Origin: Levilactobacillus yonginensis
GTDB taxonomy: Bacteria; Bacillota; Bacilli; Lactobacillales; Lactobacillaceae
DNA length: 46,276 nt
NCBI RefSeq assembly: GCF_003946265.1
Contig: NZ_RHNO01000019.1
Location: 1-46,276, forward strand
Reading direction: 5' to 3'
Shown here: in pieces, positions 1-46,276 of the stretch
Position numbering within the stretch: position 1 is the stretch's first letter
How the letters are laid out: every line of letters starts with the position of its first letter
Notes under the pieces: model-generated
What the model saw: only the letters and a program-made list of their open reading frames with translations
Database searches by the model: none
What the model was told of the DNA's origin: nothing
Program-made: the position numbers and the translations under genes

Positions 1-24
1 AGCTCCATATACCTACTGTAATTC

Positions 25-62
25 AAAAAGCTCTGCAAAACCTAAATCGGTTTTACAGAGCT
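25..62 (-). terminator. Intrinsic terminator of the secreted protein gene at 117-986
   Basis: The arms AGCTCTGcAAAACC (29-42) and GGTTTTaCAGAGCT (49-62) pair around a 6-base loop. Read on the minus strand the stem is followed by a short T run (plus-strand A's at 25-29). It lies about 55 bases after the stop codon of the minus-strand gene. Confidence 0.8.
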
Positions 63-116
63 AATCTTAGTATGTTTTGATGAATTATTTATTTCCTGGC
101 TATGACCGTTAGATAG

Positions 117-986
117 TTATTTTACCTTCTGGGCAATAGCAAAAGCATAGAACTTAATGGTTAGGGGAGCATTATCTTTAACTTTATTGCCAGTTGTGTT
201 TTCGGCAATATATAGCCCAATTTGATAGTTCTTTAGGCGCTTTAATTTTGCGGATGTTAATCCGTAGTCTTTTGCTAGAATACGCTTAACTTTCTTGACT
301 CGGGTAGTAGTTGCGACATTATTACTCTTCTTTAAATAGGCAGTAACCTTAGGAAAATACGTAATATGGGTGTAGTTTTTTGTCTTTAGAGAACTAGCTT
401 TAACATCGGGAAGAGACGGATCTTCATCGGACATAGTTTCTGCAAATTTATGAGCAGCAATATTAGTTAAATCTAAGTTTAACTGCATATTGGGCAATGT
501 TTTGACTAAAGCCTTAGTAATTTCTTGTGATTTAGAGTATTTAATGTAATTTGCATAGTCTGCGTTGTTAGAAAAACTGGCTATTGGCACATAACGGCTC
601 TTGAGCTCATCCATTGCTAATCCTTTGGTCAAGTATCCACGCCAAATATAGCCTTGCGTTGACTTAGGATGTTTTTTAGTGCCGCCAGCATTTACATAAT
701 AATAGACGGCTTTTGTATTGCCGTGTTTAAGAACCGCAATTGAAGTACGTGAAAACGTCGTGTTGGGACGATCAGTCAAATATCCGTATCGTTTAGTGTG
801 CTTCTTATTCCAGAGAGCCACCTTTTTATTGGGGTATTTTGCCCGATAAGATGGTTGTGCAATGGGCCACTTCTCTGAAACTACTGTGTACTTTGTTGCA
901 GCTTGAGCTGATTGGAAAAATATAAGACATAATGCAATGCCCAGGGTTGCACCCAAAACAATACCTAGTCCACTTTTTAATTTCAT
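117..986 (-). CDS. Secreted protein with SH3-like surface module, function unknown
   Basis: The protein (289 aa) starts with a signal peptide: MKLK, a hydrophobic stretch, then a likely cleavage site after QSAQA. Residues about 35-125 carry a module seen in several proteins of this window: a WN..HTKRYGYL stretch, a P-N-TTF turn, a YYYV strand and the closing motif GYIWRGYL. The rest (about 130-289) is lysine-rich and not recognised. A GTG at 998 would add four residues, but the GAGGGG ribosome site at about 1000-1005 is too close to it and well placed for the ATG at 986. The gene has its own terminator and stands alone. It is probably a wall-associated or secreted protein; a precise role cannot be given. 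Confidence 0.7.
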   Translation of the reverse strand: MKLKSGLGIVLGATLGIALCLIFFQSAQAATKYTVVSEKWPIAQPSYRAKYPNKKVALWNKKHTKRYGYLTDRPNTTFSRTSIAVLKHGNTKAVYYYVNAGGTKKHPKSTQGYIWRGYLTKGLAMDELKSRYVPIASFSNNADYANYIKYSKSQEITKALVKTLPNMQLNLDLTNIAAHKFAETMSDEDPSLPDVKASSLKTKNYTHITYFPKVTAYLKKSNNVATTTRVKKVKRILAKDYGLTSAKLKRLKNYQIGLYIAENTTGNKVKDNAPLTIKFYAFAIAQKVK

Positions 987-1130
987 AATAACATCCACCC
1001 CTCTTACTTAAGGCTACCACAAATTGGAGATGGTTTAAAACAATGTTCGATGGCTAAGACGGGCCATTCAAATCCGTAAACTACGTAAAAACTGACAGGC
1101 TTCACGCCATTCATTTAAAATTTTTCCAAA

Positions 1131-1166
1131 ATAAAAAAGCGACGCCGTTTTTCAACGGTCAATCGC
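1131..1166 (-). terminator. Intrinsic terminator of the DUF3899-like gene
   Basis: Nested stems GCGA/TCGC and CCGTT/AACGG lie between 1139 and 1166. On the minus strand they are followed by a T-rich run (plus-strand ATAAAAAA at 1131-1138). The hairpin begins 16 bases after the stop codon. Confidence 0.8.
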
Positions 1167-1181
1167 TAGATTCAGGCAAGT

Positions 1182-1529
1182 CTAAATTGTAAATACGATT
1201 CCTAAAATAATGTAACAAATGCCGGTCACTAAACCAAACCGGGCCAATGTGTTCACGACAATAGGGGAATTTTTTACACTAGCCACATGCCGGACACCAA
1301 TTTTTTCGCCGGGCAACGGATCTTGGCCCTTTTTCCGACGATGCCGCCACCCTGTAAAGAGGTGACCCTTCGCTAACACACAGATAGCCCCGAAGACCAA
1401 GAAAGCCAATCCCACCATGAAAAGCAGGTTGCCAATCAGCATAAACGATTGACCTAAAACTTTCATAATCAACGCAATTAATAGTCCCGCCGCAACGGTC
1501 CCCGTCGTAGCTCTTTTCCAATTTTTCAT
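1182..1529 (-). CDS. Small membrane protein, DUF3899-like
   Basis: This 115-aa protein has hydrophobic segments at about residues 10-30, 32-52 and 95-114. A basic linker in the middle contains the sequence LFTGWRHRRKKGQ, which resembles the pattern of DUF3899 membrane proteins common in lactobacilli. The family has no established function. The start ATG at 1529 has an AAAGGA site 10 bases upstream. It follows prs in the same direction but is separated from it by a 240-base stretch holding a structured repeat, so it is probably not co-translated with prs. Confidence 0.65.
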   Translation of the reverse strand: MKNWKRATTGTVAAGLLIALIMKVLGQSFMLIGNLLFMVGLAFLVFGAICVLAKGHLFTGWRHRRKKGQDPLPGEKIGVRHVASVKNSPIVVNTLARFGLVTGICYIILGIVFTI

Positions 1530-1599
1530 TGAATCACAGTCCTTTGCAGAATCTCATTGGGGCAACTTGTTGATGACTAACTTGCTACGTTGCCGAAAC

Positions 1600-1710
1600 G
1601 TGTGGCCAAGGACAGACAACTCCGCTTAGCCCCGTTAAGTACCCGACCCAAACCCAGGGTCGTCTACTTAACGACGCTAATGCTCATTGTCTGACCGTCC
1701 TTGGCCACAC
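1600..1710 (-). repeat. Structured 111-base repeat, copy 1
   Basis: Outer arms at 1600-1619 and 1687-1710 pair over about 20 bases (GTGTGGCCAAGGAC with GTCCTTGGCCACAC at the ends). Inner arms at 1634-1650 and 1657-1672 form a second helix. On the minus strand the two helices are joined by CAATGAGCATTAGCGTCG on one side and GGGGCTAAGCGGAGTTG on the other. A second copy of identical length at 26560-26670 keeps these joining motifs while both helices differ in sequence. Conserved joints with compensating stem changes suggest a folded RNA or a mobile palindromic repeat. This copy lies between prs and the DUF3899-like gene, in their reading direction. Confidence 0.75.
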
Positions 1711-1720
1711 TCTTAATTTA

Positions 1721-1764
1721 TAAAAAAAACTCAAGTCAACGCCCAGCGCTGCTCAAGTTTTTTC
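1721..1764 (-). terminator. Probable terminator after prs
   Basis: On the minus strand, AAAAAACT and AGTTTTTT are paired around a region that can form a small GCGC/GCGTT helix, and the second arm is itself a T run. The stem is A/T-rich and weaker than the other terminators here. It begins just past the prs stop codon. Confidence 0.5.
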
Positions 1765-1770
1765 TGTCGT

Positions 1771-2751
1771 TTATTGTTCGTGACTCCGGAAACGGTTCTT
1801 GAACAACGGGCTGACTGGCCGGTTTTCGTTAATCCGCTTGATGGCTTGACCAATCAGTGGACCAACTGAAATTTGTTCGATCTTATCAATCTGCTTATCT
1901 GCCGTCAGTTGAATTGAATCAGTCACCACTAATTTCTTAATTGGTGAATCCTTGATTCGTTCGATGGCGGGACCAGACAACACGGGGTGGGTACAGCTAG
2001 CGTAAACTTCCGTAGCGCCAGCTTCCATCAACGCCCGGGAACCTAAGGTGATGGTTCCGGCCGTATCGATCATATCATCGATCATGATACAACGTTTGCC
2101 CTTCACATCCCCAATGATGTTCATGATTTCCGCCACGTTGGCTCTTGGCCGGCGCTTATCGATAATGGCAATTGGGGCCTTCAAAAATTCAGCTAAGGCC
2201 CGTGCCCGCGTCACCCCACCATGGTCGGGTGAAACAACAACAGCGTCCTCTGCTAAACCATTGCTCAAGAAGTAGTCCGCCAGCAAAGGCGCACCCATCA
2301 AGTGGTCAACGGGAACATCGAAGAATCCTTGAATCTGTGCAGCGTGCAAGTCGAGGGCCAAAACCCGCGTTACACCCGCTGTTTGTAACATGTTGGCGAC
2401 TAACTTCGCCGTAATCGGTTCACGGGACCGAGCTTTCCGGTCTTGCCGTGCGTAGCCGTAGTACGGAATGACCACGTTGATGGTGGCCGCACTTGCCCGC
2501 CGCAGGGCATCAATCATAATCAACAGTTCCATCAAATTGTCGTTGACGGGTGCCGACGTCGATTGAATGACATAAACGTGACTGCCCCGGACACTCTGTT
2601 CAATGTTAATCCGAATTTCACCGTCACTAAACCGGTCCACCGAAGTTTTCCCTAATTCAACCCCAACTTCGTTAGCGATTTTTTCCGCCAACGGTTTGTT
2701 GGAATTCAACGCAAAGATCTTTAATTTAGGGTCAAAATATTGCGTAGCCAT
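1771..2751 (-). CDS. prs: Ribose-phosphate pyrophosphokinase
   Basis: This enzyme transfers pyrophosphate from ATP to ribose 5-phosphate to make PRPP, the precursor for purines, pyrimidines, NAD, histidine and tryptophan. Visible family marks are LKIFALNSN near the N-terminus, [12 protein letters not shown] (the metal/ribose-phosphate signature), [13 protein letters not shown] and the PRPP loop [10 protein letters not shown]. At 326 aa it has normal length. An upstream in-frame start at 2769 would add MLLEEI, but GGAGGAAATT sits exactly before the ATG at 2751, which gives [13 protein letters not shown] and fits the family's N-terminus. It is the last gene of purR-glmU-prs, 83 bases after glmU, so its supply is probably tied to purine control. 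Confidence 0.97.
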
Positions 2752-2834
2752 AATTTCCTCCAATAGCAAGTAAGCTGCCTGAATTTACTACAACAATTTT
2801 ATGCTAACGGGTCGCGAAACACAAGACCTTAGCC

Positions 2835-4214
2835 TTAATCTTCACCACGATATGGTAGTTTCTGATAATAATTAGGCTTGTTGGTCTGGCGTTCCCGCGC
2901 GATTGCCATGTCATATTGATTAACAGCATCAGTAATCGTTGAACCCGCTGCGATAAAACTGTGGTCTGCCACGTTCAGTGGAGCCACTAAGTTAGAGTTT
3001 GAGCCGATGAAGGCGTCATCCCCCACCACCGTTTCGTGCTTGTTCTTGCCGTCGTAATTGACGAAGACCACACCACACCCAACGTTGATGTCTTTACCCA
3101 ACTTGGCATTCCCAACGTAGGTCAAATGCCCAACCTTGGTTCCTTCGCCAATCGTGGCTTTCTTAACTTCCACAAAGTTCCCAAGGTGAACCTTAGGGCC
3201 AATGTGTGATTCTGGACGTAAATGACTGTTAGGGCCAATGTTACTACCACTTGCCATATCAGAGTCTTCCAATAGAGAAGACGTCACCGTGACGTGGTCA
3301 GCCAATTTGGCATTTCGCAGCTCAGAATGAGACCCAATATAACAGTCGTCACCAATAACCGTATCACCCTTTAACAGGACGCCAGGTTCGATGATGGTGT
3401 CAGAGCCAATCTTAACATCCGCCTCAATGTAAGTCGTGGCGGGATCAACCAACGTCACACCGTTACGCATGTGTTGTTCATTGATCCGGTTACGCATGAT
3501 GCGCGTAGCAGCGGACAATGCGACCCGGTCGTTAACACCCATGGATTCGTCGAAGTCGGCCATTTGATAAGCCGCAACGATATCACCTTTGCTCTTCAAG
3601 ATTTCAATGACATCGGTCAGGTAATATTCTCCCTGAGCGTTGTCGTTGGACGTTTCGTGCAACGCCTTGAACAACTTTTGGTTATCGAATACGTAAACCC
3701 CAGTGTTGATTTCATGAATTTCTTGTTCTTCGGAACTGGCATCCTTTTGTTCCACAATCTTTTCTACGATACCAATGTTGTTCCGCACGATTCGGCCGTA
3801 ACCAGTAGGATCTGGTGCCATCGACGTCAAAATCGTCGCTGCAGCGTGCTTCGCTTCGTGATAGGCAAATAAATCTTCAAACGTTTCAGCTCGGAATAAT
3901 GGCGTATCCCCACTGACGATCAGAGTCGTTCCCTCTTCGTCCTTTAACATGGGTTCCGTCTGTAAGACCGCGTGGCCCGTTCCCAGTTGTTTTGCTTGTA
4001 AGGCGTACTGTGTCCGGCCACCCAACGTTGACTTCACGTCTTCAGCACCGTAACCGACGACCGTCACAATCTTATCCATCTTGGTCTGTTCAACCTGACT
4101 CAACACGTGGTCGACCATGGCCTTACCACAAACCTGGTGTAACACTTTGTACAGCTTAGACTTCATCCGGGTGCCCTTACCGGCAGCGAGGATAATGGTA
4201 TTTCTCGTACTCAT
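2835..4214 (-). CDS. glmU: Bifunctional GlmU: UDP-GlcNAc pyrophosphorylase / GlcN-1-P acetyltransferase
   Basis: GlmU makes UDP-N-acetylglucosamine, the first dedicated precursor of peptidoglycan and wall polymers. The N-terminal uridylyltransferase domain (about 1-230) shows [18 protein letters not shown] and the GDTPLF metal/nucleotide motif. The C-terminal half (about 250-450) is a left-handed beta-helix of hexapeptide repeats, with the acetyltransferase region around [23 protein letters not shown] and the NYDG motif. The length (459 aa) is typical. AGGAGA lies 6 bases before the ATG. It starts 11 bases after the purR stop codon, so the two are probably co-transcribed. Confidence 0.97.
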
Positions 4215-4225
4215 TCCGATATCTC

Positions 4226-5065
4226 CTAGTTTAATTGATTATTTTCGTCGCCAAAAATCTGCGTCAGGTAATTACCTGGAGAGACGCGAATTTGTTCGTC
4301 CTTGGTCTGAATCTTCAAGAGCGACGTGTACTTGCTGACAGTCCGTTGACCATCAAAGTCACCTTCAGCGAACACAGCAACACCAGCCAATTGGGAATCA
4401 AATTCATCAACTAATGAACGCAACCCTCCAACGGTCCCGCCACCCTTCATGTAGTCGTCCACGATTAAGACTCGTGAACCTGGCTTCACGCTCCGCTTAG
4501 AGAGTGCCATGCGTTCAATACGCTTGGTTGAGCCAGAAACATAATTCACACTGACGGTTGAACCTTCAGTAATTTGTGAATCATGCCGGACAATCACGAA
4601 CGGAACGTTCAAGTAGTTCGCCACACTTTGGGCCAAAGGAATCCCCTTAGTCGCAACGGTCACAACCACATCAACGTTTTGATTCAAGTATTGGGTGGCC
4701 AAAATCCGCCCAATCTGACGCAATGCTGCGGGCCGACCGAGAATGTCGGACATGTACACGTAGCCACCTGGTAGGTAGCGGTCCGCTTCGGACAGTTCAG
4801 AAATCATGTCGTCAACGAACTGCTGTGCTTCTTCGCGTAATACGTACGGAATGAACCGTGCGCCACCAGCAGCACCAGGAACCGTCTCAAGCAAACCAGT
4901 TCCCCGAGCTTGGAAGGTCCGCTTCAGAATGGTCAAGTCTTCACTGATTGAAGACTTGGCTGATTCATAGCGCGCTGCAAAGAACGTCAATGAAACCAAT
5001 TGATGCGGCCGTTCCAATAAATACCGGGTCATGTCAACTAACCGGTCACTTCTTCTGACTTTCAA
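4226..5065 (-). CDS. purR: Purine operon regulator PurR
   Basis: PurR of Firmicutes is a PRPP-sensing regulator that binds PurBox sequences (CCGAAC core). It has an N-terminal winged helix ([16 protein letters not shown], then [17 protein letters not shown]) and a phosphoribosyltransferase-like domain with the PRPP loop [17 protein letters not shown] longer reading starts at GTG 5074, but the ribosome site GAGGTG overlaps that codon. The TTG at 5065 has correct spacing and yields an N-terminus matching the MKFRRSGRLVD start I know from Bacillus PurR. A PurBox-like site in its own upstream region suggests autoregulation. Confidence 0.95.
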
Positions 5066-5110
5066 CTTCTTCACCTCAACATATTCTTTAGAGTTAATCG
5101 TAAGGCCAAT

Positions 5111-5132
5111 TTTAGCATAATTGTTCGGGTTT
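5111..5132 (-). promoter_or_regulatory. purR promoter with PurBox-like site
   Basis: On the minus strand AAACCCGAACAAT (5120-5132) matches the PurBox pattern AWWWCCGAACWWT with one deviation. It is followed directly by an extended -10, TATGCTAAAAT (5111-5121). The site lies about 55 bases upstream of the PurR start. I did not find a convincing second inverted half-site, so the mode of action (repression or activation) cannot be read from the sequence. Confidence 0.65.
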
Positions 5133-5519
5133 TTCGTTACATTTCCGTGAGAATTGAAAAAACTTGCGGAAAATTAAAAAGTCAATGCGAAGTAAAAAGC
5201 GTCACACCGGCTGATTCCCTTGCTTTTCACAAATATAATTATTCTGGAAAGATTTACGGTACGGAAACGCGAACCGTTTACAGTCCTATTTTTTCAGTTT
5301 GTGAGGAAGCCCCCCAGGCTGACCGCCCGCCGAACATCAGTCCACTGGCCAACTGAAAACTACAAGCTAAAATTAAATAAGCAAAATTCACAAGGGTCCG
5401 TTTAAACTCGCCGTTCGGAATATACTGCCACCGCTAACTTTCGACACTGATTATTTCACAAACTCATCTGATTGAATACGCTGCAATTTACCCGTTGTCC
5501 AGGCCTTTTCACGTCAAAT
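5133..5519. other. Gene-free stretch between purR promoter and znuB
   Basis: This stretch separates the purR promoter from the end of the zinc transporter operon. Short plus-strand open frames (5147-5356, 5220-5405) lack a ribosome site and any protein-like composition. I see no further structure or RNA gene in it. Confidence 0.5.
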
Positions 5520-5560
5520 AAAAAAAGCGGCAACCGTCAGTTCAACTGACTAGTCACCGC
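5520..5560 (-). terminator. Terminator of the zinc transporter operon
   Basis: Arms GTCAGT (about 5536-5541) and ACTGAC (5545-5550) sit inside an outer GCGG/CCGC pair (5527-5560). The minus-strand T run corresponds to plus-strand AAAAAA at 5520-5526. It begins 22 bases after the permease stop codon. Confidence 0.8.
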
Positions 5561-5582
5561 CTACCTATTCGTTAAGTTAAAC

Positions 5583-6380
5583 TTACTCAGCCGTCTGCAA
5601 CTTCTGCCAGCCCAACGCGATGAAGTAAAAAATAGCTTCAATGGCCGCAATAAAGAACGAGACGGGATAATTTGTCACATAGCTCAAGGTCAACCCGGCC
5701 CAGACGCCGACCAATGCCAGTGCAATGGCCAGCACCATCATCCCACCCACTGTATGGGCAAAGTACTTGGCCGTCGCTGCGGGTAAGGTCAATAGGATGA
5801 AAATTAACAGTGAACCCACGATTTGGGCCGCCACACTGACACTCAACGCTAACAGCACCAAGAAGGTGATCGACAAAGCGTTGGTCCACAACCCCTTGAC
5901 CCGAGCGCCCGTGTGATCAAACGAATCAAATTTCAGGAACCGGTAAATCACAAAAATGACCAATAACACTAATAACGACAGCCACAACATTTGTTGGACA
6001 TCACCGGCACTAATGCCAATCACACTCCCAAAGAGAATGCTGGTTGCATAACTAGCATTCTTGTTGGCCAAGGAAAGAAACAGAATCCCCAGACCAATGA
6101 ACAGCGCTGAGATAGCACTCGTGGCCGCTTCACGTCGTTCACTGCGGGCGCTTAATTGGCCGACAATCACCGAACTGACGACTGTAAACAATAACATCCC
6201 GTTCAGGGGTGCCCAACCAGCAAAGACCCCGAACGCCGCGCCAGAAAATCCGATTTCAGACAGCGTATGCGTCAAAAACGACATGTTGCGGGCAATGACA
6301 AACACACCCATAATGCCACAAATGATAGCAATAATGGTTCCAGCCGCGAAGGCGTTGCGCATAAATTCATAACTAAACAT
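5583..6380 (-). CDS. znuB: Zinc ABC transporter, permease subunit
   Basis: This is a 265-aa polytopic protein of the cluster-9 metal permease family (ABC-3 type), which forms the membrane channel for Zn2+ or Mn2+ import. About seven to eight hydrophobic segments are visible, with family-like stretches FVIARNMSFLTHTLSEIGFSG (split here as FVIARNMSFL and THTLSEIGFSG) near residues 26-46 and VAAQIVGSLLIFILL near 180-195. Its start overlaps the ATPase gene end by 8 bases, so translation is probably coupled. The Zur box upstream of the operon makes zinc the likely substrate. Confidence 0.9.
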   Translation of the reverse strand: MFSYEFMRNAFAAGTIIAIICGIMGVFVIARNMSFLTHTLSEIGFSGAAFGVFAGWAPLNGMLLFTVVSSVIVGQLSARSERREAATSAISALFIGLGILFLSLANKNASYATSILFGSVIGISAGDVQQMLWLSLLVLLVIFVIYRFLKFDSFDHTGARVKGLWTNALSITFLVLLALSVSVAAQIVGSLLIFILLTLPAATAKYFAHTVGGMMVLAIALALVGVWAGLTLSYVTNYPVSFFIAAIEAIFYFIALGWQKLQTAE

Positions 6381-7071
6381 TTTCGCCCTCCCAAACCTTC
6401 TGTTGCGTCAATCCAGCGATCTGCCCCTGCTCCGTACCTTCCGGCGTCAACATCAAGTACTGTGAACTGTACTTACGGGCCATCGGAATATCATGGGTCA
6501 CGAACAGGACCGTCAACTGCAGCTTCGTGTTCAGCTCCTGAACCAAGTCCAACAACTCGGTCTTCGTTACGGGGTCCAGACTGGCCGTTGATTCATCTAG
6601 GATCAATAAGTTAGGCGCCTCAACTAAAGCTTGCGCCAAATAAGCTTTCTGACGTTCACCACCGGAGGCCTGACCAATTGGCCGGTTGGCAATCTTCTCT
6701 AAGCCTGTTTCGCCGAGAATTTGTTGGACCGCTGACTTCTCCTTGCGAGAAAGCCATGGCCACTTCCAGCCAGTTAGGTTTAACCCCACAAAATCTCGGA
6801 TAGTCAGCGGATAATCCGCATCAATGTTCCGAAATTGGGGCACGTAGCCAATACGAACGTTGCCAGCATTGGGCCAATAACTCACGCGCCCATGGGTTGG
6901 CCGTAACTGATGCAGAATCGTCCGCATCAGTGTCGTTTTACCAACCCCATTTTTACCAACGATGCTCCAAAACTCACCTTGATTGATGGTGAGGTTCAGA
7001 TCCGTAAAAACCGGATGGTTGGGGAAGGTCACCCCGAGATGTTCAAGTTTTAAAATGGGTGTCTCCGTCAT
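6373..7071 (-). CDS. znuC: Zinc ABC transporter, ATP-binding subunit
   Basis: This 232-aa ATPase powers the metal importer. It shows Walker A GKNGVGKTT (about residues 39-47), the signature ASGGERQK and Walker B LLILDEST followed by ASLDP. An upstream frame exists to 7125, but the ATG at 7071 overlaps the TGA of the binding-protein gene in an ATGA arrangement and has AGGAGG 9-10 bases before it, so that start is used here. Its stop overlaps the permease start. The three genes form one translationally coupled unit. Confidence 0.93.
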   Translation of the reverse strand: MTETPILKLEHLGVTFPNHPVFTDLNLTINQGEFWSIVGKNGVGKTTLMRTILHQLRPTHGRVSYWPNAGNVRIGYVPQFRNIDADYPLTIRDFVGLNLTGWKWPWLSRKEKSAVQQILGETGLEKIANRPIGQASGGERQKAYLAQALVEAPNLLILDESTASLDPVTKTELLDLVQELNTKLQLTVLFVTHDIPMARKYSSQYLMLTPEGTEQGQIAGLTQQKVWEGENV

Positions 7072-7967
7072 GAGTGGCTCTCCTCCTGAATCCGTTGAAC
7101 TTGGCGATACTGTTGTAACATCCATGCGCGATAGGTTTGCTTGGTGGGCATGGTTTCCGTGACCTTTACCACGGGGATATGGTGCTTCTGTGCCAGTTTA
7201 ACCATCGCCGTCACGTTCTTGCTTGAATTTTGCGTATTCTCAACAAAGAAGGCAATGTCGCGCTGTTTAATCTGCTTTTGCAACTGGGTAATATCTGCTG
7301 GTGTGGGATCGCTATCCTCTTCAATGGCCTGGGCAAAGTGATTATCACTGACTTGATACCCCATGGCCTTTAGTGCCAAATCAAAAACTGGTTCACTGAC
7401 AGCTACCTGACGCCCCTTTGAGCGGTGCGCAATCTCTTGCGCGACCTGTGGCAGAACTGCCAATTGCTTTTCATAAGTCCGCCCCCGCTGTTGAAACGCC
7501 TTCGCGTGCTGCGGATCCAATTTGCTGAATTGCTTAACGAGCTGACGAGTCACTAACCGCATCGTCTGCGGGTCCGTCCACAAATGTGGATTGTCCCCAG
7601 TCTTCTTGCCCATCAGTTGTCCAATATTGAGGGTCTTGGTTCCGGAGTCCTGATTAGCTGCCACGACCTTATCCATCCAACTGTCGTAGCCCAGGCCGTT
7701 TTCAATCACCACATTGGCCTTGGCTACCTTCTTAGCAGTACTAATGTCAGGTTGATAGCTCTCGGCATCGATGCTGGGACTGTTGATAACGGTGGTCACT
7801 TGCCCGCGGTCACCCAAGATAGCCTTAGCAGCTTCGCCGTAAAAGCCCAGAGTGGCAACGACCTGAATCTTACTGGTGTGCCGTGGTTGGGTGGTCTTAG
7901 CACACCCCGCCAACGTTAGAATCACCGCTAGCAAGCCAATTACGGTGAAAAAACGAGACTGCTTCAT
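7068..7967 (-). CDS. znuA: Zinc ABC transporter, substrate-binding lipoprotein
   Basis: This is a cluster-9 metal-binding protein (about 299 aa) held to the outer face of the membrane by a lipid anchor. The N-terminal MKQSRFF plus hydrophobic stretch ends in the lipobox LAGC. Metal-site features are DNPHLWTDP in the first lobe, SEPVFDLALKAMGYQV at the start of the second lobe and VFFVENTQ-like FFVENTQNSSKN further on. The long His-rich loop of some ZnuA proteins is absent. A TTG at 7979 would add four residues, but the ATG at 7967 gives a normal signal sequence; neither has a strong ribosome site. It is first in the operon behind the Zur box. Confidence 0.9.
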   Translation of the reverse strand: MKQSRFFTVIGLLAVILTLAGCAKTTQPRHTSKIQVVATLGFYGEAAKAILGDRGQVTTVINSPSIDAESYQPDISTAKKVAKANVVIENGLGYDSWMDKVVAANQDSGTKTLNIGQLMGKKTGDNPHLWTDPQTMRLVTRQLVKQFSKLDPQHAKAFQQRGRTYEKQLAVLPQVAQEIAHRSKGRQVAVSEPVFDLALKAMGYQVSDNHFAQAIEEDSDPTPADITQLQKQIKQRDIAFFVENTQNSSKNVTAMVKLAQKHHIPVVKVTETMPTKQTYRAWMLQQYRQVQRIQEESHS

Positions 7968-8011
7968 CTGCCTGCTCAACGTCCGTCATCTCACTTCATC
8001 TAAAATTTATG

Positions 8012-8034
8012 TAAACAGTAATGATTACCGTTTA
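8012..8034 (-). promoter_or_regulatory. Zur box upstream of the zinc transporter operon
   Basis: The 23-base site consists of half-sites TAAACAGTAAT and ATTACCGTTTA sharing a central G, palindromic except for one position. It matches the known Bacillus-type Zur operator pattern (TAAAnnGTAAT n ATTACnnTTTA). It lies about 45 bases upstream of the binding-protein start. It predicts repression when zinc is sufficient. Confidence 0.88.
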
Positions 8035-8082
8035 GTTATTTTACCAGAGATTGAAAACTTGTCAACAGGCCTTGTGCATTTC

Positions 8083-9018
8083 TTAATCAACGTAAGGTTT
8101 TAGAAAATCTGCCACCATTTGATCATATAATACGGGGTCCTGACCGCGGGTCGCAATGTGGGCCGCCACGGGGTCCCGGTACTTCTGCTTAGGCCCAGCT
8201 GCTGCTTGATACAAGATGTTGAGGTTTTCAACTGGCACCGTCTGATCATTGGCCCCCTGAATCAGTAAGATTGGCAAAGTACTCTTCTTCAACTGACCCG
8301 CAATATCGCCGTCCGCCAACCGATAGTCAGCAAACCGGGAATATTGATCAGCCAATGGCAACGTTGGCGTTGCTGGCAAATGATATTTATGATGTAACCG
8401 GAACCGGGCTTCGGCCATAACAGATGCATAACCAGAGTCTGCGATGATTGCCTTAACGTTGTTAGGCAAGTCTTCGCCAGCCGTCGCCATGACAGTAGCG
8501 GCCCCCATCGAGATTCCCATCAAGACGATTTGGGAATCCTGGCCGCACTGCGTCAGAATCTTTTGAATCCAGCCCTGATAGTCGATTCGATCCGGCCAAC
8601 CATAACCAATTGTGTTCCCCTCACTGTCACCATGCGCACGCGCATCGGGCATTAAGACTGCATACCCCCATTCGTGAAAGACGCGGGCGTAGGGAATCAT
8701 TTGCTCACGTGCGTGGCCTAATCCATGAGCGAGAATCGCAACTTTAGTCGTTGGCTCATTGGCTTCAATAAAGCTCCCCCGTAAGAGGAGACCATCCAGA
8801 CTCGTTTGCGTCCATTCAATTGGATGTTGGCGCAAGTACCAAGCATTATCCGCCGCGGAGTTTTCGGCAATTGCCCGTTCTTTCGCCTTTAACCGCCCAC
8901 GTGAAAAGGACTTTGTCGCCATCTGGTACACGACAGCAGCACCACCCAATACACCGACAGCGCCAGCAGCTACCAGCACCCCAGCGCCAGTCGCGAATTT
9001 TTGCCAAGTCTTCATCAT
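8083..9018 (-). CDS. Membrane-anchored alpha/beta hydrolase
   Basis: This 311-aa protein begins with one hydrophobic helix (about 10-32), then an alpha/beta hydrolase fold facing outside. The nucleophile elbow is GISMGA (Ser in LMGISMGAAT), the oxyanion region is LAHGLGHA, the acid is in GANDQTVP and the likely catalytic His is in AAHIAT near residue 287. The layout (signal anchor, HGxG-like loop, GxSxG, D, H) matches the YqkD-like esterase/peptidase group found widely in lactobacilli. Its substrate is unknown. It is a single gene. A candidate cre site lies in its upstream region, suggesting carbon catabolite control. Confidence 0.85.
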   Translation of the reverse strand: MMKTWQKFATGAGVLVAAGAVGVLGGAAVVYQMATKSFSRGRLKAKERAIAENSAADNAWYLRQHPIEWTQTSLDGLLLRGSFIEANEPTTKVAILAHGLGHAREQMIPYARVFHEWGYAVLMPDARAHGDSEGNTIGYGWPDRIDYQGWIQKILTQCGQDSQIVLMGISMGAATVMATAGEDLPNNVKAIIADSGYASVMAEARFRLHHKYHLPATPTLPLADQYSRFADYRLADGDIAGQLKKSTLPILLIQGANDQTVPVENLNILYQAAAGPKQKYRDPVAAHIATRGQDPVLYDQMVADFLKPYVD

Positions 9019-9064
9019 TCACTACCCCATTTCATTTCTAGTTACCTTCACTGTACCCAAAAAA

Positions 9065-9078
9065 CGTAAGCGTTACCA
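9065..9078 (-). promoter_or_regulatory. Candidate cre (CcpA) site upstream of the hydrolase
   Basis: Plus-strand CGTAAGCGTTACCA fits the cre pattern TGWAANCGNTNNCA with one mismatch and contains the perfect inverted repeat GTAAnnnTTAC. It is about 47 bases upstream of the hydrolase start. A binding test is not available here, so this is a pattern match only. Confidence 0.45.
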
Positions 9079-9321
9079 CCATTTCCAAAAATATTCTTAG
9101 AAGTCTTGAAAATCTGATTAAAATGGCCCTAGCATTCTAAGCCATTTAAATGCACCCTACAGGCTCTTCTGATGCATTTCTTTCCTGGTCTTTCCTGGTG
9201 GTAATCCGCCCGTCTTTCAGCCCGTCAGCGCGTTATCTGGGGCAAATGCCAGCATAAAAGCCGGCCACTCCACCGGAATGTCCGACCGTCCTTAGTCCGT
9301 TTGACTGTTACTTGTAATTTT
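9079..9321. other. Gene-free stretch with a hairpin and a tandem decamer
   Basis: A hairpin with arms AAATGGC (9121-9127) and GCCATTT (9141-9147) could end transcription of the RelB-like gene, though the following T run is poor. TTTCCTGGTC occurs twice in tandem (9181-9200). The GC-rich part 9200-9295 contains small inverted repeats but no gene I can recognise. Confidence 0.45.
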
Positions 9322-9459
9322 CTAATCCAATTCGACTCTTTCATGATTCTTGGCAGCCTGGTACAACAGCTGAATCAATTCACTCTGACTAAGTTCTGCG
9401 TGACGGAGCACTTCTCGCGCTTCTGCTACCAGCTTAGGATCCACGGCTACCCGTTGCAT
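9322..9459 (-). CDS. RelB/DinJ-like small protein (orphan antitoxin-like)
   Basis: The 45-aa product begins MQRVAVDPKLVAEAREVL and continues SQSELIQLLYQAA. A short basic beta strand with alternating residues, followed by two helices, is the ribbon-helix-helix pattern of RelB/DinJ antitoxin N-termini. The frame continues upstream to 9525, but GGGAGAAAAG sits just before the ATG at 9459. No toxin-like reading frame follows within the next 300 bases on the same strand or lies just upstream. It is therefore an orphan or a small DNA-binding protein of another role. Confidence 0.55.
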   Translation of the reverse strand: MQRVAVDPKLVAEAREVLRHAELSQSELIQLLYQAAKNHERVELD

Positions 9460-9607
9460 CTTTTCTCCCAATTTTCTCACCTCGTAAGCTCTAGAATGCC
9501 GGTTTATTGAGGTTGACGCAACCATAACGTCTTACAAATTAAATCATGTTCAAAGTGCTGATATATCAACGCTTCCGATATCACAAGTCTTATAAAAAAG
9601 GGACACT

Positions 9608-9634
9608 AAAAAAGCCACTCATCAACTGAGCGGC
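9608..9634 (-). terminator. Terminator of the UDG-like gene
   Basis: Stem GCCaCTCA / TGAGcGGC (9614-9634) with a minus-strand T run (plus-strand AAAAAA at 9608-9613). It follows the UDG-like stop codon by 12 bases. Confidence 0.8.
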
Positions 9635-9646
9635 CTAACTGTTCGT

Positions 9647-10237
9647 CTAATCCATAATCGTGCGAACCTGTGCTTGGAGCTCCGGCACCACGTCGTCAAC
9701 AAACCACGGATGTTGGTGCATCCACCCGTAATTTAAGGGCGAAGGATGGACCAATGGGAAATACGCTGGCAGGTAGTCCTGGTAGTGGGCCACAGTTGCT
9801 GTCAACGTCTTCTCCCGTTTAGGTAAATACGCTTTCTGCGCGTACTGCCCAATCAACAAAGTCAACTTGATGTTCGGCATTAACGCCAGTAACGGGGCAT
9901 GCCACTTCTCTGCGAACCCTTTGCGTGGCGGTAAATCCCCACCGTGCGCGTGTTTCCCCGGATAATAAAAGTCCAGCGGCAACACAGCCACCTTTCCTGA
10001 ATTGTAGAATTCATCCTTCGTGACGCCCATCCAGTCTCGCAAACGATTCCCACTGGCATCATCCCAAAAGGTCATGGACGCCTGAGCTTGTCGACTGGGT
10101 GCTTGGCTAACCAACAAAATCTCTGCGTGCGAATCAACGTGGTACAGCGGCAAGATTCCCTGCGCCGTGAACGACTGGTTCATTGAATCTGCCTGAATCG
10201 CTTGAAAAATATCATCAGCAGACTGGATAGCGGCCAC
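9647..10237 (-). CDS. Uracil-DNA glycosylase superfamily protein
   Basis: This 196-aa protein has the layout of a uracil-DNA-glycosylase superfamily member: an early motif ILLVSQAPSRQAQ in the position of the water-activating loop, a central LLIGQYA strand and the late HPSPLN motif that inserts into DNA, followed by HPWF. The canonical family-1 GQDPYH motif is absent, so it belongs to the divergent 'UDG-like' group whose activity is not firmly known. GTG at 10237 is the likely start; the ribosome site AGGAAAG overlaps the ispE stop codon, so the two are coupled. Confidence 0.8.
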   Translation of the reverse strand: MAAIQSADDIFQAIQADSMNQSFTAQGILPLYHVDSHAEILLVSQAPSRQAQASMTFWDDASGNRLRDWMGVTKDEFYNSGKVAVLPLDFYYPGKHAHGGDLPPRKGFAEKWHAPLLALMPNIKLTLLIGQYAQKAYLPKREKTLTATVAHYQDYLPAYFPLVHPSPLNYGWMHQHPWFVDDVVPELQAQVRTIMD

Positions 10238-10245
10238 CTACTTTC

Positions 10246-11100
10246 CTAAGGTAACGGTCGAACGAGGTAAACTTCCCGACAGAACCCCTTCATGCCGTTA
10301 AAGACTCGCTGCGCCCGCGATTGCTTACTACACAGGCCAAAGACCGTGGGACCCGTCCCACTCATTTGCGCGGCGTCGGCCCCAAACTTTAACATCTGTT
10401 GCTTCAGCTGCGTAATCTCGGGATAACGATGAGCCGTCAATGGCTCCAGCGCGTTACCCATCCGATCACACATGGCATTGATATCTTGGTCCCGCACAGC
10501 TCGTAACAGGCCCTCAATGTCCGGATGTTCCAATCGATCATAGCGAATCTGTTGGAGAATACTAGGCGTTGAAACACTAACCTTGGGTTTGGCTAAAACG
10601 ACCCAGGACGCTGGCAATTTAGAAAGCGGTGTAATCCGCTCTCCCCGACCACGAACGTGTGCCGTTCGACCGTACACACAGTAGGGCACGTCCGAATCAA
10701 TCTGCAGGCCTAGTTCGGCCAATTCTTGCCAGCTTAGATTCAGCTGCCACAACTCGTTGAGTCCGCGTAAAACAGCGGCCGCATCCGAAGAGCCACCACC
10801 TAGTCCGGCGGCCACAGGGATGTTCTTGGTAATCCGGATATTAACGCCCTCTGCGATATTAAATTTAGTCTGTAGTAAATGCGCCGCTTGAAAGGCCAAG
10901 TTACGTTGATCATTCGGCAAAAAGCCACTATCCGAGGCCACTCGAATGCGTCGATGTTTCGTTAACGTTTGGATTTCTACGTAGTCCGCCAAGTCCACGG
11001 ACGTCATGACCATGTTCCACTCTTCCGCCCCATCCTGGTGATGAAAGGGAGTGTCGAGGCCGAGGTTGATCTTGGCTGGCGCCTTTTCAATCAGTTGCAT
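10246..11100 (-). CDS. ispE: 4-diphosphocytidyl-2-C-methyl-D-erythritol kinase-like GHMP kinase
   Basis: The protein (284 aa) carries GHMP-kinase marks: APAKINLGLDTP at the N-terminus, the ATP loop PVAAGLGGGSSDAAA and the C-terminal MSGTGPTVFGL. Sequence and position next to veg and rsmA identify it as IspE, which phosphorylates CDP-methylerythritol in the MEP isoprenoid pathway. This organism clearly uses the mevalonate pathway (mvaA at 19851-21113), and lactobacilli usually keep ispE as an isolated MEP gene whose present role is unclear. A good -10 (TATAAT) lies about 60 bases upstream. Confidence 0.92.
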   Translation of the reverse strand: MQLIEKAPAKINLGLDTPFHHQDGAEEWNMVMTSVDLADYVEIQTLTKHRRIRVASDSGFLPNDQRNLAFQAAHLLQTKFNIAEGVNIRITKNIPVAAGLGGGSSDAAAVLRGLNELWQLNLSWQELAELGLQIDSDVPYCVYGRTAHVRGRGERITPLSKLPASWVVLAKPKVSVSTPSILQQIRYDRLEHPDIEGLLRAVRDQDINAMCDRMGNALEPLTAHRYPEITQLKQQMLKFGADAAQMSGTGPTVFGLCSKQSRAQRVFNGMKGFCREVYLVRPLP

Positions 11101-11159
11101 GAGCTCACCTGAATTCCAGATAGACCCGCGTCTACCTTCTCGTGAATTTAATTAAGCTT

Positions 11160-11165
11160 ATTATA
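11160..11165 (-). promoter_or_regulatory. Probable -10 box of ispE
   Basis: A perfect TATAAT on the minus strand, in AGTATAATAAG, 60 bases upstream of the ispE start. The region 17 bases upstream is T-rich (TTTATT) and only a weak -35. The rest of 11166-11365 shows no gene. Confidence 0.55.
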
Positions 11166-11365
11166 CTATGCTTACCCATAAAATAAAAAGGATTCTCCGA
11201 TTTACCGGGTAAGTCGGCCTAAATTTGTTGGTGAGTTGAACGGCTAATTCGTCGCATTTATGTGATTTGAAACGCTCTAAACTGAATTTTAGTACAGAGG
11301 AAACAACTAGGCATCCTTCCTCAAGGTAGCCGAAAACTGGCAGCTACCATTGCGGAATTTTGGGT

Positions 11366-11388
11366 AAAATAAAAAGGCCATCCGGCCC
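11366..11388 (-). terminator. Terminator of veg
   Basis: GGCC-atcc-GGCC (11376-11387), slightly extendable, followed on the minus strand by a T-rich run (plus-strand AAAATAAAAA). It begins 7 bases after the veg stop codon. Confidence 0.7.
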
Positions 11389-11394
11389 AATTAT

Positions 11395-11631
11395 TTATTC
11401 ATCAAAGTCTACTTCGATGTTTTTAGTTAAGATATCAGTGTAACTATATGAAACCCGTTCAAAAGAGTTTTCGTTTTGGTCTAAATCCACAACGAAGACA
11501 GCTGGATAGGTTTCCCGAAGAATTCCATGCCGCTCTGTCGTCTTCTTACGCCCTGCCTGCGCGATAACCATCAGCTTTTCGCCAATGCGATCGTCCAGTT
11601 TGTTCTTAATGTTCGCTAAACTTGTTGGCAT
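11395..11631 (-). CDS. veg: Veg family protein
   Basis: This 78-aa protein matches the Veg family: MPTSLANIKNKLDDRIG, then GRKKTTERHGILRETYPAVF and a closing SYSYTDILT. Veg proteins are small, highly expressed and linked in Bacillus to biofilm matrix control, but the biochemical role is unsettled. A longer in-frame reading to 11670 exists; AGAGGTGAAATGC before the ATG at 11631 fixes the start, and the promoter lies inside the longer reading. It follows rsmA and has its own strong promoter. Confidence 0.92.
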   Translation of the reverse strand: MPTSLANIKNKLDDRIGEKLMVIAQAGRKKTTERHGILRETYPAVFVVDLDQNENSFERVSYSYTDILTKNIEVDFDE

Positions 11632-11643
11632 GCATTTCACCTC

Positions 11644-11681
11644 TGTGAAACAATTATACCAGGGTTTCACAGAAATTGCAA
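11644..11681 (-). promoter_or_regulatory. Strong veg promoter flanked by an inverted repeat
   Basis: On the minus strand TTGCAA (11676-11681), a 17-base spacer and TATAAT (11653-11658) preceded by TGG form an extended consensus promoter. The perfect inverted repeat TGTGAAAC (11664-11671 on the minus strand) and GTTTCACA (11644-11651) brackets the -10 box. It may be an operator, or the second arm may form part of the 5' end of the mRNA. Confidence 0.8.
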
Positions 11682-11730
11682 ATTATACCACAACCACTTA
11701 CAAACCGCAAGAATCAGCAGTTGGTAAGGG

Positions 11731-12621
11731 TTACATCAATCCATCATTGTGGAAAGCATTGGTTAATTCAATGAAATTAATCAGTGTCAGCCGTTCTGGC
11801 CGTAGTTGCCGCGAGATTCCGACTTCATTCAGAACCTTTTCAATCCGTTCGCGAACCTCTGGTTGCTTCCCAAAGATGCCCTGAAGATTGTTCCACAACG
11901 ATTTCCGCCGATGAGCAAAGCAACCCTTAACAAACTTGAACAGCGCACTATCTTCGTACGGTTCAACCGGCAAAGCTTCCCGTGGTGTCAAACGAATAAT
12001 CGCGGAATCAACGTTCGGTTGTGGAATGAAGGCCGTTCGCGGAACCGGGAATGCCACTTCAACGTGAGCGCGGTACTGCATAACAACGGACAATGACCCA
12101 TAGGCCTTGGTCCCCGGTTCGGCAACTAAGCGATCAGCTACTTCCGCCTGCATCATGACCACGATAGCGTCAAACGACACTGTACTCTGCAGAACCCCCA
12201 TTAAGATGGGTGTCGTGATGTAGTATGGTAGGTTGGCCACCAATTTCAAAGGATGGCCTGGCTCAAACTCAGCCTGGACTACCTCTGGTAAGTTGGCCTT
12301 CAGGATATCCTGATTGATGATTTTAACGTTATCGTAATCCATCAAGGTATCATCCAGGACGGGTAACAGGTTTTCATCGATTTCAAACGCCACGACCTTT
12401 TTGGCTTGCTTGGCGATTTGCTCCGTCAGCGCACCAATTCCGGGGCCGATTTCAATGACGTTGTCTTGCTTTGAGACGTCACCCGCTGCCACGATGTTTC
12501 GTAAAATGTTTAAATCCGACAGGAAGTTTTGTCCCAGACTCTTCTTAGCTACCAAGTGGTAGCGCGTCAAGATGGCCTTTGTCCGGGCCGGTGAACCAAT
12601 CTCAGGTACACTATTCTTCAT
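11731..12621 (-). CDS. rsmA: 16S rRNA dimethyladenosine transferase RsmA (KsgA)
   Basis: RsmA dimethylates two adjacent adenines near the 3' end of 16S rRNA during small-subunit maturation. Its SAM-binding motif VIEIGPGIGALTEQIA and the catalytic NLPYYITTPIL are intact, and the length (296 aa) is normal. AGGAGGACAAGC precedes the ATG. It overlaps the rnmV stop codon by 11 bases, so the pair is coupled, as in many Firmicutes. Confidence 0.97.
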   Translation of the reverse strand: MKNSVPEIGSPARTKAILTRYHLVAKKSLGQNFLSDLNILRNIVAAGDVSKQDNVIEIGPGIGALTEQIAKQAKKVVAFEIDENLLPVLDDTLMDYDNVKIINQDILKANLPEVVQAEFEPGHPLKLVANLPYYITTPILMGVLQSTVSFDAIVVMMQAEVADRLVAEPGTKAYGSLSVVMQYRAHVEVAFPVPRTAFIPQPNVDSAIIRLTPREALPVEPYEDSALFKFVKGCFAHRRKSLWNNLQGIFGKQPEVRERIEKVLNEVGISRQLRPERLTLINFIELTNAFHNDGLM

Positions 12622-13183
12622 GCTTGTCCTCCTTTGCGCGAACCTGCTTTAAAGCAGTCGCGAAGTCCTCGGGTTGAATACCAAACATTCGGAGTCGCTT
12701 CTCCAATTGCTTCCCGTTAACGTAACCGATTTGTAGAATCTCTCCTAATTGTTCCCGGCGTTCTTTGGCGCCGGCACCACCAATCAGCCCCGCCGCCATC
12801 AAATCCTCGTGGGTAATCAACGTAGGCGCCGCCGTAGTCTCAGTGTAAACGTGGTCTAGAGCCGCGCGGATAGCTGCCGGACTAGCGTGCTCAACCCCTA
12901 AAGACCCACCGGCCTTATCTGGGCGACCCTCAGCCTTGGGCAGAAAAGCGTGCTTGGCGTTCGGAACTGCTTCCGCCACAATTTTTCGAATCTTTTCTCC
13001 TGAAAAATCAGGGTCGGTGAAAATGATGACGCCCCGCTGATCCGCTAACTTCGCAATTAGGGCCAGTGTATCGTCATCAATGGCGGAACCCCGTGTCTCG
13101 ATGGTATCGGCGTTAACCGCCCGATTAATTTGCTTGGTATCATCCTTGCCCTCAACCACGAGGACTTCTTTAATCTTTTTCAT
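12611..13183 (-). CDS. rnmV: Ribonuclease M5
   Basis: RNase M5 makes the final cuts in 5S rRNA maturation. The 190-aa protein starts MKKIKEVLVVEGKDD, a Toprim domain with the catalytic Glu, and continues with IIFTDPDFSGEKIRK carrying the DxD metal motif. The frame stays open to 13309, but that extension is basic shadow sequence inside tatD; the ATG at 13183 has GAGGAG 12-13 bases upstream and gives the family N-terminus. It overlaps tatD by 14 bases. Confidence 0.95.
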   Translation of the reverse strand: MKKIKEVLVVEGKDDTKQINRAVNADTIETRGSAIDDDTLALIAKLADQRGVIIFTDPDFSGEKIRKIVAEAVPNAKHAFLPKAEGRPDKAGGSLGVEHASPAAIRAALDHVYTETTAAPTLITHEDLMAAGLIGGAGAKERREQLGEILQIGYVNGKQLEKRLRMFGIQPEDFATALKQVRAKEDKHEE

Positions 13184-13949
13184 TCGTTTTGTAAAACTCC
13201 TCTGCGTTTTTAAACGTGGCTGCGGCAATTTCTTCTGGTGTCGTCTCACGTTCCTTGGCAATCGCCTCAACCGTGTAACGGGTAAATCCTGGTTCATTCT
13301 GTTCGCCACGGTGTGGTTCTGGCGTCAGGTACGGTGCATCAGTCTCCACCATCATGACATCAAGTGGCGTAGCTCGTACGGAATCGTGAACCTCATGGGC
13401 GTTCTTAAAGCTGGCCACGCCAGAATAAGAAATATGCATCCCCAAGTCGAGGAACTTCTTCAACCATTCTGGATCACCGTTAAAACTGTGCATGACCCCA
13501 CTAATTTTACTGATATCGGCATCTTTAATAATTTGATAGGTATCTTCGAACGCATCTCGGTTGTGCACCGCAATGGGCTTGCCGACCTCTTTGGCAATCG
13601 CGATTTGCCGGGCAAACACCTTGCGTTGTACGTCCTGTGGTGAACTATCCCAGTGGTAGTCCAGGCCAATTTCACCTAAGGCCACCACCCGTTCATCAGC
13701 CAACTGTTCTTCCAACAGTTTTTCAGCCGCTGCATCGTAATTTTTCGAGTCTTCAGGGTGCCAACCGACTGCCGCGTACATTTGTGGATACTGGTGAGCC
13801 AGCTTGATAGCATCGGCGTTCAACTGTGTGTTGGAGCCAATGTTCGTCAGCTTAACGACTCCCAGGTCCGCCGCTTGTTTAAGGTAGCGGGGTACGTCGT
13901 TGATGAATTCTTCACTGTTTAGGTGCGTATGTGAATCAAATATTTTCAT
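13170..13949 (-). CDS. tatD: TatD family metal-dependent deoxyribonuclease
   Basis: This 259-aa TIM-barrel hydrolase shows the metal ligands of the TatD family: DSHTHLN at the N-terminus, AVGWHPED, HNRDAF, VMHSFNGD and ETDAPYLTPEPHRG. TatD enzymes act as 3'-5' exonucleases on DNA and RNA, with roles proposed in repair and DNA degradation. AAGGAGGGACCAAG precedes the ATG. It heads the tatD-rnmV-rsmA operon. The upstream region contains a large structured element instead of the usual short leader. Confidence 0.95.
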   Translation of the reverse strand: MKIFDSHTHLNSEEFINDVPRYLKQAADLGVVKLTNIGSNTQLNADAIKLAHQYPQMYAAVGWHPEDSKNYDAAAEKLLEEQLADERVVALGEIGLDYHWDSSPQDVQRKVFARQIAIAKEVGKPIAVHNRDAFEDTYQIIKDADISKISGVMHSFNGDPEWLKKFLDLGMHISYSGVASFKNAHEVHDSVRATPLDVMMVETDAPYLTPEPHRGEQNEPGFTRYTVEAIAKERETTPEEIAAATFKNAEEFYKTNEKD

Positions 13950-14003
13950 CTTGGTCCCTCCTTGAATTATTTGTTTGTTTTAAATTAGTTTTTTTGCTGT
14001 GCC

Positions 14004-14174
14004 GCCTACGGCAGTCAGGGGCCGCGCCGTGGGGCAACCCTGGTAGCCTCAAATCACGAGTCTCCAGGGCGCCTTGAAACCTCACAAAATCCGTGAGTTT
14101 CCAAGGTCGTCCCATGCTCTAAGCGGTAAACCGCTAAGACCATCGACACCGCGCGGGCCCTGACTGCCTTCGGC
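14004..14174 (-). ncRNA. Structured element A in the tatD leader (candidate RNA)
   Basis: Arms of 27 bases at 14004-14030 and 14148-14174 pair with four mismatches. They enclose three hairpins: 14038-14069 (CCCTGG/CCAGGG with an inner CTC/GAG), 14072-14106 (14-base arms) and about 14118-14138 (AGCGG/CCGCT and flanks). This is a closed four-way junction. On the minus strand most mismatches become G-A or G-U, on the plus strand they become C-U or A-C, so the minus strand is the more likely RNA. It ends about 30 bases before the tatD ribosome site. I do not recognise it as RNase P, tmRNA, SRP RNA, 6S or a known riboswitch. Confidence 0.6.
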
Positions 14175-14387
14175 TCTAGTCTAGTGAACATTAACAGGTA
14201 GTTGCTCAACCAGAACCACCATGCACCTAAAAAATCGCCACAATACATGCTCAATTCTAACGTTCATCAGCCCTGTACGAGAATAACCTGGTTCAACCAC
14301 GTTGTCCACCACTGCAGCCGACGCTCTCTATTGATTATAACAACCACTATAAACAAATAATACCATCCACGCTATTTGTTTTGGAAA
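14175..14387. other. Linker between structured elements with a possible tatD promoter
   Basis: On the minus strand a TATAAT box lies at 14334-14339 (in GTTGTTATAAT), with only a poor -35 (TATTAT) 17 bases upstream. If used, it would give tatD a leader of nearly 400 bases containing element A. The segment also holds a small hairpin around GGTaGTTG/CAACcagaACC (14197-14217). The reading frame 14054-14254 is shadow, with no ribosome site. Confidence 0.4.
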
Positions 14388-14594
14388 ATTGGCGACAATC
14401 TTAGCCGGCGGACGCCAGGGACAGGGCCGCAGTGACAGCGGTATTGCTTGGCGTTTTTGGCCAAGCTACAGCGCGGGGCGAGCTGGGAGGCCGGCCGTTT
14501 TTGGGCTGGGCTTCCAGTCGAGGAACAAGACCGCTCTTCGGCTTGTTCCGGTCCCCACAGCGGTCCCCGTCCCTGGCGGCCGCAAGCAGCCAAT
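14388..14594 (+). ncRNA. Structured element B (candidate RNA)
   Basis: Outer helices pair 14388-14393 with 14589-14594 (ATTGGC/GCCAAT) and 14408-14430 with 14560-14583 (core GCCAGGGAC/GTCCCTGGC and CCGC/GCGG). Inside are three hairpins: 14446-14466 (GCTTGGC/GCCAAGC), 14482-14518 (GCTGG and CCGGCC helices) and 14522-14549 (GGAACAAG-a-CCG / CGG-CTTGTTCC). Several non-Watson-Crick positions are G-U or A-G only when read on the plus strand. It is followed on the plus strand by a hairpin and TTTTT near 14665-14673. The architecture resembles element A but the sequence does not. Confidence 0.55.
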
Positions 14595-14621
14595 CAACAA
14601 AGAACTTCTAAAAACAAAGAA

Positions 14622-14673
14622 AAGCGCGGGCAAGCGTCTCCATAATGGCCCGCCGCCCACGCTTCAATTTTTA
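14622..14673. terminator. Bidirectional terminator after metG and element B
   Basis: Two overlapping stems share this site. For minus-strand metG, GCGGGC (14652-14657 on the minus strand side) pairs with GCCCGC (about 14625-14630) and is followed by a TTTTCTTTGTTTTT run. For the plus strand, AAGCG (14631-14635) pairs with CGCTT (14660-14664) before CAATTTTTAATT. The two stems exclude each other. Confidence 0.6.
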
Positions 14674-14691
14674 ATTATCGTCTAAGTCAGT

Positions 14692-16850
<2,159 letters not shown>

Positions 16851-16896
16851 TCATCGTTAAATTTTGATGAAACCTCGACCATTTTACCGGTGAAAT

Positions 16897-16935
16897 GAAA
16901 AAAAGCACCCCGTCCATCACGAACAGATAGGTACT
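16897..16935 (-). terminator. Probable terminator of the trpS-DUF72 operon
   Basis: On the minus strand AGTACC pairs with GGTGCT around an inner GTTC/GGAC helix, followed by TTTTTTT. It lies just after the DUF72 stop codon and is the first terminator seen downstream of the trpS T-box. Confidence 0.6.
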
Positions 16936-16948
16936 TCCCATGCTCCCC

Positions 16949-17797
16949 TTAAAAGAGATCCAGTTGTTGCGGCGCCAAATTTTGCCAGTGCAGGCCTAAA
17001 ATTTCCTGAAGCCGTTGTGCATTGGGCGCAGCGTCCCGACCAGAGTTGTTGTTAAAAATCACGCAAACACTCTTCGCCGATGTCGCTAACCGGTTAGTCA
17101 AGTCCGCCAACTCCTGGAGCTCGGCTTCCTGGTAATGGTAAAGCGTCCGCGTCTTGCGCCAGTTTTGGCCTTGATTGAACCACCCCTCAGCGTTACGACC
17201 ATGGAGCCGCACCACCGCTAAGTCCGGTGTGGTCACAGTTTCCACCAGCGGAATCCCATTATTCAAGTTGTGCGGCTCGTCCGTAATCACGTTGGTAAAT
17301 CGTAACGACTGCAGGTATTGCATAACGTCAGCCGTCATTTCTGGTGTCTCAAACCAACTGGGGCTGCGGAACTCAACGGCCACTGGGAGATTTCCCATCA
17401 GCACCCGCACATCACGCAAATACTGAATGTTAGCCGTCGTGCGATTAAAGTACGGCGGAAACTGAAACAACACCGTTTGTAACTGCTTAGCTCGTACCAA
17501 CGGCCGAATTGCCTGCCGGAACTCATCAAACGCCATGTTCCGCGCAATCTCGTCCACCGGTTCCTTGCGGTCGTCGTGGTGCGTCATGACCTGATTGGCC
17601 TTTAAAATGTACTGAAATCCATCGGGAACGGCCGCCTGCCACTTTGCAACCGTACTCTCCCGGGGAATTCCATAGAAGGGCGTATCGAGCTCCACCACCG
17701 GAAAGTTACCGGCGTATTCAGGCAACGTTACCGGACGGTCTTCCCCACCAATTAGTGCTGGATGTTCCGTCCACGTCGTCAACCCAATCGTTATCAC
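16949..17797 (-). CDS. DUF72 (YecE-like) protein
   Basis: This 282-aa protein fits the DUF72 family, a TIM-barrel fold of unknown biochemical function. Typical parts are GLTTWTEHP at the N-terminus, VELDTPFYGIPRESTVAKW, FQYILKANQVMTHH, LFQFPPYFNRT, VAVEFRSPSWF, and VVRLHGRNAEGWF followed by a VCVIFNNNSGRDAAPNA-type end. GTG at 17797 is the start, with AGAAGGTGAC just before it. It is the last gene of the trpS operon, 12 bases after the small membrane protein gene. Confidence 0.9.
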   Translation of the reverse strand: MITIGLTTWTEHPALIGGEDRPVTLPEYAGNFPVVELDTPFYGIPRESTVAKWQAAVPDGFQYILKANQVMTHHDDRKEPVDEIARNMAFDEFRQAIRPLVRAKQLQTVLFQFPPYFNRTTANIQYLRDVRVLMGNLPVAVEFRSPSWFETPEMTADVMQYLQSLRFTNVITDEPHNLNNGIPLVETVTTPDLAVVRLHGRNAEGWFNQGQNWRKTRTLYHYQEAELQELADLTNRLATSAKSVCVIFNNNSGRDAAPNAQRLQEILGLHWQNLAPQQLDLF

Positions 17798-17809
17798 GTT
17801 GTCACCTTC

Positions 17810-18136
17810 TTATTTGAAACGTTCAAACTGCTTGATCAGTTCAGCTTCTGGGGTCGTCAATCGCCCACTAAGCTGACTGATCAAACGCTTACCAGCCAGT
17901 CGATCATTATAGCGAATCCCCGTCACACAGAGGTCGATCAGGGCAAACATGACGGTTACCATCACCGCTTGCCGCCGCGCGAAGCTCGCATTAAACAGGG
18001 TCACTAACTGACTACTGAATGCTAACTGCAGAATCCCGTAGATCACGAGTGTATCTGGAATCAGCTGAATCACATTTAACCACCGCAGACGCCTCACTAG
18101 GTGCCGCAGTTGATTGATCACTTCTTCATGGCTCAT
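17810..18136 (-). CDS. Small membrane protein, function unknown
   Basis: The 108-aa product starts MSHEEVINQLRHLVRRLRWLN and has two hydrophobic segments (about 20-40 and 55-75) separated by a short basic loop, then a charged C-terminal tail. The frame is open to 18181, but GAGGTCCTGCCA precedes the ATG at 18136. I do not recognise a family. It is wedged between the sirtuin and DUF72 genes with gaps of 10 and 12 bases, so it belongs to that transcript. Confidence 0.75.
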   Translation of the reverse strand: MSHEEVINQLRHLVRRLRWLNVIQLIPDTLVIYGILQLAFSSQLVTLFNASFARRQAVMVTVMFALIDLCVTGIRYNDRLAGKRLISQLSGRLTTPEAELIKQFERFK

Positions 18137-18146
18137 TGGCAGGACC

Positions 18147-18845
18147 TCACACTTGTAAGTCGTTGAAAAATTCAGTGGCATCAGCTTGAACCATTTGGTA
18201 ATCGAATCCTAAATCTAGTTTTTCCTGGTTGACCACGACGACCTGGGCGCCGTCACTACGATAATCTAGCAACCCAGCAAATGGGTAAACTCGCATGGAG
18301 GTCCCCACAATCACGACCAGGTCGGCTTGACCCATGGCGGCCACGGCCCGTTGAACGTTCAGTGTGTTCAACCCTTCGTCGTAGAGCACCACGTCTGGCC
18401 GGAGCCAGCCGCCATCGTCCGTATGATACGGCGATTTCAGGTAATCCTGCCAATCGACCGTGGCACCACAGACCTGGCAGTAGACCTTGTACAGGTTACC
18501 GTGAAACTCAACCAGGTGCTTCGTTTTTGCTACATTGTACAAGTTATCAATATTTTGCGTAATCACGGTGGCCCGGTCTTGCTGGGTCAATGCCGCTTGC
18601 TTCTGGTGAATGACGTTGGGTTTGGCATCTGGATAGTACAGGTTTTGCTTCACATAGTCGTAAAAAACTTGTGGTTCCTGGACTAAACAGGTGTGACTCA
18701 AATAATACTCGGCGTTACGGTGTCCGGTGTACAAGCCATTTTTCGACCGATAATCCGGGATACCAGACGGCGTCGACACGCCCGCACCCGTTAAGAATAC
18801 GATGTGCTTAGCGTCATCAAAGGTTGCTTGTAAGCGCGCTTCCAT
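18147..18845 (-). CDS. Sir2 family NAD-dependent protein deacylase
   Basis: Sirtuins remove acyl groups from lysine using NAD. The motifs TGAGVSTPSGIPDYRS, TQNIDNLY, catalytic EFHGN and VIVGTSMRVYP are all present. The zinc module is reduced: one pair CQVC is visible, but the second CxxC, normally before the RPDVV motif, is replaced by HTDDGGWLRPDVV. The start at 18845 is preferred because AAAGGA is spaced correctly for it; ATGs at 18854 and 18851 are too close to that site. It has 232 aa and lies in the trpS operon. Confidence 0.9.
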   Translation of the reverse strand: MEARLQATFDDAKHIVFLTGAGVSTPSGIPDYRSKNGLYTGHRNAEYYLSHTCLVQEPQVFYDYVKQNLYYPDAKPNVIHQKQAALTQQDRATVITQNIDNLYNVAKTKHLVEFHGNLYKVYCQVCGATVDWQDYLKSPYHTDDGGWLRPDVVLYDEGLNTLNVQRAVAAMGQADLVVIVGTSMRVYPFAGLLDYRSDGAQVVVVNQEKLDLGFDYQMVQADATEFFNDLQV

Positions 18846-18870
18846 CCCCATCATCCTTTCTTAAAAAGCC

Positions 18871-19836
18871 CTAACGTAAAATATAAGGCATCTTCAATTC
18901 CTTGAAAAGTTCTTCAACCGTCATGCTGTAAATCTTCGTGAAGTACTCCGGTGTATCGTTCTTTGGCGCTGGTGCGGGCAGAACGAACGCATTTTGATTA
19001 TCTGCGCGGTTAAACCCGACGTACCCCCGCCGTTGGGTCGTCTTCTCGTGCATATCAGAATGATATAATTCAAAGATTTGCTTTACGGTCAAGCTAAGTT
19101 GCCGTTTGGATAGAACACTCGTCAGCGTCGTAAACTCCGTGTTGTGCAGCGCTGGTAAATGCCAGGCCTCTAATTGTTCATCAAAGGCCTTGAATAACTT
19201 GACCACGTTCCGACGTAACGTAAATGGCGAATCGATTGGCTTGGCGGTAATAATGGCGTACAGCTTTTGCGCTGCCTCAAAACTGATTGGGTAGTCCCGC
19301 TTGAACTGAGCCATCAACTGGTCGTCATCCGTGCCGAAGAAGACCAAGGCGTCCAACAACGTCAAAGTCCGCAACGTCATTTCGTCATCCACTGGTGTTG
19401 GTTCCGGCTTGATTGTGGCCGTGACCCCGTTTAAGTATAAGTCCTTGATATGATCATCGATCAAGTGATGCTTCTTTTGTTCACTGACCACCACAATGTG
19501 ACTGACAATATCGTAGAGCTCAGTCCCCATGATCATCAGTTGCTCATCCAACTGGTCTTGACCGGTCGTCAATGAGAAGAAGACCTGAGGGAAGCCAGAT
19601 AAGATCATCAAAAGATGCAGTAGTTCGTGGGAAGCCGTGTAGTTTGGTGCCGTCAGGTCAGCCACCTGAATGGCAATGTCCTTGCCCATTTGCATCTGTT
19701 GGGCTTGGTCGTGTCGGACGAAACCGGCTTGCAGTTCACCAATAAATTGGACTTCAACCTTCCCAGGGTAAAGGGCATTTACCTGGTCCAATAAGCCTTG
19801 AACTTCATCGTTCAGTTGAATATCTTGTGCTTTCAT
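18871..19836 (-). CDS. HELLH-motif protein of unknown function
   Basis: This 321-aa protein is mostly helical and contains HELLHLL near residues 70-76, which fits the HExxH zinc-binding pattern of gluzincin-type metallopeptidases, preceded by a substrate-like strand DIAIQVADL. No signal peptide or membrane helix is seen, so it is cytoplasmic. Lactobacillus proteins at this place beside mvaA are, as far as I recall, sometimes labelled 'IpaB/EvcA family', a label without functional content. AGGTGG precedes the ATG at 19836; a TTG at 19845 is less likely. It lies 14 bases after mvaA. Confidence 0.75.
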   Translation of the reverse strand: MKAQDIQLNDEVQGLLDQVNALYPGKVEVQFIGELQAGFVRHDQAQQMQMGKDIAIQVADLTAPNYTASHELLHLLMILSGFPQVFFSLTTGQDQLDEQLMIMGTELYDIVSHIVVVSEQKKHHLIDDHIKDLYLNGVTATIKPEPTPVDDEMTLRTLTLLDALVFFGTDDDQLMAQFKRDYPISFEAAQKLYAIITAKPIDSPFTLRRNVVKLFKAFDEQLEAWHLPALHNTEFTTLTSVLSKRQLSLTVKQIFELYHSDMHEKTTQRRGYVGFNRADNQNAFVLPAPAPKNDTPEYFTKIYSMTVEELFKELKMPYILR

Positions 19837-19850
19837 GCGTTTCAATCCAC

Positions 19851-21113
19851 CTATTTCTTTAAATTTGCTTGACGAACAGCCGCCAATGCTGCTTGGGCTT
19901 GAGCCGTCGTCGGTTGTTTAATCGCTTGTAATTGTGCCACGACTGCTGGCAATTCAGCTGGTGTGGCCCCGACGGACAAGGCCAATGACTTTCGTTGTAA
20001 GGCCATATGCCCCCGTTGAATGCCATCGGTCACGAGTGCCCGTAAGGCGGCCACATTTTGGGCCAGTCCAACCGCCGCCGTCACCCCCATCAACTGCCGC
20101 GCACTCGTCAAGTGCGCGACCTGCTGGTTGATGGCCACGAGGGGAAATACCTTAGTAGCGCCCCCAACAAATCCCAACGCCAGTGGCACCGTTAGTTCGC
20201 CGTGAAGCTCACCAGCCGTGAGCCACCAACGACTGAGTCCGCGGTACTGACCCGAACGGCTGGCATAGGCGTGAACGCCGCTTTCGACGGCCCGCCAGTC
20301 ATTACCCATTGCTAAGACGACCGCATCAATACCGTTCATAATCCCTTTGTTATGGGTTACTGCCCGGTACGGATCAACTTGCGCGTACTCACTGGCTGCC
20401 ACTAATCGTTGCGCAACTGTGGCACCGGACATGGTTTTCGTTCGCAGTTGATCAACGGGAACCACACAGGAGGCAGTCGCCAAACTGTGCGTGGCGTAAT
20501 TACTTAGAATGCTCATTAAAATGTCTACGTCACAGTGTGCCTTAATATCCGCCGCAACGGCCTCAGTCAGCGTGTTGACCAAGTTAGCCCCCATGGCTTC
20601 ACCGACGTCAATGAACAGGTCTAACGAGACCCAATCTGGTGCCAGGCAACGAACCCGAATCGAGCGCGCCCCTCCACCATGCGTTAGTAACGATGGGTGA
20701 GCCGCGTCAGCCACCTTTAAGAGGCGAGATGACTCGTGCGTCAACCACGCTGCCAGCTTTTCCTGATCAGCCACGTGACTGAAGACAATCTGTCCCATCA
20801 ATTCACGTTGGCTGACCTGCGTCGTGATGCCAACATCACTGGTCAGTAACCGACCACCGTTGCTTGCTGCAGCAATCACGGAAGGTTCCTCAGTCACCAT
20901 TGGCACGGCAATCGTTTGCCCATCGACACGCAGATTAACTGCGACGCCTTCCGGCAAACCATAGGTTGTCAGGTAGTTCTCAATGAGATTCTCATCGGTT
21001 GCTTGCCGGTGAGCGGCTAACGTGCCTAACTGAGCCACCGTTAAGTGACTCTGCGCAGCCAGCTGATCTCGCCGAGCCCCATAAGGTAACTTGTAGAATG
21101 GACGATTGCCCAT
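19851..21113 (-). CDS. mvaA: Hydroxymethylglutaryl-CoA reductase, class II
   Basis: HMG-CoA reductase makes mevalonate, committing acetyl units to isoprenoids in organisms using the mevalonate pathway. The 420-aa protein has the class II layout: ENLIENYLTTYGLPEGVA near residue 40, the substrate loop LRVDGQTIAVPM, the DVGEAMGANLVNTLTEA motif and the nucleotide-binding region with HNKGIMNGIDAVVLA. AGGAGGTG followed by TTTGCG sets the ATG at 21113; the GTG at 21122 overlaps the ribosome site. It lies 12 bases after ppx in the trpS operon. Confidence 0.95.
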   Translation of the reverse strand: MGNRPFYKLPYGARRDQLAAQSHLTVAQLGTLAAHRQATDENLIENYLTTYGLPEGVAVNLRVDGQTIAVPMVTEEPSVIAAASNGGRLLTSDVGITTQVSQRELMGQIVFSHVADQEKLAAWLTHESSRLLKVADAAHPSLLTHGGGARSIRVRCLAPDWVSLDLFIDVGEAMGANLVNTLTEAVAADIKAHCDVDILMSILSNYATHSLATASCVVPVDQLRTKTMSGATVAQRLVAASEYAQVDPYRAVTHNKGIMNGIDAVVLAMGNDWRAVESGVHAYASRSGQYRGLSRWWLTAGELHGELTVPLALGFVGGATKVFPLVAINQQVAHLTSARQLMGVTAAVGLAQNVAALRALVTDGIQRGHMALQRKSLALSVGATPAELPAVVAQLQAIKQPTTAQAQAALAAVRQANLKK

Positions 21114-21125
21114 CGCAAACACCTC

Positions 21126-22046
21126 CTAGTGTTGACTCACGTACTCAGAAATGATCCCTTCTCGTACGCCACTTTCTGAGAAAATGACCCGGTCAGAATC
21201 CAACATCTGTAGTAACGTAACCAGTGGTAGCATCCCGCCAACAATAATGTCGGCCCGTTCTGCTTCCAAACCGGAAATCCGTTTCCGTTCTATCAACGGC
21301 ACACGGAGTAACCGTTCAAACGTCTGCATCACTTGTCCCGTCGTCAGTCGGTACCCGTGGATGTTTTCCACGTGTAGAATCTTTTGTTGCTGACGATTCA
21401 TGCGGGCCAGCGTTCGGTTAGCGCCACCCAACAAGACGAGTGGTAATTGCTTGGCGTCGTTTAGCCACCAAATATCCCGGAGGCGTTCCCGCAAAAAGAC
21501 CTGTGCTGAAAAAAGATCGACGGCCGTTACCAAGTCATCCAGGTGGAACTGTTCTGACAAGTTGACCGCACCGAACGGCACACTGATCAGACTGGCGTCC
21601 TTGCCATCTCGCACGTGGACCAGTTCACAACTGGCCCCACCCGTGTCGAGCAACAAGCAATCCTTGACCTTTAGCCGATTTACGGCACCTAGATAATCAT
21701 AGTAGGCTTCCTGGTCACCAGACAGGACTTCAATCTGAATCCCAGTAGCGGCAGCGACCCGGGTCAAAAATTCATCCCGGTTGCGAGCCTGCCGAACCGC
21801 CGCCGTCGCGATTCCCCGGACAATCAGGTTGGGGAGGTGTTCATAATAGGGCCTGAAGGATTTCAAGGCTGCAACGGTCCGATCCATCGCCTTTGGCTGC
21901 AGGATTTTCTCGGGACCCATGCCCTCGGACAGACGACTGTCGACCTTTACCCGATTGACTTCACGGTAAGAACCGTCATCATGTAGTTCGTTAACGGCCA
22001 TGCGGACCGAATTAGAGCCTAAATCAACAATGGCTAGGTTTTGCAT
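21126..22046 (-). CDS. ppx: Exopolyphosphatase of the Ppx/GppA family
   Basis: The 306-aa protein is a Ppx/GppA phosphatase, which hydrolyses polyphosphate chains or pppGpp. The ASKHA fold is seen in IVDLGSNSVRM at the N-terminus, the central DTGGASCELVHV phosphate loop, and VVLLGGANRTLARM-like PLVLLGGANRTLARM. The C-terminal HD domain found in long Ppx proteins is missing, which is normal for the short form. GGGGGA precedes the ATG. It starts 20 bases after the trpS stop codon. No polyphosphate kinase gene is in the window. Confidence 0.92.
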   Translation of the reverse strand: MQNLAIVDLGSNSVRMAVNELHDDGSYREVNRVKVDSRLSEGMGPEKILQPKAMDRTVAALKSFRPYYEHLPNLIVRGIATAAVRQARNRDEFLTRVAAATGIQIEVLSGDQEAYYDYLGAVNRLKVKDCLLLDTGGASCELVHVRDGKDASLISVPFGAVNLSEQFHLDDLVTAVDLFSAQVFLRERLRDIWWLNDAKQLPLVLLGGANRTLARMNRQQQKILHVENIHGYRLTTGQVMQTFERLLRVPLIERKRISGLEAERADIIVGGMLPLVTLLQMLDSDRVIFSESGVREGIISEYVSQH

Positions 22047-22066
22047 TGTTCATCCCCCGTTTCGCT

Positions 22067-23086
22067 TTAGCCGAAGTAATCGATACCAATGGCGTGACGG
22101 ACTTCGTGAAGCGTTTGGGCAGCCACTTGGTTGGCCTTTTCGCTCCCCTGCTTGAGGATATCGTAAACGGCACCCTCATCAGCAGCGAAGGCTTCACGAC
22201 GTTCACGGATTGGTTGTAACTTCGCCTGTAAAACGTCGTTTAAGTACCGCTTAATCTTAACATCGCCGAGACCACCGTGCTGGTATTGTGCTTTCAATTC
22301 TTCAACGTGTTCCTGGTCGTCTGCGAAAATATCCAGGTAAGTGAAGACCGTGTTGCCTTCCACGTGACCAGGATCTTCAATGTGAATGTGTTCAGGATCA
22401 GTGTACATGGACATGATCTTCTTTTGAATCTCGTCGGCACTATCGCCCAGGTAAATGGCATTATCGAGGGACTTGCTCATCTTAGCGTTCCCATCGAGTC
22501 CAGGAATCCGGCCTTGGCCCTTTGGTGGGAAGTAGCCTTCGGGTTCCACCAGAATTTCTTGCTGATAGATACTGTTAAAGCTCCGCACAATTTCACGGGT
22601 CTGTTCCAGCATTGGCTCTTGGTCTTCACCTACGGGGACCGTGTCGGCCTTAAATGCGGTGATATCGGCAGCTTGGCTAACTGGGTAGATAAAGAAGCCT
22701 GCTGGGACACTTTCACCAAATGCTTTTTGTTTGATTTCGGACTTAACCGTTGGGTTCCGGTTTAAGCGGGAAACGGAAACGAGGTTTAAATAAGCCATCG
22801 TTAATTCATTTAGGGCCGGAATTTGTGACTGCACCAGAATCGTGGACTTAGCGGGATCGATACCCACGGCTAAGTAATCCAAGGCCACTTGTAAGAGGCT
22901 GTGCCGAATCTTTTCGGGATCACGGGCGTTGTCGGTCAGGGCCTGCATATCAGCAATCATGATGTAGGTTTCATAATCACCAGTGTTTTGTAATGCGACC
23001 CGGTTCTTAAGTGACCCAACGTAATGGCCGATGTGTAATTTACCAGTTGGTCGGTCCCCAGTTAAAATAACGTGTTTCTTGCTCAT
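22067..23086 (-). CDS. trpS: Tryptophanyl-tRNA synthetase
   Basis: TrpRS charges tRNA-Trp. The 339-aa protein has the class I motifs [13 protein letters not shown] near the N-terminus and [12 protein letters not shown] (KMSKS) near residue 200, with the adjoining GLDGNAKMS typical of TrpRS. AGAAAGGATG lies upstream of the ATG. It is the first gene after a T-box leader with a TGG (Trp) specifier, and six genes follow without an obvious terminator. Confidence 0.97.
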
Positions 23087-23099
23087 AAATGTTCATCCT

Positions 23100-23325
23100 T
23101 TCTGAAAAAGCGCCCTACTGACTAATGCCAATAGGACGCTCATGCGCGGTACCACCTAATTTGTGGCCAATTTGACCACCACTTTTGTCGTTAACGGGAC
23201 ACCGCGATAATTTAATTATCGGTTTTAATAACACGTAACTTGAGTCCATTTCAACCATAAAATCGTTTCAGCAAGGCCGATTTCTCTCTAGTATTGGTCT
23301 ACTACTCTCAAGTAACTATCCCTAT
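23100..23325 (-). promoter_or_regulatory. T-box leader of trpS (Trp specifier)
   Basis: The minus-strand leader contains the T-box core AGGTGGTACCGCG (23145-23157), followed by the terminator stem GCGTCCTATTGGC... to GTAGGGCGC with TTTTT (23104-23141). The base of stem I pairs ACTTGAG (about 23306-23312) with CTCAAGT (about 23238-23244), and TGG lies directly before the second arm, as expected for a tryptophan specifier. Uncharged tRNA-Trp should favour the antiterminator and transcription of the operon. Confidence 0.93.
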
Positions 23326-23354
23326 ATTTTAGTGGTTTTGGCGCAGAATGTAAA
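23326..23354 (-). promoter_or_regulatory. Promoter of the trpS operon
   Basis: On the minus strand TTTACA (23349-23354), a 17-base spacer and TAAAAT (23326-23331). The start would be near 23319, just before stem I of the T-box. Confidence 0.75.
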
Positions 23355-23674
23355 CTGTCAGGAACTTGCAAAATTTCCGTCCCACCCAGCATCGTCTGAA
23401 AACGGCCACGTCTTTCTTTAATCATCGCCTATCTGGCGGTCGAGGTCAATCAAATTCGGTGGTACAGGCCCAACTATCGTTTCACTGATTAATTCACCGA
23501 ACTTAACGACTAATTAGCTGGCGAGTGATTGAAAGGAATACCTATTTATAGAAACAATCTACTCGACATACCGCCAAATCAACTTATTTTCCACCGTGGG
23601 AGCCTTTGCCTGGTCAGGTTGAAACCGTCAGCAGTGGCTATTCACAATAAGTTGGCCCAAAGCGGTGTGTTTGA
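23355..23674. other. Divergent intergenic stretch with a spaced inverted repeat
   Basis: No gene is seen here. CAACTTATT (23580-23588) and AATAAGTTG (23646-23654) are perfect inverted repeats 57 bases apart, directly upstream of the helD promoter. They could bracket a looped operator or form a long stem; the loop has no obvious function. Confidence 0.4.
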
Positions 23675-23703
23675 TTGACACAGCCCCGAATAATGACTAA
23701 ACT
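23675..23703 (+). promoter_or_regulatory. Promoter of helD
   Basis: Consensus -35 TTGACA (23675-23680), 17-base spacer, -10 TAAACT (23698-23703). The -35 lies within an imperfect GTGT/ACAC palindrome. Confidence 0.8.
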
Positions 23704-23741
23704 TGTTAGGCAATTTAGCCTATCCAAAGGAGGCGGTCATT

Positions 23742-26048
23742 TTGACCACCAGCGAACAAACACAGGAACAACAGCGTGTTGACCACGTGGCCCAGCAAAT
23801 CGGTAACCGCATTGATAAGACGACGGCGGATTACAATGCCGCCCATCAAGAACTGCGGAACGTGCTGAAGAACTACAGTGAAAACACCTCGGTCAACTGG
23901 TTTGAAGTCGATGACCGAATCGAAACCAGTGCCGAGCTACAACAGCAACGGGCGTTGGTCTCCCGGCTAACTGAAAACCAGAACATTATTCAAGATCAAC
24001 TCGATACCTTTAAGGAGCTCCAAAAGTCCCCGTACTTTGGGCGCATTGATATTCAGGACCCAGAAGAAAAGGCGCCTGAATCCCTCTACATCGGCACCGC
24101 CTCTTTCGTGGACGATGACCAAAACTTTTTGGTCTACGATTGGCGCGCCCCCATCTCTAGTATCTATTACAACGGAGTATTGGGAAAAGTCGCCTACAGT
24201 ACGCCCGCTGGCGACCAGCAGACGGAGCTCCTGAAGAAGCGCCAATTTCTGATTCAAAACGGTAAAATTGAAAGTATGTTTGATACCAACGAAACTGTTG
24301 GTGACGAGATGTTGCAGCACGTACTAGGTGAACAAAACGACGCCACTATGCAAAACATCGTGGCCACCATTCAACGAGAGCAAAACGACATTATCCGAGA
24401 TACCCGCAGCGACCTGCTGGTGGTTCAAGGGGTCGCGGGATCTGGCAAAACGTCCGCCATTTTACAGCGAATCGCCTTCTTGCTTTACCACAGTCGCCGG
24501 GACTTAGAGGCTGATCAAATCGTCCTCTTCTCCCCCAATCGCTTATTCAGTCACTACATCAGTGACGTCTTACCTAGCCTGGGTGAACGGAATATGCGTC
24601 AAGTCACACTGGCTGAATTTTTAACACAACGGTTCCAGGGACTTAACGTACAAACTCAGTTTGAACGCTACGAAGCTGACCAACAACAGCCCGTAAACCT
24701 TCCGCTACGGAACTTTCGGGAGAGTGCCGATATGATGACAGCCGTCAAAAACTACTGTTACCAGGTCACTCCCGCCGAGCTAAAATTCACCGATATTCGT
24801 TTCAAGAGTCGAATCTTCTTCGACCGCGAGGAAATTCGGGAGATTTACGCACAATTCCCAGACGCTACGGCGCCGGCCGACCGACTACTTCGTACTAAAA
24901 ATGCGTTGGAGAAACGCCTCAAGCACCGAATTGCCGAAGAGGCTAAGGAGGACTGGGTCCGCGATGAGATCGACCAACTGAGCGACGAAGATTATCACAA
25001 CCTCTTGGGCGAAAAACACCTGGGTAAGTTTGAACAGCTCGACGATGAAATTGACTTTATTGCCCGCCAGATTGTTCGGAAACGTTTACGACCAGTCGAC
25101 GACGCGATTTACAACGGCTATTTCCTAGACACTTACAGTCAGTACACGGCTTTTCTCGAGCAGTGTCCGCTACCAAAGAGCGTTGCACCAGCTGACTGGC
25201 AACAAGTCATCGCCACTTACCAACACGATATTGAGTTCCACAAGTTGGCGCTGACGGATGCCGCCCCACTCCTTTACCTGCGGGACATTCTTGCAGGTGG
25301 TGGTGCCAATCACCGCATGCAGCACCTCTTTGTGGATGAGATGCAGGACTATTCAATGGCCCAATTGATTTATCTACAACACGCCTTTCCACGGGCTAAG
25401 CTCACCCTCCTAGGTGACAGTGAACAAGCCCTCTTCAAGGCCGTTGAAGCCCCCGAAGAAATTCTAAAGAAACTGGATAGCGCCCTAAACGTCAAGCGGT
25501 CCCGCTTGATTACGCTGCGCCGGTCCTACCGTTCCACGCTACCCATCACGACCTTCGCCAAGGCCCTCTTGCCTGACGGTGATAAGATTGAAGCCTTCAA
25601 CCGTCCGGGTGATTTGCCGAAAGTTGTGCTGCGTTACGATGACGCCGCAGCGTTCAAAGCGCTAGCCCATGAACTCAAATTAGAGTTGGCCACCAGCGGC
25701 ACCGTAGCAATCTTGACCAAGAGTACCGCTGAGGCCAAGTACGTTTACCAAGAACTTCACCGAGACTTTGACCTGACCCGCCTAACGGATACCGACCGTT
25801 CACTACCCAAGGGGGTAGTCGTTCTGCCAATTTATCTGGCCAAGGGATTGGAATTCGACAGTGTCATTGCTTACAACGTCTCTGCGGAAAATTATCCGAA
25901 TGACCAATTGACTGGGACCCTTTACACCATTGCCTCGCGTGCCATGCATCACCTGACTCTCCTGTGCATTGGTCCCGCTTCCCCACTGATTGCTTCTGGC
26001 AACATTCCACAGGCGGACCTGCAAATCGAACATGAATTACAAAACTAA
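23742..26048 (+). CDS. helD: HelD-like superfamily 1 helicase/RNA polymerase recycling factor
   Basis: The 768-aa protein is a UvrD-like ATPase of the HelD group, which in Firmicutes binds RNA polymerase and helps release it from stalled complexes. A coiled-coil N-terminal arm (about 1-75) precedes Walker A VAGSGKTSA (about 230) with an insertion domain, Walker B LFVDEMQDYS (about 530), motif III-like LLGDSEQALF and motif VI near TIASRAMHHL. The frame is open upstream, but AAAGGAGG lies 8 bases before the TTG at 23742, which is used here. It ends with a strong terminator and is monocistronic. Confidence 0.9.
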   Translation: MTTSEQTQEQQRVDHVAQQIGNRIDKTTADYNAAHQELRNVLKNYSENTSVNWFEVDDRIETSAELQQQRALVSRLTENQNIIQDQLDTFKELQKSPYFGRIDIQDPEEKAPESLYIGTASFVDDDQNFLVYDWRAPISSIYYNGVLGKVAYSTPAGDQQTELLKKRQFLIQNGKIESMFDTNETVGDEMLQHVLGEQNDATMQNIVATIQREQNDIIRDTRSDLLVVQGVAGSGKTSAILQRIAFLLYHSRRDLEADQIVLFSPNRLFSHYISDVLPSLGERNMRQVTLAEFLTQRFQGLNVQTQFERYEADQQQPVNLPLRNFRESADMMTAVKNYCYQVTPAELKFTDIRFKSRIFFDREEIREIYAQFPDATAPADRLLRTKNALEKRLKHRIAEEAKEDWVRDEIDQLSDEDYHNLLGEKHLGKFEQLDDEIDFIARQIVRKRLRPVDDAIYNGYFLDTYSQYTAFLEQCPLPKSVAPADWQQVIATYQHDIEFHKLALTDAAPLLYLRDILAGGGANHRMQHLFVDEMQDYSMAQLIYLQHAFPRAKLTLLGDSEQALFKAVEAPEEILKKLDSALNVKRSRLITLRRSYRSTLPITTFAKALLPDGDKIEAFNRPGDLPKVVLRYDDAAAFKALAHELKLELATSGTVAILTKSTAEAKYVYQELHRDFDLTRLTDTDRSLPKGVVVLPIYLAKGLEFDSVIAYNVSAENYPNDQLTGTLYTIASRAMHHLTLLCIGPASPLIASGNIPQADLQIEHELQN

Positions 26049-26098
26049 CGCGATACTTTCACGGGGTAGTTACGTGAAACACCGCCGGTCAATTCAAA

Positions 26099-26133
26099 GC
26101 GGATCGTAGCGTTGGCTACGGTCCGTTTTTTGT
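26099..26133 (+). terminator. Terminator of helD
   Basis: Stem CGGATCGTAGC / GCTACGGTCCG around GTTG (26100-26125), followed by TTTTTT. It lies 50 bases after the helD stop codon. Confidence 0.9.
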
Positions 26134-26146
26134 CTCCACAACCATC

Positions 26147-26175
26147 TTCCGTTACCTCAACGAAACCGCTATACT
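26147..26175 (+). promoter_or_regulatory. Promoter of the small membrane protein gene
   Basis: TTCCGT (26147-26152), 17-base spacer, TATACT (26170-26175), placed 24 bases before the ATG at 26200. Confidence 0.5.
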
Positions 26176-26199
26176 AAAAGTTAAGGGGATGACGTTATT

Positions 26200-26523
26200 A
26201 TGCATTTATCTAAGGGACAACAGCTATCGGAAGCCTTCATCGGTTGTATCGTCTTGGGCTTCCCACTATTCTTAATTATTGATGGCAGTCTTGAATTTGC
26301 TGCGGGCAACTTGAACCACCCTGACACGTTCATCCTGTTAGGATTATTACTCCTAAGCCTCGTTGGTCTGGTAGGTACCATTGTCTTTGGCTGGCGTTGG
26401 TACTATTACCGGTGGCAAAATTTGCCAACAAGCTCAAAAATACTCACCGGCCTGTACATTCTGGCCCTATTGATTGGTACGATTACGTGGGTTGTCCTCA
26501 ATCAGAACTTGCCACTTAAGTAA
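26200..26523 (+). CDS. Small membrane protein, function unknown
   Basis: This 107-aa protein has three hydrophobic segments (about 11-30, 43-65, 84-102) and short charged ends. A WRWYYYRW stretch follows the second helix. I do not recognise a family. AGGGGATG lies 10-13 bases before the ATG, a rather long spacing. It is monocistronic between helD and a convergent secreted-protein gene; structured repeat copy 2 follows its stop codon. Confidence 0.65.
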   Translation: MHLSKGQQLSEAFIGCIVLGFPLFLIIDGSLEFAAGNLNHPDTFILLGLLLLSLVGLVGTIVFGWRWYYYRWQNLPTSSKILTGLYILALLIGTITWVVLNQNLPLK

Positions 26524-26559
26524 AGATGATAGCGGCAACCTGATTAACTCAAATAGAGA

Positions 26560-26670
26560 GTGGGACCAAAGGCGGTTAGTCAATGAGCATTAACGTCGAT
26601 AGACGAATAATCACGGTCTTGGATTGTTTGTCTATCGGGGTTAAGCGGAGTTGACTGCCTGTTGTCGCAC
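26560..26670 (+). repeat. Structured 111-base repeat, copy 2
   Basis: Outer arms begin GTGGGAC (26560-26566) and end GTCGCAC (26664-26670), with an inner GGC...TAGTCAA (26571-26583) pairing TTGACT...GCC (26651-26659). A second helix pairs CGATAGAC (26597-26604) with GTCTATCG (26630-26637). The joining motifs CAATGAGCATTAACGTCG and GGGGTTAAGCGGAGTTG match copy 1 (1600-1710, minus strand) almost exactly, while stem bases differ yet still pair. Both copies are 111 bases. This one follows the membrane protein gene on the plus strand. Confidence 0.75.
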
Positions 26671-26693
26671 GTTTCGACCATATACGTTCAAAC

Positions 26694-26732
26694 ACAAAAA
26701 GGGTTTGAGACTTTTATCCCAAACCCTTTATG
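26694..26732 (-). terminator. Terminator of the secreted protein gene at 26751
   Basis: AAAGGGTTTG (26698-26707) pairs with CAAACCCTTT (about 26720-26729). The minus-strand T run corresponds to plus-strand AAAAA before the stem. It may also serve the convergent plus-strand gene. Confidence 0.8.
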
Positions 26733-26750
26733 TGTCCTATTATTTCACGC

Positions 26751-27212
26751 TTAGGCGTTCACGGGACTCTTCATCGTCTTAAACTTTGCCTGACGATCGT
26801 AAGTCTGGTACCCCTTGTAAAAGTGCACATGTTTTTTGGTAACCTTAACCTTATAAGTCAAGCGTTGGCCGTCGAACTGAACCTGAGACCCCTTGGGCGA
26901 ATACTGAATACCAGATAACCGGTAAACGTGCTTGCCTAAGGACTGGTACTTTAACTTTTTCAAGCCATAACCGGGTAACCGATAGAAGCGGTGGCTAGCA
27001 GCATCCTGTTCAAAAACATTCCCCGTGCTTTTGAACTTGGCGTACGTAATGTAGGCCTTATTGCCATCCTTGCCGTTGTAATACCAAGTGTGGCGTAGAA
27101 CCTTGGGTGTCCCGGCGTGCCAGGTTGCGGCGTCTGCTGATGAAACATCAACCATCGCCAACCCCATAGTGGCAACGGCCAAGCCAATCAAAAAGACTGA
27201 TTTATGCATCAT
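26751..27212 (-). CDS. Small secreted protein, function unknown
   Basis: The 153-aa protein starts with a signal peptide (MMHKSVFLIGLAVATMGLAM, cleavage after SADA-A). The mature part is rich in Tyr, Lys and His, with short repeated patterns such as KVLRHTWYYNG and YRLPGYGLKKLKYQ. It resembles the small basic secreted proteins of lactobacilli, including the one at 45188-45742, in composition and layout. GGGAGGAACC precedes the ATG. It has its own terminator. No enzyme motif is visible. Confidence 0.75.
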   Translation of the reverse strand: MMHKSVFLIGLAVATMGLAMVDVSSADAATWHAGTPKVLRHTWYYNGKDGNKAYITYAKFKSTGNVFEQDAASHRFYRLPGYGLKKLKYQSLGKHVYRLSGIQYSPKGSQVQFDGQRLTYKVKVTKKHVHFYKGYQTYDRQAKFKTMKSPVNA

Positions 27213-27359
27213 GATGGTTCCTCCCCTAAATTGTCTGAGTCATTGTGCTTTCTTGAGGGTACACGTTACGGCCAGGAAATACAAGCACAGATTGGGCCAA
27301 CACTCTGATTGTCTTTGCTCTAAATACTTGGCGGTCATATCTCAATCATACCTCTTACT

Positions 27360-27395
27360 AATAAATCCCCCTACCAATCAACGGCAGGGGGATTT
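27360..27395 (-). terminator. Terminator of the tyrosine phosphatase gene
   Basis: AAATCCCCCT (27363-27372) and AGGGGGATTT (27386-27395) form a strong stem. On the minus strand the second arm runs into TTTATTAG. It begins 18 bases after the stop codon. Confidence 0.8.
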
Positions 27396-27412
27396 CAAAC
27401 GCGGTCCTCATC

Positions 27413-28732
27413 CTACTTAAAGTTAAGAATGGCACTCTTTACAAGCCATGCCCTGTGACCAGCTCGGTCCTTTACCTGAAAGTAAGTGGCCGCTTTTCCA
27501 TTGATCTTAACCTTTTCTTGCTTAACCAATTGCCACTTCTTCTTACTGTGTTTTGGCGTGTGCCCCTTAGTCTTTTGCAGGTGAGCATCCTTGAACCACA
27601 CCTTATTGCCCTTCAATTGGTACTTATAGGTCGTACGCATCTTCTTAGTCGACACGATTTTGACCACTTTCTTCTTCCCTGGTTTATGGGTCCCACTAGT
27701 CGAGTTCGTTGGTTTACTTGGCTGGACGACCTGACCATTAGAGGTCACATTGTTTGGTGGGTTGGTCACACCCGTTTGATTGGCACTGCTATCGTTTTGG
27801 TGATTATCATTCGTCACGTTACCCGCGCCACCATTTCCAGAATTGCCCGTGTTGTTTCCAGGTACGACTGGTTTCTGAGCTGCCGGATACGGGGTGTTTT
27901 TACCATCCGTGGAGACCAGGAGTTTAGCCCGCAACTGTTCCTGCTGAGCTGGACTGAATTCTAAGCATTCCGTGATGTAGGCTTCCATCGAACCGTAATT
28001 TTGCAGAACTTCCTTGTAGTATTCCATCAGCCAGGCCCGTTCAACTTTCTTGCCAACCTGGTTTGATTGCATGTAATCGGCAATGATTGTGTTACGGCTA
28101 ACACCCATGATGGAAAGCAACAGGACGGTCGCAATCCCCGTGCGGTCTTTACCAGACGTACAGTGATAGAGTGTGGCCTGCGGGTTCGCCAAGACCATGT
28201 TCAAGAATTTATGGTAGCCGACAACGGCCGGGTGACCAAACGCTAATCGTTGATTGTAAAATTCACCATCACTACCTGAATCTGTGTAGGCGTGCGGCCC
28301 GAGCACTGAAATATTCGTGTTCTTGGCCCCAGGTAAGGCTTTGTCTGGCTTCCCCTTCACTTGACCAGGCGTCCGTAAATCAATAACAGAAGTAATTTTA
28401 AAATCTGTCGTTAATTTTTGAATATCTTCCGTGGTCAGTCCAACGAGTTGATCCGAACGCAACAAGCTGTGAGAGCGAACCTGCCATTTGCCATCTGCCG
28501 TTGTATACCCACCTAAGTCTCGGGTATTCACCGTCCCTGCTAAAGGAACTAGCGTCTTATGAATATCGCCGTAATCGGCTGGGGGCGTTGTCGGTTTAAC
28601 TGGCGCCGTTGAAGCTGTTTGGTTGACCGCTGGTGTGGTCGTTGCGGCTAACGCACTAGGCGCCCCAATTCCCATAAGTGACAGAACCACCGAAGCGAGA
28701 CTCAAAGATTTAACGATAGCTGAACGTTGCAT
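27413..28732 (-). CDS. Secreted tyrosine phosphatase with C-terminal surface domain
   Basis: The 439-aa protein has a signal peptide (cleavage near SALAAT, residue 30). A tyrosine-phosphatase domain (about 55-280) follows, with NTRDLGGY near residue 70, SVIDLRTPGQV and the catalytic P-loop HCTSGKDRTG (Cys about 191). This is the DSP/Tyr_phosphatase3 type found in Firmicutes. A Gly/Asn/Thr-rich linker (about 310-370) leads to a C-terminal SH3-like domain with KKKWQLVKQEKVKING and WLVKSAIL, probably for wall binding. CAGGAGGATTAC fixes the ATG at 28732; the longer frame to 28897 lacks such a site. Confidence 0.88.
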   Translation of the reverse strand: MQRSAIVKSLSLASVVLSLMGIGAPSALAATTTPAVNQTASTAPVKPTTPPADYGDIHKTLVPLAGTVNTRDLGGYTTADGKWQVRSHSLLRSDQLVGLTTEDIQKLTTDFKITSVIDLRTPGQVKGKPDKALPGAKNTNISVLGPHAYTDSGSDGEFYNQRLAFGHPAVVGYHKFLNMVLANPQATLYHCTSGKDRTGIATVLLLSIMGVSRNTIIADYMQSNQVGKKVERAWLMEYYKEVLQNYGSMEAYITECLEFSPAQQEQLRAKLLVSTDGKNTPYPAAQKPVVPGNNTGNSGNGGAGNVTNDNHQNDSSANQTGVTNPPNNVTSNGQVVQPSKPTNSTSGTHKPGKKKVVKIVSTKKMRTTYKYQLKGNKVWFKDAHLQKTKGHTPKHSKKKWQLVKQEKVKINGKAATYFQVKDRAGHRAWLVKSAILNFK

Positions 28733-28922
28733 GTAATCCTCCTGATTGGACCGTTTTATTTTGTTTTTGATAACAGATATAAGAATATCAATCCAATGTA
28801 GATTGTTCGTAAAGGTAATGTACAGACTAGGTAAAGGTGGGTTGAGATTCAGTCTTTCGTACGGATAGGTTAAAAGAGTGAACATCCATGTCGTCACGGG
28901 GATTCATCGATTATCAAGCAAC

Positions 28923-28963
28923 TAAATAAAGCCTTATTTCTGAGAGTTTCTCCCAAAAATAAG
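28923..28963 (-). terminator. Terminator of the Na+/H+ antiporter gene
   Basis: CTTATTT (28933-28939) and AAATAAG (28957-28963) pair with inner GAG/CTC. The minus-strand tail is CTTTATTTAG. It is about 70 bases after the antiporter stop codon. The rest of 28733-29034 shows no gene. Confidence 0.65.
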
Positions 28964-29034
28964 ACCATCTGTTTAACAAATTCAATTCATAATTATCAAT
29001 ATCTTCGTTTACTAGTGCAGCCGTTAGTAGCCAA

Positions 29035-30222
29035 TTAAGCCGGTTCTTCCGTGACGGCCTTAGACTTAGGCATCCGCTTCAGAGTCTGTTTCAATAATAA
29101 TGGGGCCACGATAGTTGCCAAAATAATTACCAGAATCATTGCTGAGTAGTCACTCTCACTCATCAACCCGGCTTGGTGGCCAATCTGAGCAGTGATCAAG
29201 CCCATTTCGCCACGAGCAATCATCCCCGTGCCAATCACAGCGCTACTCGTTCCGTCAAACCCGCTGAGACGTGCGCCCAAACCGCAGCCTAACAGTTTGG
29301 CCAGGCAAGCTAATACCGTCAAAATTACGATGATTCCCAAATTATGTAGGAAGTGGTCAAAGGTCATGTTCAGCCCCACACTCACGAAGAACACCGGAAT
29401 AAAGATGGCGTTGCCTAGTGGTTCAACGTGATCTGCCAAAACAGCTCGGTAAGGTGTGTGTGCGACGGCAATGCCGGCAAAGAAGGCGCCAATAGCTCCG
29501 CTCAAGCCCACAATGTCCGCGAGCCAGGCCATCGCCATACAGATGACCATCGACATGATGGTCACACTAGAAGCCATGACTAACCGTTCGCTCAGGTGCA
29601 TTAGGTACGGCGCAATCCACTTGACCAATACGTAGGTCCCCCCGAAGAAGGCTACCTGTTCAACCAGAACCAAGGCTAACGCCGGTTGACTCCCCGCCGT
29701 CTGAATTCCCTGGCTAGCCAATAGACTGATCATCAGAGACAGTAACACGACCCCAATAATATCATCCGCTACGGCCGCTCCCAGAATAGTTGCGCCTTCA
29801 CGCGTAGACAGGGCGTGGTACTCCTTAAGCACGGCCACCGAGATAGAAACGGACGTGGCTGAGAAAATGACACCGATAAACAGTGATTCCAGTACCGTAA
29901 ATCCCCACCACCAGGAAGCTAACCCCATTAAAACGATCGGGAAAATTACCCCAGAGGTTGCCACAACGATGGCCGGGCGCAGATATTTCATCAGTAACTG
30001 CAGATTACTCTCCAGCCCCCCGAGAAACATCAAAATAACCACACCGATGTCAGCAAACAAGCTGACCAAATTATTTAATTGGACCCAGTTTAAAACTGCT
30101 GGGCCGATTAAAATACCGACCAGCAACTCACCGATTACAGCTGGAACACCCAGCCGGTTCGACAAGTTACCCGCTAACGTCGTCAATACCAGGATCAAAC
30201 ACAAAGTTCCTAGAAATGCCAC
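29035..30222 (-). CDS. CPA2-type Na+/H+ antiporter
   Basis: This 395-aa protein has about 12 hydrophobic segments and fits the monovalent cation:proton antiporter-2 family (NapA/KefB-like). VGILIGPAVL near residue 38, FLGGLESN near 70, and the ion-binding pair VADDIIGVV (Asp153-Asp154) are visible, as is GLSGAIGAFFAGIAVA. The C-terminal TrkA-N domain of KefB is absent, so it is the short NapA form. It exchanges Na+ or K+ for protons to manage pH and salt. GTG at 30222 is the start after AAAGGAGGGG. It is a single gene. Confidence 0.9.
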   Translation of the reverse strand: MAFLGTLCLILVLTTLAGNLSNRLGVPAVIGELLVGILIGPAVLNWVQLNNLVSLFADIGVVILMFLGGLESNLQLLMKYLRPAIVVATSGVIFPIVLMGLASWWWGFTVLESLFIGVIFSATSVSISVAVLKEYHALSTREGATILGAAVADDIIGVVLLSLMISLLASQGIQTAGSQPALALVLVEQVAFFGGTYVLVKWIAPYLMHLSERLVMASSVTIMSMVICMAMAWLADIVGLSGAIGAFFAGIAVAHTPYRAVLADHVEPLGNAIFIPVFFVSVGLNMTFDHFLHNLGIIVILTVLACLAKLLGCGLGARLSGFDGTSSAVIGTGMIARGEMGLITAQIGHQAGLMSESDYSAMILVIILATIVAPLLLKQTLKRMPKSKAVTEEPA

Positions 30223-30355
30223 GCGGACCCCTCCTTTAATAATTTTATAATAAAACTATCATACGCCAAAACGCCGCCACACAAAACCCGTCAGCCGGAA
30301 TTTTCTAACACGACCGACTAAAGGTTCCTAGTGACGACGCTTAATCTAAGCAGAT

Positions 30356-30877
30356 TTAAGTCAAATGGAGTAATAGTGAATATTTAAAGAACTGACCCGA
30401 TGACTGCGACAGAAGGAAACTAAAACGCGCCTCCTGTAGCCGTGCCCGATAGCTTTCATCAGGTACTGTAAACGCCAGAAAGCCGGACTTTAGCCCTGGA
30501 CTATGGAGCTCCTGATCAGTAAACAACTGGCCTGAAGGATGCGTTAGCCCTCGCGATTGATTGCTGATTGCATACGGAATATTTAACCACATATTCTCTG
30601 CCAGGTTAGCATTCCCTGACTTAAGCCCATAGCGATACGCGCCCAGTTGTTGAATCTGCAGGTGAACCTTGACCCGCTTCTCGGTAGTTGCCGACTGATG
30701 TTCAACTTGCGTGACCTTGAATCGGACATTTTGATCTGTCACCCACTCACCCTGATGGAAAATCTTTTCGACCACCAGCGGTTGCTTCACTTTTTGATTG
30801 ACACGCTGATACTGCCAAGCACTGCCAATACTCAAAAATAATAGCGCGAGGATAATCAGCAACGTTTTAAACTTCAT
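30356..30877 (-). CDS. Membrane-anchored extracytoplasmic protein of an ABC exporter cluster
   Basis: The 173-aa protein has an N-terminal membrane anchor (MKFKTLLIILALLFLSIGSA) and an outside domain of beta strands. It resembles in layout the accessory proteins encoded with small exporters, but I recognise no family. Its ATG overlaps the end of the ATPase gene by 11 bases, so it is translated with the cluster. A role in substrate recognition or immunity is inference from position only. Confidence 0.65.
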   Translation of the reverse strand: MKFKTLLIILALLFLSIGSAWQYQRVNQKVKQPLVVEKIFHQGEWVTDQNVRFKVTQVEHQSATTEKRVKVHLQIQQLGAYRYGLKSGNANLAENMWLNIPYAISNQSRGLTHPSGQLFTDQELHSPGLKSGFLAFTVPDESYRARLQEARFSFLLSQSSGQFFKYSLLLHLT

Positions 30878-31505
30878 AAGCTGTCCCCGCCTCCACTAAG
30901 ATTCGTTTATCCGAGATGGCAGACACAAACTCGTGGTCGTGAGAAGCCACCACCAATGTGCTACCAGCCGCCTTCAAAGATTGCAGATAGGTAATCAGTG
31001 CTGCAATACTTTCAGTATCAAGTGCGTTAGTCGGTTCATCCAACACAATCAACTCGCTCTGACCTAAAGTCGCCTGGGCAATCCCCAATTTCTGCTTCAT
31101 CCCTAGTGAAAAGTGCTTAACCTTCGCGCCATTCTCCCGAGGTAACTGAAACTGATGGAGCAACTGCACAATGTCCTGGTTGGTGACCCCTGGCATCAGA
31201 TTTGCGAGCAATTTCAGGTTTTTATATGCTGAGAACTCCTCAATGAGGCCCGGCATTTCAATCAAAATTCCTGCTTGAACCGGATATCGCCGGCCAGTCT
31301 GAAGGGGGATATCATTGACGGTCACACGCCCCCGGGTCTTGATCAACCCCAACATGGCCTTCAAAATTAACGTTTTCCCCGAACCATTAATCCCTTCCAA
31401 AGTGGTAATCGTTTGCTGCTCCACGGTAAAGGAAACATCCCGTAACACGGGTTGTCGCCGAATTGTTTTAGAAATCGTACTCAACTGAATCAACGTCATT
31501 GCCAT
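30867..31505 (-). CDS. ABC transporter ATP-binding protein (BcrA-like)
   Basis: The 212-aa ATPase shows Walker A GINGSGKT, the signature SLGMKQKLGIA and Walker B LIVLDEPTNALD. The signature SLGMKQ(K/R)LGIA is characteristic of the BcrA/LanF branch, which exports peptide antibiotics or provides bacteriocin immunity. The protein lacks the roughly 90-residue C-terminal extension of BcrA, so only the core domain is present. AGGGGAAT precedes the ATG. It lies 15 bases after the second permease gene. Confidence 0.88.
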   Translation of the reverse strand: MAMTLIQLSTISKTIRRQPVLRDVSFTVEQQTITTLEGINGSGKTLILKAMLGLIKTRGRVTVNDIPLQTGRRYPVQAGILIEMPGLIEEFSAYKNLKLLANLMPGVTNQDIVQLLHQFQLPRENGAKVKHFSLGMKQKLGIAQATLGQSELIVLDEPTNALDTESIAALITYLQSLKAAGSTLVVASHDHEFVSAISDKRILVEAGTAYEV

Positions 31506-31519
31506 ATTCCCCTATCTCA

Positions 31520-32182
31520 TCACAAGTCTCGACGATTGATGATCATCACCATTAGTCCCCACAGTAACCCCATCCCACCAATCAGCAAGCCTGTTGCGAC
31601 CCAGGTCATCTCCGGGGTCGACGGTGACTGAAAGCGTAAGAATGGCGACTGTGGCCTAGCCAATAGGTCTGCAAGCAGCATCTCACCAAGCCAGGTACCC
31701 ATAACAGCAATCAGTTTCTGCTGGGTTGCGATGTAGACCGCCAGTGCCACACTGACAAAAAAGACTTGATTGATACCAACTTGTACACAGCCCCATACCA
31801 CAATCCAGCTAGCCGGCCACCCTACCAGTTCAGAGAATCGGGCAGCCATAATTCCAGTCCATACTAGCCATAACGTTCCTTGCAGTAAAAAACTTTGTAC
31901 GCCTAGCTGACATATCCAAATCGACCGAGACCCAGTCGCGCCATAGTCATTTAATCGGGGCGAAATCACACTCAGTCCAACAATTAAACCGATCGGCAAG
32001 TAACCCCAACTAAATCCGCCAATCTCAAATAGGGTTTTATAGAGCACTAAGGGTGATAAATTAGGGGATTGGGACCAGGACCGTAATCCAGAAATAACCG
32101 TAGCGAAGAGACCTATAAGCAAAAGCCATCGATAACGGGTCAATTGGCTACACTGTTGCCGCCAGAGCCTACGCGTGAACAA
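31520..32182 (-). CDS. ABC transporter permease subunit
   Basis: This 220-aa protein has about six hydrophobic segments, typical of an ABC-2 type exporter half. The start is uncertain: an ATG at 32224 lies inside the previous gene, while GGGGGTGG sits 7 bases before a TTG at 32182, giving LFTRRLWRQQCSQLTR at the N-terminus and an overlap of 14 bases with the previous stop. I use the TTG. It resembles the other permease only in size and topology. Confidence 0.7.
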   Translation of the reverse strand: MFTRRLWRQQCSQLTRYRWLLLIGLFATVISGLRSWSQSPNLSPLVLYKTLFEIGGFSWGYLPIGLIVGLSVISPRLNDYGATGSRSIWICQLGVQSFLLQGTLWLVWTGIMAARFSELVGWPASWIVVWGCVQVGINQVFFVSVALAVYIATQQKLIAVMGTWLGEMLLADLLARPQSPFLRFQSPSTPEMTWVATGLLIGGMGLLWGLMVMIINRRDL

Positions 32183-32960
32183 GTCGCTGCCACCCCCTAA
32201 TTGCCAAGTACAAGGTGACCCCACTAAACACGGCCGTTACTCCCAATGCTGCCGGCCAGCTGACGTTGGCATTGGCCGTTTCACGGAGAAAGTCCGCCGG
32301 CGCGAAACTATGAGACGTTACCCCCAACGGTTGCACTAAAATTAGCCCAAGTTGTGTCAGGACAACCAGTCCGATACCCATGAAACGCTGACGAGTGTAC
32401 AGCCCCACCCCCGTCACAAACAAAGAAAGGAGCCCACCCCAAACAAATGTCCGACCAATAGCCAAAGCAGCGTGTAGGAGGGGGTGAGCGTAGTACATAC
32501 CCACGCTCAGGGTATTAAAACTGATTACCAATATGTTGCTATGTAAGAGATTGTCCGGTCGATAGCTGGGAAGCACCAATAAATGGCCCCATAGGTTGAC
32601 CAGTAATGGTAATGCCGTGACCAGGCCGCCCAGTAAGAACGACCACCCAAAATAGCCTCGGAACAAAACCTTTGTCGGAACTTTCATCCGCAACTGCGTT
32701 AAAAAGCCGGTCACGTGATCCTGGTTTAACACGCTGCCCACGGGCAACGCCGCCAGCAATGGTAGGACTAAGTAATAAACCTGGCTAATTGATTGAAAGG
32801 TATCCACACCCAACCACTTGGTATACGCTGAGTCAAAATAGTCAGACTGGTCGCCAATGAGTCGCAACGTTGGATAAAACTGAATCATTGCTAACATCAA
32901 AGACACACTGAAGGCCAAAATTAACGTTCGTTTGTTAAGCCGCTGCCAAACTACCCCCAT
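32169..32960 (-). CDS. ABC transporter permease subunit
   Basis: The 263-aa protein has six hydrophobic segments with a large extracytoplasmic loop after the first one, where YFDSAYTKWLGVDTFQS is seen. This layout fits ABC-2 permeases of bacteriocin-immunity or lantibiotic-type exporters. GGGGAGAAAACG precedes the ATG. It is first in the four-gene cluster and is preceded by a good promoter and a candidate operator palindrome. Confidence 0.78.
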   Translation of the reverse strand: MGVVWQRLNKRTLILAFSVSLMLAMIQFYPTLRLIGDQSDYFDSAYTKWLGVDTFQSISQVYYLVLPLLAALPVGSVLNQDHVTGFLTQLRMKVPTKVLFRGYFGWSFLLGGLVTALPLLVNLWGHLLVLPSYRPDNLLHSNILVISFNTLSVGMYYAHPLLHAALAIGRTFVWGGLLSLFVTGVGLYTRQRFMGIGLVVLTQLGLILVQPLGVTSHSFAPADFLRETANANVSWPAALGVTAVFSGVTLYLAIRGWQRLVHA

Positions 32961-32990
32961 CGTTTTCTCCCCTTCGCTCCCGTTTTCGTC

Positions 32991-33044
32991 ACTATACAGG
33001 AGTAGGGGCGGGATGCCAATAGCCCGTCACAACCGGTTGCCGGT
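32991..33044 (-). promoter_or_regulatory. Promoter and candidate operator of the ABC exporter cluster
   Basis: On the minus strand TTGGCA (33014-33019), 17-base spacer, TATAGT (32991-32996). Just upstream, ACCGG-TTG-CCGGT (33032-33044) is a perfect palindrome with a 3-base centre. Its place beside the -35 suits an activator or MerR/TetR-like regulator, but no such gene is adjacent. Confidence 0.6.
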
Positions 33045-33194
33045 CGATATTAAACTACTAATTTCCCCAGTCACTTCTACCTGCAATTTGAGGCCCACTC
33101 CCAAGGGAAACTGCCCTAAAATAGCGTTTGAATTTCAAAATTCACCGCCACTCAATATTTATTTAATCATACCCAGTGAAACCGATTCCACCGT
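33045..33194. other. Gene-free stretch upstream of the exporter cluster
   Basis: AT-rich sequence without a credible gene; the plus-strand frame 32932-33267 has no ribosome site. I see no further structure. Confidence 0.45.
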
Positions 33195-33231
33195 CAAAAA
33201 GGAGCCACGGCTACTGCCTTGGCTCCTTTAT
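33195..33231 (-). terminator. Terminator of the flavin oxidoreductase gene
   Basis: Stem GGAGCCAcGGC / GCCtTGGCTCC (33201-33226) with a minus-strand TTTTT tail (plus-strand AAAAA at 33196-33200). Confidence 0.85.
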
Positions 33232-33263
33232 CTCGATTTTTTAATTTTCAAACAGATTAGTCA

Positions 33264-34598
33264 CTAGTTAAAGTACGTCAGGTCTGATGCCAAGGTCGGG
33301 TAGGCCATAATCGTTTGACTGATATCCGCCGGTCCCATATGATTCTGAATCACAAAGTCCAAGTAATTGATTACCTGCTCCGCCTCGCTACTCAGCACAG
33401 CCGCCCCCACAATGTGGGCAGTCGATTTATCAATCACAACCTTGATCCGCGCCTGAGGGTCCTGAATTCGTTGGTAACTGTACCAATGCGTCAAATCCAG
33501 GTCACTGACCCGATACTTTTCTGGCTCAGCCAGCGCCTGCGCTGTAGTGACACCCAATTGCGCCAACTGTGTCTTGCCATACACGACCGACGGAATGACC
33601 GGATATTTGATGGCTGGCGCGTCGCAAGTCGTTAACGTCTCCGTCAAATAACGTCCTTCGAAACCCGCAACCGGGGTTAATTTAGGCTGCGGCCGATCAA
33701 CAACATCCCCTAATGCGAAGATGTGGGGATTGGTGGTCCGCAGTGTACCGTCAACTTTAATGCCATGAGCCGTCGTAGCAACGTCCACCCGGTCTAACTG
33801 GAGACCAGCAGTCACTGGCATCCGACCTGCCGTGGCAAAGACCATTCCGGTCGTCCAACTCTGACCATTGGCCGTGGTCACACGATACTGATCATCGGCC
33901 GGTGCTACTTGGGTGATTTCCGTGTTGAGCTGCACATCAATGCCGTTGGCCTTCAAACGGTCCAGGAGGTCACTGACCAGGTCGCCATCAAAGGCACGTA
34001 ACGGACGGTCACTGTGATGGATCAAGTGAACCTGAGACCCCGCAGCGTTAGCAATGGCGGCCAATTCAACGCCCACGTACCCGGCGCCCATCAACGTAAT
34101 ATCTTCGGGTAAGTTGTCTAAGTCTAGGAACTCGTTACTGGTTCGCAGCCATTCCTGCCCGTCGATCTGTGGCAGACGGGGTTCCTGCCCAGTCGCAATA
34201 ATCCAATTGGCTGCGTTCAACTGATTATCACCAACGGTCAAAGTGCCATCAGCGTTAAAGCTGGCTTCTCCATGAAAGGTCGTTATACCAGCCGCTTGCA
34301 ACCCGCTGTGCGTACCATCCGGAATTTTCTCCGTATATGCCCGCTTAGCTGCCATCAGAGCCGGCCAATCCAGCTGTGGAACACCGCTTAGGCCGTGTCC
34401 CCGCAAGGCCTCACTGCGGCCCTGTGTCTCCACAGCGGCCATCAGGATTTTTTTTGGATCACACCCGCGATTGGGACAAGTACCGCCCCACAGGTCCTTT
34501 TCCACAACCGCCACGTTCATCCCCCGGGCATGTAAGCCATAGGCTGCCGCTAAACCACCAGGGCCGCCACCAATCACAACGATATCAAATTCTTGCAT
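33264..34598 (-). CDS. FAD-dependent disulfide reductase family protein with altered C-terminus
   Basis: The 444-aa protein fits the glutathione reductase/dihydrolipoamide dehydrogenase family. The FAD-binding motif VVIGGGPGGLAAA, the redox pair GTCPNRGC (Cys41 and Cys46), the NAD(P) fold LMGAGYVGVELA and the second FAD motif FALGDVVDRP are intact. In the dimer domain, where the catalytic base pair HPTxxE is expected, the sequence is AYPTLASD, so both the His and Glu are replaced (Y433, S438). It may still be an active reductase with another base, or act differently. It stands alone. Confidence 0.85.
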   Translation of the reverse strand: MQEFDIVVIGGGPGGLAAAYGLHARGMNVAVVEKDLWGGTCPNRGCDPKKILMAAVETQGRSEALRGHGLSGVPQLDWPALMAAKRAYTEKIPDGTHSGLQAAGITTFHGEASFNADGTLTVGDNQLNAANWIIATGQEPRLPQIDGQEWLRTSNEFLDLDNLPEDITLMGAGYVGVELAAIANAAGSQVHLIHHSDRPLRAFDGDLVSDLLDRLKANGIDVQLNTEITQVAPADDQYRVTTANGQSWTTGMVFATAGRMPVTAGLQLDRVDVATTAHGIKVDGTLRTTNPHIFALGDVVDRPQPKLTPVAGFEGRYLTETLTTCDAPAIKYPVIPSVVYGKTQLAQLGVTTAQALAEPEKYRVSDLDLTHWYSYQRIQDPQARIKVVIDKSTAHIVGAAVLSSEAEQVINYLDFVIQNHMGPADISQTIMAYPTLASDLTYFN

Positions 34599-34634
34599 CT
34601 GCTTGAACCTTCCCTTCTTGAACCCTTAACTCTG

Positions 34635-34643
34635 ATTCTAGCA
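34635..34643 (-). promoter_or_regulatory. Extended -10 of the flavin oxidoreductase gene
   Basis: On the minus strand TGCTAGAAT (TGn plus TAGAAT), about 40 bases upstream of the ATG at 34598. The -35 region is weak, as is common with an extended -10. Confidence 0.5.
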
Positions 34644-34757
34644 CGCTACCCCCTATTCACCAGTATTTTGGCCTAGTCGTAAAACTAAGGTTCCCCATTC
34701 GCCCCTTCTAAAAATTATCGTGATAAACTATATAGTAGAAATTATTTTAGGGGGAAC

Positions 34758-35207
34758 ATGATGACATTTTATACTTATGGCTATCTAACAACCCATCATA
34801 ATACTTGGCAATATGCCCGCATCGCCTTATTGATTGCGCTACTCGCCATCTTCATTGGCTTGTTCATTCACTACCTCCGTAACCGATGGAACGTAAAATA
34901 TAAAGACCTGACCATCATCACGGGGACGCTGCTTCTACTCGTGCTGGGATTTCAGGTCAATAGTCTGGTTTCTTTACAGTCTGCCACCAAACAAACGGGC
35001 GAAATTACCGCTACGGTGCAACAAGTTGCTAAACAGCTCAAAGTTCGGCCAACTCAGCTGAGCATCAACACGACCTCTACGGGGAACGACCTTTTGGTCA
35101 AGGCACCTCAAGGCTATTACCGGCTCGACTACAATTCAGACGGGTCCGCCTTCGTCTTAGAAAAAATTACGCTAGAAAATCCGAAAATCACACTGGTAAA
35201 GGAGTAG
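34758..35207 (+). CDS. DUF3290 membrane protein
   Basis: The 149-aa protein has two membrane segments (about 18-40 and 48-70) and a C-terminal soluble domain. Protein architecture and its place directly before a DUF421 gene match DUF3290, a common pair in lactobacilli with no established function. The two ATGs at 34758 and 34761 share the AGGGGGAAC site; the second has better spacing. It ends three bases before the next gene. Confidence 0.82.
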   Translation: MMTFYTYGYLTTHHNTWQYARIALLIALLAIFIGLFIHYLRNRWNVKYKDLTIITGTLLLLVLGFQVNSLVSLQSATKQTGEITATVQQVAKQLKVRPTQLSINTTSTGNDLLVKAPQGYYRLDYNSDGSAFVLEKITLENPKITLVKE

Positions 35208-35210
35208 CCC

Positions 35211-35849
35211 ATGTTCGTTTATTCAGACGTTTTTATCAAATTAGTCGTCGGTTTTATTTTTATGACGTTGCTCATTAATTTTTCCGGTAAGGGAAACCTA
35301 GCACCAACGTCCGCCATTGACCAAGTTCAGAACTACGTCTTGGGGGGAATCGTCGGTGGCGTTATTTATAATTCCGCAGTCACCTTATTACAATTTATCA
35401 TTGTTCTATTGATCTGGTCCCTCTTGATTCTAGTGACCCGCTACCTGAAGATTCACGTCCGCACTATTGGCAAATTCATCGATGGTGGCCCCATCACTGT
35501 CATTCGAAATGGCCAGTTGCTCGTCCACAACTGTCTAAAGGCCAACCTTTCTGCCAAAGAAATCGACTTCAAACTCCGCACGGCTGGTGTTTACCAAATT
35601 AACGAGGTAAAACGGGCCATCGTTGAGCAAAATGGAAGCTTAACTGTGCTACGCCAGGGCGACGGTTCCATTCGCTATCCAATTATTGTGGACGGACAAA
35701 TTGATCAAGACGTGCTTGAGCTCATGAATCACGACGAGACTTGGTTACTCGCACAGTTGAAAGAACTCGGCGTGACCAACGTCCGGGACGTCTACATGGC
35801 TAAATATGAAAATCACCAATTTGAAATTACCCGTTATGATGAAGCTTAA
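35211..35849 (+). CDS. DUF421 (YetF-like) membrane protein
   Basis: This 212-aa protein has three membrane segments in the first 85 residues, then a cytoplasmic domain with GGPITVIRNGQLL and a second lobe. That is the YetF/DUF421 layout. Its function is not known; it always appears as a membrane-bound beta-rich protein. AAAGGAG precedes the ATG, and it follows DUF3290 by three bases, so the two are probably a complex. Confidence 0.9.
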   Translation: MFVYSDVFIKLVVGFIFMTLLINFSGKGNLAPTSAIDQVQNYVLGGIVGGVIYNSAVTLLQFIIVLLIWSLLILVTRYLKIHVRTIGKFIDGGPITVIRNGQLLVHNCLKANLSAKEIDFKLRTAGVYQINEVKRAIVEQNGSLTVLRQGDGSIRYPIIVDGQIDQDVLELMNHDETWLLAQLKELGVTNVRDVYMAKYENHQFEITRYDEA

Positions 35850-35865
35850 ATTAGGAGGTAACCAC

Positions 35866-36387
35866 ATGGCCGCAGACCGTTTGAATGAGTACTGGGATAT
35901 CTACAACCGCGACTTACAAATCACCGGTCGCCGTCAACGGCGCGAAGCCCTCCAACCTGGGGAATATCACCTAGTGGTCGACGCGTTCATTTTCAATGCA
36001 CACGGACAGGTGTTACTCCAGCAACGTGCGCCCGATAAGATTCACTTTCCCAGTTACTGGGATTGTTCCGTGGGCGGCTCAGCCGTGGCCGGTGAAAGCA
36101 TCGAAGCGGCCATGCACCGTGAAATGGCTGAGGAACTAGGACTGATTATCCCGGTCACAGCGGCTGACAACTTCCTGATTGCCCCCCACACCCGCTGGAT
36201 CGAAGCGTGGTTCGCGTTTCAAACGACTGAACCCGCCGCCCACCTGGACATCCAACACGAAGAACTTCAGCGGGTCGCCTTCTTTGACCAAGCCACGGCG
36301 CAACGGCACCTTCATCAAGTCGGCTTCAACCCGTACACCATGGAGATGCAGCGGGCTTGGGCCCATATTTTAGAGCATGCTCAGTAA
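35866..36387 (+). CDS. Nudix hydrolase, isopentenyl-diphosphate isomerase-like subgroup
   Basis: The 173-aa protein has a complete Nudix box: G71 followed five residues later by E77, then REMAEELG (residues 85-92), matching GX5EX7REUXEE. The preceding YWDCSVGGSAVAGES and the N-terminal DIYNRDLQITGRRQRRE resemble the YfcD group near isopentenyl-diphosphate isomerase, but isomerase activity is not implied. AGGAGG precedes the ATG at 35866; the frame open from 35806 overlaps DUF421. It completes a three-gene operon. Confidence 0.9.
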   Translation: MAADRLNEYWDIYNRDLQITGRRQRREALQPGEYHLVVDAFIFNAHGQVLLQQRAPDKIHFPSYWDCSVGGSAVAGESIEAAMHREMAEELGLIIPVTAADNFLIAPHTRWIEAWFAFQTTEPAAHLDIQHEELQRVAFFDQATAQRHLHQVGFNPYTMEMQRAWAHILEHAQ

Positions 36388-36428
36388 TATCGCCAATTTA
36401 TGAGTTTTAGTAACACAACATTATTGAT

Positions 36429-36459
36429 AAAGGACCTTCCAGTCAGTGGAAGGTCCTTT
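36429..36459. terminator. Bidirectional terminator between the Nudix and MucBP genes
   Basis: AAAGGACCTTCC (36429-36440) and GGAAGGTCCTTT (36448-36459) pair perfectly around AGTCAGT. Both arms end in A/T runs, so it can serve both converging genes. Confidence 0.9.
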
Positions 36460-36468
36460 GTTTGAGAC

Positions 36469-37353
36469 CTATTTTTTCTTTCGCCCTAACAACCAACTCA
36501 AAAGAATCGCTCCTACCAACGTTACGCTTAGCCAAACAACCGCATGCGTTTTTTTCTGCTTGGGCTGGGATGTTACCACGTGGTCTGCGGCGGCTGCATT
36601 GACCGTTCGGGTCGGGGTACGTAATATTTTGACCGGCTGGGGACCTTCTCCACCTGCATACCCAGTGAATTTATCCTGGATCACCGGGGATGACGCTGCG
36701 TCAGGTTTTTGTACGACCACCTCACGTTGCTGAGCTTTACGCGCTGGTGAAGCTGCCGGAGAATAGCGATAAGTCACGGTCTGTTGGTTCACTTGAAACT
36801 TTCCCCGCTGATTTTTGGGGACCTTGGTAATCACATAGCCGGCCATTTTAACTGGTGCCGTCACATAGTCGCGGCCCCATTTTCCCGTTACCAGCTGATC
36901 TGCCGTGACCCGATTCCCCCGTTGGTCTAAATGTCGGACCTTCACCTGAGCAGTTGTTTCTAGTCGATAAGCGTACGTAATTTCTTGCGGAAAAGTCGTG
37001 AACTCCCCAGTGGCAGGGCCAGTCACCCGCTCAAGCCGGTACCCCGTAATGGTGACCGGCTGTGCCTTGTAGTGTGTTCCTACCTTCCCTAGCAGCACCT
37101 CATCGGCCGCTAGAGAAGCACCAGCCACATCCTGATAGTGAACGGTCACCTCCGCTGCACAGTCTGAATTATCCACAACCGGCAATTGTGGCGAAGCATT
37201 AGCGGCTTCGGTCGGAACTACTGCCGTTGTTGGAGCTGCCGTTGCTGCCCCGATACTGGTTTCGGCCGCATTCACAACGACCCTTCCACCAGATGTGCCT
37301 AACAGAATCAGCAATGTTGTCAGCCAGACCCACTTCTTTAAATGCAATGACAT
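36469..37353 (-). CDS. MucBP-domain surface protein with membrane anchor
   Basis: The 294-aa protein has a signal peptide (MSLHLKKWVWLTTLLILLGT), a short Thr/Ala-rich linker and two MucBP-like repeats (about 68-135 and 136-200), each opening V(T/K)VRHxD or VTVHYQDVAG and closing with TYAYR or TYRYS. MucBP units are associated with binding mucus or other surfaces. After a linker the protein ends in one membrane helix and RKKK. No LPXTG-type signal precedes the helix, so it is membrane-anchored, not sortase-anchored. GGGGGAGAGAGAC precedes the ATG. Confidence 0.85.
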   Translation of the reverse strand: MSLHLKKWVWLTTLLILLGTSGGRVVVNAAETSIGAATAAPTTAVVPTEAANASPQLPVVDNSDCAAEVTVHYQDVAGASLAADEVLLGKVGTHYKAQPVTITGYRLERVTGPATGEFTTFPQEITYAYRLETTAQVKVRHLDQRGNRVTADQLVTGKWGRDYVTAPVKMAGYVITKVPKNQRGKFQVNQQTVTYRYSPAASPARKAQQREVVVQKPDAASSPVIQDKFTGYAGGEGPQPVKILRTPTRTVNAAAADHVVTSQPKQKKTHAVVWLSVTLVGAILLSWLLGRKKK

Positions 37354-37453
37354 GTCTCTCTCCCCCGCGGATTGTGCCTTTTTGAACAGATAAGATATGC
37401 CATATCATAGCAGGTTCGGCATCCGAATAAAATTGAATGACGCCTGCACAATC

Positions 37454-37488
37454 AAAAAAGGAATCATAGTTATCTAACTATGATTCCC
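37454..37488 (-). terminator. Terminator of the small anchored protein gene
   Basis: GGAATCATAGT (37460-37470) pairs with ACTATGATTCC (37477-37487), followed on the minus strand by TTTTTT. The gene's stop codon is 45 bases away. Confidence 0.9.
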
Positions 37489-37532
37489 CTTTCATAATTG
37501 ACTTAATCATCGCATCAAACCTTGGCAAAAAA

Positions 37533-37922
37533 CTATGTTCGTGATTGGAGTTGAGTTGTTTGCTCCGCTAAGCGTGCCTTCTGTTGCCGCCGCTCTCGAC
37601 TGATCTGCCACCCACTGACCGTGAAGAGGGCCAAGAGCACACCAAACCAGCTGAGCTTTAATAATGGCTGTATCCCATTTTTTCTTGGCCGACGGCTTTC
37701 AACGTCGGTGTGGTGAAGTTCTCGTGGTTGCTCAAACTCCTCGTCAATCGGTGTCGTCCGAACGGATGCCGAGCCCTTCTGGACCACAAAATCGACTGAT
37801 TCTTGTTCTGGTTGGCTTACCGCTGCATCCGCAGTCACCGTTCCACCCAACAAAATCATCCCCACAATCGCTGTTATCATCATTGACCCGACCACAGTGA
37901 ACCGGTACTGTTTTCCTCGCAT
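37533..37922 (-). CDS. Small secreted membrane-anchored protein, function unknown
   Basis: The 129-aa protein has a signal sequence (about 8-32), an acidic stretch (EEFEQPRELHHTDVESRR) and a C-terminal membrane helix (about 88-105) followed by a basic tail. The layout matches small sortase-substrate partners of surface complexes, but no LPXTG motif remains (PRKNGIQP stands in its place). It may be a degenerate anchor or a true membrane protein. Position beside a MucBP protein suggests a surface role. Confidence 0.65.
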   Translation of the reverse strand: MRGKQYRFTVVGSMMITAIVGMILLGGTVTADAAVSQPEQESVDFVVQKGSASVRTTPIDEEFEQPRELHHTDVESRRPRKNGIQPLLKLSWFGVLLALFTVSGWQISRERRQQKARLAEQTTQLQSRT

Positions 37923-38477
37923 ACTAACTATCGCTCCCCGTTGATTTTCCCGCTTATAGCAGGTTTCCCTCGTCTATTCATTAATAATTGCATATCTTGA
38001 TATCTCAAAAAACATCTACTCCACCGATTGAGACCTACTAATCTCTTAAATCCAATCATTAATTTCTTTAGCACCGTAACCTTAATTAATGGCTATTGGC
38101 CCCGTTGGCTGGGCCTAAATTTTCTAAATAATTGCCTATAAAGTTTACGACTGTGAAATTCCCCTTTCCGCTTACCCCTTGATGTCATGCCGATAATCAC
38201 ATGCTAACAGTTGCCCAACCTAAAGAAAATACCAAGTCTGCATCCCTGTCAGAAATGAAACCGGTTTCTTCTGTTAGTGATTTTTACTTTGTGAATTTTT
38301 AGATATCCCTAATTTAGAATACCGGTTCGTCAAGGATTGACCATGTATATTTGTTCACCTAAGGGAACTTCCCTGAACCAGTCGGTAATTTATTACGGGC
38401 CATAAGTGCTGACCACCATCATGTCTGCCCGTAACCAACCTCATAATTTCATCCCTTAGTACTTAAATGCTATAAAA
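37923..38477. other. Long gene-free stretch within the surface protein island
   Basis: Over 550 bases contain no credible gene. A perfect 12-base palindrome GAAACCGGTTTC lies at 38257-38268, within a slightly longer CAGAA/TTCTG symmetry. A short hairpin with GGCCC/GGGCC arms lies near 38098-38117. I cannot assign either to a regulator. Confidence 0.45.
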
Positions 38478-38520
38478 AATGCCTACGATACACATCAAAT
38501 GTGACGTGCATCGTAAGCAT
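38478..38520 (-). terminator. Terminator of the Ser-Asp repeat protein gene
   Basis: ATGCcTACGAT (38479-38489) pairs with ATCGTAaGCAT (38510-38520) over an inner CAC/GTG. The minus-strand tail is TTTTTTATAG. Confidence 0.85.
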
Positions 38521-38555
38521 CATTTTATGTCATTTTAATAGATAAAACTCTTTAG

Positions 38556-41396
38556 CTAGGCTTGCTTACGGCGGAAAACTCGACTAAGACCTAACGTCAT
38601 GATTCCCAGTAAAGCACCCAACCAGCCGAGCTTACTGCCAGCTTCATTCGTCTGAGGTAACTGACCGTCAGCTTGTGTTGTATTGCCTAATTGATTATTG
38701 TCAGTCCCCGCTGTCAATGAGAGCGGCATCGTTGTGATGCCAGCAATCTCATCGGCTGCACCACCAACATCATCAAAGGACCCCTCGAGAATCTGATCAT
38801 TATTGCTTTCACTCCCAGTTGAACCAGTTTGAGAATTAGAACCGTCAGGCGTTTGGTCGCCAGAACTAGCAGTTTCTCCCTCGCTACCAGCACCGTTACT
38901 GCCGGTACTTCCTGGGCTAGTAACCCCGTTATCGCCAGCTTGCCCTTCATCAGTTTCATGACTGCCAGAACTGGTTTCGTTACCCGTATTAGGTCCACTA
39001 CCTGGGCCAACGTTATTGCCAGCATCTGAACCATTACCCGTATCATTTTCGGAATCAGAATCCTGGTCAGAACCTGAATTGCTATCGGAATCATGGCCAG
39101 ATTCGGAATCACTTTCAGAATCTGAATTACTGTCAGACTCAGAGTCGCTGTTTGAGTCTGAATCACTATCCGAGTCCGAATCGCTATCCGAGTCTGAGTC
39201 ACTGTCCGAGTCTGAATCGCTGTCGGAATCTGAATCACTATCCGAGTCTGAGTCACTATCCGAATCCGAATCGCTATCTGAATCTGAGTCGCTGTCCGAG
39301 TCTGAATCGCTGTCCGAGTCTGAATCACTATCCGAATCTGAGTCACTATCCGAATCTGAATCGCTATCTGAGTCTGAGTCGCTATCTGAGTCCGAATCAC
39401 TGTCCGAGTCCGAATCACTGTGGGAGTCCGAATCACTATCCGAGTCTGAATCACTATCCGAGTCTGAATCACTATCGGAATCTGAGTCGCTGTCCGAATC
39501 TGAATCGCTATCTGAATCTGAGTCACTATCGGAGTCTGAATCACTATCCGAGTCCGAATCGCTATCCGAGTCTGAGTCACTGTCCGAGTCCGAGTCGCTG
39601 TCCGAGTCCGAATCGCTATCCGAGTCCGAATCGCTATCCGAGTCTGAGTCACTGTCCGAGTCCGAGTCGCTGTCCGAGTCCGAATCGCTATCCGAGTCCG
39701 AATCGCTATCCGAGTCCGAATCACTATCCGAGTCTGAGTCACTATCGGAATCTGAATCGCTATCTGAATCTGAGTCACTATCAGAATCTGAGTCACTATC
39801 CGAGTCTGAGTCACTATCGGAATCTGAATCGCTATCTGAATCTGAGTCACTATCAGAATCTGAGTCACTATCCGAGTCTGAGTCACTATCGGAATCTGAA
39901 TCGCTGTCCGAATCCGAATCGCTATCTGAATCGGAGTCACTGTCCGAGTCCGAATCGCTATCTGAGTCTGAATCGCTGTCCGAGTCCGAATCGCTATCTG
40001 AGTCCGAATCGCTATCCGAGTCTGAATCACTATCCGAGTCTGAGTCGTTATCGGAATCTGAGTCACTATCCGAGTCTGAATCACTATCTGAGTCCGAATC
40101 ACTGTCGGAATCCGAATCGCTATCCGAATCTGAGTCACTGTCCGAGTCCGAATCACTGTCGGAATCCGAATCACTATCAGAATCTGAGTCGCTATCGGAA
40201 TCTGAGTCACTATCGGAATCTGAATCGCTATCCGAATCTGAATCGCTATCCGAGTCTGAGTCGCTGTCCGAATCTGAATCGCTATCAGAGTCTGAGTCAC
40301 TGTCGGAGTCTGAGTCGCTGTCCGAATCTGAGTCGCTGTCGGAATCTGAGTCGCTATCAGAGTCTGAATCTAACCCATTGCCAGGCGTCGCATCGCTCTC
40401 TGAGTCCGAATTACTGTCTGAATCCGAGTCACTCCCTGGTTGCGAACTACCTTCTGAATCACTGTCTTGGCCTGAATTGCCTCCAGCCTCCGAGTCATTT
40501 CCATCTACACCTGCGTCTGAATCAGACTCATTTCCCTGATTGGTGTTTTCATCCCCAGTATTGCCTTCAGAATTGTTGTCAGTATTTGACCCATTCCCAG
40601 TACCCGCATCATTGCCTGAATCAGCATTGTCTCCTGGTTCAGATGAGCCATCACCGTCTGTGTCCGAGGTGTCACCTGCATTTGCACTACCGTTCGTATC
40701 ATCAGTATCTGTACCTGCATCGACGTCTGTACCAGTACCACCATCAGACGTATTTTCATTACCATCTGCCGTTTCATCCCCGGTATTCTGGTCACTGGTG
40801 TCGCCGTCTGTTCCTTGCGTTGAATTGTCAGAATTATCTGCAGTATTCCCAGATTCTGACCCAGGGTCCGTCACACCAGTCGTCGTGGCATCACCGTTGC
40901 CGCTATCACTTGGTACAGTTGCCTCGGTGCCATTCGAAATTTCATTACTAGTATTATTTTCGTTCCCGCTATTACCAGCATTAGAATCACTTGATTCATT
41001 ACCAGTAGCATTCGATTCTTCCCCCTGATTTACACTCACATCAGGCGCTTCAGTCTGGCCAGTATCCGTGGCACCAGACGTCCCCTCAGTTGGATCAGTC
41101 GTTACGGTACTTCCTGTAGTGTTCCCAGCTGCCGTTTCGTTGCCATCATTAGGTGATGGCGTCGCTGGCGCTGGTGTTGCCGCCGGTGTCTGAACTGCCT
41201 CAGCAGAATTTTCCGTTTGACTAAGGCCAGCTTGACTAGCCCCCTCAGCAGGGGTGGCATTCGACTGAAGTGCCTGTTGGGAAATTGTCACCGTCGCTGC
41301 ACGGGCCTTACGCTGGTCATCAGTAGCCATCATTCCCGTACCAACCAAAGCGGCAGCTGCTGTGAGCCATAAACTCGTTCTTAAATTTTGTGACAT
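38556..41396 (-). CDS. Ser-Asp repeat wall-anchored surface protein
   Basis: The 946-aa protein has a signal peptide (cleavage near RKARAAT), about 300 residues of low-complexity Asn/Gly/Ser/Thr/Asp/Glu sequence, about 405 residues of almost pure Ser-Asp repeats, another short low-complexity stretch, and a C-terminal LPQTNE sorting signal (near residue 913) with membrane helix and RRKQA tail. LPQTxE is the form used in Lactobacillus plantarum-type sortase substrates. No folded binding domain is visible. It resembles the stalk of Sdr proteins of staphylococci. AAGGAGAAAATAC precedes the ATG at 41396. The repeat is prone to length change. Confidence 0.9.
39153..40369 (-). repeat. 18-base tandem repeat encoding Ser-Asp
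   Basis: The tract is built on units encoding DSDSDS with codon order GAY-AGY-GAY-TCN-GAY-TCN, giving an 18-base period. Third bases vary, so units are not identical. The regular codon pattern leaves no stop in several other frames, including long plus-strand frames reading SESESL, which are shadows. Single substitutions create one His (about 39420) and one Asn (about 40047) in the tract. Confidence 0.9.
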
Positions 41397-41493
41397 GTAT
41401 TTTCTCCTTCTCAATTGACCTTAGTCTGTTTCTCAGTAAACAACATGTTATCAGGTTCACAACGAGAAGAAAACAAGAACCACTACCCCTAAT

Positions 41494-41534
41494 CAAAAAT
41501 GGAACCACAGCCTTCTGGCCATGATTCCATTTTA
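41494..41534 (-). terminator. Terminator of the CAP/C39 operon
   Basis: AAAATGGAA (41497-41505) pairs with TTCCATTTT (about 41525-41533) over an inner CAG/CTG. The minus-strand tail is TTTTTGATT. It begins just past the stop codon of the last gene. Confidence 0.85.
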
Positions 41535-41538
41535 ACGA

Positions 41539-42384
41539 TCAGCGAATCACAACTGCCCGTGAATTCCGGCTGTGATAGACTTTCATGAAGTTATTGGTAC
41601 TGGTCCAAAATACCTTGTTGGGCCAGCCCTTTTGCATATATGGATCTGCAATTAAAAATTTACCGTGCTTATAGCCAACTAAAGCTAACACATGATATGG
41701 TCGTGACTTTTCCATGTGCCAACCACCAGAAAAGACGATTGCATTTCCCCGTTTAACCTCACGCATCAGCTGCGTTTTGGAGGCCCCGGAAATATTAGCC
41801 GCTTGCTTATCATAAGTCTGGGCGTAGGCAGTCAGTGGTGCAGGATATATTGTCCGTGTTTCACCAGGACGACTCTCCGTGTAAGGATTCCCAGTAAACC
41901 CTTTATTCGGCATCTTAGCCTTAGGCATCCGATTGATTACCGTCTTCAGACTGGTCTTGGTCGCTACCCCTTTAACAGACAGGGCCATTTTAAGACTAGC
42001 CGCTTCACATGCGTTAGGCGCATACAGTGGGTAAAGCTGACTGGTATACGTATATGGTAACCGGTACGTCGTGGTCGTCTTCAGCGCCTGGGCGTTAAGC
42101 CAACCATAGTTGTGACCCCGCCGACTAATCTGGAAATAGGTTGTCTTCCCTGTCTTGGCCACACGGTCTAGCTGAACCAATTTTCCACTCAAGCTGCCCG
42201 TCTTTCTGAGCGCTTTTGTAGTTGCGGGACTACTCCAAAGCCGCCATCCCTTACTCTTCACCACCCGTGAATTGTAAGTTCGCGCTGACCGCGTTGTCAC
42301 TGAACTTGCGCTAGCAACCGAGTTTACGCTAAATATTCCTAAGGCAACTGCTGCCCCAATAAATAACTTCGTCCATTTTTTCAC
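41539..42384 (-). CDS. Secreted C39-like cysteine peptidase
   Basis: The 281-aa protein has a signal peptide (KKWTKLFIGAAVALGIFS, cleavage near ASA-S), an SH3-like module (about 45-102) and a peptidase domain of the C39_2 type. Likely catalytic residues are Cys in APNACEAAS (about 126), His in PYHVLALVGY (about 231) and Asp in IADP (about 247). Start is GTG at 42384 with GGAGGATTTACT before it; the longer frame to 42501 overlaps the previous gene. The target is unknown. It is last in a four-gene secreted operon and a paralogue of the next gene. Confidence 0.85.
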   Translation of the reverse strand: MKKWTKLFIGAAVALGIFSVNSVASASSVTTRSARTYNSRVVKSKGWRLWSSPATTKALRKTGSLSGKLVQLDRVAKTGKTTYFQISRRGHNYGWLNAQALKTTTTYRLPYTYTSQLYPLYAPNACEAASLKMALSVKGVATKTSLKTVINRMPKAKMPNKGFTGNPYTESRPGETRTIYPAPLTAYAQTYDKQAANISGASKTQLMREVKRGNAIVFSGGWHMEKSRPYHVLALVGYKHGKFLIADPYMQKGWPNKVFWTSTNNFMKVYHSRNSRAVVIR

Positions 42385-42397
42385 AGTAAATCCTCCT

Positions 42398-43297
42398 CTA
42401 TTGAATTGCCACGGCATAATGCTTGTATTGATAGCTCCGTGCAAATTTCTTCGCACTGACCCAGTACTTCCCCTGGTTCGGATCAGCCACATGGTACGCA
42501 CCCTGCTTATACCCGTCTAGGAGCATGACGTGACTATTATTAATTCCCGTACCCCAGAAATAGTGACCATACTGGGCCTTGGCAAAGTGTAACGTCACGT
42601 ACACTACTACCGGATTATGCAGGCGTAACTGCGACCGCAGCTTACTCAAGTTAGCACCGCTAATGTTTTTAACTTTGTGATACCGATTCCCCCATTTAGC
42701 CAGTGGCTTAGGGAAAATCGACTGGAAGACGCCCGGTGTGACCTTGTAAGGACTGCCAGCAAAACCAGTGTTCGGATTATTGGTCTTACTACGAGGCAAT
42801 TTCTTCATGAAGGCTACTAAACCAGTCGACTTTAAAACACCTTTGTAGTGCAGTCCTTCTAGCAAACTAGCAGATTCACACCCCATCCAGGCCTTAACCG
42901 CCTGCTGACTTACGTAGGGAGCACCTAAATTCACCGTTGTCGGTGTCTTCAAATCGCCACGCCAGACCCAACCGGCATACATTTTCTTAGACTTGGCGCT
43001 GGTAGAGGTCACGTAGTAATACCGGTAATTCTTACTATTGGCCTTTTGGATCAGGGACGACTTGCTGACGATCCAAGCTGTTTTGGGAAAACTCTTCAGC
43101 TGATGGGTAGGCACCAAGGTGAGGCCGGTGCCATCATTTTTAAACGCCACCAACTTTCCCTTAGTATTACCAGTAACTTTGCCAAACGGTGTCACATTCT
43201 TCTGTGACAAAATTTGTGAAGTCGTTGCGGCCTGAGCAGTCGTAACGCCCAACCAGGTTGTTAGCAGGACGATTCCCACCATTAATAATCTTTTCAT
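42398..43297 (-). CDS. Secreted C39-like cysteine peptidase (paralogue)
   Basis: The 299-aa protein has a signal peptide (MKRLLMVGIVLLTTWLGV, cleavage after AQA-A), an SH3-like module (about 35-117) closing with GWVWRGDLK, and a C39_2-type domain. Likely catalytic residues are Cys140 in WMGCESAS, His256 in NSHVMLLDGY and Asp272 in VADPN. It shares the order of motifs and the NISGA segment with the gene at 41539-42384, so the pair arose by duplication. The ribosome site (AGAAAAGAG) is weak. It lies 15 bases after the second CAP gene. Confidence 0.85.
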   Translation of the reverse strand: MKRLLMVGIVLLTTWLGVTTAQAATTSQILSQKNVTPFGKVTGNTKGKLVAFKNDGTGLTLVPTHQLKSFPKTAWIVSKSSLIQKANSKNYRYYYVTSTSAKSKKMYAGWVWRGDLKTPTTVNLGAPYVSQQAVKAWMGCESASLLEGLHYKGVLKSTGLVAFMKKLPRSKTNNPNTGFAGSPYKVTPGVFQSIFPKPLAKWGNRYHKVKNISGANLSKLRSQLRLHNPVVVYVTLHFAKAQYGHYFWGTGINNSHVMLLDGYKQGAYHVADPNQGKYWVSAKKFARSYQYKHYAVAIQ

Positions 43298-43312
43298 ATG
43301 CGCGACTCTTTT

Positions 43313-44107
43313 CTAATATTGAAAAAGTTGGGCCATCATACCAGATCCGTCAGCAGCAAAGCTAAACCCAACTTCACTGTAGTGGGCCCAAGTATTCAGC
43401 TCGGTATCACGGTGTAATTTATCACAGGTCATTAACTCATTGACCGCGGTCTTCGCCGTTCCCTTATAAGTGATATTGCCGTTCACATTATATACCAGCG
43501 TAGCACCCAGACCGCTCGCCATGTAACCGGCTGGTAAGTAGTAAGCGGGGAGTTCCGCCATCGTTTCGGCATAGCCACTCATCTTGGCATTATAGGACTG
43601 GCCATTTGGGCGAATGTGATCGTCACGAATCCACAATTCATGCGCCCGGACGTTGACCTTCTTCAATAAGCTCTTCCGATGCTTCAAGGTGCTGCGTCCC
43701 TGTTGCTTCCGGTAGGCATTGAACTGTTTCAGATAACTCGTCCCAACTTTTTTATTCAGGACTGATTCCTTAACGTATTTAACGGTAACTTTGGCCGGCA
43801 ATTTGCTATAACTGTACGTTTTTTTGAGGGAAAATGGCACGTACCCCTTAATCTTGGTGACATACCCCTTGCTGGTACTCCAAGCATCGCCATTTCCTTG
43901 TGGGCTAAACTGACTCCCATAACCCTTAACACTGGCACCAGTGCTGGTAAAAGTTTTGTTAGCTTTCAATTTTTGGCCAGTGGTCGATTGATAGTGGACA
44001 ACCATCTGCTTAGCGGGTTGTTGTGTCGTCGCAGCGTTCGCAACGACTGGAAAGCCCAATCCCACTAGGGGTAAGAGTAATAGTGTCCATTTAGATGTTA
44101 TTTTCAT
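43313..44107 (-). CDS. Secreted CAP-domain protein with MucBP-like region
   Basis: The 264-aa protein has a signal peptide (cleavage near ANA-A), a MucBP-like segment (about 33-110: MVVHYQSTTGQKLKANK, then GYVPFSLKKTYSYS) and a C-terminal CAP/SCP-like domain (about 120-264). FNAYRKQQGRSTLKH and RAHELWIRDDH mark its start, and HYSEVGFSF its core. Some usual CAP metal-site residues are hard to place, so activity is doubtful. CAP proteins are secreted and often of unknown role. It lies 19 bases after the first CAP gene. Confidence 0.75.
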   Translation of the reverse strand: MKITSKWTLLLLPLVGLGFPVVANAATTQQPAKQMVVHYQSTTGQKLKANKTFTSTGASVKGYGSQFSPQGNGDAWSTSKGYVTKIKGYVPFSLKKTYSYSKLPAKVTVKYVKESVLNKKVGTSYLKQFNAYRKQQGRSTLKHRKSLLKKVNVRAHELWIRDDHIRPNGQSYNAKMSGYAETMAELPAYYLPAGYMASGLGATLVYNVNGNITYKGTAKTAVNELMTCDKLHRDTELNTWAHYSEVGFSFAADGSGMMAQLFQY

Positions 44108-44126
44108 AATTAGATTCCTTTCAATT

Positions 44127-44966
44127 TTAAAATGGCTGACTCATCACATTCATAACGTTGTAGACTGTACCATTGGTCGTAACCTTGGTGGCAATCCCGT
44201 AATAGACAAATTGGGATTCCAGCAACAATTGCCAGTGAGCGCCCTGGTCATTGCCATGTTGATAATCGTAGGCAATGCTCTTGGCAGTGGCGGCATTCGT
44301 ATTCCCCACGCCATTCATGTCCAGCACCTCACCGTGAGAAGCGTGTTCTAACCCGGCAGTCTTAAACAAACCTTGTTGAATCACGTGACCCGCACCGTCA
44401 AAGTGGCTGAAATTGGTCGTAATTTGCGTAATCCGGACATTTGAGACTTGCGTTTGAATCTGCTGATTCACTTGTAAAGCAGTAAGCCCCTTAGCAGTCC
44501 GCGCACGATTTAACTGGGCAATGAAATCTTGATTCACGGTCGCCGCATTAAATGATTGCTTGCCATCGACTTGAGAACTGCCCTGACTAGTACGTTTAGC
44601 AGGTCCCTTCTTCAAGTCTCGGCGTAGGACCCATCCTGTGTGTTTACCGTTAGCACTTTTCACTTGGTAATAGATCCGCGTTTTACGCGTTTTCTTGACG
44701 AGTAGCTTTTCATGTTTCGTGGTATACCACGTCGTGTGCGGAACCTTCTTGAGTGCCTGGTAACGTTTGCCAAGGTGCTGACTATACAAGTATCCGGCAG
44801 TGCCATGATAAGCGTGTCGCTTCATTGATTTGCGCCAAACTACCTGCACACTTCGATTACGTTTTGCACTGTATGTACTGGCTTGTGCTGAAGCTAAACT
44901 GCTTAGACCAATCACGCCACCGCTAAACACCGCGATGATGGTCATAAGCTTGTGAAACTGATTCAT
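44127..44966 (-). CDS. Secreted CAP-domain protein with SH3-like module
   Basis: The 279-aa protein has a signal peptide (MNQFHKLMTIIAVFSGGVIG, cleavage near SAQA-S), an SH3-like module (about 40-123, with VPHTTWYTTK, IYYQVKS and GWVLRRDLKK) and a CAP/SCP domain (about 145-279). NRARTAKGL, SHFDGAGHVI, GEVLDMN and the late HWQLLLESQFVYYGIA motif match the domain well. A TTG at 44969 sits one codon before ATG 44966; GGGGACAATTG suits the ATG. It heads the CAP-CAP-C39-C39 operon. Confidence 0.85.
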   Translation of the reverse strand: MNQFHKLMTIIAVFSGGVIGLSSLASAQASTYSAKRNRSVQVVWRKSMKRHAYHGTAGYLYSQHLGKRYQALKKVPHTTWYTTKHEKLLVKKTRKTRIYYQVKSANGKHTGWVLRRDLKKGPAKRTSQGSSQVDGKQSFNAATVNQDFIAQLNRARTAKGLTALQVNQQIQTQVSNVRITQITTNFSHFDGAGHVIQQGLFKTAGLEHASHGEVLDMNGVGNTNAATAKSIAYDYQHGNDQGAHWQLLLESQFVYYGIATKVTTNGTVYNVMNVMSQPF

Positions 44967-45128
44967 CAATTGTCCCCTGCTTTCCTGATATAGGGCGTTA
45001 TATGACTCACTTCAATCGAGCTGATGCTGTCTAAAATGAATCCAGCATATGTTCTATTAAGTCAATAACTTAAGTATACCGCTAGTCATGGTCGTGAGAC
45101 AATGGGACTTTGAGGACTGGTGATAATC

Positions 45129-45176
45129 AAAAAAGCATTTAGTTTACGGTTGGGTTTACCGACAACTAAATGCTTC
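45129..45176 (-). terminator. Terminator of the secreted protein gene at 45188
   Basis: AAGCATTTAGTT (45133-45144) pairs with AACTAAATGCTT (45165-45176), with an inner CGGT/ACCG helix. The minus-strand tail is TTTTTTGAT. Confidence 0.9.
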
Positions 45177-45187
45177 ATATTTCAACA

Positions 45188-45742
45188 TTAATAGATACTT
45201 GATGGTTTAACCTTGATGGTCTTACGAACGTGAGTCTTGTGATGACTGTAAACCAAGGCCGTCTTGCTACTAGTTGGTACCTTCGTGTATTGTAGGAGAA
45301 CCTTCTGCTTCTTGCCATTAAACTTCATGGTTTTAACCTTGTAGTCGGATGCGGTCAAGTATCTTGCCGTAACAAATGACGTCCAACCATTCTTCATCTT
45401 AGACATACTGAAAGCTTTTTCGTAGTTGCCCTTGATCTTAAAGACTTGGGTCTGCTTGAATCCTTTATGTAGGTATGGAAAACCATAGTATTCTAATTTA
45501 CCGACCTTGTCAGCGGAAAATTGATAAGTTGATTTTGAAATTTTAACGTGTTGATACTTTTTAGCAGTTTTGTTATACGCGTACCAGTTACCTTTCAACG
45601 CACTCGGAACCTTATGAACCTTCGGCCAAGTTGGATAACCCGAAGATGCTGAAGCAGTTGTACTAGTTGAAACAGTGACACCGCCGACGGTCAAACCAAC
45701 CAACAAGGCGGCAGACATAATCAATTTTTGTTTTGCCTTCAT
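45188..45742 (-). CDS. Small secreted protein, function unknown
   Basis: The 184-aa protein starts MKAKQKLIMSAALLVGLTVG, a signal peptide with cleavage near ASA-S. The mature part is basic and rich in Lys, Tyr and Ser, with YPTWPKVHKVPSALKGNWYAYN near its start. It resembles other small secreted proteins of this genus (compare 26751-27212) in size and composition. A TTG at 45751 would add three residues; AAAGAAG before it fits either. The upstream sequence has a possible TTGCCA-17-ATAAAT promoter near 45793-45825. Confidence 0.75.
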   Translation of the reverse strand: MKAKQKLIMSAALLVGLTVGGVTVSTSTTASASSGYPTWPKVHKVPSALKGNWYAYNKTAKKYQHVKISKSTYQFSADKVGKLEYYGFPYLHKGFKQTQVFKIKGNYEKAFSMSKMKNGWTSFVTARYLTASDYKVKTMKFNGKKQKVLLQYTKVPTSSKTALVYSHHKTHVRKTIKVKPSSIY

Positions 45743-45950
45743 TAAGAACAACTTCTTTCCATTAGTTAAGGTACATCTTGATTTTAACTTTAAATAATTT
45801 ATTTATCAATATAAATTATTGGCAAATTTTTCGCAATGCATTTAATCCCTTACTGTACCTGCTGATTTCAAACTGCCCTTAGGTGGAAAAATTCCCGCAG
45901 CTGATTGCTAATCATTTCCAGCTTTGAACGATCATCTATGTGTTTACACA
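45743..45950. other. AT-rich upstream region of the secreted protein gene
   Basis: No gene is seen. A very AT-rich block at 45786-45832 probably holds the promoter of the minus-strand gene. The remainder up to the tRNA terminator shows no structure I can assign. Confidence 0.4.
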
Positions 45951-45996
45951 AATAAAGACCCATAAGATGGACGGATTAGTCCAACCTTACGGGTCT
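45951..45996 (-). terminator. Terminator after tRNA-Thr
   Basis: GACCCATAAG (45957-45966) pairs with CTTACGGGTC (45986-45995), with an inner TGGAC/GTCCA helix. On the minus strand it is followed by a T-rich run (TTTATTTGTG). Confidence 0.8.
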
Positions 45997-46048
45997 ACTC
46001 CCAGCACTGTACAAGTCAGTAGCCTAGAAATATTGTCGATTTAATTTA

Positions 46049-46121
46049 AGCCGCTTATTGGATTTGAACCAACGACCTCTTCCTTACCATGGAAACGCTC
46101 TACCTACTGAGCTAAAGCGGC
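46049..46121 (-). tRNA. tRNA-Thr (anticodon GGU)
   Basis: Read on the minus strand, acceptor arms GCCGCTT (46115-46121) and AAGCGGC (46050-46056) pair fully. The D arm is GCTC...GAGC, the anticodon stem TTTCC/GGAAG with loop ATGGTAA gives anticodon GGT, and the T arm is GTTGG-TTCAAAT-CCAAT. The 3' CCA is not encoded. Confidence 0.95.
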
Positions 46122-46133
46122 ATAACATCTTCT

Positions 46134-46162
46134 ATTATGGACGAAATTTAGCATAATAGCAA
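46134..46162 (-). promoter_or_regulatory. Promoter of tRNA-Thr
   Basis: On the minus strand TTGCTA (46157-46162), 17-base spacer, CATAAT (46134-46139), about 13 bases before the tRNA. The -35 begins right after the 5S terminator's T run. Confidence 0.65.
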
Positions 46163-46192
46163 TAAAAAAAGGAACCCATTTCTGGGTTCCTT
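46163..46192 (-). terminator. Terminator of the rRNA operon
   Basis: GGAACCCA (46171-46178) and TGGGTTCC (46183-46190) form a stem followed on the minus strand by TTTTTTT. It lies directly after the 5S gene. Confidence 0.9.
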
Positions 46193-46196
46193 ACTG

Positions 46197-46276
46197 TTTG
46201 CGTAGCGACGTCCTATCCTCGCAGGGGGCGATCCCCCAACTACTATCAGCGTGCTGAAGCTTAACTTCCGTGTTCG
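46197..46276 (-). rRNA. rrf: 5S ribosomal RNA, 3' part (cut by the window edge)
   Basis: On the minus strand the sequence contains CGAACACGGAAGTTAAGC and ends near GGACGTCGCTACG, both typical of 5S rRNA. About 80 bases are inside the window; the 5' part, and the rest of the rRNA operon, lie beyond the right edge. The exact 3' end is set from pairing habit and may be off by a few bases. Confidence 0.93.

Follow-up and report, generated by a model that had tools for sequence, protein, structure and literature searches.

The window analysed here is a 46,276-nucleotide stretch of DNA from Levilactobacillus yonginensis that carries, both on the minus strand, the genes tatD (13170..13949; PF01026, E 1.9e-82) and metG (14692..16731; PF09334 and others). 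Between them, a structured arm matched by our covariance model R1 occupies the tatD-leader position on the minus strand (14000..14177), followed by an inter-arm spacer (14178..14400, assigned to neither strand) and by a second, inverted arm on the plus strand (14401..14591), whose sense strand runs towards metG. The spacer contains a promoter-like site on the minus strand (TGGACA-17-TATTCT, 14308-14280), which is a consensus match only (2 were found, compared with 0.6 in shuffles). About 27 nt beyond the second arm, a terminator-like hairpin with a T-rich tail lies 3′ of metG (14619..14665, minus strand); it was read from the sequence and is absent from the list of our terminator and promoter scan, the sole terminator-like match of which falls inside the second arm. 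Elsewhere in the window, the minus strand carries a surface-protein gene (38556-41414) with LPQTN near the C-terminus and a very long serine-aspartate repeat, built from an 18-base unit in 70 copies (39106-40370), and the long antisense open reading frames found there probably reflect this repeat.

The block next to tatD (14004-14174) was originally predicted to be a four-way-junction element of the tatD leader, apparently an uncharacterised structured RNA, in which a closing stem encloses three hairpins. The two strands of that stem are inverted stretches of 28 nt that are 86% complementary (14004-14031 and 14147-14174), and the isolated block folds at -101.6 kcal/mol on the minus strand (z -7.7) and at -92.8 kcal/mol on the plus strand (z -8.4), with none of 200 shuffles equalling either value. 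Read on the minus strand, the inverted-repeat scan and the family consensus place the 5′ strand of the closing stem at 14147..14174, where it bears the GAA of a G.A/N-N′/A.G loop, and the 3′ strand, with the GUA of the loop, at 14004..14031. The stem encloses, on the same strand, hairpin 1 (14114..14143; 13 of 13 pairs covary), with a U.U mismatch conserved in 62 of 67 family copies; hairpin 2 (14072..14106; 15 of 15 pairs covary), with an A.G mismatch in 56 of 67 copies and C-G in 9; and hairpin 3 (14038..14069; 5 of 6 modelled pairs covary), which is missing in some arms from other genera. Thus, the stem and its three hairpins stand, but the family consensus has an additional GGGA/UCCC helix, with which the “four-way junction” may instead be modelled as two stacked three-way junctions; three of the four pairs of this helix are near-invariant, and covariation backs the fourth pair only. 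The block was also described as clearly richer in G and C than its neighbours, which holds on one side (0.62 in 14000-14099 versus 0.30 in 13900-13999) and less so on the other, where the contrast is smaller (0.44-0.51 in windows starting at 14150-14200), and its closing stem stops about 42 nt ahead of the tatD ribosome site GGAGGG, rather than the 30 or so bases first estimated.

Two familiar identities for the block are ruled out, in agreement with the original prediction. Given that no T-run lies behind it on either strand, the stem followed by a U-run that marks an intrinsic terminator is missing. An Rfam riboswitch, T-box, or other leader family is rejected because no covariance-model match falls within the arms: over 13900-14700, there was no match at the gathering threshold, and at E<=10 the only one was to L20_leader (E 6), outside the arms. 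The second arm, which had been missed, appears as an inverted repeat at 14408-14583, 225 nt from the first, and its fold is likewise more stable than expected (z -6.6 to -6.9).

Both arms belong to a dispersed repeat family. A BLAST search with the block gave 28 matches in its own genome (2.69 Mb in 63 contigs), and the second arm gave 42, self included in each case; among 58 genomes, 23 (own included) matched the block, all of them Levilactobacillus. From the stretches around the own-genome matches (192 kb, 104 clusters), we collected 75 near-full-length copies, 67 of which were aligned (alignment A1) and used to build R1, with 8 being excluded as short, over-long, or near-duplicate. R1 scores 14000-14177 on the minus strand at 142.2 bits (E 2.1e-41) and the second arm at 169.3 bits (E 1.5e-49), both arms being themselves among the 67 copies, and otherwise finds only weak matches in the window, on the opposite strands of the arms. 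In the whole genome, a first look gave 933 candidates, and all 150 of those that were scored lie below E 1e-34; the genome thus has at least 150 arms, which at about 190 nt each make up at least 1% or so of the genome; across the family, arm length ranges from 150 to 195 nt. Run at 59 of 80 tatD loci, R1 matched 14, and its matches include Lactiplantibacillus, Companilactobacillus, Schleiferilactobacillus, Lacticaseibacillus, and Loigolactobacillus; according to the printed alignments, the core of the fold is kept in most of the matches from other genera and is weakest in Loigolactobacillus (39.5 bits). A scan of 295 genomes of the order, with strict filters and 8 candidates scored per genome, matched 12 genomes in 5 of 72 genera, all within the family to which the window belongs. 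Our search of CC-licensed papers found no description of this repeat family.

The pairing of the arms is strongly conserved. In A1, 96.0% of pair cells are standard pairs, versus 78.8% in shuffled alignments and 33-48% when partners are slid; 49 of the 57 pairs change on both sides, and there are 643 double-change cells compared with 175 in shuffles, so that covariation and compensatory change both exceed the shuffled level, as in structured RNAs. The symmetric GAA/GUA internal loop proposed for the block recurs as well, columns 7-9 facing columns 208-210 with G.A in 54 and A.G in 56 of the 67 copies, and the noncanonical pairs are found again across genera in the printed alignments. Quasi-palindromes are known to be corrected by template switching between stem arms, and one could therefore suppose that these are functionless palindromes kept tidy by mutation, with false covariation as the result. 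Such upkeep, however, would erase the U.U, A.G, and G.A/A.G mismatches that are found in 54-62 of the 67 copies and that recur across genera, and it explains neither the preference for G.U over A.C nor arms that evolve more slowly than their spacers (see below). The kept mismatches and the G.U bias rule out the simple form of this explanation, and we regard it as highly improbable overall.

The same alignments indicate the strand on which the arms fold. G.U cells outnumber A.C cells by 209 to 33 in A1 (115 to 31 without three pairs that are G.U-rich or misaligned) and by 181 to 45 in the model-fitted alignment A2. This excess points to one folding strand, which for the window block is the tatD strand, as had been proposed. 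The bias leaves RNA and single-stranded DNA undistinguished, RNA being the simpler carrier for so complex a fold.

Neighbouring arms are arranged in a regular manner. In the own-genome stretches, 36 of 41 adjacent pairs are (-,+), 3 are (-,-), 2 are (+,+), and none is (+,-), where the 36 include arm fragments and a distance limit of 800 bp was used; the spacer measures 180-400 bp in 30 of the 36. The window block and its partner at 14401-14591 follow this rule, and (-,+) pairs also occur in Lactiplantibacillus and Companilactobacillus. Among spacers compared with one another, three pairs match (E 1e-3), and in one or more of these the match comes from arm sequence left in the spacer. Simple ORF calling in regions chosen for holding arms placed 31 of 36 arms between co-directional (20), convergent (8), or divergent (3) genes. 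Within 80 nt of the outer flanks in the own genome, a terminator points towards the arm in 15 of 75 cases and away from it in none, and in another genome of the family, G198, 11 of 26 units have a terminator pointing at the outer end (a count made without an outward control); there is thus a tendency to lie beside terminators. Promoters are not enriched in the spacers (20 of 68 strands versus 19.2 in shuffles), so the expression of the outward strand is putative. A search for promoters at a constant spacing ahead of the arms likewise gave none. In two own-genome units (C12:44692-45354 and C45:42472-43096), the left arm and part of the spacer are common to both, the right arms differ, and an apparent remnant of a further arm is also common; these represent a duplicated or recombined unit.

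At the tatD locus itself, the presence of arms varies among relatives. Of the 35 genomes matched at tatD, R1 was run on 30, all Levilactobacillus loci, and detected one or more arms upstream of tatD in 17 (one of which, L247, is counted on a weak 21-bit match) and none in 13; where two arms are present, 9 of 12 loci are (-,+), 3 are (-,-), and 0 are (+,-). In G027, the tatD DNA of which is 94% identical, both arms are found (114 and 150 bits), and identity to the window is 94.9% in the left arm, 90.6% in the right arm, and 84.8% in the spacer. In G028 (tatD DNA 93% identical over a full-length match), only apparent scars of both arms are left, and the ribosome site is unchanged; because so close a relative retains nothing more, the arm is dispensable at tatD. 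The promoter-like site of the spacer is recognisable in both relatives, including the armless G028, which suggests that the left arm is probably transcribed within the tatD leader. A cis-regulatory leader or riboswitch specific to tatD would agree with the position of the sense strand of the arm, which has a promoter-like site on one side and the tatD ribosome site on the other, but it is contradicted by the dispersal of at least 150 copies in one genome, by the 13 of 30 congeners without a detected arm (the scarred G028 being one of them), and by the different-looking arms that occupy the same site in other species, and we give it almost no credence. The leader interpretation of the original prediction accordingly falls, since the block is half of an inverted pair in a dispersed repeat and is missing from a close relative, whereas the structure itself stands.

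Some other features of this region deserve mention. In the metG-tatD regions L045, L047, and L050, from other species, the tatD side carries another arm type, the closing stem of which is very different in sequence (GCCAAATATGGG in L045). In two Levilactobacillus species (L049 and L050), motifs resembling DnaA boxes (TTATCCAC and variants, identified by eye) lie upstream of tatD; a search of the spacer of the window for TTATNCACA with at most one mismatch gave no match.

An indication of mobility comes from G198, which belongs to another genus of the same family. A BLAST search with one unit found dozens of places in this genome that are alike over both arms and the spacer, the full-length units being 80-94% identical and about 550-750 bp in size. 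In all 26 units that were read closely, both outer ends are common and sharp and the flanks differ, and no consistent target-site duplication was found around them. Given these 26 similar two-armed units with sharp common ends and no target duplication, the arm pair can spread as one unit. The units are short, their copies are many and dispersed, and their ends are inverted, as in MITEs, but the target duplication of MITEs is missing. Among the matches listed for seven genus mates of G198, none has unit length, the longest within the unit being 97 nt (G329), and one of these mates, G136, has an arm according to R1. No transposase was recognised among the ORFs listed around four unpaired G198 arms. 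No insertion site was found cleanly empty, and the cases of presence versus absence that we inspected are internal deletions that leave the ends or unclear gaps. The nature of the block is close to that of a transposable palindrome, but its pairing is strongly conserved, and the structure stands on that ground.

In G250, six copies (loci L191-L196) lack the third hairpin and read GGA/GGA in the terminal loop, as judged by eye. They are near-alike single arms of 152 nt with no partner detected and with some flank conserved on each side, and in the genus of G250 arms may also spread singly. In the own genome, one two-armed unit (L166:15131-15541) is inverted in place relative to its counterparts in the relatives (L168:14590-15003 and L170:4719-5140), being 85-86% identical to them when inverted and 62-63% when read directly, with flanks that are colinear with G028 at 93-95%. 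We considered an invertible switch, for which this single inverted unit (own genome versus G027 and G028) is insufficient, and TnpB/omega-RNA-like ends.

A strand-specific fold without target duplication is also what one would expect if the arms were folded single-stranded DNA ends of the REP/REPIN or IS200/IS605 kind, whose outward strand is read by a Y1-type enzyme and for which RNA would be irrelevant. The genome does contain Y1_Tnp genes (5 matches, some of them fragments, the fifth adjoining the third), and the 5′ end of its arms is frequently (G/T)TAG. However, the four Y1_Tnp loci have no arm at E<=0.1, so that no gene flanked by copies, as in RAYT systems, was found; a GTAG-like tag is not evident by eye in the arms of G198 or G250; and the arms, at 150-195 nt, are several times as long as a REP hairpin of 20-40 bp with a 5′ GTAG. 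Moreover, the two ends of a unit fold on opposite strands, unlike the ends of IS200/IS605 elements. Taken together, these observations make folded DNA ends rather doubtful.

The arms also appear to be maintained where they are. We compared the own genome with G028, the two being about 91% alike. The regions compared hold 34 own-genome arms: 4 of these are absent from G028 or deleted there, 2 lie at region ends, and 1 falls below the alignment threshold; the remaining 27, obtained from 29 ortholog assignments after two direct matches within the inverted unit were dropped, give the rates, which are biased towards conserved arms by the exclusion of those that were lost. Losses also occur in the other direction, at least one G028 arm being missing in the own genome. 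The 27 orthologous arms differ at 379 of 4,783 sites (7.9%), versus 23.7% of fourfold sites in 53 ORFs. For 7 full pairs, hand-picked for having both arms in both genomes, the 14 arms differ by 6.5% and their spacers by 20.2%. In an alignment of the 27 arms that was fitted to the model and therefore leans towards pairing, 38 of 41 double changes keep the pair, compared with 4.3 expected if the sides were independent, 37 single changes keep it, and pairing is lost in 38 of the 1,386 pair cells compared; differences from Watson-Crick to G.U number 39, versus 20 to A.C. Thus, with arms at 6.5-7.9%, spacers at 20%, and fourfold sites at 24%, selection seems to act on the arms in place, and evolution this slow makes the retained arms more than dead copies. 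Of the 24 of 27 arms that could be placed, the 13 facing a gene 3′ end diverge by 5.8%, compared with 11.1% for the 11 in leader position, yet at such 3′ ends the strand that folds is antisense to the mRNA next to it.

Evolution of this kind raises the question of whether the arms now belong to the host, as a structured RNA or protein-binding site derived from an old element that was domesticated at gene boundaries, where it might handle outgoing transcripts, its mobility being a thing of the past. Compensatory changes in retained arms, together with a rate of change that is about one quarter to one third that of fourfold sites, would fit such a role, and so would noncanonical pairs that recur across genera. 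The distribution outside chromosomes is in line with it too: the window arms had no match among plasmids, one window arm had none among phages, and units from two other genera (G198 and G299) gave only partial plasmid matches among the matches listed, in 1 and 11 records, respectively, covering 13-15% of the query; three of these records were inspected and have no annotated feature beneath the match. A search of E. coli genomes with one window arm also gave no match. On the other hand, individual arms have been lost, the two at tatD among them (G028), the contexts of the arms span every gene orientation, and G198 has dozens of similar units that are not seen as units in seven genus mates among the matches listed. 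We therefore keep host ownership as a possibility, and a clearly less probable one than mobility. It is also conceivable, if rather unlikely, that the arms form a genome-wide class of structured RNAs marking intergenic borders, in which a host protein would bind the outgoing arm and limit antisense or read-through transcription, the host keeping hundreds of copies of what began as a mobile element.

Our preferred interpretation, to which we assign a probability of roughly 60%, sees in the block one of the two arms of a MITE-like element that lies between genes in Lactobacillaceae and in which each arm is structured on its outgoing strand. Each arm folds on the strand that runs outward from the spacer, with a long closing stem, the G.A/N-N′/A.G loop, two or three hairpins, and fixed mismatches, and a putative enzyme acting in trans would recognise the folded arms. 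Insertion of the units would produce no target duplication and would often occur immediately 3′ of an intrinsic terminator. The resident arms would then fold in the RNA that exits the intergenic region, in leader or read-through transcripts, and selection would keep their structure in this outgoing RNA. At tatD, the arm would lie within an mRNA leader transcribed from the spacer promoter, and a close relative would do without it. Selection in place is not expected for a purely parasitic repeat, and it counts against the MITE-like reading. Further points against the preferred interpretation are that no transposase-bearing copy, target duplication, or cleanly empty site turned up in the places inspected, that some arms are lost and some pair cells broken, that the spacers show no promoter enrichment, and that divergence is lowest at gene 3′ ends.

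Bacterial interspersed repeats are usually regarded as decaying parasites. Here, a complex, strand-specific fold is common to several genera of Lactobacillaceae, and arms that have been retained change at a lower rate than the spacers between them and than orthologous synonymous sites. Thus, the old question of whether interspersed repeats turn useful to their hosts becomes directly testable in harmless food bacteria. The covariance model R1 could be used for annotation, and other apparent leader RNAs in Lactobacillaceae may prove to be repeat arms.

Several known systems share some of these features. Group IIC introns are structured RNAs that insert just behind intrinsic terminators without target duplication, and the family resembles them in these three respects but has two inverted arms and no match to an Rfam intron family. 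REPINs are inverted pairs, and this arrangement, known from the REP/REPIN palindromes associated with RAYTs, recalls our paired arms. The bcr1 repeat of the Bacillus cereus group, compared by its features, is a MITE-like intergenic repeat of a Gram-positive lineage with a predicted fold, but it is a single repeat rather than an inverted pair with a spacer. It is named in PMC2267715, which screened 40 genomes, including that of Lactobacillus johnsonii, systematically for repeated stem-loops; the Lac-1 family of that species is located there in coding regions, in contrast to the intergenic family described here. According to PMC3733652, GTAG REPs are palindromes of 20-40 bp with a GTAG tag that often lie downstream of genes, for which mobilisation in trans has been hypothesised, and GTAG families occur in Proteobacteria, Cyanobacteria, Chloroflexi, and PVC; our arms are far longer, at 150-195 nt. 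Lactobacilli are not mentioned in the available portion of a paper on REP prediction (PMC12306157). For BOX, RUP, and SPRITE of Streptococcus pneumoniae, PMC3049150 describes small interspersed repeats with extensive secondary structure that are judged parasitic, transpose slowly, and are at times co-transcribed with genes. Compared by features and not by sequences, the nearest kinds are BOX/RUP/SPRITE, the GTAG REPs, and the stem-loop families of PMC2267715. With the pneumococcal elements, the family shares the condition of lineage-bound interspersed repeats with extensive secondary structure, and it differs from them in its two inverted multi-branched arms per unit, its strand-specific noncanonical pairs, and its slow evolution in place.
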